DNA of 55,207 nt. Source: Cytophagales bacterium (GTDB taxonomy: Bacteria; Bacteroidota; Bacteroidia; Cytophagales; Microscillaceae). Shown one piece after another: positions 1-55,207 of this stretch; the first letter of the stretch is position 1; each line of letters begins with the position of its first letter. A program made the position numbers and the translations under genes. Below the pieces are notes generated by a model. The model saw only the letters and a list, made by a program, of their open reading frames with translations. It was not told where the DNA came from and searched no databases. The stretch is taken from NCBI GenBank assembly GCA_013298075.1, contig JAAFJG010000028.1, positions 1 to 55,207 on the forward strand. Reading direction: 5' to 3'.

Positions 1-137
1 TTTACAAATCAAAATATAATTTGCCAAATCTATAAGATTTTCAAAAAATTATAGATTTTTTACAGAATATTATACAAGTTAATTTCTATTTTATTTGTTA
101 AAAAAAAAGAATTTAACAACACTGAGCGGTGAGGGGA

Positions 138-524
138 CTAAAAATGAGTTTTTTGAGTGGGTAATTTATTTTTTAGATGATCCCTAAAATCAAATCCTAT
201 CATTTCACAAAATTTAATTATTTCTGCGTGTATCGGAATAATTTTATAGCGTCCATAATAAGCAGAACGAGCAAATTGGTCGCCAATATTGATACAAAGC
301 CTACAACCATCATGCAAAACTCTAAAACATTCCTGCCAAGTAAGGTTTAAATGGTTGATATAAGTTTCGTAATCATCATGAAAACCTATTTGATTTTCAG
401 TGCCATAATCTTTTAATTGCCAATAGGGTGGAGAAGTAACAATCAAATGAACGCTTTTATCTGCGATATAGTCCATTTGCCTGCTATCTCCATTTATAAT
501 AATATGTTTAGTGGTTTCTTTCAT
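138..524 (-). pseudogene. DNA methyltransferase (N4/N6 type), N-terminal fragment
   Basis: This is the start of a site-specific DNA methyltransferase that modifies the exocyclic amino group of cytosine or adenine. The catalytic motif TSPPYW is at residues 30-35, after NGDS at 11-14. In this class (beta-like order) the SAM-binding FxGxG motif comes after the catalytic motif, and it is absent because the frame ends at residue 128. Family members are usually 230-400 residues. The last ~17 residues are encoded by a 35-bp sequence that recurs inverted at 2245-2279, so the gene seems to have been cut by an insertion or rearrangement near position 190. No endonuclease gene is adjacent. The fragment cannot bind SAM normally and is probably dead. 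Family call strong; cause of truncation inferred. Confidence 0.8.
155..190. repeat. 35-bp inverted repeat, left copy
   Basis: On the minus strand this reads TTTTAGGGATCATC followed by TAAAAAATAAATTACCCACTC. It matches 2245-2279 in opposite orientation at 33 of 35 positions. It lies exactly where the methyltransferase stops resembling its family, so it may be the end of a mobile element whose body has been lost. Confidence 0.7.
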
Positions 525-562
525 TTTGTAACAAATTAATAGATAAATAGAGAATTTATACT

Positions 563-570
563 CAAAATTA
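563..570 (-). promoter_or_regulatory. -7 promoter box TAATTTTG for the methyltransferase fragment
   Basis: TAATTTTG on the minus strand matches the Bacteroidota -7 consensus TAnnTTTG and lies 38 bases before the ATG. A second match, TATTTTTG, lies at 594-601. Either could drive the fragment. Confidence 0.4.
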
Positions 571-791
571 TATAAATTTTGGTATAAATTCCCACAAAAA
601 TAGGTGTTTTCTTTTATAATGCTAGAAATTATAGCATTATTTTTTTATTTTTCTATAATTCCTTCAAAAAAACCTCATTTAATTCTCTCAAATTTAGGTT
701 TAATTGCAAATCTAAGGTTTCATCTTGCATTAAATTTTGGTTACTATAATTTTTCCACACTTTTAATTACATTAACAATTTTTTTGAAATA

Positions 792-2165
792 TTACATCAT
801 TTGATATTCAGGTGTTGCCATCATAGCTGTTATAATTTTGGGAAGTTTATTTTTAGTTTCATTTGTAAGATATTCTTGAATACTTTTTGTTAGTTTTTTA
901 TTCTCAACTTGCCAAATATAATTTTGTATTTTTTGTATTTCAGTATCATCAATATTGTTTTTAAAATATTTTTGATATTGATTCCAATTAAAATTTGCTT
1001 CAATTTTTCGAACTCTATTTTCAAAAACGCCTGCTATTCCAGCATCATTTTCATCTTTTGCTTCTATTTCTAAATTCGATTTTTCGGCTAAAAGTGTAGG
1101 AAACTTCAATCTAAACATCAAAGTTCCGCTATCAATCCAATTTTTTTCGCCTGCCCAACCTGCTACATTAGGCGGATATAATAACATTTGCCCCAATATT
1201 TTTTGCACAAAAAGCAGTGGATTTTCATTTTGAAATTCAAAATTGACTTGTCTTTGCATACCAACTAACCATTCGATAGGTGATTTTATTTTTGTACCAA
1301 TATTTTCTTTATCATAAAACCAAGTTGAGGTAAAAATTTGTGTCATCAAAGCCAAAATATCATAATCACTATTAAAAAAATCAGACGCTAATTTTTTAAC
1401 ACGTTTTTCGGGAAGTATATCATTGACAAAAAAACGATAAATTTTTTGGGTAATAAAAATAGCCGTTTGCTGTTTTTTTAGAATAATGTTGATAATATCT
1501 TCGCCATCAAAATTTCCTTTTTCTCCAAAAAAAACTTTTTCATCAAAATCGTGATTTTTTTTTCTAAATATAAACTCATTTCCTAAAAAAGTCCAGCCTG
1601 TAAATGCTCTGGCAGATTCTTTGATGTCATTTTCAGTATAATTCCCTCGTCCTAAGGTAAATAATTCCATTAATTCGCGTGCAAAATTTTCGTTTGGACT
1701 TGATTTTTTATTTTGTTGATTATTCAAAAAAGAAAGCATTGCAGGTGATTTTGTAATTTCTTTGATTAAATTTCCAAATTTTCCTAAACCTTTTTCTCTT
1801 AAAATATTGAGATAATTTTCGGCGTGAAAAATATTTCTATTTTGGCAAGCAAAATGACCATGCCAAAAAAAAGCCATTTTTTCTGCTAATTGATTTTCCG
1901 AATTTTTTAATTCATCTAACCAACTCAAATTCAATTTTCTTACTAATTGTCTCGATATTTTTCGCGCCTCCATTTGATTAGTGACATTGTTAGATTGTAC
2001 TAATTCTAATAAATTTTTAGTATTTTCAGGAGTTACTTTTATTTTTTTGAACGGATAAGTAGGATTAAAAACTTGTGAAAGTTCTTTATTTTGCTTATTA
2101 TTATCGTTCAAATTTTTTAATTGAGGTCCAAAACCAGCACGCCAAAGGAGATGAAAATTTTCCAT
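792..2165 (-). CDS. DUF1800 family protein
   Basis: This is a DUF1800 family protein of about 457 residues. Diagnostic segments are RAGFG near the N terminus, a MAFFWHGHFA block near residues 95-105, and NENFARELMELFTLG followed by ARAFTGW around residues 158-190. The family is widespread in Bacteroidota, Planctomycetota and Proteobacteria, has no proven enzymatic activity, and is normally encoded next to a DUF1501 (sulfatase-like) partner. No DUF1501 gene is present here: the upstream neighbour is pabB. The frame can be extended to a TTG at 2195, but the ATG at 2163-2165 gives the usual N terminus just before the RAGFG motif, so I chose that. No signal peptide is evident with this start. Function unknown. 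Confidence 0.85.
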   Translation of the reverse strand: MENFHLLWRAGFGPQLKNLNDNNKQNKELSQVFNPTYPFKKIKVTPENTKNLLELVQSNNVTNQMEARKISRQLVRKLNLSWLDELKNSENQLAEKMAFFWHGHFACQNRNIFHAENYLNILREKGLGKFGNLIKEITKSPAMLSFLNNQQNKKSSPNENFARELMELFTLGRGNYTENDIKESARAFTGWTFLGNEFIFRKKNHDFDEKVFFGEKGNFDGEDIINIILKKQQTAIFITQKIYRFFVNDILPEKRVKKLASDFFNSDYDILALMTQIFTSTWFYDKENIGTKIKSPIEWLVGMQRQVNFEFQNENPLLFVQKILGQMLLYPPNVAGWAGEKNWIDSGTLMFRLKFPTLLAEKSNLEIEAKDENDAGIAGVFENRVRKIEANFNWNQYQKYFKNNIDDTEIQKIQNYIWQVENKKLTKSIQEYLTNETKNKLPKIITAMMATPEYQMM

Positions 2166-2244
2166 TTTTTTTGATTTTTGATTTTTAGACTCCAAAAATA
2201 CTTAAAAGTTTAAAAATACTTATGAAAAAAAGAATAAAATTTAT

Positions 2245-2279
2245 TTTTAGGGAGCATCTAAAAAATAAATTACCTACTC
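2245..2279. repeat. 35-bp inverted repeat, right copy
   Basis: Reads TTTTAGGGAGCATC followed by TAAAAAATAAATTACCTACTC on the plus strand, 33/35 identical to the reverse complement of 155-190. It sits alone between pabB and the DUF1800 gene with no coding sequence attached, as expected for a solo transposon end or a small dispersed repeat. Confidence 0.7.
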
Positions 2280-2345
2280 TATATTAGAAATATAAACGAA
2301 TATACAAAGTGCTCTTAACGCCACCGCTTTATATAGGTAAAGATT

Positions 2346-3365
2346 TTATTGGGTATAATATTTTTTACTCGCTCCTTGATAAGGTAAATAAATTTTTTGC
2401 ATCAATTCTTTCAATTCTAATTTTTCATCACTTTTATAAGTAATACCACCACCACTTTTGAAATATAATTGATTATCAATATTTTCAATAAACCGAATCA
2501 TTACTCCTGCATTTAGATTTTGTCCATCAAAATAACCAAAAATACCTGTATAAAATCCTCTTTCATATTTTTTCTGATTTTCAAAAGTAAAAAAACTTTC
2601 CGCTTCTTGTATTATTTCTATTGTTTTTTTCTTGGGCGCACCGCTAATAGAACCAGCAGGAAGTAATTTTGTTAACCAATCCCCTAAAAAATCCCAATGA
2701 TTTTCGGGTAATTTTCCTACAATTTCAGAACTTACTTGCAAAATATCGCCTTGTAACGTATGAATTTTATCAATATATCTAAATTTTTTGACTTCAATTT
2801 TTTTCGCAATTTGATTCAAATCATTTCTAATCAAATCTACAATCGTGTAATGTTCGGCTAATTCTTTTTCATCTTCGAGAATTATTTTTTCTGCATTTGG
2901 AATATTCGCATCAATCGTGCCTTTCATTGGATAAGAAGCAATATGTTGATTTTCTACTTTGATAAAAATTTCAGGAGAAAAACAAACAAATTGATTTTTA
3001 AATAATAATTTATATTTGGCGTGAGTATTATAAAAAATATCTTCTAAACCTAAATTAGTTTGGAGCAAAGTTGGTGCAGATAAATTCAATAAATAACTAT
3101 CGCCTCTTTGAATATATTTTTGAACTATTTCGAAAGATTTTGCCCAATCTTTTTGATTTAATGGTGAAAATGAAAAATCAATCAACGATTTATCTGAAAT
3201 ATTTGGTTGATTATAATTTTTAAAACCATCAATTTCAAATAAAATTCCTGCTTTATATGCGTCCTGCATAGAAGAAATATAATAATTTTCTCCTAAAAAA
3301 TCTATCACAAAAAGGCAAGGTTTTCTTTGTTTTCCGTATTGATTTAGTATTTTTTTGAATGACAT
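2346..3365 (-). CDS. pabB: Aminodeoxychorismate synthase component I
   Basis: A chorismate-utilising enzyme that aminates chorismate to 4-amino-4-deoxychorismate, the first step from chorismate to p-aminobenzoate and folate. The signature GSISGAPKKKT lies near residues 238-248. The C-terminal YERGFYTGIFGYFDG block and a glycine-rich SGGGITY complete the chorismate-binding domain. At 339 residues it is shorter than E. coli PabB and lacks most of the N-terminal tryptophan-binding subdomain, as is common in Bacteroidota. The ATG at 3363-3365 is followed directly by conserved sequence. No pabA or pabC gene is adjacent, so glutamine amidotransferase activity must come from elsewhere. MenF at 17.5 kb is a paralogue using the same substrate. 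The PabB rather than TrpE or MenF assignment rests on length and the GAPKKKT context. Confidence 0.88.
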   Translation of the reverse strand: MSFKKILNQYGKQRKPCLFVIDFLGENYYISSMQDAYKAGILFEIDGFKNYNQPNISDKSLIDFSFSPLNQKDWAKSFEIVQKYIQRGDSYLLNLSAPTLLQTNLGLEDIFYNTHAKYKLLFKNQFVCFSPEIFIKVENQHIASYPMKGTIDANIPNAEKIILEDEKELAEHYTIVDLIRNDLNQIAKKIEVKKFRYIDKIHTLQGDILQVSSEIVGKLPENHWDFLGDWLTKLLPAGSISGAPKKKTIEIIQEAESFFTFENQKKYERGFYTGIFGYFDGQNLNAGVMIRFIENIDNQLYFKSGGGITYKSDEKLELKELMQKIYLPYQGASKKYYTQ

Positions 3366-3427
3366 TTTTTTGAAAATAATAAATGGAAATAAAATTTGTA
3401 AAATAAGACAAAAACTGATAGAAATAC

Positions 3428-3513
3428 TAAAAATTCGGGCAAGAAAGAAAAAATTCGTTTTAATCCGTAAAATCCGCGTTATCCGCGTGCTAAAATTTTT
3501 GTCGTTTTAAAAA
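3428..3513 (-). repeat. MITE-like repeat family A, degenerate copy
   Basis: Read on the minus strand it contains a run of CGGATAACGCGGATTTTACG followed by GATTAAAACGAATTTTT, matching the core of the copies at 26704, 33577, 38837 and 46612. The ends are eroded. It fills most of the space between pabB and the DHH-like gene. Confidence 0.6.
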
Positions 3514-3518
3514 AATGA

Positions 3519-4475
3519 TTAAAAATGTGTATAATTGATTCTATCTTTGAAAGGAAATACATAAGAAAAAACTTTATTTTTGACTAAAAAATCATCTAAA
3601 TCAATTTCTTTCAAAAGCGTTTCTATTTTTCCGCTTTGCCTTTTGAATGAAAAAAAATCCATATTTTCGGTACAAATTTGTTCAGGTTTTATTGTCCAAT
3701 GTGTCAATTCTTTTATACATTCAAAAATTTTTTGGATATAAATATGAAGTTGTTTGGCATCTGCATTTTTGGGCGGTTGGCATTGAAAACCTGTTAATTT
3801 TTTATGATTTGATTTTACTTGTCCTTCTCCTTTTTGAAAGTTTTTTTGAAGTAATATTTGTTGTAATTCCTCCATTTTTTCCTCAAAAATTGCTGTATCT
3901 AATTCCTCAAAACTTTCCAATAAAATAGGCACAGGAAAAACCTCTAACCATTGTTTTACATTTTTTGGAAATCGATGTTTTTGTCCATTGATAAAAGTCG
4001 AATCGGCTAACCAAATTAAATATTTTGTCCATTGCGTAGCCAAAGAAATATCATTGATATTGATTTGATATAACCACAATAAAAAATGAATAGTTGCCAA
4101 CGGATATTTTTTAGAAAAGTTATTTTCAACCGAAAAACCCATTATTTCGTTCAAATTACAACTATTTTCGAAACCTTTGAGTATATTTTTTGCGTTCAAT
4201 CGCACAATATGATGCCCCAAAGAACGACATTTTTGATGACAAATATCCAAATCTATATACACACAATTTCTCAATTCTTGCAAATAAATAAGGTTTGAAT
4301 TAAAATAAATTTTTTGATATTGATGATAAATGCCTATCAATTTGGCGGAAGGATTTTGAGAAAGATATAAAAAAGTAGATAACGCAGCGTCAATATCATC
4401 ACCCATAATTATATTTTCTGGTTCATTTGTTTTCAGAAAAGGATATTGCGTGATGATATTTTGCTGTGTTTTCAT
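3519..4475 (-). CDS. DHH-phosphoesterase-like protein of unknown function
   Basis: No function is established for this ~318-residue protein. Its first half has a pattern resembling DHH-superfamily phosphoesterases: GDDIDAALS near residues 25-33 (like motif I, DxD), then IDLDICHQKCRSLGHHI near residues 74-90 with a clustered acid and histidine pair (like the DHH motif), then WLADST near 156-161 with an aspartate where a later metal ligand could sit. The second half is alpha-helical in character with no recognisable motif. Its start immediately follows the stop of the 4482-5231 gene, so the two are almost certainly co-transcribed, upstream gene first. The frame reaches a TTG at 4481 abutting that stop; the ATG at 4473-4475 is the likelier start. 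The DHH assignment is pattern-based inference. Confidence 0.55.
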   Translation of the reverse strand: MKTQQNIITQYPFLKTNEPENIIMGDDIDAALSTFLYLSQNPSAKLIGIYHQYQKIYFNSNLIYLQELRNCVYIDLDICHQKCRSLGHHIVRLNAKNILKGFENSCNLNEIMGFSVENNFSKKYPLATIHFLLWLYQININDISLATQWTKYLIWLADSTFINGQKHRFPKNVKQWLEVFPVPILLESFEELDTAIFEEKMEELQQILLQKNFQKGEGQVKSNHKKLTGFQCQPPKNADAKQLHIYIQKIFECIKELTHWTIKPEQICTENMDFFSFKRQSGKIETLLKEIDLDDFLVKNKVFSYVFPFKDRINYTHF

Positions 4476-4481
4476 ATCCAA

Positions 4482-5231
4482 TTAAAAAACATCTTTATTG
4501 ATAAAATCAAATATTTTTTGTCCAATTTTAACGTTATTTACTTCCACATTATTGGCTTTGGTGCGTGCAATTTTCACTGCTTCTGCCAACTCATCGATGC
4601 GTTGTATCAATTCATTTTTTTGGGCAGGCGTGATTTTTCCTGAAGTATAAACCGTTACATATTTTCCAATTTGAAAATCTAAATATAACAATTCAGTTTG
4701 CGCAGGATGTTCTTTCGTTGCTTCATATTTCACAATCACTTGTGGGCGTTTGATGCTTCTAAATTTCACTTCCTCCTCTGTTCCGTATAAGCCTTTTTGT
4801 TTGTCAAATGACCATTTTCGAGTCGTATCTAACGTAGGAATTGACTTATAAAGTTCTCTAATTTTTTGTAACTGTCCTTCCATTGCCAACAAAGAAGTTG
4901 CTGAAAAAGTGCCTAAATTAGTAGTTCCGACCACTAATTCTGCTTTAGCAACATTCGAAGCGTTAGTTTCTTCTTTTGAAATATGGGCATCAAGTCCAGC
5001 CACGATTGCCTCGATAGTTGAATGTAATTTTTCTTTCACAGTTCCGACCATTTCTTTGGTTTCGTCAGGAATTGAGTCAGAATTTTCTTCCATTGCCACG
5101 TAGCGTTTGACCATTCCATCAAAAGTAGTATCTTGTTTTGTGAACGATTTTACTGTTTCTCCAAGTGCTAAATTTGCTTTATTTTTGCGGTCTTGTTCTA
5201 CTGCCAAAAGTTCGTGTAATTTATTAGCCAT
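4482..5231 (-). CDS. Conserved protein of unknown function paired with DHH-like gene
   Basis: A soluble 249-residue protein with no signal peptide or membrane segment. It resembles an uncharacterised bacterial family I recall from actinobacteria and others (numbered DUF7873, from memory): N-terminal KLHELLAVEQDRKNKA, a central KIRELYKSIPTLDTTRKWSFD, then a KEHPAQTELLYLDFQIGKYV block and a C-terminal coiled-coil-like helix (ELIQRIDELAEAVKIARTKAN). The shared HPAQ followed by a hydrophobic acidic strand is the clearest fingerprint. It heads a two-gene unit with the DHH-like protein, whose coding region begins right at this gene's stop codon. Base composition is slightly less AT-rich than its neighbours, which may reflect high expression or transfer. 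Catalytic residues cannot be named; a structural or adaptor role is equally possible. Confidence 0.6.
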   Translation of the reverse strand: MANKLHELLAVEQDRKNKANLALGETVKSFTKQDTTFDGMVKRYVAMEENSDSIPDETKEMVGTVKEKLHSTIEAIVAGLDAHISKEETNASNVAKAELVVGTTNLGTFSATSLLAMEGQLQKIRELYKSIPTLDTTRKWSFDKQKGLYGTEEEVKFRSIKRPQVIVKYEATKEHPAQTELLYLDFQIGKYVTVYTSGKITPAQKNELIQRIDELAEAVKIARTKANNVEVNNVKIGQKIFDFINKDVF

Positions 5232-5288
5232 TTTTTTTATAGAATATGTTTAAGTATTATTTTTAAACGTAGATAAGAATAAAAAAGT

Positions 5289-5532
5289 TCAATTTTTTTG
5301 AGGTTTTATTTTCGATTCAGTGTGTCTTTCATCAATTAATGTTTCGGACAATGACTCTTTTAAGATTTTTCCTACTTTTTGAAAAAGAAAAGTCTGTCAA
5401 ATCAAGTCTATTTTCAGTATTGTTTTCTATTTTTTCTAAAAATGTTACAATTACTTTTATTGGATTTTTTCTTGAGTATTCTTTATCCAATATTAAACAA
5501 CCATTTTGATACGTTTCAATTACTGATAGCAT
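5289..5532 (-). pseudogene. Antitoxin-like small protein, frameshifted
   Basis: The first ~50 residues (MLSVIETYQNGCLILDKEYS, then KVIVTFLE and LDLTDFSFSKSR) look like the small DUF2281/antitoxin-type proteins that precede PIN-domain toxins in many Bacteroidota and cyanobacteria. The open frame stops at 5332 with an atypical tail. In another frame, crossing at the run of A near 5370, the DNA continues as ILKESLSETLIDERH and on to a stop at 5289, which is the tail expected for this family. A single-base indel in the A run explains both. No PIN or other toxin gene follows, so it is an orphan and probably non-functional, unless the indel is a sequencing error or programmed slippage. Confidence 0.6.
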
Positions 5533-5880
5533 AATTTTTATTATTAAAAAAATAAGAATAATACAATTTTTATATTGTAAATATATTTTTAATTATAACA
5601 ACAAAATATCTAATAAAATCACCATAAAATTAGATAAATATAAAACTTTCAAAAAAAAATTAAAATGATAAATATTCTATAAAAAACAAATAAAATATCT
5701 ATAAAAAACAAAAATAACATAAAAAATAAAATAAAATTCTACATAAATGATGTTTATCAAAATATACTAATTTTTATTATACACATAGTCATTTTATAGT
5801 CATTAAGCTACTTTTCAAAATAATTTTTTTTGAGAAAAAAAGTCGTTTTATTTGCATAAAAAAGAAAAATTATTTCATAT
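5533..5880. other. AT-rich intergenic region upstream of fabH
   Basis: About 350 bases with no credible gene. It holds a short imperfect tandem repeat of ~21 bases (two units around 5671-5713, core CTATAAAAAACAAA) and extended A and T tracts likely to be bent. It must contain the fabH promoter; TTTATTTG near 5848 is one base off TAnnTTTG. Confidence 0.5.
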
Positions 5881-6879
5881 ATGCATAGTTCAAAAATTAC
5901 AGGACTTGGGTTTTATGTCCCCAAAACGATTGTTACCAATCAAGATTTAGAAAAAATGTTTGATACAAGTGATGCTTGGATTACTGAAAGGTCAGGCATC
6001 AAAGAAAGACGCTTTTTTACTGAAGGAAAAGATACAGTGTCAAACATGGGCGCAAGGGCTGCAACTATTGCCTTAGAAAACGCAAAATTAACTCCAAAAG
6101 ATATTGATTTTATTATTTTTGCCACATTAAGTCCTGATTATAATTTTCCAGGCGCTGGTGTTTTGTTGCAAAGAGAATTGCCTTTTAGAGAAATTGGGGC
6201 GTTGGATATTAGAACGCAATGCACAGGTTTTATTTATGCGTTGTCGATTGCTGACCAATTTATCAAAACAGGAATGTATCAAAATATTTTGGTAGTTGGA
6301 GCAGAAGTGCAATCTAATATCTTTGAAATGAGTACAAGAGGACGAGATTTTGCGGTACTTTTTGGCGATGGCGCAGGGGCAGCAGTCGTGCAAAGAACGA
6401 AGGGTGAGGGAAGTAAAATTTTATCTACACACTTACATTCTGAAGGAAAATATGCCGAAGATTTGATGTTAGAACACCCCGGAAGCAAACTCAAAAATAG
6501 AATGACTCCCCAATTGATTAGCGAAGGAAAACATTTGCCTTTTATGCGCGGAAATATGGTTTTTAAACACGCAGTAACTCGTTTTTCGGAAGTAATTGAT
6601 GAATGTTTGCAAGCAAATAATTATAAAATTGAAGATATTGATATGTTGGTGCCGCATCAAGCCAACCTTAGAATTTCAAAAGCAGTTCAAGATAAATTAA
6701 ATCTGCCTGACGAAAAAGTCTATAATAATATTCAAAAATATGGTAATACTACTGCCGCTACCATTCCAATTTGCTTATCAGAATTAACCACTGCAAAACA
6801 AGTAAAAGAAGGTGATTTGGTTTGTTTGGCTGCTTTTGGAAGTGGATTTACGTGGGCATCTGCTTTGATTCGTTGGTAA
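5881..6879 (+). CDS. fabH: Beta-ketoacyl-ACP synthase III
   Basis: Condenses acyl-CoA with malonyl-ACP to start type II fatty acid synthesis in the cytoplasm. The 332-residue length is normal. The catalytic triad is visible: Cys114 in RTQCTGF, histidine in VPHQANLRI and asparagine in KYGNTTAATIP. A GDGAGAAVV glycine-rich segment is also present. FabH often sets branched- versus straight-chain primer use, but the sequence does not tell which. It is not next to plsX or rpmF as in many bacteria; a rho-independent terminator follows, then scpA. Some Bacteroidota carry several FabH paralogues, so this may be one of several, but all catalytic residues are intact. Confidence 0.93.
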   Translation: MHSSKITGLGFYVPKTIVTNQDLEKMFDTSDAWITERSGIKERRFFTEGKDTVSNMGARAATIALENAKLTPKDIDFIIFATLSPDYNFPGAGVLLQRELPFREIGALDIRTQCTGFIYALSIADQFIKTGMYQNILVVGAEVQSNIFEMSTRGRDFAVLFGDGAGAAVVQRTKGEGSKILSTHLHSEGKYAEDLMLEHPGSKLKNRMTPQLISEGKHLPFMRGNMVFKHAVTRFSEVIDECLQANNYKIEDIDMLVPHQANLRISKAVQDKLNLPDEKVYNNIQKYGNTTAATIPICLSELTTAKQVKEGDLVCLAAFGSGFTWASALIRW

Positions 6880-6889
6880 TTTGTAAGAG

Positions 6890-6920
6890 TTCCTAAAATT
6901 ATTTTTTTTTAGGAATTTTT
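6890..6920 (+). terminator. Rho-independent terminator after fabH
   Basis: A 9-bp stem, TTCCTAAAA (6890-6898) with TTTTAGGAA (6907-6915), is followed by a T-rich run, 11 bases after the fabH stop. Confidence 0.7.
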
Positions 6921-6937
6921 ATTTTAATATTAAAAAA

Positions 6938-7684
6938 ATGAGTTTTGAAATAAAATTACAGCATTTTGAAGGACCTTTTGACTTGCTTTTATTTTTTATT
7001 GAAAGAGAAGAATTAGATATTTATGACATTCCGATGACAAAAATAACCCACGATTTTATGGATTATTTGAAACAATTAGAAAAATTAAATATAGAAGTTG
7101 CCTCTGAATTTATTGTAGTTGCTGCGACTTTGATGAGTATCAAAGCAAAAATGTTGTTGCCAAAAGACGAAACTAATGCTGAAACAGAAGACCCAAGAGC
7201 CGATTTGGTAAATGCATTATTAGAATATCAAAAGTATAAAAGTGTCATTCCTGCGTTTGAGGCGTTAGAATTGCAACAAATGCAACGAGAAAAAAGAGGA
7301 AATTTAACGCAAGAAATGGAATTGATTGCCGAAAAATTTGAGGTCGATATTGAAATGCACCGTTTAGATTTATTTCGATTGTTGAGAGTATATGAACAAG
7401 TATTGCTCAAACAAGACCAAAGAGAACTCAAAGCCAACGCCGTTCATACGATTGTGCCTTATCCGCATACGATTGAGGGACAAAAACAAGTCATTATTCT
7501 AGCCTTAACAAATAAAAAAAGAATTTCTTTTTTAGATATTTTAATAGAAAAACCGACTAAAATTGTGGTGATTTTTAATTTTTTGGCGATTTTAGAATTG
7601 TTACAAAGCGAAATTATTATCATAGAATTAGAAGAAGGTTATAATAATTTTTATATTCAATTACCAGAAAAAATAACAGTTTAG
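6938..7684 (+). CDS. scpA: Segregation and condensation protein A
   Basis: The kleisin subunit of the bacterial SMC-ScpAB condensin, which bridges SMC heads and helps chromosome compaction and segregation. The N-terminal FEGPFDLLLFFIEREELDIY followed by IPMTKIT is the family fingerprint that binds the SMC neck. A central acidic linker near residues 80-90 precedes LLEYQKYK, and the C-terminal winged helix includes RISFLDILIE. The 248-residue length is typical. The scpB and smc genes are not in the window. The ATG follows the fabH terminator closely, so the promoter is likely in or just before that short gap. Confidence 0.92.
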   Translation: MSFEIKLQHFEGPFDLLLFFIEREELDIYDIPMTKITHDFMDYLKQLEKLNIEVASEFIVVAATLMSIKAKMLLPKDETNAETEDPRADLVNALLEYQKYKSVIPAFEALELQQMQREKRGNLTQEMELIAEKFEVDIEMHRLDLFRLLRVYEQVLLKQDQRELKANAVHTIVPYPHTIEGQKQVIILALTNKKRISFLDILIEKPTKIVVIFNFLAILELLQSEIIIIELEEGYNNFYIQLPEKITV

Positions 7685-7718
7685 TTGTTTTACTATCTAT
7701 CAAATAAAACCTAAAAAT

Positions 7719-8768
7719 ATGTTAGATTATTTAATTATTGGGCAAGGAATTGCAGGAAGTTTATTGAGTTATGAATTACTCAAAACGACAGATAATATTC
7801 TTGTGATAGACAAAGAAAATCCAAATGCTTCTTCGTTGGTGGCGGCGGGAATTTGTAATCCAATTACGGGTAAATATTTAAAAAAGGCTTGGTTAGTGGA
7901 TAATTTTTTTTCACAATTATTGATTACTTATCAAGATTTAGAAAATATTTTAGGGATAAATTTTTTACGAAAAATGGCTATTTATCGTAGATATAATGAC
8001 ATAGAAGAACAAAATCGAATTATTGGCATTTCTGCTGAACCTGAATGGGAGAAATATATCAATACTTTTCCTGATAACAATCATTATCAATCATTTATCG
8101 ATAATAAATTAGGTGGTTGGGAAACTAAAAACTCGTTTCAAGTCAATGGAAGTAAATTTTTATCGGCTTGGAGAAAATATTTAACAGAGAAAGAAAAATA
8201 TTTTATATCAAATTTTGATGAAAATGAATTAGTTTTTCACGAAAATCATATCGAATACAAACATATACAAGCCAAAAAAGTTATTCTTTGTCGAGGTTTT
8301 GAAGAAGCAGAAAGTAAGTTTTTTAAACATTTACCATTTTCTTTGGTGAAAGGAGAATGGCTGAAAATAAAAATCGAAACTCCCTATCAATTAGAAGGAA
8401 TTATTACGCAATCTTGTTTTTTGTTGCCATTGGAAAATAACGAATATATGGTTGGTTCAACTTATCATTGGGACAATTTGACAGAAGAAATTTCTGAAAA
8501 AGGAAAAGAAGAATTGATAGAAAAATTAGAACATTTTTTAAAAGTTCCGTATCAAATTATTGAGCAAAAAGTAGGCATTAGACCCGCCACACACACACGA
8601 AGACCTTTTTTGGGAGTTCATTCAAATCACGAAAATTTATATATTTTTAATGGATTAGGCACAAAAGGATTTTCATTAGCACCTTATTTAGCGAAACAAA
8701 TGGTGCAATATTTATTCACTGAAAACATAGAATTATTACCCAAAGAAGTAAGATTTAAGAGTAAATAA
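7719..8768 (+). CDS. FAD-dependent oxidoreductase, DAO family
   Basis: A 349-residue flavoprotein of the D-amino-acid oxidase/glycine oxidase superfamily. The N-terminal Rossmann motif GQGIAGS at residues 8-14 and the acidic IDKEN after strand 2 bind FAD. SSLVAAGICNPITGKYLKKA is the typical second conserved segment, and the C-terminal GIRPATHTRRPFLG followed by FNGLGTKGFSLAPYLA closes the FAD fold. Substrate cannot be read from the sequence; related Bacteroidota proteins are annotated only as FAD-binding oxidoreductases. It lies 34 bases after scpA on the same strand and is likely co-transcribed with it, with no obvious functional link. It converges on the minus-strand gene at 8812. Confidence 0.85.
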   Translation: MLDYLIIGQGIAGSLLSYELLKTTDNILVIDKENPNASSLVAAGICNPITGKYLKKAWLVDNFFSQLLITYQDLENILGINFLRKMAIYRRYNDIEEQNRIIGISAEPEWEKYINTFPDNNHYQSFIDNKLGGWETKNSFQVNGSKFLSAWRKYLTEKEKYFISNFDENELVFHENHIEYKHIQAKKVILCRGFEEAESKFFKHLPFSLVKGEWLKIKIETPYQLEGIITQSCFLLPLENNEYMVGSTYHWDNLTEEISEKGKEELIEKLEHFLKVPYQIIEQKVGIRPATHTRRPFLGVHSNHENLYIFNGLGTKGFSLAPYLAKQMVQYLFTENIELLPKEVRFKSK

Positions 8769-8811
8769 TTTGAAATCATTACTCCTCTTTTTGACAAATT
8801 GCAAAAAAATC

Positions 8812-9459
8812 TTAAATATTTCGTTCAATATGTGCTTTTACGTATTGTAACGCATTGATGATTTGTTTTAGGTCGTCTTTATCAGTTGCATCAAATTGTT
8901 GGCTAACAGTATATTCCTTGCCTGCTAAGATAACAAAAAACCAGTTTTGTCCAATATTATACAAGCCATAAATAGGTAAATTCATACCATTATTTTTTGC
9001 CTGTGCGGCAAGCATAGCAATTAAAAGTTGTCCTTGTGGGTCTGTTACTACTTTACGCTGTGCTTTATATTCATTCAAAAAGAAAAAAGGTGTTTGAGGA
9101 CGTTGCTTTCCTGTGGCTACTACCATTTCTACTCTTCCTCGCAAAGTGCATAGATTGCCTTGTACATCTGTAAGATTTGCTTCTAAAGTAGCCTCCATAA
9201 AAACTCTATATTTATCCAAAACAGAAAAATTAACAATTTGTAACATAGGCACAATGAAGAAAACTTTCATATCCTCTTCATTCCAAAAATTAACAAAATC
9301 TATCAATGAAGCACGTAAATTTTCAGAAATTTTTTCCTGCTCGTCTGTTAATGTTTTTTGAAATAACAACCATTCATTCATCAAAGGCATACCACGAAAA
9401 AACTTTATACCAAAAGTTTGCTCTACTTCTTCAGTTTCCCATTTTTCAAAAGATTTCAT
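8812..9459 (-). CDS. PD-(D/E)XK-like conserved protein
   Basis: An uncharacterised 215-residue cytoplasmic protein. Residues 107-132 carry a GRVEMVVAT strand (Glu111) followed by FFFLNEYKAQ (Glu130-x-Lys132), which fits the core of the PD-(D/E)XK nuclease fold with Glu replacing the first Asp; the following helix begins DPQGQLLIAMLAAQ. A second protein at 48487-49095 has the same architecture, so the two look like distant paralogues. The reading frame extends to TTG at 9483, but that TTG lies inside the -7 promoter box; the ATG at 9457-9459 is therefore chosen. Nuclease activity is only inferred from the motif; many such Bacteroidota proteins have no known role. Confidence 0.6.
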   Translation of the reverse strand: MKSFEKWETEEVEQTFGIKFFRGMPLMNEWLLFQKTLTDEQEKISENLRASLIDFVNFWNEEDMKVFFIVPMLQIVNFSVLDKYRVFMEATLEANLTDVQGNLCTLRGRVEMVVATGKQRPQTPFFFLNEYKAQRKVVTDPQGQLLIAMLAAQAKNNGMNLPIYGLYNIGQNWFFVILAGKEYTVSQQFDATDKDDLKQIINALQYVKAHIERNI

Positions 9460-9480
9460 AGTTTTATATTTTATTTTATG

Positions 9481-9488
9481 CAAATTTA
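9481..9488 (-). promoter_or_regulatory. -7 promoter box TAAATTTG for the 8812-9459 gene
   Basis: TAAATTTG followed by C on the minus strand, 21 bases upstream of the chosen ATG. It overlaps the upstream TTG, which excludes that TTG as a start. Confidence 0.5.
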
Positions 9489-9564
9489 TAACTTTTTTTT
9501 GTTATTTCAAAAAATAACTTAAAATTGAATAATATTAAAAATAAATTAAAATGATTTTTCTTTA

Positions 9565-10407
9565 TCAATCTGGATTTTGGTAAAAACTATGATATTTTTT
9601 CAATCCTTCCATTGGACTTTGGGCAATATTTCCGACTAAATAATGATGTTTTTTGACTACATTTTTTAAAATATCTTGAAAATAATAAGCCACAGAACCT
9701 ACAAAATGCAAAGGGAAATTTTGACTTTCTGTGGGCAATAAAGGTAAATAAATAGATAAAAATGTATCAAAAGAACGATAAATTAATGCCGAAATATACT
9801 CATTTTCGATATTTTCGTGTAAAAAATAAGTAAATTCTGCTAAAAAACGATTAGGCGTTTTTTGTTTATATACATACTCAATAATATAATTTCTATCTAA
9901 ATCAGGATATTTTTCGAGTAATTTTTGATGAATAATAGAAGGAAGTTTTTGATGTAAAAAATCAACGAATAATATTTTTCCCAAATAAGCACCACTTCCT
10001 TCGTCCCCCAAAATATAACCCAAATTAAATTCTTCTCCATACAATTTTTGTCCATCAAAATAAGCCAAATTTGAGCCTGTGCCAATGATAGCAATATTTC
10101 CTTTTGTATCGCCACACGTTGCTTTGGCTACGCCAATCAAATCATTTTCGATGACAATTTTTGCGTCAGAAAAATATTTTTGAAAGATATTTTTAAGTAA
10201 ATTTTGATTATTTGAAGTAGCACAACCTGCCCCATAAAAATAAATTTCTTTGGCATTTGGAAATTTAATTTTTATTTCATTTTCAATATGATTTTCAATA
10301 TCATTTTCAGTGATTGCATTTGGATTTAAACCAACGCTTTCATATATTTCGTTTTGATACGCCCAAGTGGTTTTTGTGCCACCGCTATCTGCGATTAAAA
10401 TAGACAT
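9565..10407 (-). CDS. BadF/BadG/BcrA/BcrD-type ATPase, N-acetylglucosamine kinase-like
   Basis: A 280-residue member of the ASKHA sugar-kinase fold. The phosphate-1 loop is ADSGGTKTTW at residues 6-15, phosphate-2 and adenosine elements are IIGTGSNLAYFDG and GYILGDEGSGAYLG, and FVGSVAYYF precedes the C terminus. This pattern matches eukaryotic-type N-acetylglucosamine kinases and Bacteroidota homologues thought to phosphorylate amino sugars from cell-wall turnover or diet. Substrate specificity is not visible. Its start is 2 bases after the stop of the response regulator, so the two share a transcript. No transporter or deacetylase gene is adjacent. The family is secure, the substrate is not. 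Confidence 0.85.
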   Translation of the reverse strand: MSILIADSGGTKTTWAYQNEIYESVGLNPNAITENDIENHIENEIKIKFPNAKEIYFYGAGCATSNNQNLLKNIFQKYFSDAKIVIENDLIGVAKATCGDTKGNIAIIGTGSNLAYFDGQKLYGEEFNLGYILGDEGSGAYLGKILFVDFLHQKLPSIIHQKLLEKYPDLDRNYIIEYVYKQKTPNRFLAEFTYFLHENIENEYISALIYRSFDTFLSIYLPLLPTESQNFPLHFVGSVAYYFQDILKNVVKKHHYLVGNIAQSPMEGLKKYHSFYQNPD

Positions 10408-10409
10408 TT

Positions 10410-11114
10410 TTATTCCGCTCCTCCATCAGGCGAAAATTTATAGCCTACACTTTTGACAGTATAAATATATTTTTCACCAATTTTTTCTCTAATTTTTCGA
10501 ATATGCACATCAACCGTTCTTGGCAAAACATAAATATCAACTCCCCAAATATTATGCAATAAGTCATCACGACTAAATACTTTGTTTGGGTGTTGTGCCA
10601 AAAAATATAACAATTCAAATTCTTTTTTAGGTAAAATAATTTGCTCACCTGATAGTTCGACGGTGTAACTTACTCTATCAATTGATAAATTATCAATCGT
10701 TATTTTATCTTCATTTTCTTGTTTTTTTTTGCGTTCACGCCTAAAAAGAGCGGCAATTCTACTTATCAATGCACGTGGTTTGATGGGTTTGATAATATAA
10801 TCATCTGCACCGCCTTCAAAAGCTGCAATTTCAGAATATTCCTCGACTCTGGCAGTCAAAAAAATAACATAGCTATTAGTAGTTTGTGGTAAACTTCGTA
10901 ACAATCGACAAGTTTCTACTCCGTCCATTCTTGGCATCATAATATCCAAAAGAACTAAATCGGGTGCAAATTTTTTGGCAATTTCTACGGCATCAATTCC
11001 ATTATACGCATATTGGACTTCATAACCAACTTTTTCGAGGTTATATTGTAATAATTCGACAATATCGGCTTCATCATCAACGAGCAGAACTTTAATTACC
11101 TCTTTTAATTCCAT
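10410..11114 (-). CDS. OmpR/PhoB-type response regulator
   Basis: A 234-residue two-component transcription factor. The receiver domain (1-120) has acidic DDE at 13-15, phosphoacceptor Asp57 in LLDIMMPRMDG, Thr87 in FLTARV and Lys109 in YIIKP. The C-terminal winged helix (about 135-230) has the typical LPKKEFELLYFLAQHPNKVF and VDVHIRKIREKIG. No sensor kinase is adjacent. Histidine kinases at 28.5 and 41.6 kb are too distant for pairing to be assumed. It is co-transcribed with the downstream GlcNAc-kinase-like gene. A bidirectional terminator separates it from the YtxH gene upstream. Confidence 0.92.
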   Translation of the reverse strand: MELKEVIKVLLVDDEADIVELLQYNLEKVGYEVQYAYNGIDAVEIAKKFAPDLVLLDIMMPRMDGVETCRLLRSLPQTTNSYVIFLTARVEEYSEIAAFEGGADDYIIKPIKPRALISRIAALFRRERKKKQENEDKITIDNLSIDRVSYTVELSGEQIILPKKEFELLYFLAQHPNKVFSRDDLLHNIWGVDIYVLPRTVDVHIRKIREKIGEKYIYTVKSVGYKFSPDGGAE

Positions 11115-11149
11115 TTTTTTTGATGTTTTTATGAATGTATCTTTGATAT

Positions 11150-11191
11150 AAAAATAGTCAGAAAAAGAATGTCTTTTTTCTGACTATTTTT
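11150..11191 (-). terminator. Terminator after the YtxH gene
   Basis: A perfect 17-bp stem, AAAAATAGTCAGAAAAA (11150-11166) with its complement at 11175-11191, followed by T-rich sequence on both strands. The stop codon of the YtxH gene overlaps the stem edge. Confidence 0.85.
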
Positions 11192-11523
11192 TATTTATTT
11201 TTTTTTGATTTATTGGCATTAGCATTTCCTCCACTTTGTTCTGTGAGTAATTTATCGAGGTCTTCTGTTAATTTGCTTGCTTTTCTTTTGGTTGATTTTG
11301 TCAATTCTTCACTTTCATTTTTGGCATCATTAAATAATCCATCGTCATCTTCTGTTGTTTTTTGCAAAAATTTTTCTTGAAATTGCTGACGAAGGCGAGA
11401 AAATTGATAACTTAATCTGCTGCGTACTTGTTTTCCTTCGCCCGGTGCAAAAAGTAAACCTGCTCCAACGCCTAAAGCAGCACCTGTTATAAGTCCTAAT
11501 GCAAAACTTCCTAAACTTTTCAT
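11191..11523 (-). CDS. YtxH domain protein
   Basis: A 110-residue protein with an N-terminal glycine- and alanine-rich hydrophobic segment (LGLITGAALGVGAGLLFAPG, residues 9-28) followed by GKQVRSRL, the YtxH domain signature, then a charged, probably helical tail rich in Lys and Glu. The family is induced by general stress in Bacillus and is membrane-associated elsewhere; its molecular role is unknown. It appears monocistronic: TAACTTTG at 11552-11559 is a promoter and a strong hairpin ends the unit. The lysine-rich C terminus (NANKSKKNK) is typical. Confidence 0.85.
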   Translation of the reverse strand: MKSLGSFALGLITGAALGVGAGLLFAPGEGKQVRSRLSYQFSRLRQQFQEKFLQKTTEDDDGLFNDAKNESEELTKSTKRKASKLTEDLDKLLTEQSGGNANANKSKKNK

Positions 11524-11551
11524 ATCTTTTTAAACTTTTTAGTTATTTTGG

Positions 11552-11559
11552 CAAAGTTA
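11552..11559 (-). promoter_or_regulatory. -7 promoter box TAACTTTG for the YtxH gene
   Basis: TAACTTTG followed by C on the minus strand, 28 bases before the ATG at 11523, matching TAnnTTTG. Confidence 0.55.
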
Positions 11560-11593
11560 CAAATATAATTCTTAATAAAAAATTTTTTTGGAA

Positions 11594-13141
11594 TTATTTT
11601 TCTAATTTTTTTTTTCTAATTTTTTGAAAGAATAATTTTTGATAAAATTTATTGATAATTTTTAGATTATTTTTCAGAAAATAAGATTTTTTTTTGATTA
11701 TATTTCTGTTAGAATATTTTGTAAAAGAGATAATTTTTGTTATTTTATTTTTTTTGATGTCTATATTTTTTTCACCAATTTTTATCATTTGCCCTGTTAA
11801 TAAAGTAGCATTTTCACTGATATTATTCCATTGCGCTAATTGTTGGGTTGTAATATCGAACATTTTTACGATATTAAAAATATTTTTTTCTTGAGAAACT
11901 TTATAAAATCGTGCATTATTTCCACGTTGTAAATTTTCTTCTTGAATAAGTAAAATTTGTCCTATGAAAATAATATTGATGTTTCTCAAAACATTTTTTT
12001 CTCTCAAAGATGTAATTGGTACGTCATATTTTCGGCTGATGCTATACAACGTTTCACCTTTTTGAACAGTATGTTGTATTTTTATAGGTTGTGGAGTTAT
12101 TTTTTCTGGAATATTAGATACATATTCTTCTCCTTGATTTTCATTGTTAGTTTCGTTAATATTTTCTTTTATTTCTTCTTTATTTTTTATATCAATGTTA
12201 TTATTTTCAACAAATTTTTCTTTTTTATCATTATAATTTTTACACTTTGAAAATAAAAAAGTATAAGGATTATTATTAAATTCTTGGCGAATAACTGCAT
12301 AATAAACTTTATCGTCAGGCAAATTACGTATGTATTTTTTAATCCAAAAATTATCGGTTAAAAAATTATCTTTGTCTTCTTTTTTAATATTTTCACGAAT
12401 AAATTTAGGAACGGATTGTCCTACAGGTATTTCGCGTAAAACAAAACTAAAATTGCTTGCTTTTTCATGAATCAATGTTTCAATAAATAATGAAAAAGAT
12501 AGATATCGATGTATAAAATTAAAATGAGTAGATTGTTTTGATGGGTTGATATAAAATTCTTTTTTTTCTGCGTATTTATGATAATAACTTGCGTCAAATT
12601 GAAATAAATCGTCTTTTAATTTATGTAAAGAAATTTCTAAAGATACCATAGATAATAAAATATTATTAAAAAAAGCATTCTCTTTTTTAATAAATTCTGC
12701 AATTTTTGAGGTCGTTTCATGAATATTCCAACGCTCATCAACTTTTTTATTTTGGGGAGATTTTAATCCTAAATCGATATAAAAATCACTTCTTAATTGC
12801 CACATACCTTCTTGTGAAGGGTTATTATCACCTAATAAAGTAGGATTATGAAAAAAAGCAAGATATTTCATTTCTCTTGGTAAGCCTTTTTCAGCTAATA
12901 TTTGTTCTATCAAAGGCAAACTCATGACCATAAAAGGAAGTATATTTTCACAACTTTTGCACTGATTGTATTTACTTATCAAATTATCAGCTTCTTGCCT
13001 TAATGCATTCCAATAAGAAGTAGGAAAAGTAATTTGTTGATTTCCAAATTGAATAGTATCATTTTGGGCTTGTAAAGAAATAGAATGAAATTGGATATAG
13101 AGGTAAAGCCCCCATAAAACAGATGTGGTGAAGAACTTCAT
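11594..13141 (-). CDS. LysM protein with degenerate lytic transglycosylase domain
   Basis: A 515-residue exported protein with a signal peptide (about 1-25), a domain resembling MltD-type lytic transglycosylases (about 60-200) and two LysM peptidoglycan-binding repeats (about 357-402 and 409-455). The fold match is clear: LAEKGLPREMKYLAFFHNP, EGMWQLRSDFYIDLGL and DERWNIHETTSKIAEFI line up with MltD. The catalytic glutamate of the ESA motif is replaced: H98-N99 stand where Glu-Ser should be. The protein therefore probably binds peptidoglycan without cleaving it. The C-terminal ~60 residues are very basic. It is transcribed from TAATTTTG at 13179-13186. A scaffold or regulator of cell-wall enzymes is the likeliest role (inference). 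Confidence 0.75.
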   Translation of the reverse strand: MKFFTTSVLWGLYLYIQFHSISLQAQNDTIQFGNQQITFPTSYWNALRQEADNLISKYNQCKSCENILPFMVMSLPLIEQILAEKGLPREMKYLAFFHNPTLLGDNNPSQEGMWQLRSDFYIDLGLKSPQNKKVDERWNIHETTSKIAEFIKKENAFFNNILLSMVSLEISLHKLKDDLFQFDASYYHKYAEKKEFYINPSKQSTHFNFIHRYLSFSLFIETLIHEKASNFSFVLREIPVGQSVPKFIRENIKKEDKDNFLTDNFWIKKYIRNLPDDKVYYAVIRQEFNNNPYTFLFSKCKNYNDKKEKFVENNNIDIKNKEEIKENINETNNENQGEEYVSNIPEKITPQPIKIQHTVQKGETLYSISRKYDVPITSLREKNVLRNINIIFIGQILLIQEENLQRGNNARFYKVSQEKNIFNIVKMFDITTQQLAQWNNISENATLLTGQMIKIGEKNIDIKKNKITKIISFTKYSNRNIIKKKSYFLKNNLKIINKFYQKLFFQKIRKKKLEK

Positions 13142-13178
13142 AGTACTAAATATATTTTGATGTCGAATTTTTGTTGCA

Positions 13179-13186
13179 CAAAATTA
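13179..13186 (-). promoter_or_regulatory. -7 promoter box TAATTTTG for the LysM gene
   Basis: TAATTTTG on the minus strand, 37 bases before the ATG at 13141. The rest of 13142-13390 is AT-rich with no gene. Confidence 0.5.
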
Positions 13187-13396
13187 AGAAATCTATTTGA
13201 TATTATTATTATTTATCGATAAAAATAATAAAAATTTCGATAAACGTTTTTTTGTTATGTTTAAAAATGTATATAAATTAAATAATTATAGATTAAAAAA
13301 ATAATAATTTCACTATAATTAAACTTTTATTCTTCTTCTTTATCAAAAATATATAATTAAATAATTGATTATCAATATTTTATCAGCATAAAAAAA

Positions 13397-13427
13397 GTTT
13401 TTTGTCATCAATGATTAGACAAAAAAC
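13397..13427 (-). terminator. Terminator after the 13466-14152 gene
   Basis: GTTTTTTGTC and GACAAAAAAC (13397-13406 and 13418-13427) form a 10-bp stem. On the minus strand it is followed by a run of T, 39 bases after the stop codon. Confidence 0.7.
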
Positions 13428-13465
13428 CTTTAGTAAATTTATAAAAAATTAACTTAATATATAAA

Positions 13466-14152
13466 TTATTTTAACTTAATTTGATTATAATACATAATAA
13501 CTTTTGTCACTTCTTGTGGGTTACTTAGTTTAACATTGTGTTGTTTGAGGTATAATTTGATTTCTTTTTCTTTATCTTTCAACAAAAAAAACAGTCTTTT
13601 TTTCGAGCCATCAAACGTTTTAATTCTTCCATCAGCATATAAAAAATAAAAATCTGTCCGCACAGAATAAGTCGTGTATGGCATTCCGCGCATACCACCC
13701 ATTCCGCCCATTCCCATTCCTCCTCCGTAAGGATTCATACCTGGATTTCCTGCGTATTGTGTATTTTGTACCAATACTTCACGCCCTAAAATAGTAACAA
13801 ATTTTCCTTGTAAAATCACCTCAAAAAATGTAGGCGATTCATAATTAGGCGTTTTTTCAAAAGGCAAAGCATAATATTGTCTTTCTCTGTTTTGATTTAA
13901 GTCTTGAAATGAGAAATTTAAGGCTTTTCGAGCAGTATAAGTTTGCAACGCATTCCCCACTTGCACTTGTACAATTTCTTCTTTGAGTGCAAATTTTAAT
14001 GTACCCGTAACCGTATCACCTGATGATAGTAAAACCCTGCCTTGATGCCATTCATTTTCAGCAAGATATTGGCTTTTTACGCACAAAGGACATAAAAAGA
14101 AAAATAAAATAAGTATAATTTTTTGTTTGATATTCAATGATTTTTTATTCAT
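13466..14152 (-). CDS. Exported protein of unknown function
   Basis: A 228-residue protein with a clear signal peptide (IILILFFFLCPLCVKSQ, cut near residue 27). The mature part is beta-rich: GRVLLSSGDTVTGTLKF begins a repeat-like strand pattern seen in other Bacteroidota exported proteins. A Met/Gly-rich stretch (NPGMNPYGGGMGMGGMGGM) near residues 135-155 is probably a flexible loop. No enzyme motif is visible. Its ATG overlaps the TGA of the upstream gene (14149-14152), so the two are translationally coupled and likely act together at the envelope. Function not recognised. Confidence 0.7.
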   Translation of the reverse strand: MNKKSLNIKQKIILILFFFLCPLCVKSQYLAENEWHQGRVLLSSGDTVTGTLKFALKEEIVQVQVGNALQTYTARKALNFSFQDLNQNRERQYYALPFEKTPNYESPTFFEVILQGKFVTILGREVLVQNTQYAGNPGMNPYGGGMGMGGMGGMRGMPYTTYSVRTDFYFLYADGRIKTFDGSKKRLFFLLKDKEKEIKLYLKQHNVKLSNPQEVTKVIMYYNQIKLK

Positions 14153-14637
14153 AATTTTTTATTTTTTTCTGAGAAAACATCAATAGATTTTTGCATACTT
14201 TCAGGGTCAATCACTGTAATAAAATATTTATTTTTATTTTTTAAAGTAATCCATGCAGCTATATTTCCTCTTGTAGTTCGCGTTTTACCAAATTTGAAAG
14301 AATATTTTACTCCACGACTAACATCAAAAAATGGGTTATATTTCATTATTTTTATATATTCTATCTCGTCCCAAGTTAGTAATTTTTTCGAAACAAACGG
14401 AGAACAACTATGTGTAATGCCATTAAAATCAACTCTTATGGTCAATTTTGTAGCCACAGAAATAAACAAAAGAAATATGGCAAAAGGAACAACATATAAT
14501 AAATTTGTACTTAAATTTTTATACAATACGATAACAGTTAAAGGAAAAACGGAAAATAAAAATATTATTAACGAAGTATAAAATGGAAAAGTAGATTTTT
14601 CTTGATAAAATAAGTCTTGAGAAGTTGAATTATCCAT
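14149..14637 (-). CDS. Two-helix membrane protein with PH-like domain
   Basis: A 162-residue protein with two adjacent membrane helices (about 19-37 and 45-65) and a soluble C-terminal half whose pattern (strand, FNGITHSCSP, WDEIEYIKIMKYNPF, then short strands and a final helix) resembles bacterial PH-like domains of small DUF families. It is the first gene of a two-gene unit and its stop overlaps the start of the exported protein. TAAATTTG at 14660-14667 is a good promoter 22 bases before its ATG. Function unknown; the PH-like call is inference. Confidence 0.6.
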   Translation of the reverse strand: MDNSTSQDLFYQEKSTFPFYTSLIIFLFSVFPLTVIVLYKNLSTNLLYVVPFAIFLLFISVATKLTIRVDFNGITHSCSPFVSKKLLTWDEIEYIKIMKYNPFFDVSRGVKYSFKFGKTRTTRGNIAAWITLKNKNKYFITVIDPESMQKSIDVFSEKNKKL

Positions 14638-14659
14638 AAAATAATTGTAAAAAAGTTTG

Positions 14660-14667
14660 CAAATTTA
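14660..14667 (-). promoter_or_regulatory. -7 promoter box TAAATTTG for the 14637-13466 unit
   Basis: TAAATTTG followed by C on the minus strand, 22 bases before the ATG. Confidence 0.5.
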
Positions 14668-14720
14668 TAACGAGAAAATCAAAAGTTTAAATATAAATTA
14701 TAGAAATAAAAAATTATTGA

Positions 14721-15653
14721 TTACAACATTTTATTTCTTTTAATCATATACGCATATAAAATCTGCTCAAATCCATCAGCAATATCTGCCTCAATTAAAT
14801 CAATTTTGAATTGTCCACAACGTAATTTTAAGTTCTTAAAATATTCTTCTTGTTGCGTTTTGAAATATTCTTTGACTTGACTTGGCACCAAATTTAACTT
14901 TTGATTAGTTTCTAAGTCAATAAATTGATAAGGTCTTTCTTGAAAATCAAAATTTTGTTCTGTTTTTTTATCGGTTACGTGAAACAATAAAACTTCATTT
15001 TTATTGTGTTTTAGATGTTGTAAGCCCGAAAAAATTCTTTCAAAATCGTCTTGTTCTGTAAACATATCACTAAAAATAATCACCAAAGAACGCTTATGAA
15101 CTTTTTCTGCGATAATATGTAATGTATCTGCGATAGAAGTTTTACTACTTTGTTGTTTTGAATCTATTTTTAATAAATTTTCTAATTCCGCAAAAATCTT
15201 ATGTAGATGTGAGGGCGTAGATTTGCATTGCGTATGCAATTCGATTTCTTCTGCAAAATGACACAAACTTACGGCATCTTTTTGTTTTTGGAGCATATAA
15301 GCCAACGCAGACGCAGCCAAAATTCCAAAAGTTATTTTTCCTAAATAATTAGGTTGATTTTTTTCGGTAGGATAAAACATAGATGACGAAGTATCTAACA
15401 AAATTTGACATCTCAAATTGGTTTCTTCTTCGTATTCTTTGATATATAATCGGTCAGTTTTGGCAAAAACTTTCCAATCGATATGCCTTGTACTTTCGCC
15501 TGAATTATATAATCTGTGTTCGGCAAATTCGACTGAAAATCCGTGAAAAGGAGAGCGATGCAAGCCTGTAATAAAGCCTTCTACTAATTGTTTGGCTAAA
15601 AATTCTAAGTTTCCAACTTCTCTTACTTTTGACCAATCTTGTGTTTGTATCAT
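14721..15653 (-). CDS. DUF58 (VWA-like) protein
   Basis: A 310-residue DUF58 family protein. The conserved region is FHGFSVEFAEHRLYNSGEST followed by HIDWKVFAKTDRLYIKEYEEE, then a von Willebrand A-like fold with the MIDAS-type LLDTSSSM near residues 86-93 and a later VIIFSDMF. DUF58 proteins normally sit next to a MoxR ATPase and BatA/BatB VWA membrane proteins and are thought to act in metal-dependent or chaperone-like assembly. None of these partners is adjacent here. TACCTTTG at 15697-15704 is the likely promoter. The MIDAS serines are intact, so metal binding is plausible. Confidence 0.88.
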   Translation of the reverse strand: MIQTQDWSKVREVGNLEFLAKQLVEGFITGLHRSPFHGFSVEFAEHRLYNSGESTRHIDWKVFAKTDRLYIKEYEEETNLRCQILLDTSSSMFYPTEKNQPNYLGKITFGILAASALAYMLQKQKDAVSLCHFAEEIELHTQCKSTPSHLHKIFAELENLLKIDSKQQSSKTSIADTLHIIAEKVHKRSLVIIFSDMFTEQDDFERIFSGLQHLKHNKNEVLLFHVTDKKTEQNFDFQERPYQFIDLETNQKLNLVPSQVKEYFKTQQEEYFKNLKLRCGQFKIDLIEADIADGFEQILYAYMIKRNKML

Positions 15654-15696
15654 TTTTTATTTTATTTATACTCATCTAAAATCAAATTATCACATT

Positions 15697-15704
15697 CAAA
15701 GGTA
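15697..15704 (-). promoter_or_regulatory. -7 promoter box TACCTTTG for the DUF58 gene
   Basis: TACCTTTG on the minus strand, 43 bases before the ATG at 15653. Confidence 0.45.
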
Positions 15705-15865
15705 ACGATTATATTTTACTATACAAATAAAAAAAGAAAAATATTTTTTGTATGAGAAAAAATAGTAGTTTTAAAACCAAAATATTACATTTAGAAAAAT
15801 GAATGAAAAAATGAGTAGAAAAATAATTTATTTTTATAAAATGTTTCATTTTTTGATTTTATGTG

Positions 15866-15873
15866 TATCTTTG
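15866..15873 (+). promoter_or_regulatory. -7 promoter box TATCTTTG for the 15900-17042 unit
   Basis: TATCTTTG followed by C, 26 bases before the ATG at 15900. Confidence 0.55.
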
Positions 15874-15899
15874 CGTTATAATTAAAAGCAACAAAAATT

Positions 15900-16445
15900 A
15901 TGAAAAACTTATTTTTATTTTGTGTATTTTTTGCGTTCAATTTATGTATATTGGCACAAAAAAATAAAGAGAATTTAATGTTGAATATTCAGGTGGTAGA
16001 TGCGGAAACGAATAAAGATATTGCCAGCGTAGAAATTCACTCTAAATTTACACTCAATCAACAAAAAAATATAGTCACAGATTTTTTAGGAAGGGCAACT
16101 ATTATTCCTGCTTTATCAGATACTATTTCGTTTGATAATCCGAAATATTATCATTTGCATATTATTTTAGACCATTACGAGCCACACGATTTTTCGCATC
16201 CATTGCGTGTAAAACTCACGCCCATACACGAAGACCACGTTAAAAATAGTCGTTATAATTTGGAAGGAATGAAATATACTCCCCATCATTTTGAGGCTTT
16301 GACCGATTCAAAAAGTGATTTGAAATTTCAAATTGTAGAAGACCAAAGAGCCATCGAAAAACGAAAATTATGGCTCGAAAAAAACCGTACTCTTGATAAT
16401 AAAACTTTCAATATTTTAGATATACATTTAAGAACAAAAAAATAA
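15900..16445 (+). CDS. Exported protein with carboxypeptidase-regulatory-like domain
   Basis: A 181-residue protein with a signal peptide ending at FNLCILAQ (about residue 19). Residues 25-105 (LNIQVVDAETNKDIASVEIH, FLGRATIIPALSDTISFDNP) show the strand order of the CarboxypepD_reg-like domain common at the N terminus of Bacteroidota outer-membrane proteins. The remainder has no recognised motif. It is 12 bases upstream of the OmpH/Skp gene in the same transcription unit, suggesting a periplasmic or outer-membrane role. Function not established. Confidence 0.65.
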   Translation: MKNLFLFCVFFAFNLCILAQKNKENLMLNIQVVDAETNKDIASVEIHSKFTLNQQKNIVTDFLGRATIIPALSDTISFDNPKYYHLHIILDHYEPHDFSHPLRVKLTPIHEDHVKNSRYNLEGMKYTPHHFEALTDSKSDLKFQIVEDQRAIEKRKLWLEKNRTLDNKTFNILDIHLRTKK

Positions 16446-16457
16446 AATAAAAAATCA

Positions 16458-17042
16458 ATGACTAATAACAAAATAATATTTTCTTTTTTAGGATTATTTT
16501 TGATAAATATGCAATTATTTGCACAAAAATTTGGATATGTAGATTCTGAGTTTGTCATGAAAAAAATGCCATCTTATGAGAAAGCACAAGTAAATTTACA
16601 AAATGCTGCAAAAAAATGGCAAGAAGATATTCAAAAAACAACCCAAAAAATAGACAAATTAAAGACTGATTATTTGTCTGAAGAATTGCTTTTGACTGAC
16701 GAACTCAAAAAAGAAAAACAAGAAGAAATCAAAAAAATTGAGGAGGAAGCAAGGCAATTACAAAATCGTACTTTTGGATATGAAGGGCAATATGACATGC
16801 GAAGAAAGGAATTATTGAAACCTGTTTTGGAAGAAATGTCAAAAGCCATCGAAAAAATGGCTCGCAAAAATAAATTACAAATAGTTTTTTCAAATGCGGA
16901 AGGTTTGACTGTCTTGTATGCAGAGCCAAGGCACGATTATACAGAAGAAGTTTTGGAAGAATTGGGATTGAAAGAAGGAGAAAAGAACACAAAGGACAAC
17001 AAAAAACCTGTGAAAGAAAGTGAAGTTCCTGATAAAAAATAA
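16458..17042 (+). CDS. OmpH/Skp family periplasmic chaperone
   Basis: A 194-residue periplasmic chaperone for outer-membrane proteins. A signal peptide (to LINMQLFAQ, about residue 23) is followed by KFGYVDSEFVMKKMPSYEKA, the family's first strand and helix, then a long coiled-coil arm (about 45-115) rich in Lys, Glu and Gln, and a return helix with AIEKMARKNKLQIVFS. Skp trimers hold unfolded barrels in these tentacles. The last ~25 residues are charged and variable. Many Bacteroidota have tandem ompH genes beside bamA; here it stands alone behind one exported protein. Confidence 0.88.
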   Translation: MTNNKIIFSFLGLFLINMQLFAQKFGYVDSEFVMKKMPSYEKAQVNLQNAAKKWQEDIQKTTQKIDKLKTDYLSEELLLTDELKKEKQEEIKKIEEEARQLQNRTFGYEGQYDMRRKELLKPVLEEMSKAIEKMARKNKLQIVFSNAEGLTVLYAEPRHDYTEEVLEELGLKEGEKNTKDNKKPVKESEVPDKK

Positions 17043-17100
17043 ATAAGGAATTTTAAAACATTTTTGTAAACATTTACTTTATCTACTTAATTCTACTTAT

Positions 17101-17529
17101 TTATTTATTATAGCACTTCAAAAAATATTTAACGATGATTACTTCAAAATTTCATTTGATAAAGAAACTTAAATCTTAGAAGTTTTAGCCAAATCAAAAA
17201 GCATCGAAATTAGACGATAATACGTTAAAAACAGAAAATATGTTGATAGTTAATTTTATAAAAGATTGAAACCAAAATATTTTATTGCTAATAATCGAGA
17301 TTTTGAAGGCAGTTATTCCATCGATATTCAAGAATGGATAGGTAATTTTTTTGTATCTGTTTTTATCGAAGTAGAAACCAAAAAAGCGGCTTAAATAAAG
17401 TCAAAAGAATTAGTTTCTTCTTTATCTTTTGACCAAGTGGTAGATAAAGTAAAAGAACAAGATAAATTATCATTTGAAATATAAAATTTTGAGAATGTAG
17501 AAGAGGCAATTGATTGGTTTTTAAACTAA
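17101..17529 (+). pseudogene. STAS/SpoIIAA-like protein, decayed by five in-frame TAA codons
   Basis: One uninterrupted frame reads as a protein but contains TAA at 17170, 17218, 17251, 17392 and 17482. Intervening segments are protein-like: KIFNDDYFKISFDKE, YFIANNRDFEGSYSIDIQEW, GNFFVSVFIEVETKKAA, SLSFDQVVDKVKEQDKLSFE and a final NFENVEEAIDWFLN. The order resembles the STAS/SEC14-like (SpoIIAA-type) regulatory proteins of Bacteroidota, whose C terminus is normally a conserved 'EEA-x-WL' helix. No frameshift is needed. All five interruptions are the same codon, each one step from AAA, CAA or GAA. It ends 5 bases before menF. The family call is from pattern only. Confidence 0.55.
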
Positions 17530-17533
17530 AATT

Positions 17534-18742
17534 ATGCTAAAAAATAAAATGCAAGTTGTTCAAAATAAACTAAAAATAAGTTTTAAACAAATTTTTGAAA
17601 CGATTATTTCATCTGATTTTTCGTGGGCAATTTGGCGTTTACCTTCTACTTCTACACAATCTTTGATAGTTGATTTTAATGAAAATATTCAATTTTTGGA
17701 TACAGAAATTGAGCAGTCAAAAAGTGGTTTTTTAATTAGTCCTTTTGTTAATCCTCAACTCGAAAAAACTTACTTTATTGAGGCTTCTTTTAGGCTTGAT
17801 TATGAAGTCCGAAAAGATACATTCGAAGAGAAAAATAACTTAAATACTATTGATTTTCAATCATTTATACAAAAAATAACCTCCAAAAATAATCATAAAA
17901 ATTGGAAAAATAAATGTAAAATGGTAGCCAATCAAACTAAAAATAACGAGCAGAACCATATCAATTTAGTTCAAAAAAGTATCGAAGCAATCCAACAAAA
18001 ACAATTTCAAAAAGTGGTACTTTCACGCCAAAAACAGATTGAATACCCAGAAAATTTTGACTTATGGAACGCTTATCAAAATCTATGCAAACAATATCCA
18101 AATGCTTTTTGTTATATTTTTCACATTCCTCAAGTGGGAATATGGATGGGCGCATCACCCGAAATTTTGATAAGTACAGATAAAAATAATATTTTTAGAA
18201 CGGTTGCTTTGGCAGGAACACAAAAATATAATGCCAATATTCCACTTAATCAAATCAGTTGGGGACAAAAAGAAATTGAAGAACAAGCGATGGTGAGCCG
18301 ATATATTATAAATTGTTTCAAAAAAATTAGACTCAGAGAATTTGAGGAAGAAGGTCCCAAAACATCAATAGCAGGAAATTTATTGCATCTCAAAACTTTT
18401 TTTGAGGTCGATATGCAGGCAACTAATTTTAGTCAATTAGGAAGTGTGATGTTAAAATTATTGCACCCAACTTCCGCCGTTTGTGGTATGCCCAAAGAAT
18501 CTTCTGAAAAATTTATTTTAGAAAATGAAAATTATAATAGAGAATTTTATAGTGGTTTTTTAGGTCCTGTCAATATTGATAACGAAACGCATTTATTTGT
18601 CAATTTGAGATGTATGCAATTTTTTCAAAATATGATGCAATTATATGCAGGTGGAGGCATCACAGAGGATTCTGTTCCCGAAAAAGAATGGTTAGAAACC
18701 GAACTCAAATGCAGAACTTTATTAGATATATTATTGAATTAA
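17534..18742 (+). CDS. menF: Isochorismate synthase
   Basis: Converts chorismate to isochorismate, first committed step of menaquinone synthesis, cytoplasmic. The C-terminal chorismate-binding domain carries KVVLSRQKQIEYP, GASPEILI, TVALAGTQKYN, EIEEQAMVSRYI, LLHPTSAVCGMPKE near residues 310-323 and FYSGFLGPVN; the basic and Glu residues needed for water addition are in place. The 402-residue length is normal. The next enzyme, MenD, is encoded at 33896-35650 rather than next door. A 34-residue membrane peptide follows 10 bases after the stop. EntC-type siderophore use is an alternative, but no siderophore genes are present and menD is. Confidence 0.88.
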   Translation: MLKNKMQVVQNKLKISFKQIFETIISSDFSWAIWRLPSTSTQSLIVDFNENIQFLDTEIEQSKSGFLISPFVNPQLEKTYFIEASFRLDYEVRKDTFEEKNNLNTIDFQSFIQKITSKNNHKNWKNKCKMVANQTKNNEQNHINLVQKSIEAIQQKQFQKVVLSRQKQIEYPENFDLWNAYQNLCKQYPNAFCYIFHIPQVGIWMGASPEILISTDKNNIFRTVALAGTQKYNANIPLNQISWGQKEIEEQAMVSRYIINCFKKIRLREFEEEGPKTSIAGNLLHLKTFFEVDMQATNFSQLGSVMLKLLHPTSAVCGMPKESSEKFILENENYNREFYSGFLGPVNIDNETHLFVNLRCMQFFQNMMQLYAGGGITEDSVPEKEWLETELKCRTLLDILLN

Positions 18743-18752
18743 CTAAAAAAAT

Positions 18753-18857
18753 ATGATAAAAAATTTACCTATTTGGCTAAAAATTATTTTAAAAATAATG
18801 GCTATTTTCATTATTTTAATTTGGATTTGGTACATTACTTTTGTTTCTCATGCCTAA
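18753..18857 (+). CDS. Small single-span membrane protein
   Basis: A 34-residue frame beginning MIKNLPIWLKII with a hydrophobic helix covering about residues 9-30 (IMAIFIILIWIWYITFV) and basic residues at the N-terminal side. It starts 10 bases after menF and would be co-transcribed. The charge distribution is sensible for a small inner-membrane protein, but in such AT-rich DNA a chance frame is also possible. I know no family for it. Confidence 0.35.
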   Translation: MIKNLPIWLKIILKIMAIFIILIWIWYITFVSHA

Positions 18858-19212
18858 AAAATAGTTACTATATTCTTTTGTATGGTAAATAAACAATGAA
18901 ATTTTTTCTTATTATCTCATACAAAACGGAGACGTTAAGGTCTCTACTCTATATGAAATTGTAAAATATTTTCAGTAATCAAAATTATATTTTGATGCAA
19001 TAAATATTTCTATACTTCTAATTACAATAACCAAAAATATCAATAAAAACCATCAAAAACCAAAAAATTTGTATATATTCTCATAAATATACCCCAAAAA
19101 ACAATTATCAATCTATAATTTTTTATACTTTTTTTAAACAATTTATACTAAAAAATGTTTTACTTATAATTATCCTTAATTTTTTTTACCTCGATTATTT
19201 TAATTTAAAAAA
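18858..19212. other. Intergenic region without genes, upstream of the HlyD-type gene
   Basis: About 355 AT-rich bases. The only structure is a small palindrome GAGACGTTAAGGTCTC near 18929. No protein-like frame, RNA gene or clear terminator is seen. Confidence 0.5.
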
Positions 19213-20640
19213 ATGTTAGAAATTGCAAAAGATTATAAAAAATCACAAAAACAAGACTTCGAAGACTTAGACAAAAAATTATATGCGCTCCGAACTATTA
19301 GCCCACAACGCAATATTCATAGATTGGCGATTTGGTTGATGGTTATTTTGGTTATTTTAGTGTCTTGTATGTTTTTGCCTTGGCAACAAAGTATCGAAGG
19401 TTCTGGCGTTGTCAATGCGTTCTCTCCACAAGATAGACCACAAGAAATTCATACGGCGATACCCGGTAGAATTAAAGAATGGCGCGTGCAAGAAGGGCAA
19501 GCAGTTAAAAAAAATGATACTTTGGTAGTTTTGACAGAGATAAAAGATGATTATTTTGACCCTGATTTTTTGAAAAGATTACAAGAACAATTACAATCAA
19601 AAGAAGATGTAATCGGAGCAAAAAAAAATAAAATCAACGCACTTGGTAATCAATTATCTGCCTTACAATCTGGTTTACAATTCAAACTAAGCCAAGTTCA
19701 AAATAAATATGAACAATCAAAAAATAAATTAAAAGGTGAACAAGCAGATTTTGAAGCAGAAAAAGCCAATTATATTTATTATCAAAGGCAAGCAAAAGGA
19801 GCGGATTCGATGTTTTATGCCAAACCTGTTGCCTTGATTTCACAAACTGATTGGGAAAAAAGAAGACAAGCCTTACAAGAATCGCAAGCGAAAGTTACGA
19901 TGAAAGAAAATAAAGTAGCAGTTGCTCAAAATGAATTAATCAATGCAAGAATCGAATTAAACTCAGTAGAAGCAGAATATCAAGATAAAATTGCAAAATC
20001 AAATTCTGATAGAAGTTCTACGCAAGGAGATTTGGCGGATAGCGAAGGCGAATTATCGAAACTAAGAAATAAATATGCCAATATGGTGATTAGAAATAAT
20101 CAATATTATGTGTTGGCTCCCCAAGATGGTTTTGTGGTCAAGGCAATGAAATCAGGCTTGGGCGAAACGGTCAAAGATACAGACCCAATTTGTACGATTA
20201 TGCCTGCCAAACCAAAATTAGCAGTCGAGTTATATGTGAGAGCGATGGATTTGCCTTTGTTGAGCATTGGTCGTCATGTGCGTATGGAATTTGATGGATT
20301 TCCTGCCTTGCAAGTTACGGGCTGGCCTCGTGTGGCAGTCGGAACTTTTGGAGGAAGTGTGGCGGTGATTGATAAAACGGACAGCGAAAATGGTAAATTT
20401 AGAATTTTAGTGATTCCTACCAAAGAAGAGCCTTGGCCTGAACAACTTACTATCGGCTCAGGCGTGTATGGTTGGGCGATGTTAGATACGGTGCCTGTTT
20501 GGTATGAAACGTGGCGACAACTCAATGGTTTTCCTCCAAGTTTGTATGAGGACAGACCTGATAACAAAAAAGACAAAGATAAAGATGATAAAAAAGGTAA
20601 AAAAAGTGAACAAAAAATTAAATTTAAAGTGAAAAAATAA
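19213..20640 (+). CDS. HlyD-family membrane fusion protein (secretion adaptor)
   Basis: A 475-residue periplasmic adaptor. After a ~36-residue cytoplasmic tail comes one membrane helix (about 37-55), then half a lipoyl domain (IHTAIPGRIKEWRVQEGQAV), a long coiled-coil hairpin (about 110-280), the second lipoyl half (YYVLAPQDGFVVKAMKSGLG) and beta-barrel domains (YVRAMDLPLLSIGRHVRMEF). Such proteins link an inner-membrane ABC exporter to a TolC channel in type I secretion or drug efflux. Neither partner is in the window. The last ~35 residues are an unusual lysine/aspartate-rich tail (KKDKDKDDKKGKKSEQ). A strong terminator follows, so the gene appears monocistronic. Confidence 0.85.
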   Translation: MLEIAKDYKKSQKQDFEDLDKKLYALRTISPQRNIHRLAIWLMVILVILVSCMFLPWQQSIEGSGVVNAFSPQDRPQEIHTAIPGRIKEWRVQEGQAVKKNDTLVVLTEIKDDYFDPDFLKRLQEQLQSKEDVIGAKKNKINALGNQLSALQSGLQFKLSQVQNKYEQSKNKLKGEQADFEAEKANYIYYQRQAKGADSMFYAKPVALISQTDWEKRRQALQESQAKVTMKENKVAVAQNELINARIELNSVEAEYQDKIAKSNSDRSSTQGDLADSEGELSKLRNKYANMVIRNNQYYVLAPQDGFVVKAMKSGLGETVKDTDPICTIMPAKPKLAVELYVRAMDLPLLSIGRHVRMEFDGFPALQVTGWPRVAVGTFGGSVAVIDKTDSENGKFRILVIPTKEEPWPEQLTIGSGVYGWAMLDTVPVWYETWRQLNGFPPSLYEDRPDNKKDKDKDDKKGKKSEQKIKFKVKK

Positions 20641-20655
20641 ATTGGGTTTTTATTC

Positions 20656-20700
20656 AAAATCTCACAAAATCTATTATAATTTTGTGAGATTTTTTATTTT
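20656..20700 (+). terminator. Rho-independent terminator after the HlyD-type gene
   Basis: A perfect 14-bp stem, AAAATCTCACAAAA (20656-20669) with TTTTGTGAGATTTT (20680-20693), followed by a T run. Confidence 0.88.
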
Positions 20701-20757
20701 TTTGCTAAAAACATTGATATTTTAATCCATTCGATTAAAAAAGTTCCAGAAAATAAT

Positions 20758-20765
20758 TACTTTTG
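20758..20765 (+). promoter_or_regulatory. -7 promoter box TACTTTTG for the symporter operon
   Basis: TACTTTTG followed by C, 42 bases before the ATG of the DUF4212 gene. Confidence 0.55.
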
Positions 20766-20807
20766 CGGTAAATAACAACTATCAAAACGAATTTATCAAA
20801 TCAAAAT

Positions 20808-21065
20808 ATGGAACAAAAAGATAAAATAAAAAAATATTGGCAATATAACCTCAAATATCTCTTGATTTTATTGTCGATTTGGTTTGTATGTTCTTATGGG
20901 GCAGGTATTATTTTTGCTAAACAACTCAACGAAATACGTATGGGAGGCTTTAAATTAGGTTTTTGGTTTGCTCAACAAGGAGCAATTTATTGTTTTATTA
21001 TCATTATCTATGTGTATGTTTATTTGATGAATAAATTAGACAAAGATTTTGGTGTAGATGAATAA
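20808..21065 (+). CDS. DUF4212 small symporter subunit
   Basis: An 85-residue membrane protein with two helices (about 12-33 and 54-75). The sequence KYWQYNLKYLLILLSIWFVC followed by SYGAGIIFAKQLNEI and GFKLGFWFAQQG is the DUF4212 signature. These proteins are encoded just upstream of VC_2705-type sodium:solute symporters and are thought to be their small subunit. Here the symporter starts 54 bases downstream in the same direction, which supports a two-component transporter. Promoter TACTTTTG precedes it. Confidence 0.9.
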   Translation: MEQKDKIKKYWQYNLKYLLILLSIWFVCSYGAGIIFAKQLNEIRMGGFKLGFWFAQQGAIYCFIIIIYVYVYLMNKLDKDFGVDE

Positions 21066-21119
21066 TTATAAAAAGTTTTTTTAAGAGTAACAAATATACT
21101 AACAAAATTTCACAAAAAA

Positions 21120-22928
21120 ATGGATATTTTAACTTGGACATATATTTTAGTAGGTTTATCTTTTAGTGTATATATTGGCATTGCGATGTATACAACTGCT
21201 TCTTCTACCAAAGATTTTTATATAGCGGGAGGGGGAATTTCGCCTGTGGCAAACGGAATGGCAACTGCGGCAGATTGGATGTCTGCAGCTTCTTTTTTGT
21301 CGATGGCAGGCATTATTTCTTTTGCAGGATATGATGGCTCTGTTTATTTGATGGGTTGGACAGGTGGATATGTATTGTTGGCGTTGCTTTTGGCTCCTTA
21401 TTTACGAAAATTTGGTAAATTTACCGTTCCTGATTTTGTAGGGGAGAGGTATTATTCGCAAACGGCAAGAGTCGTAGCGGTAATATGTGCTTTGTTCGTT
21501 TCGTTCACGTATGTAGCGGGACAGATGCGTGGCGTGGGCATTGTGTTTGCGAGATTTTTAAATACGAGTATCGAAATGGGAGTCATTGCAGGTATGGCGA
21601 TTGTGTTTTTGTATGCGGTTGGCGGAGGAATGAAAGGCATTACTTATACGCAAGTCGCACAATATTGTATTTTGATTTTTGCTTATTTAGTGCCTGCGAT
21701 TTTTATTTCTTTACAACTCACAGGCAATCCAATTCCGCAATTAGGTTTAGGAAGTGAGGTAATTGGAGGTGGATATTTATTGGATAAATTAGATGGATTA
21801 AACAAAGAATTGGGCTTTCAATCTTATACAGAAGGCTCAAAACCAATGCTTGATACGTTGGCGATAACGATTGCTTTGATGGTCGGAACGGCAGGCTTAC
21901 CACACGTAATTGTGAGATTTTTCACCGTTCCCAAAGTAAAAGATGCACGAAGTTCGGCTGGTTTAGCATTGATATTTATTGCTTTACTTTATACAACTGC
22001 TCCTGCGATTGCTGCTTTTGGAAAATATAATTTGATACAATCAGTAGGAAATACATCAGGAATTGACTATAAAAACTCTCCCGAATGGATAAAAACTTGG
22101 GAAAAAACAGGCTTAATTGCTTGGACAGATAAAAATAATGATGGAAAAATACAATATCGCAACGGAAAGGCTTTTGAAGGCGAACCAAAATTAATCAAAA
22201 ACCCAGACATAAAAGGAAAATATAATGAACTTATCTATAAAAATAAACCAGATTTGCAAAGTAAAAACGAAATTTATGTGGACAATGACATTATGGTGTT
22301 GGCTGCTCCAGAAATTGCTAAATTACCAAATTGGGTTGTGGCTTTGGTAGCTGCGGGAGGTTTGGCTGCGGCACTTTCAACGGCTGCAGGTTTATTATTG
22401 GTGATTTCTGCGGCTATTTCTCACGATTTATTAAAGAAAAATTTGATGCCTAATATTTCAGAAAAAAAAGAATTATTGTATGCGAGATTATCGGCTGCGG
22501 TGGCGGTAATTGTGGCGGGTTATTTTGGCATCAATCCGCCCGGTTTTGTTTCTCAAGTCGTTGCTTTTGCGTTTGGTTTGGCTGCGTCTTCCTTTTTTCC
22601 TGCGATAATTATGGGAATTTTTTCTAAGCGAATGAATAGGGAAGGGGCAATTTCGGGAATGATAGCAGGTTTGAGCGTTACTTTGGTGTATATTATATTT
22701 TTCAAAGCGAAATTATTCGGGATTCCTGTGCCTGATGCGTGGATTACTCCCAATCATTATTTTTTAGGCATTTCTCCTGAAGGTTTTGGAACGATTGGTA
22801 TGTTAGTCAATTTTGGTGTGGCTTGGTTAGTTTCTTCTTTCACGCCTGCACCTCCACAAGAAGTGCAAGAAATGGTCGAAAATATTCGTTATCCAAAAGG
22901 AGCGAAAGAAGCGAGTGGAGGGCATTAA
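21120..22928 (+). CDS. Sodium:solute symporter, VC_2705/ActP-like
   Basis: A 602-residue SSS-family transporter with about 13 membrane helices. The start (STKDFYIAGGGISPVANGMA, TAADWMSAASFLSMAGII) and GKFTVPDFVGERYY are typical of the acetate/carboxylate-type subfamily. LPHVIVRFFTVP and a C-terminal GLSVTLVYIIFFK agree. A hydrophilic loop of ~75 residues between helices (about 320-395) contains DKNNDGKI, an EF-hand/dockerin-like partial calcium loop. It pairs with the DUF4212 subunit just upstream. Acetate or another monocarboxylate is a reasonable but unproven substrate. No acetyl-CoA synthetase gene is adjacent. Confidence 0.88.
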   Translation: MDILTWTYILVGLSFSVYIGIAMYTTASSTKDFYIAGGGISPVANGMATAADWMSAASFLSMAGIISFAGYDGSVYLMGWTGGYVLLALLLAPYLRKFGKFTVPDFVGERYYSQTARVVAVICALFVSFTYVAGQMRGVGIVFARFLNTSIEMGVIAGMAIVFLYAVGGGMKGITYTQVAQYCILIFAYLVPAIFISLQLTGNPIPQLGLGSEVIGGGYLLDKLDGLNKELGFQSYTEGSKPMLDTLAITIALMVGTAGLPHVIVRFFTVPKVKDARSSAGLALIFIALLYTTAPAIAAFGKYNLIQSVGNTSGIDYKNSPEWIKTWEKTGLIAWTDKNNDGKIQYRNGKAFEGEPKLIKNPDIKGKYNELIYKNKPDLQSKNEIYVDNDIMVLAAPEIAKLPNWVVALVAAGGLAAALSTAAGLLLVISAAISHDLLKKNLMPNISEKKELLYARLSAAVAVIVAGYFGINPPGFVSQVVAFAFGLAASSFFPAIIMGIFSKRMNREGAISGMIAGLSVTLVYIIFFKAKLFGIPVPDAWITPNHYFLGISPEGFGTIGMLVNFGVAWLVSSFTPAPPQEVQEMVENIRYPKGAKEASGGH

Positions 22929-22949
22929 AAATTGATTTTTAAGAAATTT

Positions 22950-23097
22950 CTCTGAAAAATAGAATATATTTTTTGAATTTTCTCTAGAATTATCTGTTGG
23001 CTTTAGCCTAAATTTTTATGTTTCTCGAATTGGTATTTTTTTATACCTTCAAAATAAATAGTATAAATATTATTTTTATTTGTAGTATAGTAAATTA
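22950..23097 (+). repeat. Hairpin repeat family B, degenerate copy
   Basis: Contains AATATATTTTTTGAATT, then a decayed hairpin (TCTCTAGAATTATCTG), TTGGCTTTAGCC and the downstream TTCTCGAATTGGTATTTTT found in the copy at 54691. It occupies most of the space between the symporter and the FKBP gene. Confidence 0.6.
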
Positions 23098-23164
23098 TTT
23101 TCAAATAAATTTCTTAAGAATCACAATATTTTAAAAGAAATAATTATTTTTCATTTTTTTTGTG

Positions 23165-23172
23165 TAATTTTG
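23165..23172 (+). promoter_or_regulatory. -7 promoter box TAATTTTG for the FKBP gene
   Basis: TAATTTTG followed by C, 31 bases before the ATG at 23204. Confidence 0.5.
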
Positions 23173-23203
23173 CACATCAAAAAACGTCTAAAAACATTTG
23201 TAT

Positions 23204-24106
23204 ATGTATCTAAAAATTATCTCTTTTTCTGTATTCATTATCTTTTTTTTTACAAATTGTGTAGGTGGGAGTGATAGCCCAACCAAGCCTGCGAGCAACG
23301 CACATACAACTGCATCAGGTTTGAAATATGTTTTTCATAAACAAAATCCACAGGGCAAAAAAGCAAAATTAGGTGATTTAATAGATTTTCATTTAGTTAT
23401 CAAAAATAGTTTTGATTCTATCATTAGAAATTCGTATCAAGAAACGCCAGAAGGAATTAGAGAAATGCCATTCGAAGAAACCTATTTTATTGGCAAAGAA
23501 AAACCTAATTTTAGAGAAATTTTTGGGCAGGTAGCAGAAGGAGACAGCATTAGTTTTTGGGTAAAATCAGACTCAATAGCTGAACAAGGTGGTTATTTAA
23601 AAGCAAAAATGCCAAAAGGCTCTGATTTAAAATTTACAGTCAAAATTCTAAAAATCAGAACAAGACAAGAAATACAGAAAGCAAACGAAAAATTACTAGA
23701 CGCACAACGTAAAAAAGATAGCCTTTTGATTGATGAATATGTTGAAAATATAAAAAAAAAAGATAAAATTATCAACTTCAAAACCACTTCCACAGGTTTG
23801 AGATATGCCCATATCAAAGAAGGAATCGGAAAAAATGCTATCAAAGGCGATACGGTAAACGTGAATTATTCGGGAAAATTATTGAACGGAACAGAATATG
23901 AACATTCTGAAACTGCTATCGAATTATTGATCGGAGATATTACGCCTTCGGGTTTAGAAGAAGCAATAAGTTTGATGAAAGAAGGAGGAAAAGGTACTTT
24001 TATTCTTCCCTCTTATCTCGGATATGGTGAAAAAGGAATGGGCGAATTAGTGCCTAAAAATACCATTTTAGTTTTTGATGTGGAATTATCAAAAGTAAAA
24101 AAATAA
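23204..24106 (+). CDS. FKBP-type peptidyl-prolyl isomerase lipoprotein
   Basis: A ~300-residue lipoprotein; the signal sequence ends at the lipobox FTNC (Cys about residue 19). Two FKBP-like units follow: a divergent one (about 35-150, SGLKYVFHKQNPQGKKAKLG) and a better conserved C-terminal one (about 190-300) with TGLRYAHIKEGIGKNA, GDTVNVNYSGKLLNGTEYE, GLEEAISLMKEGGKGTFILP and YGEKG. It should catalyse prolyl isomerisation or act as a folding chaperone outside the inner membrane. The longer frame starts with TTG at 23198; the ATG at 23204 gives a normal lipoprotein signal. Some active-site aromatics are substituted, so activity may be weak. Confidence 0.85.
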   Translation: MYLKIISFSVFIIFFFTNCVGGSDSPTKPASNAHTTASGLKYVFHKQNPQGKKAKLGDLIDFHLVIKNSFDSIIRNSYQETPEGIREMPFEETYFIGKEKPNFREIFGQVAEGDSISFWVKSDSIAEQGGYLKAKMPKGSDLKFTVKILKIRTRQEIQKANEKLLDAQRKKDSLLIDEYVENIKKKDKIINFKTTSTGLRYAHIKEGIGKNAIKGDTVNVNYSGKLLNGTEYEHSETAIELLIGDITPSGLEEAISLMKEGGKGTFILPSYLGYGEKGMGELVPKNTILVFDVELSKVKK

Positions 24107-24141
24107 AATAAAAATCTAATACACACATAAAAAATAAAAAT

Positions 24142-24951
24142 ATGTTTAGTTGGTTTAAAAAAAATATTACACAAGAAGAGGAAAAAGAAAATTTGATACC
24201 AAATAATTCAAATAATTTAGTAGAAAATATGATAGAAAATACAAATATAGTAAACGTGGATATACATTCTCATTTATTATATGGCATAGATGATGGCGCA
24301 AAAACCATAGAAGATACCTTAGAATTAGCTAAAAATTTTGTGGAAATGGGCTATAAAAAAATGGTTTTTACACCACATATTATGTTTGATAGGTATAAAA
24401 ATACACCTGAAATTATTTTGAATCGTTTGGAAGATGTCAAAAATGCACTAGCCCAAAATAATATTAATTTAGAAGTAGAAGCAGCAGCAGAATATTATTT
24501 AGATGAAGGTTTTGTAAAAAAAATGAGAGAAAATCAACCGCTTTTATGTTTTGGAAAACAAAAATATGTATTATTCGAAAGTGGATTTAGCAACAAACCA
24601 AGAGGATTGAAAGAAGTTGTTTTTGATTTATTATCATCAGGCTACAAACCAATTTGGGCGCATCCCGAAAGATATTATTATTTGCATAAAGACGAAGCAT
24701 TATTAGAAGATATGCTTTCGCGTGGCGTTTTGTTGCAAATCAATCAGATTTCTTTGGTTAATTATTATGGAGAAGAATGTCGAAAATACGCAGAATTTTT
24801 AATAGATAAAAAATATGTAAGTTTTATTGGGTCAGATTGCCATAGTTTGCGATATGTTTCGGCAATGAAAGAACTAAAAACACAAAAAATTTATCAAAAA
24901 TTAAGTGAACTAAAACTATTAAATGATTCTTTATTGGATAATGATGAATAA
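24142..24951 (+). CDS. PHP-type tyrosine phosphatase, CpsB/YwqE-like
   Basis: A 269-residue metal-dependent phosphatase of the PHP fold that in other bacteria dephosphorylates the tyrosine kinase controlling capsule or exopolysaccharide synthesis. Metal ligands are visible: VDIHSHLLYGIDDGAKT near residues 33-49, VFTPHIM, a WAHPERYYY loop and GSDCHSLRY near the end. The N-terminal ~30 residues are polar and variable. It follows the FKBP gene by 35 bases and is probably co-transcribed. No polysaccharide synthesis or tyrosine kinase gene is nearby, so the target must be encoded elsewhere. Confidence 0.88.
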   Translation: MFSWFKKNITQEEEKENLIPNNSNNLVENMIENTNIVNVDIHSHLLYGIDDGAKTIEDTLELAKNFVEMGYKKMVFTPHIMFDRYKNTPEIILNRLEDVKNALAQNNINLEVEAAAEYYLDEGFVKKMRENQPLLCFGKQKYVLFESGFSNKPRGLKEVVFDLLSSGYKPIWAHPERYYYLHKDEALLEDMLSRGVLLQINQISLVNYYGEECRKYAEFLIDKKYVSFIGSDCHSLRYVSAMKELKTQKIYQKLSELKLLNDSLLDNDE

Positions 24952-24984
24952 TTTTTTTAGTTCTTACGAAATTTGTCTCGAAAA

Positions 24985-25125
24985 TAGAAAATATTTTTTT
25001 TGAAATATATTTTTTGAATTGCCTCCAGATTTATCTGGAGGAGAATATAAAATTCAATCGTTCGCTTTAGCCGAAATCTCTCTATTTTTAAAATTGATAT
25101 TTTTCTATATTTTCAAACCTAAACC
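24985..25125 (+). repeat. Hairpin repeat family B
   Basis: Contains the hairpin CCTCCAGATTTATCTGGAGG (25022-25041), preceded by AATATATTTTTTGAATTG, followed by a TCGCTTTAGCCGAAAT segment and AAATTGATATTTTTCTATAT. No coding capacity. Confidence 0.8.
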
Positions 25126-25179
25126 GTTTTAAAAAATCATTAAAAGTAAAATTTAACATAAAATAAAAATATAAAAAAT

Positions 25180-25587
25180 ATGACTGCTGAAATTGTTTAC
25201 ACAGGAGAATTGCGCACCAATGCTACGCACTTAAAATCAAACATACAAATTATCACTGATGCGCCCACAGATAATCAAGGAAAAGGAGAAGCATTTTCAC
25301 CTTCTGATTTGGTCGCAACTGCGTTAGGAAGTTGTATGATGACAATTATGGGAATTTATGCTCAAAGAGAAAATATCGATTTGAAAAATACAAAAATCAA
25401 TATTACAAAAATTATGACCACAAAATTGCCTCGAAAAATTGCTGAAATTGTAGTCGAAATTCATTTTCCAAAAGATTTAACATTGAGCGAAAAACATCAA
25501 ATTTCTTTAAAAAATGCGGCTCATACTTGCCCTGTTGCATTGAGCTTATCGGCTGATATTAAACAAACTGTTTCTTTTTTATTTTAA
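25180..25587 (+). CDS. OsmC family peroxiredoxin-like protein
   Basis: A 135-residue OsmC/Ohr-fold protein. The two redox cysteines are present: Cys52 in ALGSCMMT and Cys117 in AAHTCPVALSL, with FSPSDLVATAL just before the first. The family reduces organic hydroperoxides using lipoyl or thiol partners; this compact form resembles YhfA/OsmC-type proteins more than Ohr. The stop codon at 25585-25587 forms part of the 5-bp target duplication of a MITE, so the insertion landed at the very end of the gene and kept the reading frame's stop. Confidence 0.88.
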   Translation: MTAEIVYTGELRTNATHLKSNIQIITDAPTDNQGKGEAFSPSDLVATALGSCMMTIMGIYAQRENIDLKNTKINITKIMTTKLPRKIAEIVVEIHFPKDLTLSEKHQISLKNAAHTCPVALSLSADIKQTVSFLF

Positions 25588-25589
25588 TA

Positions 25590-25744
25590 ACTGATGTTAC
25601 GCAGCCTTTAAATAATATTTGTAATAAGTAGATTTTCTTTCATTTTATTCTGCTTTCTTAATTCTATATTCATTGAAAATCAATATTTTATGATAATGAA
25701 ATTACCATTTTACAAATTAAAATTTTACCTTGCGTAACATCAGT
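25590..25744. mobile_element. 155-bp MITE with 14-bp inverted ends and TAATA target duplication
   Basis: Both ends are ACTGATGTTACGCA in inverted orientation (25590-25603 and 25731-25744), exact over 14 bases. TAATA occurs directly on each side (25585-25589 and 25745-25749), as expected for a 5-bp target-site duplication. The interior is AT-rich with no coding frame. It is a non-autonomous element that needs a transposase in trans; none is in the window. Confidence 0.85.
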
Positions 25745-25779
25745 TAATAATGATTTATTCGAAAAAAAATTTTCATACG

Positions 25780-25811
25780 GAGTTTGTCAATATCGAAGAA
25801 TTGACAAACTC
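25780..25811 (-). terminator. Hairpin terminator after the SDR gene
   Basis: GAGTTTGTCAAT and ATTGACAAACTC form a perfect 12-bp stem with an 8-base loop. On the minus strand a T-rich stretch follows shortly. A related hairpin lies at 36506-36538 after dsbD. Confidence 0.7.
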
Positions 25812-25842
25812 TAAATAAAAAATAGCAATTATTTTTTTATTT

Positions 25843-26547
25843 TTATGGTTTTAAACTTCCCATTCCACCATCAATGCCAATAATTTGTCCTGTGATCCAA
25901 TTAGTTTTTTCGGACAATAACAAATTCGCCATTGGCACAATATCGTCCACGTTTCCAATTCTTCCCAACGGATGTCTTTTATTAGAAGCCTCTTTTTTCT
26001 CTTCTGAGTTTAATAATTTGGAAGCCAAAGGCGTGTCTGTCAAAGAAGGAGCAATCACATTTACTCTGATTTTATTCACTGCCCATTCTGCTGCCAACGA
26101 TTTTGCCAAACCTTCTACGCCTGATTTTGCCAACGCAATAGAGGCGTGAAATCCCATTCCTAAATGAGAAGCAACCGTACTAAACAGCAATACACTTGAG
26201 CCTTGTGCTTTTTTTAGGGCTGGAAAAACGGCTTGTAAAATACGCACCGCACCCATTGTATTGACCTGAAAATCATTCATAATTTCTTCTTCTGATAATC
26301 GATGAAATGGTTTGAGGTTGATAGTTCCGGGACAATAGGCTGCACCGTGCAATATTTCGGGTAATTCTGCAGTCAAATTTTCGAGAGGTTTTGAAATATC
26401 CATCAAAATTTCTTTAATTCCTGCCTCGGTTAATATTTGTTGTGAACTACGAGCAATGGTAATCACTTGATTTCCTTGTTTTTGGAGAGATTGAGCCAAT
26501 GCTAAACCAATTCCTGAACTTGCTCCTACAATTAAAAAACTTTTCAT
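25843..26547 (-). CDS. Short-chain dehydrogenase/reductase family protein lacking the catalytic Tyr
   Basis: A 234-residue Rossmann-fold SDR. The cofactor motif GASSGIG is at residues 7-13, followed by IARSS, which suggests NADP. VLLFSTVASHLGMG provides the catalytic Ser. At the YxxxK position the sequence is HASIALAKSGVEG: the lysine is present but the tyrosine position is Ile. INVIAPSLTDTPLA-type and WITGQIIGIDGGM segments are intact. This lineage of SDRs, known in Bacteroidota and Proteobacteria, seems regularly to lack the Tyr, so it may be a specialised or non-catalytic form. Substrate unknown. Confidence 0.85.
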   Translation of the reverse strand: MKSFLIVGASSGIGLALAQSLQKQGNQVITIARSSQQILTEAGIKEILMDISKPLENLTAELPEILHGAAYCPGTINLKPFHRLSEEEIMNDFQVNTMGAVRILQAVFPALKKAQGSSVLLFSTVASHLGMGFHASIALAKSGVEGLAKSLAAEWAVNKIRVNVIAPSLTDTPLASKLLNSEEKKEASNKRHPLGRIGNVDDIVPMANLLLSEKTNWITGQIIGIDGGMGSLKP

Positions 26548-26703
26548 TTGCGTTATTTTTATTTTTTTATAAAATAACTTTTTGAATATTTAAAATGTTT
26601 CAATAAAATCTAAAAAATAAATGAGATATATTTTGTTACTATAATTAAAAATATAGAAATGTGTATTACATCAAAATATAGTGTAATTATTGAAAAATAT
26701 TAG

Positions 26704-26825
26704 TATTTTTTAAATGAAAGATATTTTAGCACACAGATAACACGGATTAATACGGATTTTTTTTCTTTTTTTTGAATTTTTAATGATTTTTATCAATTTT
26801 TGGCTACCAATTAAAAAACTCTATT
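26704..26825 (+). repeat. MITE-like repeat family A
   Basis: Begins ATTTTTTAAATGAAAGA and ends near CCAATTAAAAAACTCTA, forming imperfect inverted ends around TTTTTTAAATG. The core has AGCACACAGATAACACGG and ATTAATACGGATTTTTTTTC. It is adjacent to a family B hairpin repeat (26840-27010), and the two together with flanks fill the 553-base gap 26548-27100, which has no gene. Confidence 0.8.
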
Positions 26826-26839
26826 TTACAATTTCATAT

Positions 26840-27010
26840 TTTTTCAAATATATTTTTTGAATTGCCTCCATATTTATCTGGAGGATAGTCAAAAATTTAA
26901 TTGTTGGCTTTAGCCGAAAATCTTTGTATTTTTCAAATTGATATTTTTTTATATTTTTAAAATAAATGGCTATTTATAGTAGAATAAAATTAGCTCCACA
27001 ATAATTTGCT
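26840..27010 (+). repeat. Hairpin repeat family B
   Basis: Carries CCTCCATATTTATCTGGAGG (one mismatch in the palindrome), TTGGCTTTAGCCGAAAAT, and the tail AATAAAATTAGCTCCACAAT that is also in the copy at 54691. Confidence 0.8.
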
Positions 27011-27100
27011 GTGAACTAAAAATTTCATTGATTATTTATCACACAAAAAATTACAGTAACCAAATTTGCGATTAGATGGTAAAAATTTAAGTGCTATGAT

Positions 27101-28081
27101 TCAATCTTTTTTTTCCTCTACAAAACCTTTTCCCACCATCAGAACCGAAATTCCACCAAAAATAATTAAAAATACAGTCTGAACTGTGTGCATAAAAGTA
27201 GCCAACACTAAGCCTTGTTCGGCAGTCATATTACGTAAACCAAATATTGTTCCGACCATTAAATGATATGCTCCAAATCCGCCTTGTACGGGTGCGGACA
27301 TACCTATGGTGCCTGTTACCAACAAAATATAGCCAAACCAAGCATCTAAATTTTTTGTTTCTTCGAAGCAAAAAAACAATACATAACCCATCAAATAATA
27401 TAGAAGCCAAATAAAACAAGTGTGAAACCAAAAGGCAAAAGGTTGTTTCACTGCTCGGATACTTGTCAATCCTGTGATAATATTTCTTGCAATTTGTCTA
27501 AATTTTTGATAGATTTTCCAATGCCTAATTTTGTCTCGTTTTTTATATAATTGCCATATCAAAATCATTCCTAAAATACTTATTAACACAAAAACAACCA
27601 CAAAAGGCAATAAAGTTTTGAGCCTTATGCCAAAAAATTGCATTATTATTATCCTAAAATGGTCTAATTCTAAGACTAATAAAATCAAAATTAAAATGGC
27701 TGTCATTATCAAATCAATCATTCTTTCTAACAAAACAGTCCCAAAACCTTTGTCTATTGGTACGTTTGCCATTTTTTGTAAGGCACCACAACGCATAATT
27801 TCTCCTGCTCTGATAAACAAAAAATTCATAAAATAACCTGACATAACCGCCCAAAAACTTTGCATCAAAGTAGGAGAATACCCCATATTTTTGAGCAATA
27901 AATTCCAACGATATGCTCGTGAAAGATGACTAATTATTCCTAAAATTCCCGAAATAAATATCCAAAAATAATTTGCTTTGCTAAATGAAGATAGCATTTC
28001 TGACCAAGAAACTTGACGAAAAGCAAAAAAAAGCAGAATTATTGTCAATAAAAGAGGAATAATATATTTTAATTTTTTCAT
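27101..28081 (-). CDS. Flippase-like integral membrane protein (lysylphosphatidylglycerol synthase TM family)
   Basis: A 326-residue protein with about eight membrane helices, of the UPF0104/AglD/LPG-synthase transmembrane superfamily. Diagnostic segments are ISHLSRAYRWNLLLKNMGY, GYFMNFLFIRAGEIMRCGAL, GTVLLERMIDLI and GAYHLMVGTIF. Members are proposed to flip or move lipid-linked molecules; the catalytic domain of LPG synthase is absent. Its ATG follows a strong terminator that closes panD, so it has its own promoter in that short gap or relies on read-through. Substrate unknown. Confidence 0.85.
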   Translation of the reverse strand: MKKLKYIIPLLLTIILLFFAFRQVSWSEMLSSFSKANYFWIFISGILGIISHLSRAYRWNLLLKNMGYSPTLMQSFWAVMSGYFMNFLFIRAGEIMRCGALQKMANVPIDKGFGTVLLERMIDLIMTAILILILLVLELDHFRIIIMQFFGIRLKTLLPFVVVFVLISILGMILIWQLYKKRDKIRHWKIYQKFRQIARNIITGLTSIRAVKQPFAFWFHTCFIWLLYYLMGYVLFFCFEETKNLDAWFGYILLVTGTIGMSAPVQGGFGAYHLMVGTIFGLRNMTAEQGLVLATFMHTVQTVFLIIFGGISVLMVGKGFVEEKKD

Positions 28082-28098
28082 TCAAAATAAGAAAAGAA

Positions 28099-28122
28099 GC
28101 CCCAACTTTTGTAAGTTGGGGC
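28099..28122 (-). terminator. Terminator after panD
   Basis: GCCCCAACTT (28099-28108) and AAGTTGGGGC (28113-28122) form a GC-rich 10-bp stem with a TTGT loop, followed on the minus strand by T-rich sequence, 8 bases after the panD stop. Confidence 0.88.
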
Positions 28123-28129
28123 ATAATTA

Positions 28130-28477
28130 TTACACTAATCGATTGTTTTCATCAGGAAAAACTAATCTCGGTTTGTAGGCTCTTGCTTCATTTTCCTCAA
28201 CAATTCCATACGCCCAAATGATGATTACATCGCCTACTTGCACGCGTCTGGCTGCAGGACCATTTAAGCAAATTGTTCCGCTATTTCTTTCGCCTCTGAT
28301 GACGTAGGTTTCGAAACGCTCTCCATTATTAACATTGACAATGCTAACTTTTAAGCCTTCAAACATATCAGCCGCTTCCATTAATGTTTCGTCAATCGTT
28401 ACACTTCCGACGTAGTTGAGTTCCGCTTGCGTAATTCGAACTCTATGTATTTTTGATTTTAATATTTCAACCAACAT
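28130..28477 (-). CDS. panD: Aspartate 1-decarboxylase proenzyme
   Basis: Decarboxylates aspartate to beta-alanine for pantothenate and coenzyme A synthesis. The 115-residue length and sequence [20 protein letters not shown] are typical. Self-cleavage occurs between Gly24 and Ser25 in YVGSVTID, producing the pyruvoyl cofactor from Ser25. Lys9 and Tyr22 and the Arg in [10 protein letters not shown] are present. It has its own promoter (TAATTTTG at 28516-28523) and terminator, so it is monocistronic; panB and panC are not in the window. Confidence 0.95.
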
Positions 28478-28515
28478 ATAAAATTAGTGTTATTCACTTT
28501 GAATAAAAATGTTGG

Positions 28516-28523
28516 CAAAATTA
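28516..28523 (-). promoter_or_regulatory. -7 promoter box TAATTTTG for panD
   Basis: TAATTTTG followed by C on the minus strand, 38 bases before the panD ATG. Confidence 0.55.
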
Positions 28524-28548
28524 TAAGATATTTTAGAGAAAACCAAAT

Positions 28549-29775
28549 TTATGCCTTTATATTTGGCTCATATATATCAAGTTCATCAAATTGTAGGTTT
28601 ATATTTGCATTCAAATAGATTCTAAAGGTTGTACCTTTGTCGATTTCTGATTGTTTGACAAATAATTTTCCTTTGTGATATTCTTCAATAATCCGTTTGG
28701 CTAAGGTCAATCCCAATCCCCAACCTCTTTTTTTGGTGGTATATCCTGCCTGAAAAACTTTTTTCATTTGTTGTTTTGTCATCCCTTTTCCTGTGTCTGT
28801 GAGGTCGATAATTACATCACCTTCAGGTGCTTCTTTGAGATGAACCAAAATATGTCCTCTCGATTCCATCGCATCAGCGGCATTTTTGCAAATATTTTCT
28901 AAGACCCATTCAAATAAATGTCTATTTAAAAGTAATTTTTTTTGTTTGGGTAAATCATTTTTTGTCTCAATTTTTATTTTGGTAGAAATTCGCCTTTGTA
29001 AATAATTTGTAATACCCAAAACAATAAAATAAACGTCTTCTTCTTGCAAAATTGGTTCTGAACCAATACTTGAAAATCTTGCTGTTACGGTTTCTAATCG
29101 TTTTATATCTTTTTCTAATTCTAATACTACATTATCTTGTTTGAGCGAAGGCTCTTCTTTCAAATATTCTAACCAAGCCATCAGAGAAGAAATAGGCGTA
29201 CCTAATTGGTGAGCAGTTTCTTTTGCCAAACCTACCCAAATTCTATTTTGCTCGGCACGTCTGGCAGAACTAAAAGCCAAATAACTCAACACTGCAAAAA
29301 TAGAAATGACCAGAATTTGAACATAAGGATAATATCTTAATTGGTACAAAATATCAGAATCACGATAAAAAACAAAATTTTTGCTATCTTTTCCAAACTC
29401 GACAAGAATTGGTGCGTATTGTTTTTTCATCACAGCCAATTCATTTTTTAAAAGTCTATTTTTTTCTTTTTTGGAAATATTAGGAGGAATTAAAATGTTT
29501 CGAGAATCAATAATTTTGTCTTCTTTAACCAAAATTACGGGGACAGATTGATTGGCATTAACAATATTTTGCAAAACTAATACTTGATTTTCGCTTACTT
29601 CTGTATTCGCCATCGTTTCCAATGCTTCGGCATAAATTTCGATCAATTTTTTTTCCCTTTCTGATAAATGCTTCACCAAAACATCTGTATAATACAAAGA
29701 AATAGTGGCTAAAAATAAAGCAAATATAATAATTCCGATTTTAAAACGTGATTTATTGTGGTAAATATCAAGCAT
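28549..29775 (-). CDS. Sensor histidine kinase
   Basis: A 408-residue membrane kinase. Helices at about 11-29 and 151-169 enclose a ~120-residue extracytoplasmic sensor. The dimerisation/phosphoacceptor box is KETAHQLGTPISSLMAWLEY with His189. The ATP domain has NICKNAADAM (N box), DTGKGM (G1) and GWGLGLTLAKRIIEEYH (G2). No response regulator is adjacent; the orphan OmpR-type regulator at 10.4 kb is one candidate but that is speculation. In many Bacteroidota this kinase type lies near panD by conserved synteny. The TSS region overlaps a LytTR-like gene remnant. Confidence 0.9.
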   Translation of the reverse strand: MLDIYHNKSRFKIGIIIFALFLATISLYYTDVLVKHLSEREKKLIEIYAEALETMANTEVSENQVLVLQNIVNANQSVPVILVKEDKIIDSRNILIPPNISKKEKNRLLKNELAVMKKQYAPILVEFGKDSKNFVFYRDSDILYQLRYYPYVQILVISIFAVLSYLAFSSARRAEQNRIWVGLAKETAHQLGTPISSLMAWLEYLKEEPSLKQDNVVLELEKDIKRLETVTARFSSIGSEPILQEEDVYFIVLGITNYLQRRISTKIKIETKNDLPKQKKLLLNRHLFEWVLENICKNAADAMESRGHILVHLKEAPEGDVIIDLTDTGKGMTKQQMKKVFQAGYTTKKRGWGLGLTLAKRIIEEYHKGKLFVKQSEIDKGTTFRIYLNANINLQFDELDIYEPNIKA

Positions 29776-29868
29776 ATTTTTTAGCTAAAATGATTGGTTA
29801 GTATTTTTTTTTTGAATTAAATTTTAAAAAATTTTTGATGAAAATATAAAGCAATATCTGTAATAAAT

Positions 29869-30016
29869 TTAAACAATCAACGCTATAACGTATTGTTTAA
29901 TCGGAATATTGTTTGAAATTCGAATAAAACCTTCATTTGATAACGACTTTTTAAATTTGTGCATTATTTTTTGGTTGTATGACACCAATGATATTTTTTT
30001 ATTTGAAAAATTTGAT
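29869..30016 (-). pseudogene. LytTR-like DNA-binding domain remnant
   Basis: In the 250-base gap between the kinase and the EamA gene, one minus-strand frame reads NKKISLVSYNQKIMHKF, KKSLSNEGFIRISNNI and PIKQYVIALIV before a stop at 29869. This resembles the C-terminal half of LytTR domains, in which a 'FIRIHRSYIVN' strand follows a Leu-rich helix. There is no complete start or receiver domain. It may be the tail of a lost regulator or a small frame from an ATG at 29964. The match is by eye and short. Confidence 0.35.
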
Positions 30017-30025
30017 ACAATATAT

Positions 30026-31015
30026 TTACAAACTTGTTTGGGAAGATAATTTTTGTTTATTGCCTTTTTTGAGATGATAATTGGGCATATTTTTTCTTTT
30101 TTCTACCATTTTTCTTAATTTTTTATTCCTTTTTTTATCAAAATATTTTTTCAAAAATGGATACGTAAAAACTGCCAATAAAATAATCAAAGTTCCCAAA
30201 TAAAACCCTATTTTCATTTCTTCTTCTTCTCCAAAAATCAACAAAGCCAAAATAATTCCATAAACAGGCTCCAAATTAACGGTTAAATTGACCGCAAATG
30301 GCGTGAATTTTTTCATCAATTTGACACTCAAAGAATACGCATATACCGTACAAATGCCACCTAAAATAAATAAATAAATCCAATCATTAAAAGTCGGCTC
30401 AAATCTAAGCGTAACTTCTGACCAAAAAAATACATCATGAAAAGGTAAAAATATCATCATCGATAAAAAAGCCCCTAACATTTCGTAAAAAGTAATCGTT
30501 TGATGATGATGTCTATGCGTAAAACGAGCATTCAAAATACTAAATAAAACGCCAAAAAAAGCAGAACCTATTGCCATAAACAAAGCCAAACTGTGACTTA
30601 TTTCTGCATTATAAATTTGATATAAACCCAACATTACTATTAAACCTAAACCCATTTCATACAATTTTATACGTTTTTTTTGAATAATTGGCTCTAAAAT
30701 ACTTGTCCAAAGGGTAGCCGTTGTCAAACCTGCCAAACAAACAGACGCATTTAATTTGGCTGCTCCAAAAAATAATAACCAATGCAACGCAATTAAAAAA
30801 CCTGTGAAAAGCATTTTTAAAATTTCAATATTTTTTATTTTTGATTTGAACTGACCATAATACAATAAGACCAAACCTGAAATGGCGGTAGCGATGGCGG
30901 TGCGATAAATGACTAATTCTAAAGGTGAAAGCGTAATTAGTTTTCCTAAAATAGCGGTAAATCCCCAGATGAGAACAATCCAATGCAATAAAAAATATTC
31001 TTTATAAGTAGGCAT
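30026..31015 (-). CDS. EamA/DMT family transporter
   Basis: A 329-residue membrane protein with ten predicted helices in two EamA repeats, as in RhaT/YdcZ-type drug/metabolite exporters. LIWGFTAILGKLITLSPLEL and VIYRTAIATAISGL open the first repeat, and NLEPVYGIILALLIFGE marks the second. A strongly basic tail (KKYFDKKRNKKLRKMVEKRK) is cytoplasmic. The frame extends to a TTG at 31084, but a promoter box lies between, so the ATG at 31013-31015 (MPTYKEYFLLHW) is preferred. Substrate unknown; amino acids or metabolites are usual for the family. Confidence 0.85.
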   Translation of the reverse strand: MPTYKEYFLLHWIVLIWGFTAILGKLITLSPLELVIYRTAIATAISGLVLLYYGQFKSKIKNIEILKMLFTGFLIALHWLLFFGAAKLNASVCLAGLTTATLWTSILEPIIQKKRIKLYEMGLGLIVMLGLYQIYNAEISHSLALFMAIGSAFFGVLFSILNARFTHRHHHQTITFYEMLGAFLSMMIFLPFHDVFFWSEVTLRFEPTFNDWIYLFILGGICTVYAYSLSVKLMKKFTPFAVNLTVNLEPVYGIILALLIFGEEEEMKIGFYLGTLIILLAVFTYPFLKKYFDKKRNKKLRKMVEKRKNMPNYHLKKGNKQKLSSQTSL

Positions 31016-31042
31016 TTTTTTCAATTTGTAAAAATAATTGTG

Positions 31043-31050
31043 CAAAAGTA
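31043..31050 (-). promoter_or_regulatory. -7 promoter box TACTTTTG for the EamA gene
   Basis: TACTTTTG followed by C on the minus strand, 27 bases before the ATG at 31015. Confidence 0.6.
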
Positions 31051-31146
31051 GTGCAGATTTTTCATAAAATAAAGAAAAAATCAAATATCACTTAAAATAT
31101 TAAAACTTTTTTTGCGGTAGATTGTTTATAAGTAATAAATTTTGAC

Positions 31147-31154
31147 TATTTTTG
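31147..31154 (+). promoter_or_regulatory. -7 promoter box TATTTTTG for sufC
   Basis: TATTTTTG followed by C, with a TTG about 22 bases upstream in a -33 position. It precedes both possible sufC starts. Confidence 0.55.
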
Positions 31155-31228
31155 CACAAATATTTTTCAGTACTAAAAAATAAATGGTGTTTTTAGTTAA
31201 AATATTCATTCAAAATATTAAAAAAAAA

Positions 31229-31984
31229 ATGTTAAAAATTAATCAATTAAAAGCCTCTATCGGTGAAAAACAAATCTTAAAAGGCATTGATTTAGAAGTA
31301 AAAGCAGGAGAAGTTCACGCAATTATGGGACCTAACGGCTCAGGAAAAAGTACTTTGGCTTCTGTATTGGCAGGCAGACAAGATTACGAAGTAACAAACG
31401 GAAGCATAGAATTTTTAGGCAAAGATTTATCAGAACTCGCTCCAGAAGAAAGAGCAGGCGAAGGTATTTTTTTAGCATTCCAATATCCTGTAGAAATTCC
31501 GGGCGTAAGCACTACTAATTTTTTAAAAACCGCTCTCAACGAAATTCGTAAATACAAAGGACAAGATCCTTTAGATTCTGTTAGTTTTTTAAAATTGATG
31601 CGCGAAAAAATGAGCCTCGTCGAAATGAGTGATGCCTTATTAAAACGCTCTCTGAACGAAGGATTTTCAGGCGGTGAAAAAAAACGAAACGAAATTTTTC
31701 AAATGGCAATGTTGGCTCCAAAATTAGCCATTCTTGACGAAACTGACTCAGGTTTAGATATTGATGCGTTGAGAATTGTGGCGGAAGGCGTAAATAAATT
31801 ACGTAGCAAAGATAACGCAACGATTGTCGTAACGCATTATCAAAGGTTGTTAGATTATATTATACCTGATTTTGTGCATGTATTGTATAATGGAAAAATT
31901 GTAAAAACAGGCACCAAAGAATTAGCCTTAGAATTAGAAGAAAAAGGGTATGATTGGATTAAAAACGAAGTAGAATTAGTATAA
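31229..31984 (+). CDS. sufC: Fe-S cluster assembly ATPase
   Basis: The ABC-type ATPase of the SUF iron-sulfur assembly scaffold SufBC2D. Walker A GPNGSGKST is at residues 34-42, the signature FSGGEKKRNEI and Walker B with LAILDETDSGLDIDALR are intact, and VTHYQRLLDYIIPDFVHV is characteristic of SufC rather than other ABC ATPases. The frame extends 45 bases upstream to an ATG at 31184, but MLKINQLKA at 31229 matches the usual N terminus. sufB, sufD and sufS, normally in the same operon, are not here: the next gene is a DUF4293 membrane protein 9 bases downstream. Confidence 0.9.
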   Translation: MLKINQLKASIGEKQILKGIDLEVKAGEVHAIMGPNGSGKSTLASVLAGRQDYEVTNGSIEFLGKDLSELAPEERAGEGIFLAFQYPVEIPGVSTTNFLKTALNEIRKYKGQDPLDSVSFLKLMREKMSLVEMSDALLKRSLNEGFSGGEKKRNEIFQMAMLAPKLAILDETDSGLDIDALRIVAEGVNKLRSKDNATIVVTHYQRLLDYIIPDFVHVLYNGKIVKTGTKELALELEEKGYDWIKNEVELV

Positions 31985-31993
31985 AAAAACAAA

Positions 31994-32476
31994 ATGATTG
32001 AGCGTATCCAAACCGTATTTTTATTTTTAGTTGCTATATTGATGGTAACTTTTATCTTTTTACCTATTTGGGAAAAAAAAGATTTGAAAACAAAAGAAAA
32101 TGTAACTTTGACGGCAATGTCGATGGATTATAGGAAAGATAGTAAGGACGATAAATTGAGAATATCTATCAGAACTATTTATTTGACAATCATTGCAGCA
32201 TTGGTTGCTGGACTTTCTTTGTTTACGATTTTTAAATATAAAAATAGAATGTTACAAATGAAAATCGTGCTTTTTAATACGGCATTGATGTTTGTGATTT
32301 TATTATTGTGTATTTATTTTGAAATGCAAGGCAATAAAATGATAAAAAATCCACAAGGTGGAGGTTTTCAATTTGGTTTTTTTATTCCTGCCGTTGCTTT
32401 ATTACTCAATCTTTTTGCCCGCAGAGCCATCAAAAAAGATGAAGATTTGGTGAGGTCATCAAATAGAATGAGATAA
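31994..32476 (+). CDS. DUF4293 family membrane protein
   Basis: A 160-residue protein with four predicted helices (about 7-25, 58-78, 88-108, 120-140). MIERIQTVFLFLVAILMV is the DUF4293 start; the family is confined mainly to Bacteroidota and has no known role. It starts 9 bases after sufC and is followed by a strong terminator, so the two form one transcription unit. Confidence 0.85.
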   Translation: MIERIQTVFLFLVAILMVTFIFLPIWEKKDLKTKENVTLTAMSMDYRKDSKDDKLRISIRTIYLTIIAALVAGLSLFTIFKYKNRMLQMKIVLFNTALMFVILLLCIYFEMQGNKMIKNPQGGGFQFGFFIPAVALLLNLFARRAIKKDEDLVRSSNRMR

Positions 32477-32498
32477 AAAATTATAAAATTTAATACTA

Positions 32499-32540
32499 AA
32501 CTCTTATAAAAATTTCAGGTTTTTATAAGAGTTATTTCGT
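32499..32540 (+). terminator. Terminator after the sufC-DUF4293 unit
   Basis: AACTCTTATAAAAA (32499-32512) and TTTTTATAAGAGTT (32520-32533) form a perfect 14-bp stem followed by ATTT. Confidence 0.85.
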
Positions 32541-32590
32541 ATATTTCCCACAAAAATCCGCATTAATAACCATAAAAAAATCAATAAAAA

Positions 32591-33544
32591 ATGCAAATTT
32601 CTGTAATAATTCCTTTGTTCAATGAAGAAGAATCTTTGCCTGAACTCACTGCTTGGATAGATAATGTGATGCAAAAAAATAAATTTTCTTATGAAGTTAT
32701 TTTGATTGATGATGGAAGCAAAGACAATTCTTGGGAAGTAATAAAAACATTATCAACCCAAAATAAAAACTTAAAAGGAATTTCTTTTAATCGTAATTAT
32801 GGCAAATCTGCGGCTTTGCAAGTTGGTTTTCAAGAATCAAAAGGACGAGTAATTATCACAATGGACGCTGATTTGCAAGATAGTCCCGATGAAATTCCTG
32901 AATTATACCAAATGATTACAGAACAAAAATTTGATTTGGTTTCTGGTTGGAAAAAAGATAGACACGACCCTTTGATGAAAACTATTCCTACAAAATTGTT
33001 TAATTATATGACACGATTTTTTTCGGGAATAAAATTACACGATTTTAATTGCGGACTAAAAGCCTATAATAGTAAAGTGGTTAAAAGTATTACGGTGTAT
33101 GGAGAAATGCACCGATATATTCCTGTGATGGCAAAATGGGCAGGTTTTTCACGTATTACAGAAAAAATAGTCAAACATCAAGCCCGCAAATATGGCAAAA
33201 CAAAATTTGGTTTAGAACGATTTTTATATGGTTTTTTAGATTTATTATCGATTACTTTTGTAACTCGATTTAGAAAAAGACCGATGCATTTTTTTGGAAC
33301 GATGGGTTTTTTATCTTTTTTGATAGGTTTTGGCTTGACTTTTTGGCTTATTTTTGATAAATATATGAATGTTTTTTATCGTCATGTAAAAGGTAGAGAA
33401 ATCACCGACCAACCTTTATTTTATTTGGCAATTTTGGCTATTGTTTTAGGCGTGCAATTATTTTTAGCAGGGTTTTTAGGCGAAATGATGACCACCAACG
33501 CACATAAACAAAACGAATATATTATTGCTGATAAAATAGAATAG
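32591..33544 (+). CDS. Family 2 glycosyltransferase, DPM1/GtrB-like
   Basis: A 317-residue membrane-anchored GT-A enzyme. SVIIPLFNEEESLPEL opens the nucleotide-sugar domain, VILIDDGSKDNSW and ITMDADLQDSPDEI provide acidic metal-binding residues, and two C-terminal helices (about 235-257 and 275-297) anchor it. This layout fits transferases that load sugar on polyprenyl phosphate (DPM1, GtrB, ArnC type). FNCGLKAYNSKV and MHRYIPVMAKWAGF are typical of that subgroup. Donor sugar not determinable. Just before a family A repeat; convergent with menD. Confidence 0.9.
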   Translation: MQISVIIPLFNEEESLPELTAWIDNVMQKNKFSYEVILIDDGSKDNSWEVIKTLSTQNKNLKGISFNRNYGKSAALQVGFQESKGRVIITMDADLQDSPDEIPELYQMITEQKFDLVSGWKKDRHDPLMKTIPTKLFNYMTRFFSGIKLHDFNCGLKAYNSKVVKSITVYGEMHRYIPVMAKWAGFSRITEKIVKHQARKYGKTKFGLERFLYGFLDLLSITFVTRFRKRPMHFFGTMGFLSFLIGFGLTFWLIFDKYMNVFYRHVKGREITDQPLFYLAILAIVLGVQLFLAGFLGEMMTTNAHKQNEYIIADKIE

Positions 33545-33576
33545 ATTTGAATAGAAATGATATTTATTTTTTGATA

Positions 33577-33710
33577 ATATTTTTTAAATGAAAGAGATTT
33601 TAGCACACAGATAACACGGATTTAGCGGATTAATACGGATTTTTTTTCTTTTTTCTTGAATTTTTAATGATTTTTGTCAATTTTTGGTTACCATTTAAAA
33701 AACTCTAATA
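33577..33710 (+). repeat. MITE-like repeat family A, near-complete copy
   Basis: Starts ATATTTTTTAAATGAAAGAG and ends ACCATTTAAAAAACTCTAAT, giving inverted ends around TTTTTTAAATG. Core: CACGGATTTAGCGGATTAAT then ACGGATTTTTTTTC. The inverse copy at 46612-46745 is almost identical over ~130 bases. The rest of the 33545-33895 gap is AT-rich with no gene. Confidence 0.85.
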
Positions 33711-33895
33711 TAAACAATTATTTTTTAAGTAGCGAAAATTGAAAAATTTCACTTTTTAAATTTTGATTATTATCTACTTTTTTTAAATTTTTTTCATAAT
33801 AAACATAGAAATATATTTGAAAAATATGGTTATAAAATTGAATATTTTATCTTGAAAAAGTACAATATTATAGTGCTACATACCACTTAAGGAAG

Positions 33896-35650
33896 TTACG
33901 CTTTGAATTTCTCCCAAATAGACGTATTTATTTCTCTATCTGTCAAAATTTCTAATAATTGAATTTGATTATTATTCTCAAAAATACGTCCTAATCCTTC
34001 TTTTAATGCGTGTATATCGTGAGCCACGTGATACTCAAGTCCAAAAACAGCTGCAAACTTTTCCATTGTTTGTGTGTGTGGCGTATGAAAATAAGTGTCT
34101 AATTCAGGTTGATTTTTTGCGCCATCAATCATACTAAAAATATTCCCCCCAAAATTATTTAATACAATAATTTTCAAATTTTTAGGTAAATATTGATGCC
34201 AAAGTCCGTTTTTATCGTACAAAAACGATAAATCTCCTATTATTAAAACATTGTTTTTTTCAGGTTTTGCAATCGCTGCACCTATGGCAGTACTTACACA
34301 ACCATCAATGCCACTCGTACCACGATTACAAAAAACACTTACTTCAGTAGGTGGAATCCCCCAAAAATTTACATATCTAATAGGCATACTATTACCAATA
34401 TGTAAGTTAGAATTTTTAGGTAGATTTTCTAAAATTTCTCCTACTACTTCAAATTCAGAAAAAGGTTGATGTTCTGCAAAAAAGCGATTTATTTTCATAT
34501 CGCCTAAATTTTCATAATGTTCCCAAGCCAACACAAACTCTTCTTTTTCTCCATCTTCATCTCTTTCTAACAGCGTTTTGAAGTCCCAATCTTCATATAA
34601 TTTTTTCCAAAAATGAATCGGTTCGAGTCTAATAATATGTGTAATGGTTTGAAAAGTATCGGCTACTTCTCCATATGGCTGAATATGTAAATGATATTTT
34701 GGTGGAAAATTTTTTAAAAATAATTTTAAACTCTTAGAAATCAATGATTTACCAAACGTAATTAATATTTCAGGTTGTAATTTTTGTTTTTGTTCTGTTG
34801 TTAAATTTCCTAAAAAAATATCATGATGATGAATAAAATCTAAAGAAGGTAAATTTGCTAAACTATCTGCTACGATAGGTAATTGAAAATCGTGATATAA
34901 TTTTTGTAAAATATGTTGCAAATCTTTATCAAAAAATTGTTGTCCCGCTACTATCAATTTGTAATCATAACTTTCCCACAAATGAAAAATTTCTTGCCAT
35001 TGTTGAGAAGAAAGTTGTAAATTTGGTTTTAATTCTTTCCAAATTCTATTCGTTTTTGGAGTAATACTTGCTTCTTTTTCGGGATAAAAAGGTTCTCTAA
35101 TAGGCACGTTGATATGCACAGGTGCGTAAGGTTGAGATTTGAGTGCCAAACACGCTTCATTCATAATTCTTTCGGCGTGCCAAATAGCATCAGGATGAGA
35201 AAAATTAACAGGCAATTCAAAATATTTTTTGACGTGTTTTCCAAAAATATTTCTTTGTTCTATGGCTTGTCCATCTTGTTGTCCAATCCATTCGGGAGGT
35301 CTATCTGCGGTCAAAATCAGCAATGGAATTTGTTGATAAAACGCCTCAGCAACCGCAGGAGCGTAATTATACACCGAAGAACCAGACGTACAAGCCAAGC
35401 CTACAAAAGTCATTTCTTTGTGGTGAGAAGTATCATTGAGAAATTCGAGGGCTTGCCCCAAAGCAATAAAACATGCACTTCTTTCATCTACTACCGTTAT
35501 TTTTTGTGTGTCGTGATGACGCACAATGCCCAAAGTAAGCGGTGCTACACGTGAACCGGGCGAAATTACCCAATTTTTAATATGATGTTTAACTGCAATA
35601 TCGATGCAATCAAATAAATGTTGTAAGGTTTGGTTAGCTAAATTTTCCAT
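33896..35650 (-). CDS. menD: 2-succinyl-5-enolpyruvyl-6-hydroxy-3-cyclohexene-1-carboxylate synthase
   Basis: A thiamine-diphosphate enzyme joining isochorismate and 2-oxoglutarate, the second dedicated menaquinone step. The 584-residue length is normal. The N-terminal SPGSRVAPLT and VVDERSACFIALG (with catalytic Glu) and GLACTSGSS are MenD-specific; the cofactor site GDLSFLYDKNGL (GDL..N) lies near residue 475. It uses the product of menF at 17.5 kb. TAATTTTG at 35676-35683 is the promoter. menH, menC and menB are not adjacent. Confidence 0.94.
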   Translation of the reverse strand: MENLANQTLQHLFDCIDIAVKHHIKNWVISPGSRVAPLTLGIVRHHDTQKITVVDERSACFIALGQALEFLNDTSHHKEMTFVGLACTSGSSVYNYAPAVAEAFYQQIPLLILTADRPPEWIGQQDGQAIEQRNIFGKHVKKYFELPVNFSHPDAIWHAERIMNEACLALKSQPYAPVHINVPIREPFYPEKEASITPKTNRIWKELKPNLQLSSQQWQEIFHLWESYDYKLIVAGQQFFDKDLQHILQKLYHDFQLPIVADSLANLPSLDFIHHHDIFLGNLTTEQKQKLQPEILITFGKSLISKSLKLFLKNFPPKYHLHIQPYGEVADTFQTITHIIRLEPIHFWKKLYEDWDFKTLLERDEDGEKEEFVLAWEHYENLGDMKINRFFAEHQPFSEFEVVGEILENLPKNSNLHIGNSMPIRYVNFWGIPPTEVSVFCNRGTSGIDGCVSTAIGAAIAKPEKNNVLIIGDLSFLYDKNGLWHQYLPKNLKIIVLNNFGGNIFSMIDGAKNQPELDTYFHTPHTQTMEKFAAVFGLEYHVAHDIHALKEGLGRIFENNNQIQLLEILTDREINTSIWEKFKA

Positions 35651-35675
35651 TTTGATGATGTATATAAAACAAACA

Positions 35676-35683
35676 CAAAATTA
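35676..35683 (-). promoter_or_regulatory. -7 promoter box TAATTTTG for menD
   Basis: TAATTTTG on the minus strand, 25 bases before the menD ATG. Confidence 0.55.
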
Positions 35684-35793
35684 AAGAAACATATTAGCAA
35701 TAGCAAATTTTTATGAAAAATAAGTTATTTTAGAATAAAAAATATTTATCAAAAAAAATAAAAATTAACCAACTTTTTTCAGATAAATAAATA

Positions 35794-35919
35794 ATGTTAC
35801 AAAGTTTTTTGATAGAAATAGGTTTTTTATTGAATCAAAATAGAAAATTTATTTTGGACATCAAGTCTCCAAAAATCTTTCAAGATGCCATAAAAAACTT
35901 GTTAGATTTTTGGAATTAG
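35794..35919 (+). CDS. Possible 41-residue protein
   Basis: A short plus-strand frame, MLQSFLIEIGFLLNQNRKF continuing to FQDAIKNLLDFWN, in the gap between menD and the DUF4296 gene. Its composition looks protein-like, but there is no promoter box, family match or conserved neighbour. It could be a remnant or chance. Confidence 0.2.
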   Translation: MLQSFLIEIGFLLNQNRKFILDIKSPKIFQDAIKNLLDFWN

Positions 35920-35951
35920 AAAATTCTACACGTTTTTAAAATTTGTAGGAT

Positions 35952-36362
35952 TTACTTTGTATTCTCTTTTTTTATTGTATTTTCCTTTTTGACTGGATTT
36001 TCTTTTGCCTTCGCTTTTACTTCTTTCAAACTCAAGCTATCAATTATTTCTTGATAAATTTGTGCGAATACTTTTGTATTTTCACTATAATATTTAAAAC
36101 TTTTGCGAAAACGGACAGAATCTATTTTATGTTTTTTCCAAATAATATCGCTTTCTTTGGTATAATTAAAAATGGCTGTGTCATTATTTGCATATCCTGA
36201 TTCTGAAATTTTTCCTTCCAATAAATGAATATCTATCAAAATAGCACGCATTTTTTCACGAGACAAAATATTTTCGGGAATATTAGTTTTAGAATTGCCA
36301 CAATTTGTTAAGAAAATAATTAGAAAAACGATTAAAAATATAATAACATTTTTTTTTCTCAT
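35952..36362 (-). CDS. DUF4296 lipoprotein
   Basis: A 136-residue lipoprotein with signal MRKKNVIIFLIVFLIIFLTN and lipid-modified cysteine after it. MRAILIDIHLLEGKISESGY, KKHKIDSVRFRKSFKYYSEN and FAQIYQEIIDSL match the DUF4296 pattern; the family is Bacteroidota-specific and uncharacterised. The tail has short repeats (KKENTIKKENTK). The frame extends to TTG at 36455, but promoter TATTTTTG at 36391-36398 lies inside that extension and the lipoprotein signal begins at the ATG at 36362, which is therefore chosen. Confidence 0.8.
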   Translation of the reverse strand: MRKKNVIIFLIVFLIIFLTNCGNSKTNIPENILSREKMRAILIDIHLLEGKISESGYANNDTAIFNYTKESDIIWKKHKIDSVRFRKSFKYYSENTKVFAQIYQEIIDSLSLKEVKAKAKENPVKKENTIKKENTK

Positions 36363-36390
36363 ATAGAAATTTATTAGAAACAAAACTTTG

Positions 36391-36398
36391 CAAAAATA
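36391..36398 (-). promoter_or_regulatory. -7 promoter box TATTTTTG for the DUF4296 gene
   Basis: TATTTTTG followed by C on the minus strand, 28 bases before the ATG at 36362. It decides the start of this gene. Confidence 0.6.
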
Positions 36399-36505
36399 TA
36401 TATTTTGTAATGTAAATAAAGATATTTTTTTCAAAAACACAAAGAAATTAAACAAAAATTCTAATATTTGACATTGATAATCTCCGAATTTTATTTTTTA
36501 GCGTA

Positions 36506-36538
36506 GAGTTGTCAATGTACGAAGCACTTGACAAACTC
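36506..36538 (-). terminator. Hairpin after dsbD, related to that at 25780
   Basis: GAGTTGTCAA pairs imperfectly with TTGACAAACTC around a loop containing CGAAG. Sequence and position (downstream of a minus-strand gene) match the hairpin at 25780-25811. Confidence 0.5.
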
Positions 36539-36597
36539 GGTTTTCTGTAAAAAAACAACATTTGAGATAGTATTTAAAATGCCAGAAAGTTGAATAA

Positions 36598-38751
36598 CTA
36601 TCTCTTTCCAAATTCCTCTTTTCCCTTATCCAAAAAATCAACAAAGTTTTGAGCATTGGCGTTATACGCTTGTGGTTCTACCAATAATTCTCCTTTGTGG
36701 TCGAGCAGACAATAATAAGGTTGTGCATTATTATTAAATTTTACAATCTGAAAATCAGAATTTTGTTCGCCTACCGTTTTTTTAGTTTGTTTGTCATATT
36801 CTGAAATATACCAATCTTTTTCGGACAATAAATGCCTATCATCAACATATAAAGCAATCACAACATAATCATTTTTAAGTCTTTTTAATACTTCTGGTTT
36901 GCTCCAAACACGTGCTTCCATTTCTCTACAATTCACGCACCCATGCCCTGTAAAATCAATAAAAATCGGTTTTTTTACTTTTTTGGCGTATGTTAAACCT
37001 TCTTTATAATCAAAAAAACCATCTAATCGATGCGGTAGTTTTAAATATTCGCTGTGTTTTCTGGTGATTGAATTTGTGTTCGTAGCATTTTCATTATTAC
37101 CAGCATAATTATTATTGATATATAAATCTTCGCCTTCCATAGTCGTAATTGGTGGTAAAATTCCCGCCAAAGGTGGCAAAGGAGCGCCAAACATACCCGG
37201 AACTAAATAAATCGTAAAACTCAAAGTCAAAATACTCATTACTAAACGCATTACGCCAATTCCTTCCGTTGTCTGCTCGTTTTTTAAGTTTAATTTTCCT
37301 AATAAATACAAACCTAAAACGCCAAAAAGAACAATCCATAACGCCAAAAATACTTCTCTATCCAAAATTCCCCAATGATATACTTGGTCGGCTGTACTCA
37401 AAAATTTGAGTGCAATCGCTAATTCTAAAAAACCTAAACATACTTTTAATACACTAAACCAACCGCCCGATTTGGGAAGATTAGACAACCAAGTCGGAAA
37501 GATAGCAAACAACACAAAAGGCAACGCCAAAGCAGTCGAAAAAGACATCATTCCTACAATAGGTTTCAAAATTTGTCCGCCTGCAGCCTGAATTAACAAT
37601 GAGCCAACAATCGGTCCCGTACACGAAAAAGATACTAAAACCAACGTCATTGCCATAAAAAATATGCCATAATAACCACCTTTGTCGGCTTGTTTGTCTG
37701 CTCCCATCACCCAACTATTCGGCAAAGTCAATTCGAATAAACCTAAAAAAGACAAACCAAATATCAAAAATAATAAAAAGAAAAATACGTTTGGCAACCA
37801 ATGTGTACTCAACCAATTCGCAAAAGCAGGTCCATTGATAGCCGCCACCGCAGTTCCGACAATCGTAAAAATAGCCACAATCGAAAATCCATAAAAAAGT
37901 GCTTTTTTAATTCCTTCTCTGTGATAATGTTTGCGTAAAGCAATTTTTTCTTCGTCAGACATTTCTTCTTTCTCTTTTTTACGAGGTAATTTCACAAAAA
38001 AAGTAACCGTAGAAGGTAACAAAGGAAAAATACAAGGCATCAAAAATGCAGCAAATCCACCTAAAAATGACGTAAAAATGAAACTTAACCAATCAGTCAT
38101 TTCATTTTTTTTCTCTGTTTTTTTTTGGTTGATATTTGTTTTGCTATTATTTTTTTTGTCTTCTTTTTTATTCAAAGTTGTATCAACTTCACTCGATTTT
38201 TCTGTTGTTTTTTCGGAATTTAAAGAATCTTTTTTATCGATTTTATTTTCTTTTTTATCGATATTTTCTTCTTTATTTTCTTTTATCACAGCCACATCAA
38301 AACTTACGTCTTCATTGCCATTGATACAAAGTCCCGAAGTTAGATTACAAGTTTGGAAACTTATATTTGCTTTTATGATGGGATTTTCTTGTAAAATTTT
38401 TATTTTTTGCTTAAAAATTGCCTGTTTTTTTACGGTTGAAACTTTCATTTCAAAAATATCATCATATTTTTCAATCGCATTATTGGGTAAAATCGTATTA
38501 CCAACCAACTGAAAAGTAGCATTTTTTTTCAATTCAATTTTAGCAGGAATAGGTCCATCTTCTTTTTCAGTAGCCGAATAAATATACCAATTATCGTCTA
38601 TATTTGCCGTAAAAATTAGGTCAATTTCATCGCCTATTTTTACTTGTTTTTCTGAGGTAGAAAATATCCATTTCGCTGGTTTTTTTATTTGTGCATATAT
38701 ATAGGTATGCGAAAGAACAGCAAAAATCAAAAAGAAAATTATTTTTTTCAT
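36598..38751 (-). CDS. dsbD: Thiol:disulfide interchange protein, DsbD-like
   Basis: Carries reducing power from cytoplasmic thioredoxin to the periplasm. After a signal peptide (to YIYAQ) comes an N-terminal immunoglobulin-like domain (about 22-150) with a Cys pair in FQTCNLTSGLC, a polar Lys/Asp-rich linker (about 155-220), eight membrane helices with FLMPCIFPLLPS and SFSCTGPIVG holding the redox cysteines, and a C-terminal thioredoxin domain with FTGHGCVNCREME (Cys605, Cys608). All three Cys pairs are visible. The extra five residues from TTG at 38766 are disregarded. The Lys-rich linker is longer than in E. coli. Ends at a hairpin near 36506. Confidence 0.92.
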   Translation of the reverse strand: MKKIIFFLIFAVLSHTYIYAQIKKPAKWIFSTSEKQVKIGDEIDLIFTANIDDNWYIYSATEKEDGPIPAKIELKKNATFQLVGNTILPNNAIEKYDDIFEMKVSTVKKQAIFKQKIKILQENPIIKANISFQTCNLTSGLCINGNEDVSFDVAVIKENKEENIDKKENKIDKKDSLNSEKTTEKSSEVDTTLNKKEDKKNNSKTNINQKKTEKKNEMTDWLSFIFTSFLGGFAAFLMPCIFPLLPSTVTFFVKLPRKKEKEEMSDEEKIALRKHYHREGIKKALFYGFSIVAIFTIVGTAVAAINGPAFANWLSTHWLPNVFFFLLFLIFGLSFLGLFELTLPNSWVMGADKQADKGGYYGIFFMAMTLVLVSFSCTGPIVGSLLIQAAGGQILKPIVGMMSFSTALALPFVLFAIFPTWLSNLPKSGGWFSVLKVCLGFLELAIALKFLSTADQVYHWGILDREVFLALWIVLFGVLGLYLLGKLNLKNEQTTEGIGVMRLVMSILTLSFTIYLVPGMFGAPLPPLAGILPPITTMEGEDLYINNNYAGNNENATNTNSITRKHSEYLKLPHRLDGFFDYKEGLTYAKKVKKPIFIDFTGHGCVNCREMEARVWSKPEVLKRLKNDYVVIALYVDDRHLLSEKDWYISEYDKQTKKTVGEQNSDFQIVKFNNNAQPYYCLLDHKGELLVEPQAYNANAQNFVDFLDKGKEEFGKR

Positions 38752-38836
38752 ATTTATAAATCGCAATATTATTTTATCTTATTTACTATAAACATATTTT
38801 CACAAAAAAAAGTGCATTTTAACGAATATTTAATAG

Positions 38837-38940
38837 ATTTTTTAAACTGACAAAGATTTTAGCACGCGGATAACGCTGATTTTACGGATTAAAACGGATT
38901 TTTTATCAATCTTTATTTCTGATTTTAAAAACTCTAATAT
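38837..38940 (+). repeat. MITE-like repeat family A, divergent copy
   Basis: Has TTTTTTAAACTGACAAAGAT, AGCACGCGGATAACGCTGAT, ACGGATTAAAACGGATTTTT and the end TTTTAAAAACTCTAATAT. Shorter than the 33577 copy. Confidence 0.7.
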
Positions 38941-38949
38941 AATCAAAAA

Positions 38950-39504
38950 TTATTTTACATCGATGATATTTTCTGTATATTTTCCTTCTGGAATAGGATT
39001 AATAACCGCTTCTAAATATCCTGTGGGCAATTTTCCACCTGCTATCCAAAGTTCATTCGCTCCAATTTCATTGCCATTTGGCAATCTAATATTGAGTTCG
39101 AAGGGCGATAATATATCAATTCTGACTATTATTTTGCCTTTCCACGCACCCGCAGGAATGCCTAATTGCGTTTCTACATACGATAAATCACCTTTTGCTT
39201 TTTTGATAAGTTTATCCATTTCTTTTTTTGACATCACAAATTGTCCATCGCTTCTGCCCAAAATTTTCCTACCAAATCTGTCTAAAATATCTTTTGTAGT
39301 GAAAAAAGAGGCACCTTTTTCAAAGTTTTTGAGATGTTTTTTAATACATTTTTCGCTCAGATAAACACTCGGTTCAGGGCGACAACCTTTTTTAATTTGT
39401 GTGATAATTTTTTGTGTATTTTTATCAATACAATTATTTTTTTGGGCGAATAAATTTCCCCATTCAAGCAAAAATATAAGAATAAAAAGAATTATTTTTT
39501 TCAT
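38950..39504 (-). CDS. Secreted protein with polymorphic-toxin-like C-terminal domain
   Basis: A 184-residue exported protein with a signal peptide (to GNLFAQ, residue 20) and four cysteines in the mature N-terminal part. The C-terminal ~100 residues (VETQLGIPAGAWKGKIIVRI, then LNIRLPNGNEIGANELWIAG, GGKLPTGYLEAVINPIPEGK) resemble a domain I recall at the C terminus of polymorphic/RHS toxins and similar secreted proteins. The invariant NGNE.GANE.W.PGG-like block could hold an active site. No immunity gene is obvious; the adjacent gene is a DUF2252 protein. The toxin link is recollection plus pattern, not proven. Confidence 0.5.
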   Translation of the reverse strand: MKKIILFILIFLLEWGNLFAQKNNCIDKNTQKIITQIKKGCRPEPSVYLSEKCIKKHLKNFEKGASFFTTKDILDRFGRKILGRSDGQFVMSKKEMDKLIKKAKGDLSYVETQLGIPAGAWKGKIIVRIDILSPFELNIRLPNGNEIGANELWIAGGKLPTGYLEAVINPIPEGKYTENIIDVK

Positions 39505-39590
39505 TTTCTGCCAAGATTTATATGATTTTCAAGATTTTTAATATTAGAAAAATCAGTTAGTTTTTGGTATAATCTAAGAAATAATAAACT

Positions 39591-40787
39591 TTACTTTCCT
39601 TTTTTCTTTTTAGATATATTTGGTTTAGTTTCTTTGGGTTTAGTTTCCTTTGGTTTGGTTTCTTTTACTTTTGGAACAGGAGTTACAATATTTTTCTGTT
39701 GTGCTAATTGACTTAAATATAGTTGATGTCCTGCTAAAACTTCTTGATTCATTTGTTTACCAATTCGGACAAAATCATCAAAATTAGCCGTTAAATGCGT
39801 TAAAATATCCTCAATATTGGCATCTCGAATCGATAATCTATGCCCACGCCCCAACTGCATACCCACACAATACGCCACATCAATTTGTCTAATTTCAGCT
39901 AAATAACCTTTGATTTTAATAGCCACTGTGGGTACTTTTCTCCCCCAATATTCTTGATTTTGATACGTAAAAAATCCCATATTTTCTTCTAAATTAGGGG
40001 CATACAAATCAGACGCTAAAATCATACGTTCGCCATGATGCACGACAGGATTTTTAAAATAATCGTTGTCATTGTCTTGATAAACAGTTTTTAAATCTAA
40101 TAAAATTTTATCTAATTGACTATCGGGATTTTTAGGCATCAACACCAATAAAGCCCTTTGATTGCCCAAAGAACCCAACGCATGTCCAGCTTCTTCGATT
40201 TGATAATCATTTAATAAATGGCTTTCATTTCTACTTTCCAAATAACATTTTAATAAATTATTCAACCAATTATCATTGACATCAATTGGATTTTGGCGTA
40301 ATTTTTTTGCCCATTTATCATCTTTTTTAAGATATTCAGCCGTTGAAATATCCCAATTTACTTTCTTTAAATTTAAAAAATCAGCCAAAGATTTATACGA
40401 ATTACTATCTGCTCGCAAACCGTGTTTATATCCTTCTAAAAAATATTGCAATACTCTTGATGACAAAAAACTTTCATCTTTTTTCTTTCTTTTCAAAGAC
40501 AAAGAACATAAAAAACGTACCAAATCCCACGCATACGGACCCAAACGAGAGCGGTCAAAATCTACCATTCCTGCTCCTTGTTTTACGATAGCAAAATTTT
40601 CGATGTGTGGATTGCCATGCAAAAAAACTTTTGGCATTTTTTCAACATCTATCAATTCCACAAATCTCGCCTGCATACGCAAACACATCGTTCTAAAATA
40701 AAAAAAATAACCTCGTTGGATATTGCTAAAATTTTGGATAGATAAAAGAGAATCAGCCAAAGGATTTCGATTGAATATATTTGTCAT
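39591..40787 (-). CDS. DUF2252 family protein
   Basis: A 398-residue protein of the DUF2252 family, which has a kinase-like fold. VFLHGNPHIENFAIV and GMVDFDRSRLGPYAWDLVRF supply the HGD-x-H-x-N-like and DFD motifs of aminoglycoside-phosphotransferase-like enzymes, with Gly-Asn for the usual Asp-x. VHHGERMILASDLYAP and YWGRKV agree. Phosphate acceptor unknown. The tail is a repeated KETKP (three units) ending in KKKKGK. Promoter TATCTTTG is at 40821-40828. Confidence 0.85.
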   Translation of the reverse strand: MTNIFNRNPLADSLLSIQNFSNIQRGYFFYFRTMCLRMQARFVELIDVEKMPKVFLHGNPHIENFAIVKQGAGMVDFDRSRLGPYAWDLVRFLCSLSLKRKKKDESFLSSRVLQYFLEGYKHGLRADSNSYKSLADFLNLKKVNWDISTAEYLKKDDKWAKKLRQNPIDVNDNWLNNLLKCYLESRNESHLLNDYQIEEAGHALGSLGNQRALLVLMPKNPDSQLDKILLDLKTVYQDNDNDYFKNPVVHHGERMILASDLYAPNLEENMGFFTYQNQEYWGRKVPTVAIKIKGYLAEIRQIDVAYCVGMQLGRGHRLSIRDANIEDILTHLTANFDDFVRIGKQMNQEVLAGHQLYLSQLAQQKNIVTPVPKVKETKPKETKPKETKPNISKKKKGK

Positions 40788-40820
40788 AGTTTGAAAAATA
40801 ATTAGGATAGATTAAAGATG

Positions 40821-40828
40821 CAAAGATA
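40821..40828 (-). promoter_or_regulatory. -7 promoter box TATCTTTG for the DUF2252 gene
   Basis: TATCTTTG followed by C on the minus strand, 33 bases before the ATG. Confidence 0.5.
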
Positions 40829-40877
40829 ATTTTTTTTGCATAATGTTTGTATTTTTACGATATTTTTTTTGAAATTT

Positions 40878-41381
40878 TTATTTTTCGTAGCCTATAATTT
40901 CAAAATCAAACTGATTTTTTTCGTCTTTTTGTTGCGTTTGAATTATTTTTTTGGTAAATAATTTTTCATCAAATTCAGGAAAAAAAGTATCGCCTTTGAC
41001 GTTTGCTTTTACTTTTGTGATAAATAAATAAGTTGCCATTTCTAAAAATTCTTCATAAATTTGCTTGCCACCAATTATCCATAAATTTTGGATATTTTCT
41101 TGTTTGGCGGTTTCTAATACACTTTTTATATCAAAAAAAATTTGAGTTGAATGATTATCAATATTATCAATAACGAAATTTTTTTGTGTAGTTAAAATCC
41201 AATTATTTCGATTGGGCAATGGTTTTTTTAAAGATTCAAAGGTTTTTCTACCCATTACAATCGTTTGATTGGTGGTTTGTTGCTTAAAAAATTGCATATC
41301 TGCAGAAAGTTTCCAAGGAATTTGATTATCAATTCCAATTACTTTATTTTCTGACATTGCAACAATTATCGTAATTTTCAT
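40878..41381 (-). CDS. folA: Dihydrofolate reductase
   Basis: Reduces dihydrofolate to tetrahydrofolate with NADPH. The N terminus MKITIIVAMSENKVIGIDNQ followed by IPWKLSADMQFFK contains the catalytic acid Asp28 and Trp23; GRKTFESLKKPLPNRNNWIL is the NADPH-binding segment and IIGGKQIYEEFL the second glycine pair. The 167-residue length is normal. A longer frame runs to 41477, but promoter TACATTTG at 41416-41423 lies inside it and the family N terminus is at 41381. thyA, its usual neighbour, is not here. Trimethoprim sensitivity cannot be judged. Confidence 0.93.
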   Translation of the reverse strand: MKITIIVAMSENKVIGIDNQIPWKLSADMQFFKQQTTNQTIVMGRKTFESLKKPLPNRNNWILTTQKNFVIDNIDNHSTQIFFDIKSVLETAKQENIQNLWIIGGKQIYEEFLEMATYLFITKVKANVKGDTFFPEFDEKLFTKKIIQTQQKDEKNQFDFEIIGYEK

Positions 41382-41415
41382 TTTTTTTTTGATATTATTT
41401 TTGATTTTTTTTCTG

Positions 41416-41423
41416 CAAATGTA
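41416..41423 (-). promoter_or_regulatory. -7 promoter box TACATTTG for folA
   Basis: TACATTTG followed by C on the minus strand, 34 bases before the folA ATG. Confidence 0.5.
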
Positions 41424-41541
41424 GTAATTTTTTATGGAATAAACAAATTGATATTTTGAGGAAAATTTATTGAACAATACAGAATATCAATTTCACAAAG
41501 TTAAAAAAAGTTAAAAATATCTATGTTTATTTTTTTTGTTT

Positions 41542-41549
41542 TATCTTTG
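41542..41549 (+). promoter_or_regulatory. -7 promoter box TATCTTTG for the kinase at 41570
   Basis: TATCTTTG, 20 bases before the ATG. Confidence 0.5.
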
Positions 41550-41569
41550 TGATATAAACATAAAAATTA

Positions 41570-43648
41570 ATGTCGAAAAAAAATAATTTAAAATATTACA
41601 TTGCTTTGATGACTTTTGCTTTGGTTGGATTGGTCATTTTACAATATCATTGGCTCAATAAAGCCTATCAAACAAATCAAGAAAAATTTAAGTATAACGT
41701 ACAAATGGCACTGAATAATGTTGCGAATAGTTTGCCTTTTGCAGAAGCAAATTATTATGTTTCGTTAGCTAAAAAAGATAGCAATACCTGTGAAAATCCA
41801 CAAGATTTATCTATCAATATTCCACAAGAAGTAAAAAAACATCAACCTATCAATCCAATCCCTCCTACTCCACCTCAAATAGTGCGTGAAGCAGTGCAAA
41901 AAGATATTTATCCTGATAATGAAAATAATTTTGACCAAAAAAATTATCCTGTTCAAAATTTTCAAGCAAATTGGGATAGTTATTTCGATAATAGAATTGA
42001 TAATCAACAAGTTATTTTAGAAAATTCAATAGAACATTGGTTTAATGAACAACAAAATAGATTTTATAATGAATATAAACAATTCGAAAACTTTGATATT
42101 TCTACTCCTTTGGCTTTTCAGTTAGATAGTTTGGCATTGCAAAAAATGGAATTAAAAACCATCAATTTAACAGAAAAAATAAACGCAAAAAACGAAGTTT
42201 TAAAAAAATTATACACAGAAAAATTAAGTATATCGAGTATCAAAACAGAAAATGTTAGGATAAATATTGGAAGTGCAAATAGTGAAATATTTTTTAATAT
42301 TTCCTCAGAAAAATTGCATAAAATCAATCCCGAAAATATTAAATCAATCGTTTTTACCTCGAATAAAAAACCAATTCATAAAAATAAAAGAATAGATAAA
42401 AACATAAATACTGCTGTCATTACCTCCATTCCCACAGAAAAATTTGTAACCAAAAAAGATGCGTCTTGCACGCCTCCCATACAGGCACAAACTTTCAAAT
42501 ATTATGCGCCCGTAAATGCTCAAAAAATTATTCAAGTAAAAGAAAAAAAGGATATTTTGAAATTGGCTATCAAATTTGAAGAAACAGATGAACGTAAAAA
42601 AGACATTCAAAAACGATTAGAAAACATTGATTTTGAAGAAAGGATTAAAAAAGAATTTAAACAAAGAGGTATTATTTTGAATTATAATTTTGTGATTAAT
42701 TCCCAAAAAAGAAAAACAGAGATAGAAGAAAAAAATGCGTCTATGTCGGCTGAAAAAACAACATTTCAAGTAGAATTATTTCCTTTGGAACAAAGTAATA
42801 AACAACATTTTTTACAGATTAATTTCCCAAATTTAACCAATCATTATTTGGAAAATATGTGGGAAAATATGTTTAGTTCTTTGCTTTTTATTGCGTTGAT
42901 AATATTTTGTTTTGGAAAAGCAGTTTCTACTATTTTGAAACAGAAAAAAATTGCGGCAATTACTAACGATTTTATCAATAATATGACTCACGAACTCAAA
43001 ACGCCTATTTCAACGGTTTCTTTGGCTTGTGAAGCTTTGCAAGACAAAGATATTCAACAAATGCCAAAACAACGTGAAAGATATTTGACCATTATTGAGG
43101 AAGAAAATAAAAGGCTTGGCTCGCAAGTGGAAAGGGTTTTACAAATTGCAAAATTGGACAAAGGTGATGTAGAATTGGCTATCGAAATAATTGATGTCCA
43201 TGAAACTATCAACAATGCTATCGAAAAAATTGGCTTGCAAATCGAAAGTAGAGGTGGAAAAATCATCACAGAATTTTTGGCTAATGAACCTTTTTTGAAA
43301 GCCGATGAAGTACATTTAACAAATATTATTTTGAATTTATTGGATAATGCCAACAAATATTCTCCCGAAAATCCTGATATTAGTGTGAAAACTGAAAATA
43401 CTAAAAATGGTATCAAAATATCCATCGCAGACAAAGGAAAAGGAATGAGCAAAGAACAACAAAGCAAAGTTTTTGAAAAATTTTATCGCGTACCCACAGG
43501 CAATGTGCATAATGTAAAAGGTTTTGGATTGGGTTTGAGTTATGTAAAAATGATGACACAAGCACAACACGGCACTATTCATCTTAAAAGTGAACAAGGA
43601 AAAGGGAGTGTTTTTAGTGTGGAATTTCAGGGAGAGAAAGTGAGTTAG
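41570..43648 (+). CDS. Sensor histidine kinase with large extracytoplasmic domain
   Basis: A 692-residue kinase. One helix at about 10-28, a polar ~400-residue sensor region, a second helix near 438-458, then the HisKA domain with DFINNMTHELKTPISTVSLA (His474) and the ATPase domain with NLLDNANKYSPENP, DKGKGM and GFGLGLSYVKMM. The sensor contains proline-rich and Lys/Glu-rich segments and no known domain. In Bacteroidota this architecture usually pairs with an OmpR-type regulator encoded next to it; none is adjacent. It is followed by a repeat region and may be monocistronic. Confidence 0.9.
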   Translation: MSKKNNLKYYIALMTFALVGLVILQYHWLNKAYQTNQEKFKYNVQMALNNVANSLPFAEANYYVSLAKKDSNTCENPQDLSINIPQEVKKHQPINPIPPTPPQIVREAVQKDIYPDNENNFDQKNYPVQNFQANWDSYFDNRIDNQQVILENSIEHWFNEQQNRFYNEYKQFENFDISTPLAFQLDSLALQKMELKTINLTEKINAKNEVLKKLYTEKLSISSIKTENVRINIGSANSEIFFNISSEKLHKINPENIKSIVFTSNKKPIHKNKRIDKNINTAVITSIPTEKFVTKKDASCTPPIQAQTFKYYAPVNAQKIIQVKEKKDILKLAIKFEETDERKKDIQKRLENIDFEERIKKEFKQRGIILNYNFVINSQKRKTEIEEKNASMSAEKTTFQVELFPLEQSNKQHFLQINFPNLTNHYLENMWENMFSSLLFIALIIFCFGKAVSTILKQKKIAAITNDFINNMTHELKTPISTVSLACEALQDKDIQQMPKQRERYLTIIEEENKRLGSQVERVLQIAKLDKGDVELAIEIIDVHETINNAIEKIGLQIESRGGKIITEFLANEPFLKADEVHLTNIILNLLDNANKYSPENPDISVKTENTKNGIKISIADKGKGMSKEQQSKVFEKFYRVPTGNVHNVKGFGLGLSYVKMMTQAQHGTIHLKSEQGKGSVFSVEFQGEKVS

Positions 43649-43724
43649 AATATTTTTTAATAAAAAAAATGTATTGCTATTTTATTGTTTTGAGTCATTT
43701 TTTTAGGCATAACAAAATATCTAT

Positions 43725-43855
43725 TTATTTTGAAAATATATAAAAATATTAGTTTAAAAAATACAGAGATTTCGGCTAGAACCAACGAATAAATTTTTTG
43801 TTATCTTCCATGTAAATCTGGAGGATAACAAAAAATATATTTCAAAAAATATTGT
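43725..43855 (-). repeat. Hairpin repeat family B
   Basis: Read on the minus strand: ATATATTTTTTGTTATCC, hairpin CCTCCAGATTTACATGGAAG (imperfect), a second stretch TTGGTTCTAGCCGAAATC and TATATATTTTCAAAATAAAT, in the same order as the other copies. Fills the gap between the kinase and the T9SS gene. Confidence 0.7.
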
Positions 43856-43940
43856 TACTTTCCGCAATAACTTCTTAAGAACTATTTTATGCAATAAAGT
43901 TTATTAAATGGATTTTATCAATAGTGTAAAGAATATTAGA

Positions 43941-45842
43941 TTAAAATTGTAAAATAACTTTTTTTTGCCAAATATTATTTTGAGTTTTGATACTAATAAT
44001 ATACATACCTTTAGGTAATTCTGATAAATTGATTTTCAAAACATTGCCTTCAAAAGATTGATTTTTGACAACTACTTTTCCTTGCAAATCAATTACGCTC
44101 CAAAAACCTTTTATTTTTTCGTATTCTCCTATTATTTCTACTGAAATATTACCATCAGAAGTAGGATTTGGAAAAATACTAGCATCAATATTTGCGTCAT
44201 TTTTGATGGCTATAATATTTGAGTAAGTATAAACACCGTTAAAATCGACTTGTTTCAAACGATAATAATTCCAATTTATCAGAGGTTTTATATCTTTAAA
44301 ACTATATTCACTTAAACCAAGCACACTTCCATTGCCATCAACCTCACCAATCGGACTAAAATCAATGCCATTATTACTTCTTTCTATTGTAAAATGAGAA
44401 TTATTTTCTTCTAAAGCCGTTTGCCAAACTAATAAATTATAGTTAGACATTTTTTTACCTCCAAAACTAACCCATCTCAAAGGCAAAGGCGTTTGATTTA
44501 TTACTGTTCCTGTACTATTAGAACTTGAGGTTCCACAAAAATTCCCACCAACATCTACTGCAGGAGTGCCACAGAGAGATGGCGTAGGTTGTGTTCCATT
44601 TAATCCAGCAACTGCACTATGAATAACATTTAAAAACGGAATAATATCGCTTGTATATTGAATAAGCCCACCACCACCACCAGCACCAGGTCCGTGGCAA
44701 GCCACGGTATTTCCACCTGCTCCACCATCGGCAGTTACACTTATATTACCCGTAAAATTAGAAACGCTCATTAAGACTGTTCCACCTGCCCCACCTGCTC
44801 CTGCTCCATCATATTGTGCATTTAAAGCGGCGCCTCCATTCGCAGAAATAGTACGAGTGGCAGCATTAGCATTAATTCTATTGGCAAAAATAATAATCAT
44901 TCCACCACCATTTGCTCCATTGCTACTCACATTATTGTCTTGTTGTCCACCACCACCACCACCACCAAGAAAATATTTTCCTGAAGTGGTTGAGTTGAGT
45001 ACATAGCCACCAATTCCACCTACTAAATTATTGGCACTATTACAAGTACCATCTTGCACGCCACACCACCCATTTACTATCAGTCCTGCCCATTCTCTCC
45101 CGCCTGTCCCGCCCTGACCTATATTACTTCCACCGCCGCCGCCGCCATTATGTCCATTGCCGCCGCCGCCGCCATTTGCCAATGCACCACGTCCCCCTAA
45201 ATTCCCATTGGGTTCTACAGCAATTCCTTCGCCTTTGTATCCTAAATAAGTTACATTAGCTCTATAGGTTGTAATGCTACAACCAGCTGTCGATGAGGAA
45301 GAACTCCCTCCTCTAAAACCTGCAGCATCAGCCGAAATATTTCCATTCAAAGTCAATGTTCCTGTAACTCTTAAAGTTAATATACCGCCCACAGTACCAT
45401 TCCAAGGCAAAGGTTGAATACCAGCCGCTAAAACATTTGCAGCAGCATAAGTAGGTACACGCACTAATTGTGTAAAATCATTTGTGCCAAATGAAAAGTT
45501 TTTGAGTAAGGCGGTTGTCAAAGTAATATTACTTCCTGAAACACTTAAGATATTTACAAATTCAAAGTTTCCCGCATTGTTATAATTAGTAATGGAGCCA
45601 TAGCTACTTGATTCTGTATCATTAATGGTTGCTCCTTTCATTTGAATTAACAAAACTCTATCATTGGCAGCAAAAGTTCCTGTGCCTGATGTTGTGCCAA
45701 TGGTTATGATTGTTTTTGCTCCATTGATATTCGTAACAGGAGCATACGCATTGATAACGCCTGATATATCTGTTTGTGCTTGCAAACAGGATAAAACAAA
45801 ATAAAAAAATAAGAAATTGATTGTAATGATAAAGATTTTCAT
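43941..45842 (-). CDS. Glycine-rich secreted protein with type IX sorting domain
   Basis: A 633-residue surface or secreted protein. Signal peptide to LSCLQAQ (about 23). A beta-rich region follows, then a glycine-rich part (about 195-420) with several Gly-only runs such as GGGGGNGHNGGGGGGSN, suggesting a polyglycine-type or adhesin-like fold. The C-terminal ~80 residues (SIFPNPTSDGNISVEIIG to GMYIISIKTQNNIWQKKVIL) are a typical type A T9SS sorting domain, so export is by the gliding/Por system. The GC-rich codons of the Gly runs stand out from the rest of the window. Role in attachment is inferred. Confidence 0.85.
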   Translation of the reverse strand: MKIFIITINFLFFYFVLSCLQAQTDISGVINAYAPVTNINGAKTIITIGTTSGTGTFAANDRVLLIQMKGATINDTESSSYGSITNYNNAGNFEFVNILSVSGSNITLTTALLKNFSFGTNDFTQLVRVPTYAAANVLAAGIQPLPWNGTVGGILTLRVTGTLTLNGNISADAAGFRGGSSSSSTAGCSITTYRANVTYLGYKGEGIAVEPNGNLGGRGALANGGGGGNGHNGGGGGGSNIGQGGTGGREWAGLIVNGWCGVQDGTCNSANNLVGGIGGYVLNSTTSGKYFLGGGGGGGQQDNNVSSNGANGGGMIIIFANRINANAATRTISANGGAALNAQYDGAGAGGAGGTVLMSVSNFTGNISVTADGGAGGNTVACHGPGAGGGGGLIQYTSDIIPFLNVIHSAVAGLNGTQPTPSLCGTPAVDVGGNFCGTSSSNSTGTVINQTPLPLRWVSFGGKKMSNYNLLVWQTALEENNSHFTIERSNNGIDFSPIGEVDGNGSVLGLSEYSFKDIKPLINWNYYRLKQVDFNGVYTYSNIIAIKNDANIDASIFPNPTSDGNISVEIIGEYEKIKGFWSVIDLQGKVVVKNQSFEGNVLKINLSELPKGMYIISIKTQNNIWQKKVILQF

Positions 45843-46132
45843 TTTTTGGACTAAAATAAATTATGTTGTATTTATATTATACGTAATTTTACGGCAAAAA
45901 GTAAACCTTAATTCTGAATATTTTATTTTGACGTACTAAATAATGACATAAAAAATACATAAAATATTGATAATCAATATTTTATATGCTTAAATAAATA
46001 TTTGTTGTTTCAAATTAGGAAAAAATATTCCCAAAATGAGAAAATAAAAAGAACCTGTTTCTGTATCTTTTTATGTTTAGTATCAGAAAAATAATTACCC
46101 TATCGCTACTAAAAATTTTCAGTTAAAAAATC
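45843..46132. other. Intergenic region upstream of the T9SS gene with a 12-bp palindrome
   Basis: No gene. At 45960-45984 TAAAATATTGAT and ATCAATATTTTA form a perfect 12-bp inverted repeat with one central base. Related ATCAATATTTTAT strings are at about 13369 and 25680, outside genes. It is not near a T run, so a protein-binding site or cruciform is as likely as a terminator. Confidence 0.5.
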
Positions 46133-46231
46133 GGTACTGTCCCAAATCCGTTGCAAGAGATTTAAAATAAAATGGTTATATATACTTTTTTTAACATAAA
46201 AATAAATTTGCAACGAAATTGGGACAGTACC
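46133..46231. mobile_element. 99-bp MITE with 24-bp inverted ends
   Basis: The ends are GGTACTGTCCCAAATCCGTT and, inverted, GGTACTGTCCCAATTTCGTT, each continuing to GCAA; 22 of 24 bases match. The ~50-base interior is AT-rich and non-coding. No clear target duplication is seen. The GGTACTGT start is reminiscent of IS6-type ends, but that is only an impression. Confidence 0.75.
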
Positions 46232-46258
46232 AATTAAATAATATCAAAACACAAAAAA

Positions 46259-46597
46259 TTATTTTATTTTTTTAAGTGTATTAATATAATCTTCTAATTG
46301 TTCTTTTTTTTCTTGTATCATTTCCCAAATAAAATTTTGTACTGTTTGTTTAATATCTACTTCTTCTACCTCTTTCCAAAAAAATGTATTGTTTTTTTTG
46401 AGATTGATTAGAATATCTTGAATATTGGCGGTCATATTTTGATATGTTTTTTGCCATATTTTTTCGATATGTGTTTCTATTTCAGGATTGATAACTATCA
46501 TTTCTGCCCAAATCCAAATCGTTATTTCTTGTGCCAATAAATCATTGATATTTTTTTTGATATTGATCAATTCTTGCTCGATTAGATGTTGGTTCAT
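46259..46597 (-). CDS. Small helical protein of unknown function
   Basis: A 112-residue, almost entirely helical protein (MNQHLIEQELINIKKNINDL and onward), rich in Ile, Glu, Gln and Trp, with no signal or membrane segment. It lies between a 99-bp MITE and a family A repeat and has no conserved motif I can name. The frame is uninterrupted and codon use fits the neighbours, so it is probably real. Helical content suggests a coiled-coil or oligomer; function unknown. Confidence 0.5.
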   Translation of the reverse strand: MNQHLIEQELINIKKNINDLLAQEITIWIWAEMIVINPEIETHIEKIWQKTYQNMTANIQDILINLKKNNTFFWKEVEEVDIKQTVQNFIWEMIQEKKEQLEDYINTLKKIK

Positions 46598-46611
46598 TTT
46601 ATTTTTTATTT

Positions 46612-46745
46612 ATTAGAGTTTTTTAAATGGTAGCCAAAAATTGACAAAAATCATTAAAAATTCGAGAAAAAAGAAAAAAAATCCGTATTAATCCGCTAAA
46701 TCCGTGTTATCTGTGTGCTAAAATCTCTTTCATTTAAAAAATACT
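46612..46745 (-). repeat. MITE-like repeat family A, near-complete inverse copy
   Basis: Reverse complement of the 33577-33710 copy with only a few differences over ~130 bases (for example TCGAATTT instead of TTGAATTT). Ends AGAGTTTTTTAAATGGTAGC and CATTTAAAAAATACTA. Non-coding. Confidence 0.85.
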
Positions 46746-46758
46746 ATTTTGTTTTTGA

Positions 46759-48396
46759 TTAAAAAGATAATTTAACATCTTCTATATCCCATTTTTCTTT
46801 GATTTTTCCACCATTTTCTTTGAGTTCTAATTGAATGATATTTTCGGCTTCAATTTTTTTCTTCCAATCAGAATTATTCCATTTTCCATTGTTATTTTTA
46901 TCGATAATAATTCGAAATCTATATTTTCCAGATGGTAAATACTCGAAATTAAACTTTTTAACATTTCTTCGAGATGCTACAATTTCTTCTTTTTCGTTGA
47001 TAAGTTCCAATACATAAAAAGGTTCTTTAGTGTCTATATTGCCACTAATGGTCGCAAATTGCAAAGGATTTTTAAGTGTAAAAGTTTTTTTAAAGGCGTT
47101 GCTGCTGTCTTTTTCAACGTTGATAAACAAAACACTATCCGCCAACATTTCAATCTTTTCTTTAAATTTTAATTTTTTTTTGATTTTAATAGCTGTTTTA
47201 TAGGCATTCCATTGCCAATCTTGTCCTTCTTTTTCTAATAAATTTTGAATTTTTGCTGTATCTTTATCAGGATAATATTTTAATTTTTCAGGAAAAAAAG
47301 AAATAATAGGTTTATCAGATGAAATGGTTAATTCTAAATCTTTTTCAATGCCAGTGCCTGTTACTAATTCTGCTTTCAATTCAAAACGCTGTTTTTCTTG
47401 TTTTTTCTTTGCTTTGGGAATAGGACAAAATATTTTTGTATCTAATTCTAACACATTATTCGAAGAATCGATTACATTCATTTTTATTGGAATACTATCT
47501 TTTGAAAATTCCTCTGTAAATATTCTTAGGTTTTTATTATCCAAAAAATAATATAATTTTGTTTTTGATTCGATATTTACTTCTTTTATGCCTTCTCTAA
47601 ATTCAAATTCATAATGAGAATTTAGCATATATTCTTTGGCAATTTCTGGTTTTTGGTGGTCTTCTTTTCCTAATAATAAATTAAAATCTTTTTTTTCGTC
47701 TTTGGGTAATAAAATTACGTCATTGACAAAACCCAAAGGTTCTCCTTCTTGATACGTAGAATTTTTATTTTGTTCTTGCCAACCAAACAATTTATATTTT
47801 CCTTCTTTTACATTGGTAAACAAAAAATTGCCTTTTTCATCGACCAAAGTAAAATAAGCAGGCGATTGTTTTTCTATATTCAAAGTATCACTATCTTCAT
47901 ATAAATTAACGATTGCCTCCTTTGGAACTTGTCCTGAAAATAAATCTTTTACATTTCCTTTCAACATCAAAGTATCCAAAATATCTCCTGTACTAAATGC
48001 TATTCTTGGTAATTGTTTCGAAATAGTATCCGCAATCGCTACATTTCCCTCGTTCAAATCTCCAATTCCTTGTCTAAAATTAAAACTATATGTTGTATTT
48101 TTTTTCAAAGGTTCTGTAAAAGTAATTTCTAAAATATTTTTTTTAATTTTATGTTTATAATTTATTTTAGGAGAAATTAATAATTCTGTCGTTAAATCTT
48201 TTTCTTTTATCCATTCATTAAAAACCAAATAAAGTTTTGTTCCTTGGTAGTTTTTGGCTAATGGCATTGGTACAGACGAAATAATATAAGGTGATAAAGT
48301 ATCTTTTTCGCCTCCTGTGGGCGCTATACGATTCGCACATTGTGAAAAAGAAAAACCAATTAGTATCAAAAAAAGAAAATAAATAAGAAATTTCAT
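46759..48396 (-). CDS. Ig-like (Big_5) domain lipoprotein
   Basis: A 545-residue lipoprotein with lipobox FSQC (Cys about 20) and the start ANRIAPTGGEKDTLSPYIIS found in a large Bacteroidota family. Residues 35-130 are a Big_5-type immunoglobulin-like domain (LYLVFNEWIKEKDLT, LEITFTEPLKKNTTYSFNF); a second domain (about 145-215) resembles a prealbumin-like insert. The C terminus includes YRFRIIIDKNNNGKWNNSDW. Probably on the outer membrane. Such proteins are often near the cell-surface export machinery but have no proven role. A family A repeat follows. Confidence 0.82.
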   Translation of the reverse strand: MKFLIYFLFLILIGFSFSQCANRIAPTGGEKDTLSPYIISSVPMPLAKNYQGTKLYLVFNEWIKEKDLTTELLISPKINYKHKIKKNILEITFTEPLKKNTTYSFNFRQGIGDLNEGNVAIADTISKQLPRIAFSTGDILDTLMLKGNVKDLFSGQVPKEAIVNLYEDSDTLNIEKQSPAYFTLVDEKGNFLFTNVKEGKYKLFGWQEQNKNSTYQEGEPLGFVNDVILLPKDEKKDFNLLLGKEDHQKPEIAKEYMLNSHYEFEFREGIKEVNIESKTKLYYFLDNKNLRIFTEEFSKDSIPIKMNVIDSSNNVLELDTKIFCPIPKAKKKQEKQRFELKAELVTGTGIEKDLELTISSDKPIISFFPEKLKYYPDKDTAKIQNLLEKEGQDWQWNAYKTAIKIKKKLKFKEKIEMLADSVLFINVEKDSSNAFKKTFTLKNPLQFATISGNIDTKEPFYVLELINEKEEIVASRRNVKKFNFEYLPSGKYRFRIIIDKNNNGKWNNSDWKKKIEAENIIQLELKENGGKIKEKWDIEDVKLSF

Positions 48397-48486
48397 TCTG
48401 TAAAATTAGGTAAAAAAACGTTATTTTTTGTATTATCAAAACACAAAAAAATTAAAAGCAAGAAAAAATATCAAACAAAAAAAAAA

Positions 48487-49095
48487 CTATATAAAAGCAT
48501 TACACTCTTCCAAAATATGTATAATAATTCCAACAATTTCATCAACTTTATTCAAATAATATCTATCGACATCGATATAAATAATATCATTTTCTAACTT
48601 CATAAAACACCAATCATAAGCGTTTGTAATACAGCCATAAATAATAGGTATTTCTTTTCCTTCTTGTTGATTATATAATTTTGCTGCGTACATTTCGGCT
48701 GCACATTCCCCAAAACCTTCATCTATTGTTCTATTTTTCGCTTCTACTAAACAAAATATAGGCGAAGAAATTGTATTTTTATTATGATTTAAAGCAAAAA
48801 GAAAATCACAAGTTCCATTCAAAGATAAACTATTATCGACCTCAAAAGTATAACCTGAAAAATAATTAAAAATCGGTCTTTGTAGTCTTACTTCTCTAAA
48901 TATAGGCGTAAGCAACAATTCAGATTTTGCTTTTTCACTCATCAAAGGCATAGATTTCGCATAATTTATATCATCGATCAACCTTTGACTGATGATTTGA
49001 GTAGGAATATGAGCAGAAAAAAATGTTCTATCAACTATTTTTAATCCTAATTTTTTTTCTACTTGTTTTAAATTTGAAAAATCACTATACGCCAT
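48487..49095 (-). CDS. PD-(D/E)XK-like conserved protein (second copy)
   Basis: A 202-residue protein. NGTCDFLFALNHN (Asp97) followed by FCLVEAKNRTIDEGFGECAAE (Glu118-x-Lys120) makes a credible PD-(D/E)XK active site, and the N-terminal MAYSDFSNLKQVEKKLGLKI matches related hypothetical proteins. Layout parallels the protein at 8812-9459, where Asp is replaced by Glu. The frame reaches TTG at 49131 but MAYSDF at 49095 is the usual start. It lies 43 bases downstream of the DUF5686 gene in the same direction. Nuclease activity is inferred. Confidence 0.65.
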   Translation of the reverse strand: MAYSDFSNLKQVEKKLGLKIVDRTFFSAHIPTQIISQRLIDDINYAKSMPLMSEKAKSELLLTPIFREVRLQRPIFNYFSGYTFEVDNSLSLNGTCDFLFALNHNKNTISSPIFCLVEAKNRTIDEGFGECAAEMYAAKLYNQQEGKEIPIIYGCITNAYDWCFMKLENDIIYIDVDRYYLNKVDEIVGIIIHILEECNAFI

Positions 49096-49138
49096 TTTTT
49101 TAGTTATTTTTATATCGTTAAAATTCTTCAAAATTTAA

Positions 49139-51673
49139 CTACAATTCAAATCTTGCAGAGAAAAACACGCCAAATCTACGAATATTTGGGCTATCCAAAT
49201 AAGTAGCTCGATGCAAAAATGTTACTCTGAAAAATTTAAAAATATTACTAATTCCGTACCCTACTTCTACATACGGGTCTGAACTTAATCCTTTGGTTTG
49301 TTGTGGCAAAACATTGCCCATTATATCAGTATTTGGCAATAATTGTTGGTTAGAATTGCTTAATTGTCCCATTAAAATATTGGTAACGAAGAAATTACGA
49401 ATTTTTAATTTTTTTAAGAAAGGAATTCTATTAAATAATAAACCTTGAAAATTATGCTCCATATTCAACGCCAAATGTTTATCACTCATAAATTCCAAGA
49501 AATTCATCAAACCATATCCATAAAAATTATAAAAAACGCCTCTGTTTCCTACGTGAACTTCCAACAAAGGAAAAGGCACAGTAGAAGGCATATAAGAGCC
49601 ATTGATAGAATAATACATTCGCCCCAGAACGCCTAAACCTAAATTTTGTTCTATATTTACATTGATTTTGTCATAATTAAATCCACCACCTAAAAGATTC
49701 GAAAACCCTCGCGTATATCTAAAAGTTAAAACAGGTAATTTGGCTGTTCCTAAACTTCTGCGATAATTTCCTGCATAATAAAATCTTTCTTTTTTGGCAA
49801 GTCTTGATTCAAAAGTAATTTCTGTACTCGTAAAATCTCCTTCTTTGACATCAAAATTACTTCCGCCATTATACGCATAATTCGAACTTCCGCCTACTTG
49901 GTCATATTGTCGTTGTCTAAATGTGATACTTTGAGTGAAACCTTTGAAAACATCTGTCAAAACCGTGATTTTATTTTCTGTTAAATAAAATGGACTTCTT
50001 CGGCTCACAGCACCAAAATTAAGAGATGCTAAAAATGCCCCTGACGAAGCCAAACCATCAGAATTATTAGACGCTTGCGTAATATCGTGTAATCGTGATA
50101 CTATAATTTCTGTCCATCTTTTTCGATAAGGTAAAAAGCGAGCTTGTCCTGCATACTTAAATTTATCGTCTGCCACGCCATACGCAGCATATCCTTTTAA
50201 TTCCATAAAACGGCTAAATTTTTCGTTGGTACGCATTCCGACTCTATATCTATGTCCTTCAATATCATTAAAAGCATACGTAAAAGCGTAGTTTCCAAAA
50301 TCAATCGGACCCATAGTAATATAACCACTACTCAAAATTTTGATGATATTAGTATACGTTTTTACCATCGGAACGTGTTGAATAGTGTCAATTAATTTGA
50401 GCGTTTTGATTTCTGCGGGAGTCAATGAATCGTGTCTATTTTTTATCCAATATTCATCATCACTAAATTTTGCTTCAGGATCCATTTCGATTGCTTGTCT
50501 AAAAAATTTAGTAGGATATTTTTTACCCATTACGACATTTTTACTGGAAATATAAAATTTAGCCAAAAAACCTGCTGAATTTGAGGTTAATTCTGCAATA
50601 TCAACCAAAACACGTGTTTTGGCGGGCAACCAAGCTCCTTCAGAAGTTTGTTTTAATTCTTGTTGAATTTTTATTTTTTCTACAAAATTAATATTTGCTT
50701 CTTTGGTAACTGCCACATCAATTTGTTTCAAAGCATAAGTGGATTTATCGACCCAAATCACGCCTTCAAACGCTAAATCTGCTTTTCTACGCGGTACGAC
50801 TTCGATTTGATAACACGTATTATCGCCCATTCTGACGTTTGTATCCGCTAAAAAATAGTTATAATGTGTTTTCCAACTATCTGCCAAAGGAGAAACAAAA
50901 TCTTTTCCTAAGACTCGCATCCAATTTTGATAAAAATTATATTCTTGAAATGTATTTCCTAAAATTTGTGTAATAGGCGAGTCATCACCAAAACCTACGC
51001 CTTCGACTTTAGTTTTGATAACGGTTTCTTTGCTTCTTTCGGGAGATTTTTGGTAATAAAATTTTGAAATAGTTTCTGATAAAAACAAAGGCAATAAAGG
51101 TTTTCCTTCTTCATTATTAAATCCCCCCAAACTATCAACGGCACCTTTTACTTGACGCATTACTTTTCGTTTGGAAAATTTATCAGAAATATTATCCATA
51201 TCTACTTCGACTTTTACATAACTATCATATTCATATTCGTTTAAACGTCTTTTGTCATTTTTATCTTTATTGTCTAATAATTTTCGCATAATTGGAAAAG
51301 ATGGGTCTTCACCTGCTTTGATAAGTACGGTTTCGATTTCTTTTATGTCTTCCTCTAATTGAAAATTAAGAATATATACATTATTATCTTTTTGTGCCAG
51401 TTTAAAAGGTCTATTTTTGGGTTTATAACTTGTAAATTCTACTGAAATTGTATCAGTTTCAGCCATATTTTTTAAAGTTAAAGTATAATATCCCTCAAAA
51501 TCGGTGGCAACTGTGGTGCTTTTATCTTTTTTTAGAAATACATTGGCAAAAGGAACAGCCTCGCCATTGTTGGCATCTGTAACTTTTCCTTTGATAATCG
51601 TATTTTGTGCGGATAAATAAGAAGAAAATAAAGTAGAAAGAAGGACTAAAAATAAGTAAAAATATTTTTTCAT
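49139..51673 (-). CDS. DUF5686 outer-membrane protein with carboxypeptidase-regulatory-like domain
   Basis: An 844-residue outer-membrane protein. Signal peptide to YLSAQ (about 22), a CarboxypepD_reg-like domain (IIKGKVTDANNGEAVPFANV, about 25-110), then the DUF5686 region with PSFPIMRKLLDNKDKND and LNEYEYDSYVKVEVD and a long beta-barrel ending in Phe-Glu-Leu. The family is Bacteroidota-specific and of unknown function, related in layout to TonB-dependent transporters but lacking a plug. Promoter TAATTTTG is at 51744-51751; a strong hairpin at 51766-51801 insulates it from Nif3. Confidence 0.88.
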   Translation of the reverse strand: MKKYFYLFLVLLSTLFSSYLSAQNTIIKGKVTDANNGEAVPFANVFLKKDKSTTVATDFEGYYTLTLKNMAETDTISVEFTSYKPKNRPFKLAQKDNNVYILNFQLEEDIKEIETVLIKAGEDPSFPIMRKLLDNKDKNDKRRLNEYEYDSYVKVEVDMDNISDKFSKRKVMRQVKGAVDSLGGFNNEEGKPLLPLFLSETISKFYYQKSPERSKETVIKTKVEGVGFGDDSPITQILGNTFQEYNFYQNWMRVLGKDFVSPLADSWKTHYNYFLADTNVRMGDNTCYQIEVVPRRKADLAFEGVIWVDKSTYALKQIDVAVTKEANINFVEKIKIQQELKQTSEGAWLPAKTRVLVDIAELTSNSAGFLAKFYISSKNVVMGKKYPTKFFRQAIEMDPEAKFSDDEYWIKNRHDSLTPAEIKTLKLIDTIQHVPMVKTYTNIIKILSSGYITMGPIDFGNYAFTYAFNDIEGHRYRVGMRTNEKFSRFMELKGYAAYGVADDKFKYAGQARFLPYRKRWTEIIVSRLHDITQASNNSDGLASSGAFLASLNFGAVSRRSPFYLTENKITVLTDVFKGFTQSITFRQRQYDQVGGSSNYAYNGGSNFDVKEGDFTSTEITFESRLAKKERFYYAGNYRRSLGTAKLPVLTFRYTRGFSNLLGGGFNYDKINVNIEQNLGLGVLGRMYYSINGSYMPSTVPFPLLEVHVGNRGVFYNFYGYGLMNFLEFMSDKHLALNMEHNFQGLLFNRIPFLKKLKIRNFFVTNILMGQLSNSNQQLLPNTDIMGNVLPQQTKGLSSDPYVEVGYGISNIFKFFRVTFLHRATYLDSPNIRRFGVFFSARFEL

Positions 51674-51743
51674 TGATTTTTTTGATTTTGTGTTTTGAAT
51701 GTTGTGCGTACTTCTTATTAAAAGTTATTGTATTAGTAAAAGG

Positions 51744-51751
51744 CAAAATTA
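51744..51751 (-). promoter_or_regulatory. -7 promoter box TAATTTTG for the DUF5686 gene
   Basis: TAATTTTG followed by C on the minus strand, 70 bases before the ATG and just after a terminator hairpin. Confidence 0.5.
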
Positions 51752-51765
51752 GTAAAAAAAAAATA

Positions 51766-51801
51766 AAAATCTTAAAAAAAAAACTTTTTTTTTAAGATTT
51801 T
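51766..51801 (-). terminator. Terminator after the pdxJ-nif3 unit
   Basis: AAAATCTTAAAAAAAAA (51766-51782) pairs with TTTTTTTTTAAGATTTT (51785-51801) over 17 bp, downstream of the Nif3-like gene. Confidence 0.7.
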
Positions 51802-51851
51802 CTTATAAAAATAATAAATTTAACTTTTGTATTCGTATTCAAAAATTGATA

Positions 51852-52955
51852 TTATTCAAAAAAATATTCGACAGGATTTGTATTTTCGGTTGTTAAATAA
51901 ATAGGAAAATCAATTTCTTTTTGGGTTGATAAATAATCTTTTAACAAATCAGACGTAAATTGTTCACTTTCATAATGCCCAATATCTGCTATCAAAATTT
52001 TATTATCAGCCTCAAAAAACTCGTGATATTTAAAATCTGCACTCACAAAAATATCAGCCTTTTGACTAACCGCATTACCCAGTAAAAAACTACCTGTTCC
52101 ACCACAAATAGCGACTTTTTTGATATTTTTTCCTACTAATTTTGTATGTTTGATGCCTTTTGCGTGCATAGTTTTAGACAAATGAATTAAAAAATCCTTT
52201 TCAGACATTTCCTGTTTCAATTCTGCTATTGCACCACTTCCAATTTCTTGATTTTTATTTTCTAATAAATGCAAATAATACGCAATTTCTTCATAAGGAT
52301 GATTGTTTTTCATAGTTTGCAAAATATCATTTTGTAAATGAATTGGAAAAATCACTTCAATTCTACTTTCTTCTATATTTGCTAACTCATTTGCTTGTCC
52401 GATATGCGGGTTGGCAATTTCTGTCGGCTCAAAACGCCCAATTCCTTCTGTTTCAAAACTACAATTTTTATATTCGCCTATTTGTCCCGCGCCCGCATTA
52501 CCCAACGCATTTCGTAAAAGTTCCGCATTTCCCACAGGTATAAAAACGGTTAATTTCATCAAATTTTGTGTTTTTGGCGCTAAAATTTGTATGTTTTTTA
52601 GTCCTAATTTTTCGGCAATTTTAAAATTTACACCATTTTTTACGTTATCTAAATTGGTATGAATCGCATACAAAGCAATATCATTTTTGATAGCATTAAT
52701 GACTACTCTTTCTGTATAATGATTGCCATTCAACCGTTTTAAACCTTTGAAAATAATAGGATGATGCGTGATAATAAGGTTACAATTTTTTTGTTTTGCT
52801 TCCTCTATCGTACTTTCTAAACAATCTAAACCAATCAAAATTCCAGTGATTTCTGTATTTTTATTGCCGACTAATAAGCCACTATTATCATAACTTTCTT
52901 GATAAATAGTGGGTGCAAATTGCTCTAAATATTTTGTAATTTCGCCTATTTTCAT
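51852..52955 (-). CDS. Nif3-like dinuclear metal centre protein
   Basis: A 367-residue NIF3/YbgI (DUF34) protein. The N-terminal LEQFAPTIYQESYDNSGLLV and NLIITHHPIIFKGLKRLNG (His64, His65) and the C-terminal FVSADFKYHEFFEA and ADIGHYESEQF hold the dinuclear metal ligands. The central insertion (about 130-240) is the PII-like domain typical of longer members. The family may act in GTP cyclohydrolase-like or metal-related chemistry but is not assigned. It lies 20 bases downstream of pdxJ, so the two likely share a transcript. Confidence 0.9.
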   Translation of the reverse strand: MKIGEITKYLEQFAPTIYQESYDNSGLLVGNKNTEITGILIGLDCLESTIEEAKQKNCNLIITHHPIIFKGLKRLNGNHYTERVVINAIKNDIALYAIHTNLDNVKNGVNFKIAEKLGLKNIQILAPKTQNLMKLTVFIPVGNAELLRNALGNAGAGQIGEYKNCSFETEGIGRFEPTEIANPHIGQANELANIEESRIEVIFPIHLQNDILQTMKNNHPYEEIAYYLHLLENKNQEIGSGAIAELKQEMSEKDFLIHLSKTMHAKGIKHTKLVGKNIKKVAICGGTGSFLLGNAVSQKADIFVSADFKYHEFFEADNKILIADIGHYESEQFTSDLLKDYLSTQKEIDFPIYLTTENTNPVEYFFE

Positions 52956-52975
52956 TTTTTATTTTTGTTTTTTTA

Positions 52976-53692
52976 TCAAACTTCTAATTGTCTTTTATAC
53001 AACTGAATTGTATTTTCCAAACCCATATAAATCGCATCACAAACCAATGCGTGTCCAATCGAAACTTCTAATAAATCGGGTATATTTTCTTTAAAATAAG
53101 CCAAGTTATTCAAATCTAAATCGTGTCCTGCGTTCAATCCTAACCCACAATCTTTGGCTAATGGCAAATATTGTGTATAATTTTTGATGGCTTTTTGCTT
53201 ATCGTGTGCATATTCGTGTGCGTAAGGACCCGTATAAAACTCGATTCTGTCTGTTCCTACTTTTGCTGCTCCTTCTATCATCAAAGGATCAGGATTTAAA
53301 AAAATAGAAGTTCTGATATTATTTTCTTTGAAAGTTTTTAAAATATCTTTCAAAAAATTAGCATATTTGATTGTATCCCAACCATTATCCGAAGTCAAAG
53401 CATCAGGCGCATCAGGCACTAACGTAACTTGTGTAGGTTTTACTTTCAATACCAAATCTATAAATTCTTGGGTTGGATTTCCCTCAATATTAAATTCTGT
53501 ATAAACAACAGATTTCAAATCTAACACATCTTGATAACGAATATGTCTTTCGTCTGGGCGTGGGTGAACCGTAATCCCGTCTGCTCCAAATCTTTGACAA
53601 TCTTGAGCAATAGTTAAAATATTGGGATTATTGCCACCTCTCGCATTGCGTAAAGTGGCAAATTTGTTGATATTAACACTTAATTTTGTCAT
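52976..53692 (-). CDS. pdxJ: Pyridoxine 5'-phosphate synthase
   Basis: Condenses 1-deoxyxylulose 5-phosphate with 3-amino-2-oxopropyl phosphate to make pyridoxine 5'-phosphate. The start TKLSVNINKFATLRNARGG and GADGITVHPRPDERHI are characteristic; TQVTLVPDAP and GLGLNAGHDLDLNNL (with active-site His) complete the TIM barrel. The 238-residue length is normal. pdxA is not adjacent. Nif3-like gene follows directly. Confidence 0.95.
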   Translation of the reverse strand: MTKLSVNINKFATLRNARGGNNPNILTIAQDCQRFGADGITVHPRPDERHIRYQDVLDLKSVVYTEFNIEGNPTQEFIDLVLKVKPTQVTLVPDAPDALTSDNGWDTIKYANFLKDILKTFKENNIRTSIFLNPDPLMIEGAAKVGTDRIEFYTGPYAHEYAHDKQKAIKNYTQYLPLAKDCGLGLNAGHDLDLNNLAYFKENIPDLLEVSIGHALVCDAIYMGLENTIQLYKRQLEV

Positions 53693-53742
53693 TTTTTTTG
53701 TTAAATTGATAATAAAATAGAGTATTGCTATTTTTATAATAA

Positions 53743-54498
53743 TTACTTTTTAAAATATAAAAATACGCCTAACTCGCCTCCATGATTTGTAAATTCGGTA
53801 TAAAAATTTTTAACTCCTGCATTTTGCATTAAGAAAAATATCTGATTAAGTTGATGACAATTCATTTGCATTTCAGGGTCTCGCTTTGAAGGTAAAAAAC
53901 TTTTAATCAACTTTCTAAATACTCTAAATTTTCTTCTTAGTTTTCTAAAAAGTGTTTCTGCGCCATAATTATTTTTAAACTTCATTTTGCCATAAGTCAG
54001 TTGAATAGCAGCAACTCCACTTTCTTTAAGAAGATTTAAAAATTGCTCAAAAATAATACGAACTCTTTCAATAGGAATATGTTGTAAAACAATAATAGTG
54101 TGTATAAAATCAAATTTATAGTTTTGTAAGGCAGATAATTGGTCATCTGATTTATAAAATTGAACATTATTTATTTGATTTTCTTCGCAATTTTTAGTGG
54201 CTTCTTGCAACATACTTTCTGATATATCGATACCGATTACTTTTTGTGCTATTTTTGAAATAGCCATCGTAGTTCGTCCTGTACCACAACCAAAATCTAA
54301 TGCTAATGATGGATTAAACGAACTATCTACAAATTTTTTAATAATTTCAGTTACTTGTTTTATATCATTTTCTCCTGAGATAAAAAATTCTTTTTTGAGG
54401 TCATCGTTTATATTTTTAGAACGAAATTTTTCATCTGTAATTACTCCAAAATAGGGGTCTTTCTGTCCCCATTTTTCCCACGCTTTATCTGTACTCAT
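53743..54498 (-). CDS. Class I SAM-dependent methyltransferase
   Basis: A 251-residue methyltransferase. The SAM motif ALDFGCGTGRTTMAIS, acidic GIDISESML and the later FIHTIIVLQHIPIERVRIIF are clear. The C-terminal third is basic and variable (FRKLRRKFRVFRKLIKSFLP), possibly membrane-associated or nucleic-acid-binding. The longer frame to 54603 includes promoter TACTTTTG (54541-54548), so the ATG at 54498 (MSTDKAWEKWGQKDPYFGV) is chosen; WEKWGQKDPYFGVIT is a start seen in related proteins near glycan-synthesis genes. Substrate unknown. Confidence 0.85.
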   Translation of the reverse strand: MSTDKAWEKWGQKDPYFGVITDEKFRSKNINDDLKKEFFISGENDIKQVTEIIKKFVDSSFNPSLALDFGCGTGRTTMAISKIAQKVIGIDISESMLQEATKNCEENQINNVQFYKSDDQLSALQNYKFDFIHTIIVLQHIPIERVRIIFEQFLNLLKESGVAAIQLTYGKMKFKNNYGAETLFRKLRRKFRVFRKLIKSFLPSKRDPEMQMNCHQLNQIFFLMQNAGVKNFYTEFTNHGGELGVFLYFKK

Positions 54499-54540
54499 AA
54501 TATTTACATTTTTGTTTAGAATATAACAATAAATATTCTG

Positions 54541-54548
54541 CAAAAGTA
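54541..54548 (-). promoter_or_regulatory. -7 promoter box TACTTTTG for the methyltransferase gene
   Basis: TACTTTTG followed by C on the minus strand, 42 bases before the ATG at 54498. Confidence 0.6.
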
Positions 54549-54690
54549 AAAAATAATTATTAAGAAAAGAAATAAGTTTCGCTTTTTTGAGAAAAATAAA
54601 CAAAAATTTTAAAAATAATATTGAATAGGTATTAAAAAGTAAATGATAAAAAGAATAGTTTTTAGGAAGTTTATATGCAAAATGAAAATG

Positions 54691-54870
54691 TATGTTTTTT
54701 GAATTGTATCCAGATTTCTCTGACTTGCCTCCAGATTTATCTGGAGGATAATATAAAATTTAATCTTTGGCTTTAGCCGAAATCTTAATATTTCTCGAAT
54801 TAATATTTTTCTATATTTTAAAAATAAACATCTATTCATAGCAGAACAAAATTAGCTCCGCAATCCTTTC
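54691..54870 (+). repeat. Hairpin repeat family B, complete copy
   Basis: Contains CCTCCAGATTTATCTGGAGG (54728-54747), preceded by a partial tandem (CCAGATTTCTCTGACTTG), then TTTGGCTTTAGCCGAAAT, TTCTCGAATTAATATTTTTC and AACAAAATTAGCTCCGCAAT. The remaining bases of 54499-55207 outside this repeat and the promoters show no gene. Confidence 0.8.
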
Positions 54871-55021
54871 CTAAAAGATGATATTTTTATCTATAAATCA
54901 AAAGTACCTCATTTTTCCTTATTTAACCAATTTTTCACTTTCCTTAAACAAGAACAATCTAAAAATAGAACAAAACAAATATTTCGTTGAATTATTTTAA
55001 CAAAAAATATTTTGAAAATTA

Positions 55022-55053
55022 TTTGGATATATAAAAAAAGTATTTTACTTTTG
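55022..55053 (+). promoter_or_regulatory. Strong promoter near the window end (TTTG, 20 bases, TACTTTTG)
   Basis: TTTG at 55022-55025 and TACTTTTG at 55046-55053 are spaced by exactly 20 bases, the best full match to the Bacteroidota promoter in the window. Downstream is a very short frame (MGDIVVKAIKA, 55090-55125) and then no coding sequence to the window end, so the transcript either has a leader or serves a gene beyond 55207. Confidence 0.6.
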
Positions 55054-55207
55054 CATTGTATTTAAAAAAATTATAATTAAAAATCAATATGGGTGACATA
55101 GTTGTAAAGGCTATAAAGGCTTAAATTTAGTATAAAAGAATTTTTTGTATTTAAAACATTAATTAAAAATAGATACGACAAATTCCCGTAAGTATTTTTT
55201 ATTCATT

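Follow-up and report, generated by a model that had tools for sequence, protein, structure and literature searches.

What does a gene for an MltD-like lytic transglycosylase (LT) encode once the catalytic glutamate has been lost? The question is raised by P0001, an open reading frame on the minus strand (11594..13141, stop codon included; 515 aa) of the window, by which we mean the whole stretch of 55,207 nucleotides analysed here. All features of the gene lie on the same strand. Residues about 1-25 (13067..13141) form, by eye, a likely Sec signal peptide without a cysteine, in which the model places a helix at residues 2-21. An LT-like (MltD-type) fold with degraded catalytic motifs, delimited by alignment, profile, model and conserved columns, occupies residues about 27-226 (12464..13063), and directly after it comes a LysM-like unit at residues about 231-287 (12281..12451), recognised from the secondary structure of the model and from the conserved N264, W266, P275 and Y280. 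A low-confidence linker at residues about 300-352 (12086..12244; pLDDT <50 over residues 306-352) leads to two LysM domains found both by Pfam (LysM, E 1.1e-19) and in the model, at residues about 354-401 (11939..12082) and about 410-457 (11771..11914). The protein ends in a strongly basic tail (residues 458-515; 11597..11770; 34% Lys+Arg), for which model confidence is mostly low and in which an FLKNN.KI-like stretch is partly common to three congeners. We also noted a CKSC sequence at residues 61-64 (12950..12961): both cysteines are present in two congeneric orthologs, and three congeneric orthologs have the pair in an alignment whose other 18 rows are without it.

Whether the fold is really MltD-like was not evident from searches with the single protein. 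Pfam, NCBIfam and phmmer against the PDB gave matches only to the LysM half or to LysM-bearing families, and the window protein is not listed for Pfam SLT (PF01464) even at E<=10, at which HMMER filters drop many weak matches; the same model finds a dead relative (L009) over its cut-off, though not the window protein. A profile of 21 related domains, intact relatives included, had a single match in the PDB at E<=0.01, MltD of P. aeruginosa (E 1.9e-32). The predicted model of the domain (pLDDT 91.2, pTM 0.89) matched best three MltD entries (Z 13.7-13.8, 222-230 residues aligned, rmsd 4.0-4.3), followed by other LTs starting at Z 7.7, and Foldseek was concordant (best E 3.8e-5); as the alignments given to the predictor contained intact LTs, the model cannot count as independent evidence of homology. 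Computationally, the window protein thus has an MltD-like LT fold, and of the features that we used for family 1 (MltD-type) LTs it has two, the LT fold, found in the model and its structural match to MltD, and C-terminal LysM domains, found by Pfam. The initial annotation had recognised an MltD-like core with LysM repeats, and both are borne out by the relatives, the profile and the model, with the LysM-like unit as a further addition; its placing of the core at residues 92-150 captured the right fold and too small an extent.

The fold shared with P. aeruginosa MltD (8rhe, 8rhf, 8rhi) runs over window residues 31-287, including the LysM-like unit, and the order of LT and then LysM is also the same. 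In contrast to MltD, the window protein is without the catalytic Glu and its Ser and without the Tyr-Asn pair, and no cysteine was seen in its likely signal peptide, whereas E. coli MltD is a lipoprotein. Intact LysM-bearing LTs of other Cytophagales (for example L077, L085 and L102) have a homologous domain, and L077 combines LysM units with a Pfam SLT match (E 1.3e-18). These proteins differ in keeping Glu-Ser, WQ and a Tyr-bearing third motif; W114 and Q115 of the second motif are kept by the window protein too.

Residues 97-99 of the window protein read FHN, with H98 (codon 12848..12850) in place of the catalytic Glu; in the alignment, most active relatives show QES at these three residues. 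The AYN motif is likewise absent, with SLE at residues 167-169; we take ES and AYN to be the names of the LT catalytic motifs. The Glu position is occupied by Q and Y in two congeneric genomes and, over the 14 stand-alone copies from 15 Microscillaceae genomes, by K (four), E (three), H, Q, Y, R, G, L and D. Some residual activity may therefore persist somewhere in the stand-alone group, given the Glu in L006, L026 and L227 and the Asp in L229, whereas the Asn of the AYN motif is lost in all 14 copies. Aligning the domain with its relatives was the check that the initial annotation had proposed for its replacement of Glu by His; the loss of Glu stands and recurs across the family, but the His as such is not conserved. 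L227 (G009) and L229 (G010) come from one genus and carry LDY in place of AYN; the catalytic position is Glu in L227 and Asp in L229, so that here the original acid may be drifting instead of having been lost. L026 is, like L029, a weak, long-branch member of the stand-alone set.

Outside the family, Glu was kept in 93 of 93 related domains, counted from loci not recognised as family members, with the possibility that one gene counts twice (L065, L083) and with some metagenome-assembled genomes (MAGs) without a known family (L117 for one) among them. The N-terminal domain of L106 is without Glu and identical to a contig of the family genome G003, hence it belongs to the family and not to the outside set. 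In a later set from the order, Glu was kept in 22 of 22 loci, 12 from genomes new to the count and ten from genomes already counted; one extra partial stretch has a gap at the position. L117 (5869-8778), a protein of 970 residues from a Bacteroidota MAG, has SKE instead of AYN although its Glu is kept, and it fell among the dead domains on a long branch in the first tree.

Loss is not confined to the two motifs. We took the 56 columns conserved at >=85% in 61 active Cytophagales LTs and scored them in 13 of the 14 stand-alone copies, leaving out L010 as a near-copy of L009. The active letter was kept on average in 0.45 of these 13 rows, and 35 of the 56 columns were kept in under half of them, the lost ones including (active letter, window number) S99, S106, A110, V111, F116, Y168, G174, W208, Y209 and H216, which, judging from the LT motifs, presumably line the catalytic cleft. 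Ten columns were kept in >=0.9 of the rows: P88, Y93, W114, D135, R137, N160, N264, W266, P275 and Y280, the last four within the LysM-like unit. Newly conserved columns, counted in 11 of the 14 copies, numbered four, of which only L82 is invariant; with so few of them, a docking site newly shared by the stand-alone copies is not evident.

This pattern would suit a protein that does no more than bind peptidoglycan, with working LysM units and a dead LT fold that has no partner and acts as a structural spacer: conservation persists in columns of the fold and of the LysM-like unit, those of the catalytic motifs drift, and little new conservation has arisen. We regard this reading as unlikely. 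Among three congeners the LT-like part retains 50-55% identity. The LysM-like unit (45-57%) and the last LysM (44-48%) are about equally conserved and the middle LysM (53-65%) more so, whereas the linker lies far lower (16-31%); this points to some constraint of its own on the LT-like part.

Alternatively, catalysis might have been rebuilt or have moved elsewhere, E169 (codon 12635..12637) being one candidate for the acid. An intact Glu nearby was what the initial annotation had named as evidence against its reading, and E169 does stand at the Asn position of the AYN motif, where E or D is found in 9 of the 14 stand-alone copies. Acidic residues are thus common there, but not constant, the other five copies having Q, H, H, F and K, and neighbouring conserved letters have been lost as well (S99, S106, A110, V111, Y168, W208, Y209), so that we consider rebuilt catalysis quite improbable.

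We then considered how well the gene itself is maintained. Stand-alone copies occur in 14 of the 15 family genomes, with none recognised in G003, the matches of which were only partly read. In an order sample of 291 genomes (15 in the family), matches at E <1e-90 all fell in the family, in ten genomes, and the matches to family genomes as listed have no stops inside. The three genomes of the window's genus share the gene order pseudo-LT, YtxH-like protein (11191..11523, minus strand), response regulator with a Trans_reg_C domain (10410..11114, minus strand) and sugar-kinase-like protein, of the BadF/GlcNAc-kinase type by eye and without a Pfam match at 0.001 (9565..10407, minus strand). Between these congeners, dN/dS for the pseudo-LT was 0.40, 0.45 and 0.52 (Nei-Gojobori, 505-516 codons), compared with values for its neighbours of about 0.05 (response regulator), 0.07-0.13 (YtxH) and 0.18-0.37 (kinase-like gene) and, from one pair each, 0.14 for the tandem protein described below and 0.13 for an intact MltD-like LT; these estimates are crude, dS being near 1. 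Roughly, they suggest relaxed purifying selection on the pseudo-LT gene in the three congeners. Its identity to the window copy is 47-49%, as against 69-95% for the three neighbours, and such faster evolution also fits weak constraint. A decaying gene heading for loss could show the same fast evolution, the raised dN/dS and the one family genome in which no copy was recognised, but it is hardly credible for a gene present in 14 of 15 genomes, free of internal stops among the listed matches, kept in its local order in three congeners and with dN well under dS.

A second dead LT domain of the family lies in a tandem protein of about 700-780 residues, in which a dead LT domain is followed by LysM units and then by a live LT domain. 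The tandem is open in 10 of the 15 family genomes (G000, G001, G002, G003, G005, G006, G007, G008, G010 and G011), broken, split over contigs or weak in its N-terminal part in G004, G009 and G013, and no tandem was recognised in G012 or G014. Matches to a profile built from the dead domain reached E 1e-82 or better in 8 family genomes but in none of the other 178 genomes of the sample (best 6.5e-63). None of the 9 dead N-terminal domains in the column count has Glu, which is kept in 12 of 12 live C-terminal ones. The window genome has its own tandem (G000:C143, about 96.7-98.8 kb; L002, L071), with a dead N-terminal and a live C-terminal LT. Live domains have a longer stretch between the first two motifs than the dead ones do. 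In L011 (G004:C38) the tandem appears split into several frames, perhaps due to assembly errors.

In a tree of 76 rows, all 19 dead rows formed one group (99/97), as did the dead and live domains of the family together (96/87) and the live C-terminal tandem domains (100/91), beside which the dead group lies; in a tree of 71 rows the dead rows again grouped (93/89). Dead rows evolve fast, and long-branch attraction may help to join them. A tree of 92 rows had omitted duplicates, near-copies (L010 of L009, L024 of L022) and part of the outgroup loci; for that of 71 rows, five more were omitted as long or odd (L026, L029, the N-terminal domain of L106, L117 and L019) and 16 for thinning, and that of 76 rows has the same omissions plus five new rows. 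The stand-alone copies alone do not form a clade in the 71-row tree, yet such a clade is not rejected (p-AU 0.141). A topology that places the stand-alone copies with other Cytophagales LTs and the tandem domains outside was rejected (p-AU 0.030). With these two cautions, on long branches and on the stand-alone copies, one duplication with loss in one line fits well. On this basis we tentatively suggest, as a possible and not a probable history, that a duplication in ancestral Microscillaceae gave rise to a live and a dead LT lineage, and that the dead one supplied regulators with an LT fold, some built into the tandem and some standing alone, as the window gene does.

The genomic surroundings also link the stand-alone copies with intact LTs. 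In other Cytophagales, an O-methyltransferase gene precedes the intact LT, usually with an M16 peptidase before that: the methyltransferase was found at 33 of 74 outside loci, 30 of these 33 with the M16 peptidase too, the other 41 loci being mostly more distant LTs, some with cut flanks. The methyltransferase also lies just upstream of six of the 14 stand-alone family copies (L152, L153, L154, L155, L157 and L073). The genomes of the window's genus carry the methyltransferase gene at a different locus, where the neighbouring frames that were read include no LT. Pfam scans of the window gene's neighbours identified DAO, the response regulator, YtxH, DUF58 and an OmpH-like protein, with five more proteins without a match at 0.001, and no gliding or division gene was among them; the septal or gliding-related role that the initial annotation had considered thus finds no support in the neighbours examined. 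Rfam at gathering thresholds gave no match in the window.

Because the Glu was lost together with many other columns conserved in active LTs, and because a copy was retained in 14 of 15 family genomes, we agree with the initial annotation that this is a pseudoenzyme. Our preferred reading, which we hold to be on balance probable, is that the protein is a non-catalytic descendant of an MltD-type LT, exported and bound to peptidoglycan, whose emptied fold docks partner wall enzymes. LysM domains bind sugars or peptidoglycan. We infer that the protein is exported to the periplasm, where binding to the wall through its LysM units is plausible; partner wall enzymes would dock on the emptied LT fold, the likeliest of them being the live LT in the family's tandem protein. 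Such partners would be placed or tuned, much as amidases and LTs are by inactive LytM proteins.

A role as scaffold or regulator is plausible, and the docking surface in particular is modelled on DipM. DipM (PMC10336132) is a LysM protein whose degenerate LytM-type domain docks autolysins in its groove, soluble LTs among them, and which stimulates an LT; LytM-type proteins thus provide known examples of dead wall hydrolases steering live ones. The window protein resembles DipM and the inactive LytM regulators in being a LysM protein with a degenerate wall-hydrolase domain; its LysM domains are found by Pfam, and by eye its N-terminus looks like a signal peptide. Unlike that of DipM, which is of the LytM (endopeptidase) type, its dead domain is of the LT type. 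A degenerate LytM (Peptidase_M23) domain was not found in the window protein, for which Pfam lists only LysM-type families, and the NCBIfam models for DipM, LIC_10271 and similar proteins scored far under their cut-offs, with the DipM and LIC_10271 stretches falling in the LysM half. Retention of a dead hydrolase has a further parallel in vertebrate g-type lysozymes, whose fold also occurs among the matches of the model of the window protein (1gbs, 153l; Z 6.4-6.6) and of which duplicated members were reportedly kept after loss of activity (PMC4243810); these are, in contrast, animal proteins, and some are non-secreted.

Among the open-licence papers listed, screened by titles and abstract openings, we found neither a report of LT control by dead copies nor a dead LT lineage of this kind, whereas dead wall hydrolases as regulators are already known. 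If the tentative duplication history is true, LTs of the Microscillaceae would be controlled by their own dead copies. A dead LT lineage kept across the family, accompanied in most of these genomes by a natural tandem of dead and live domains, would offer a simple system in which to test such self-tuning, and should the protein prove to be only a wall anchor, it would still clearly exemplify the reuse of an LT fold in a non-catalytic role.
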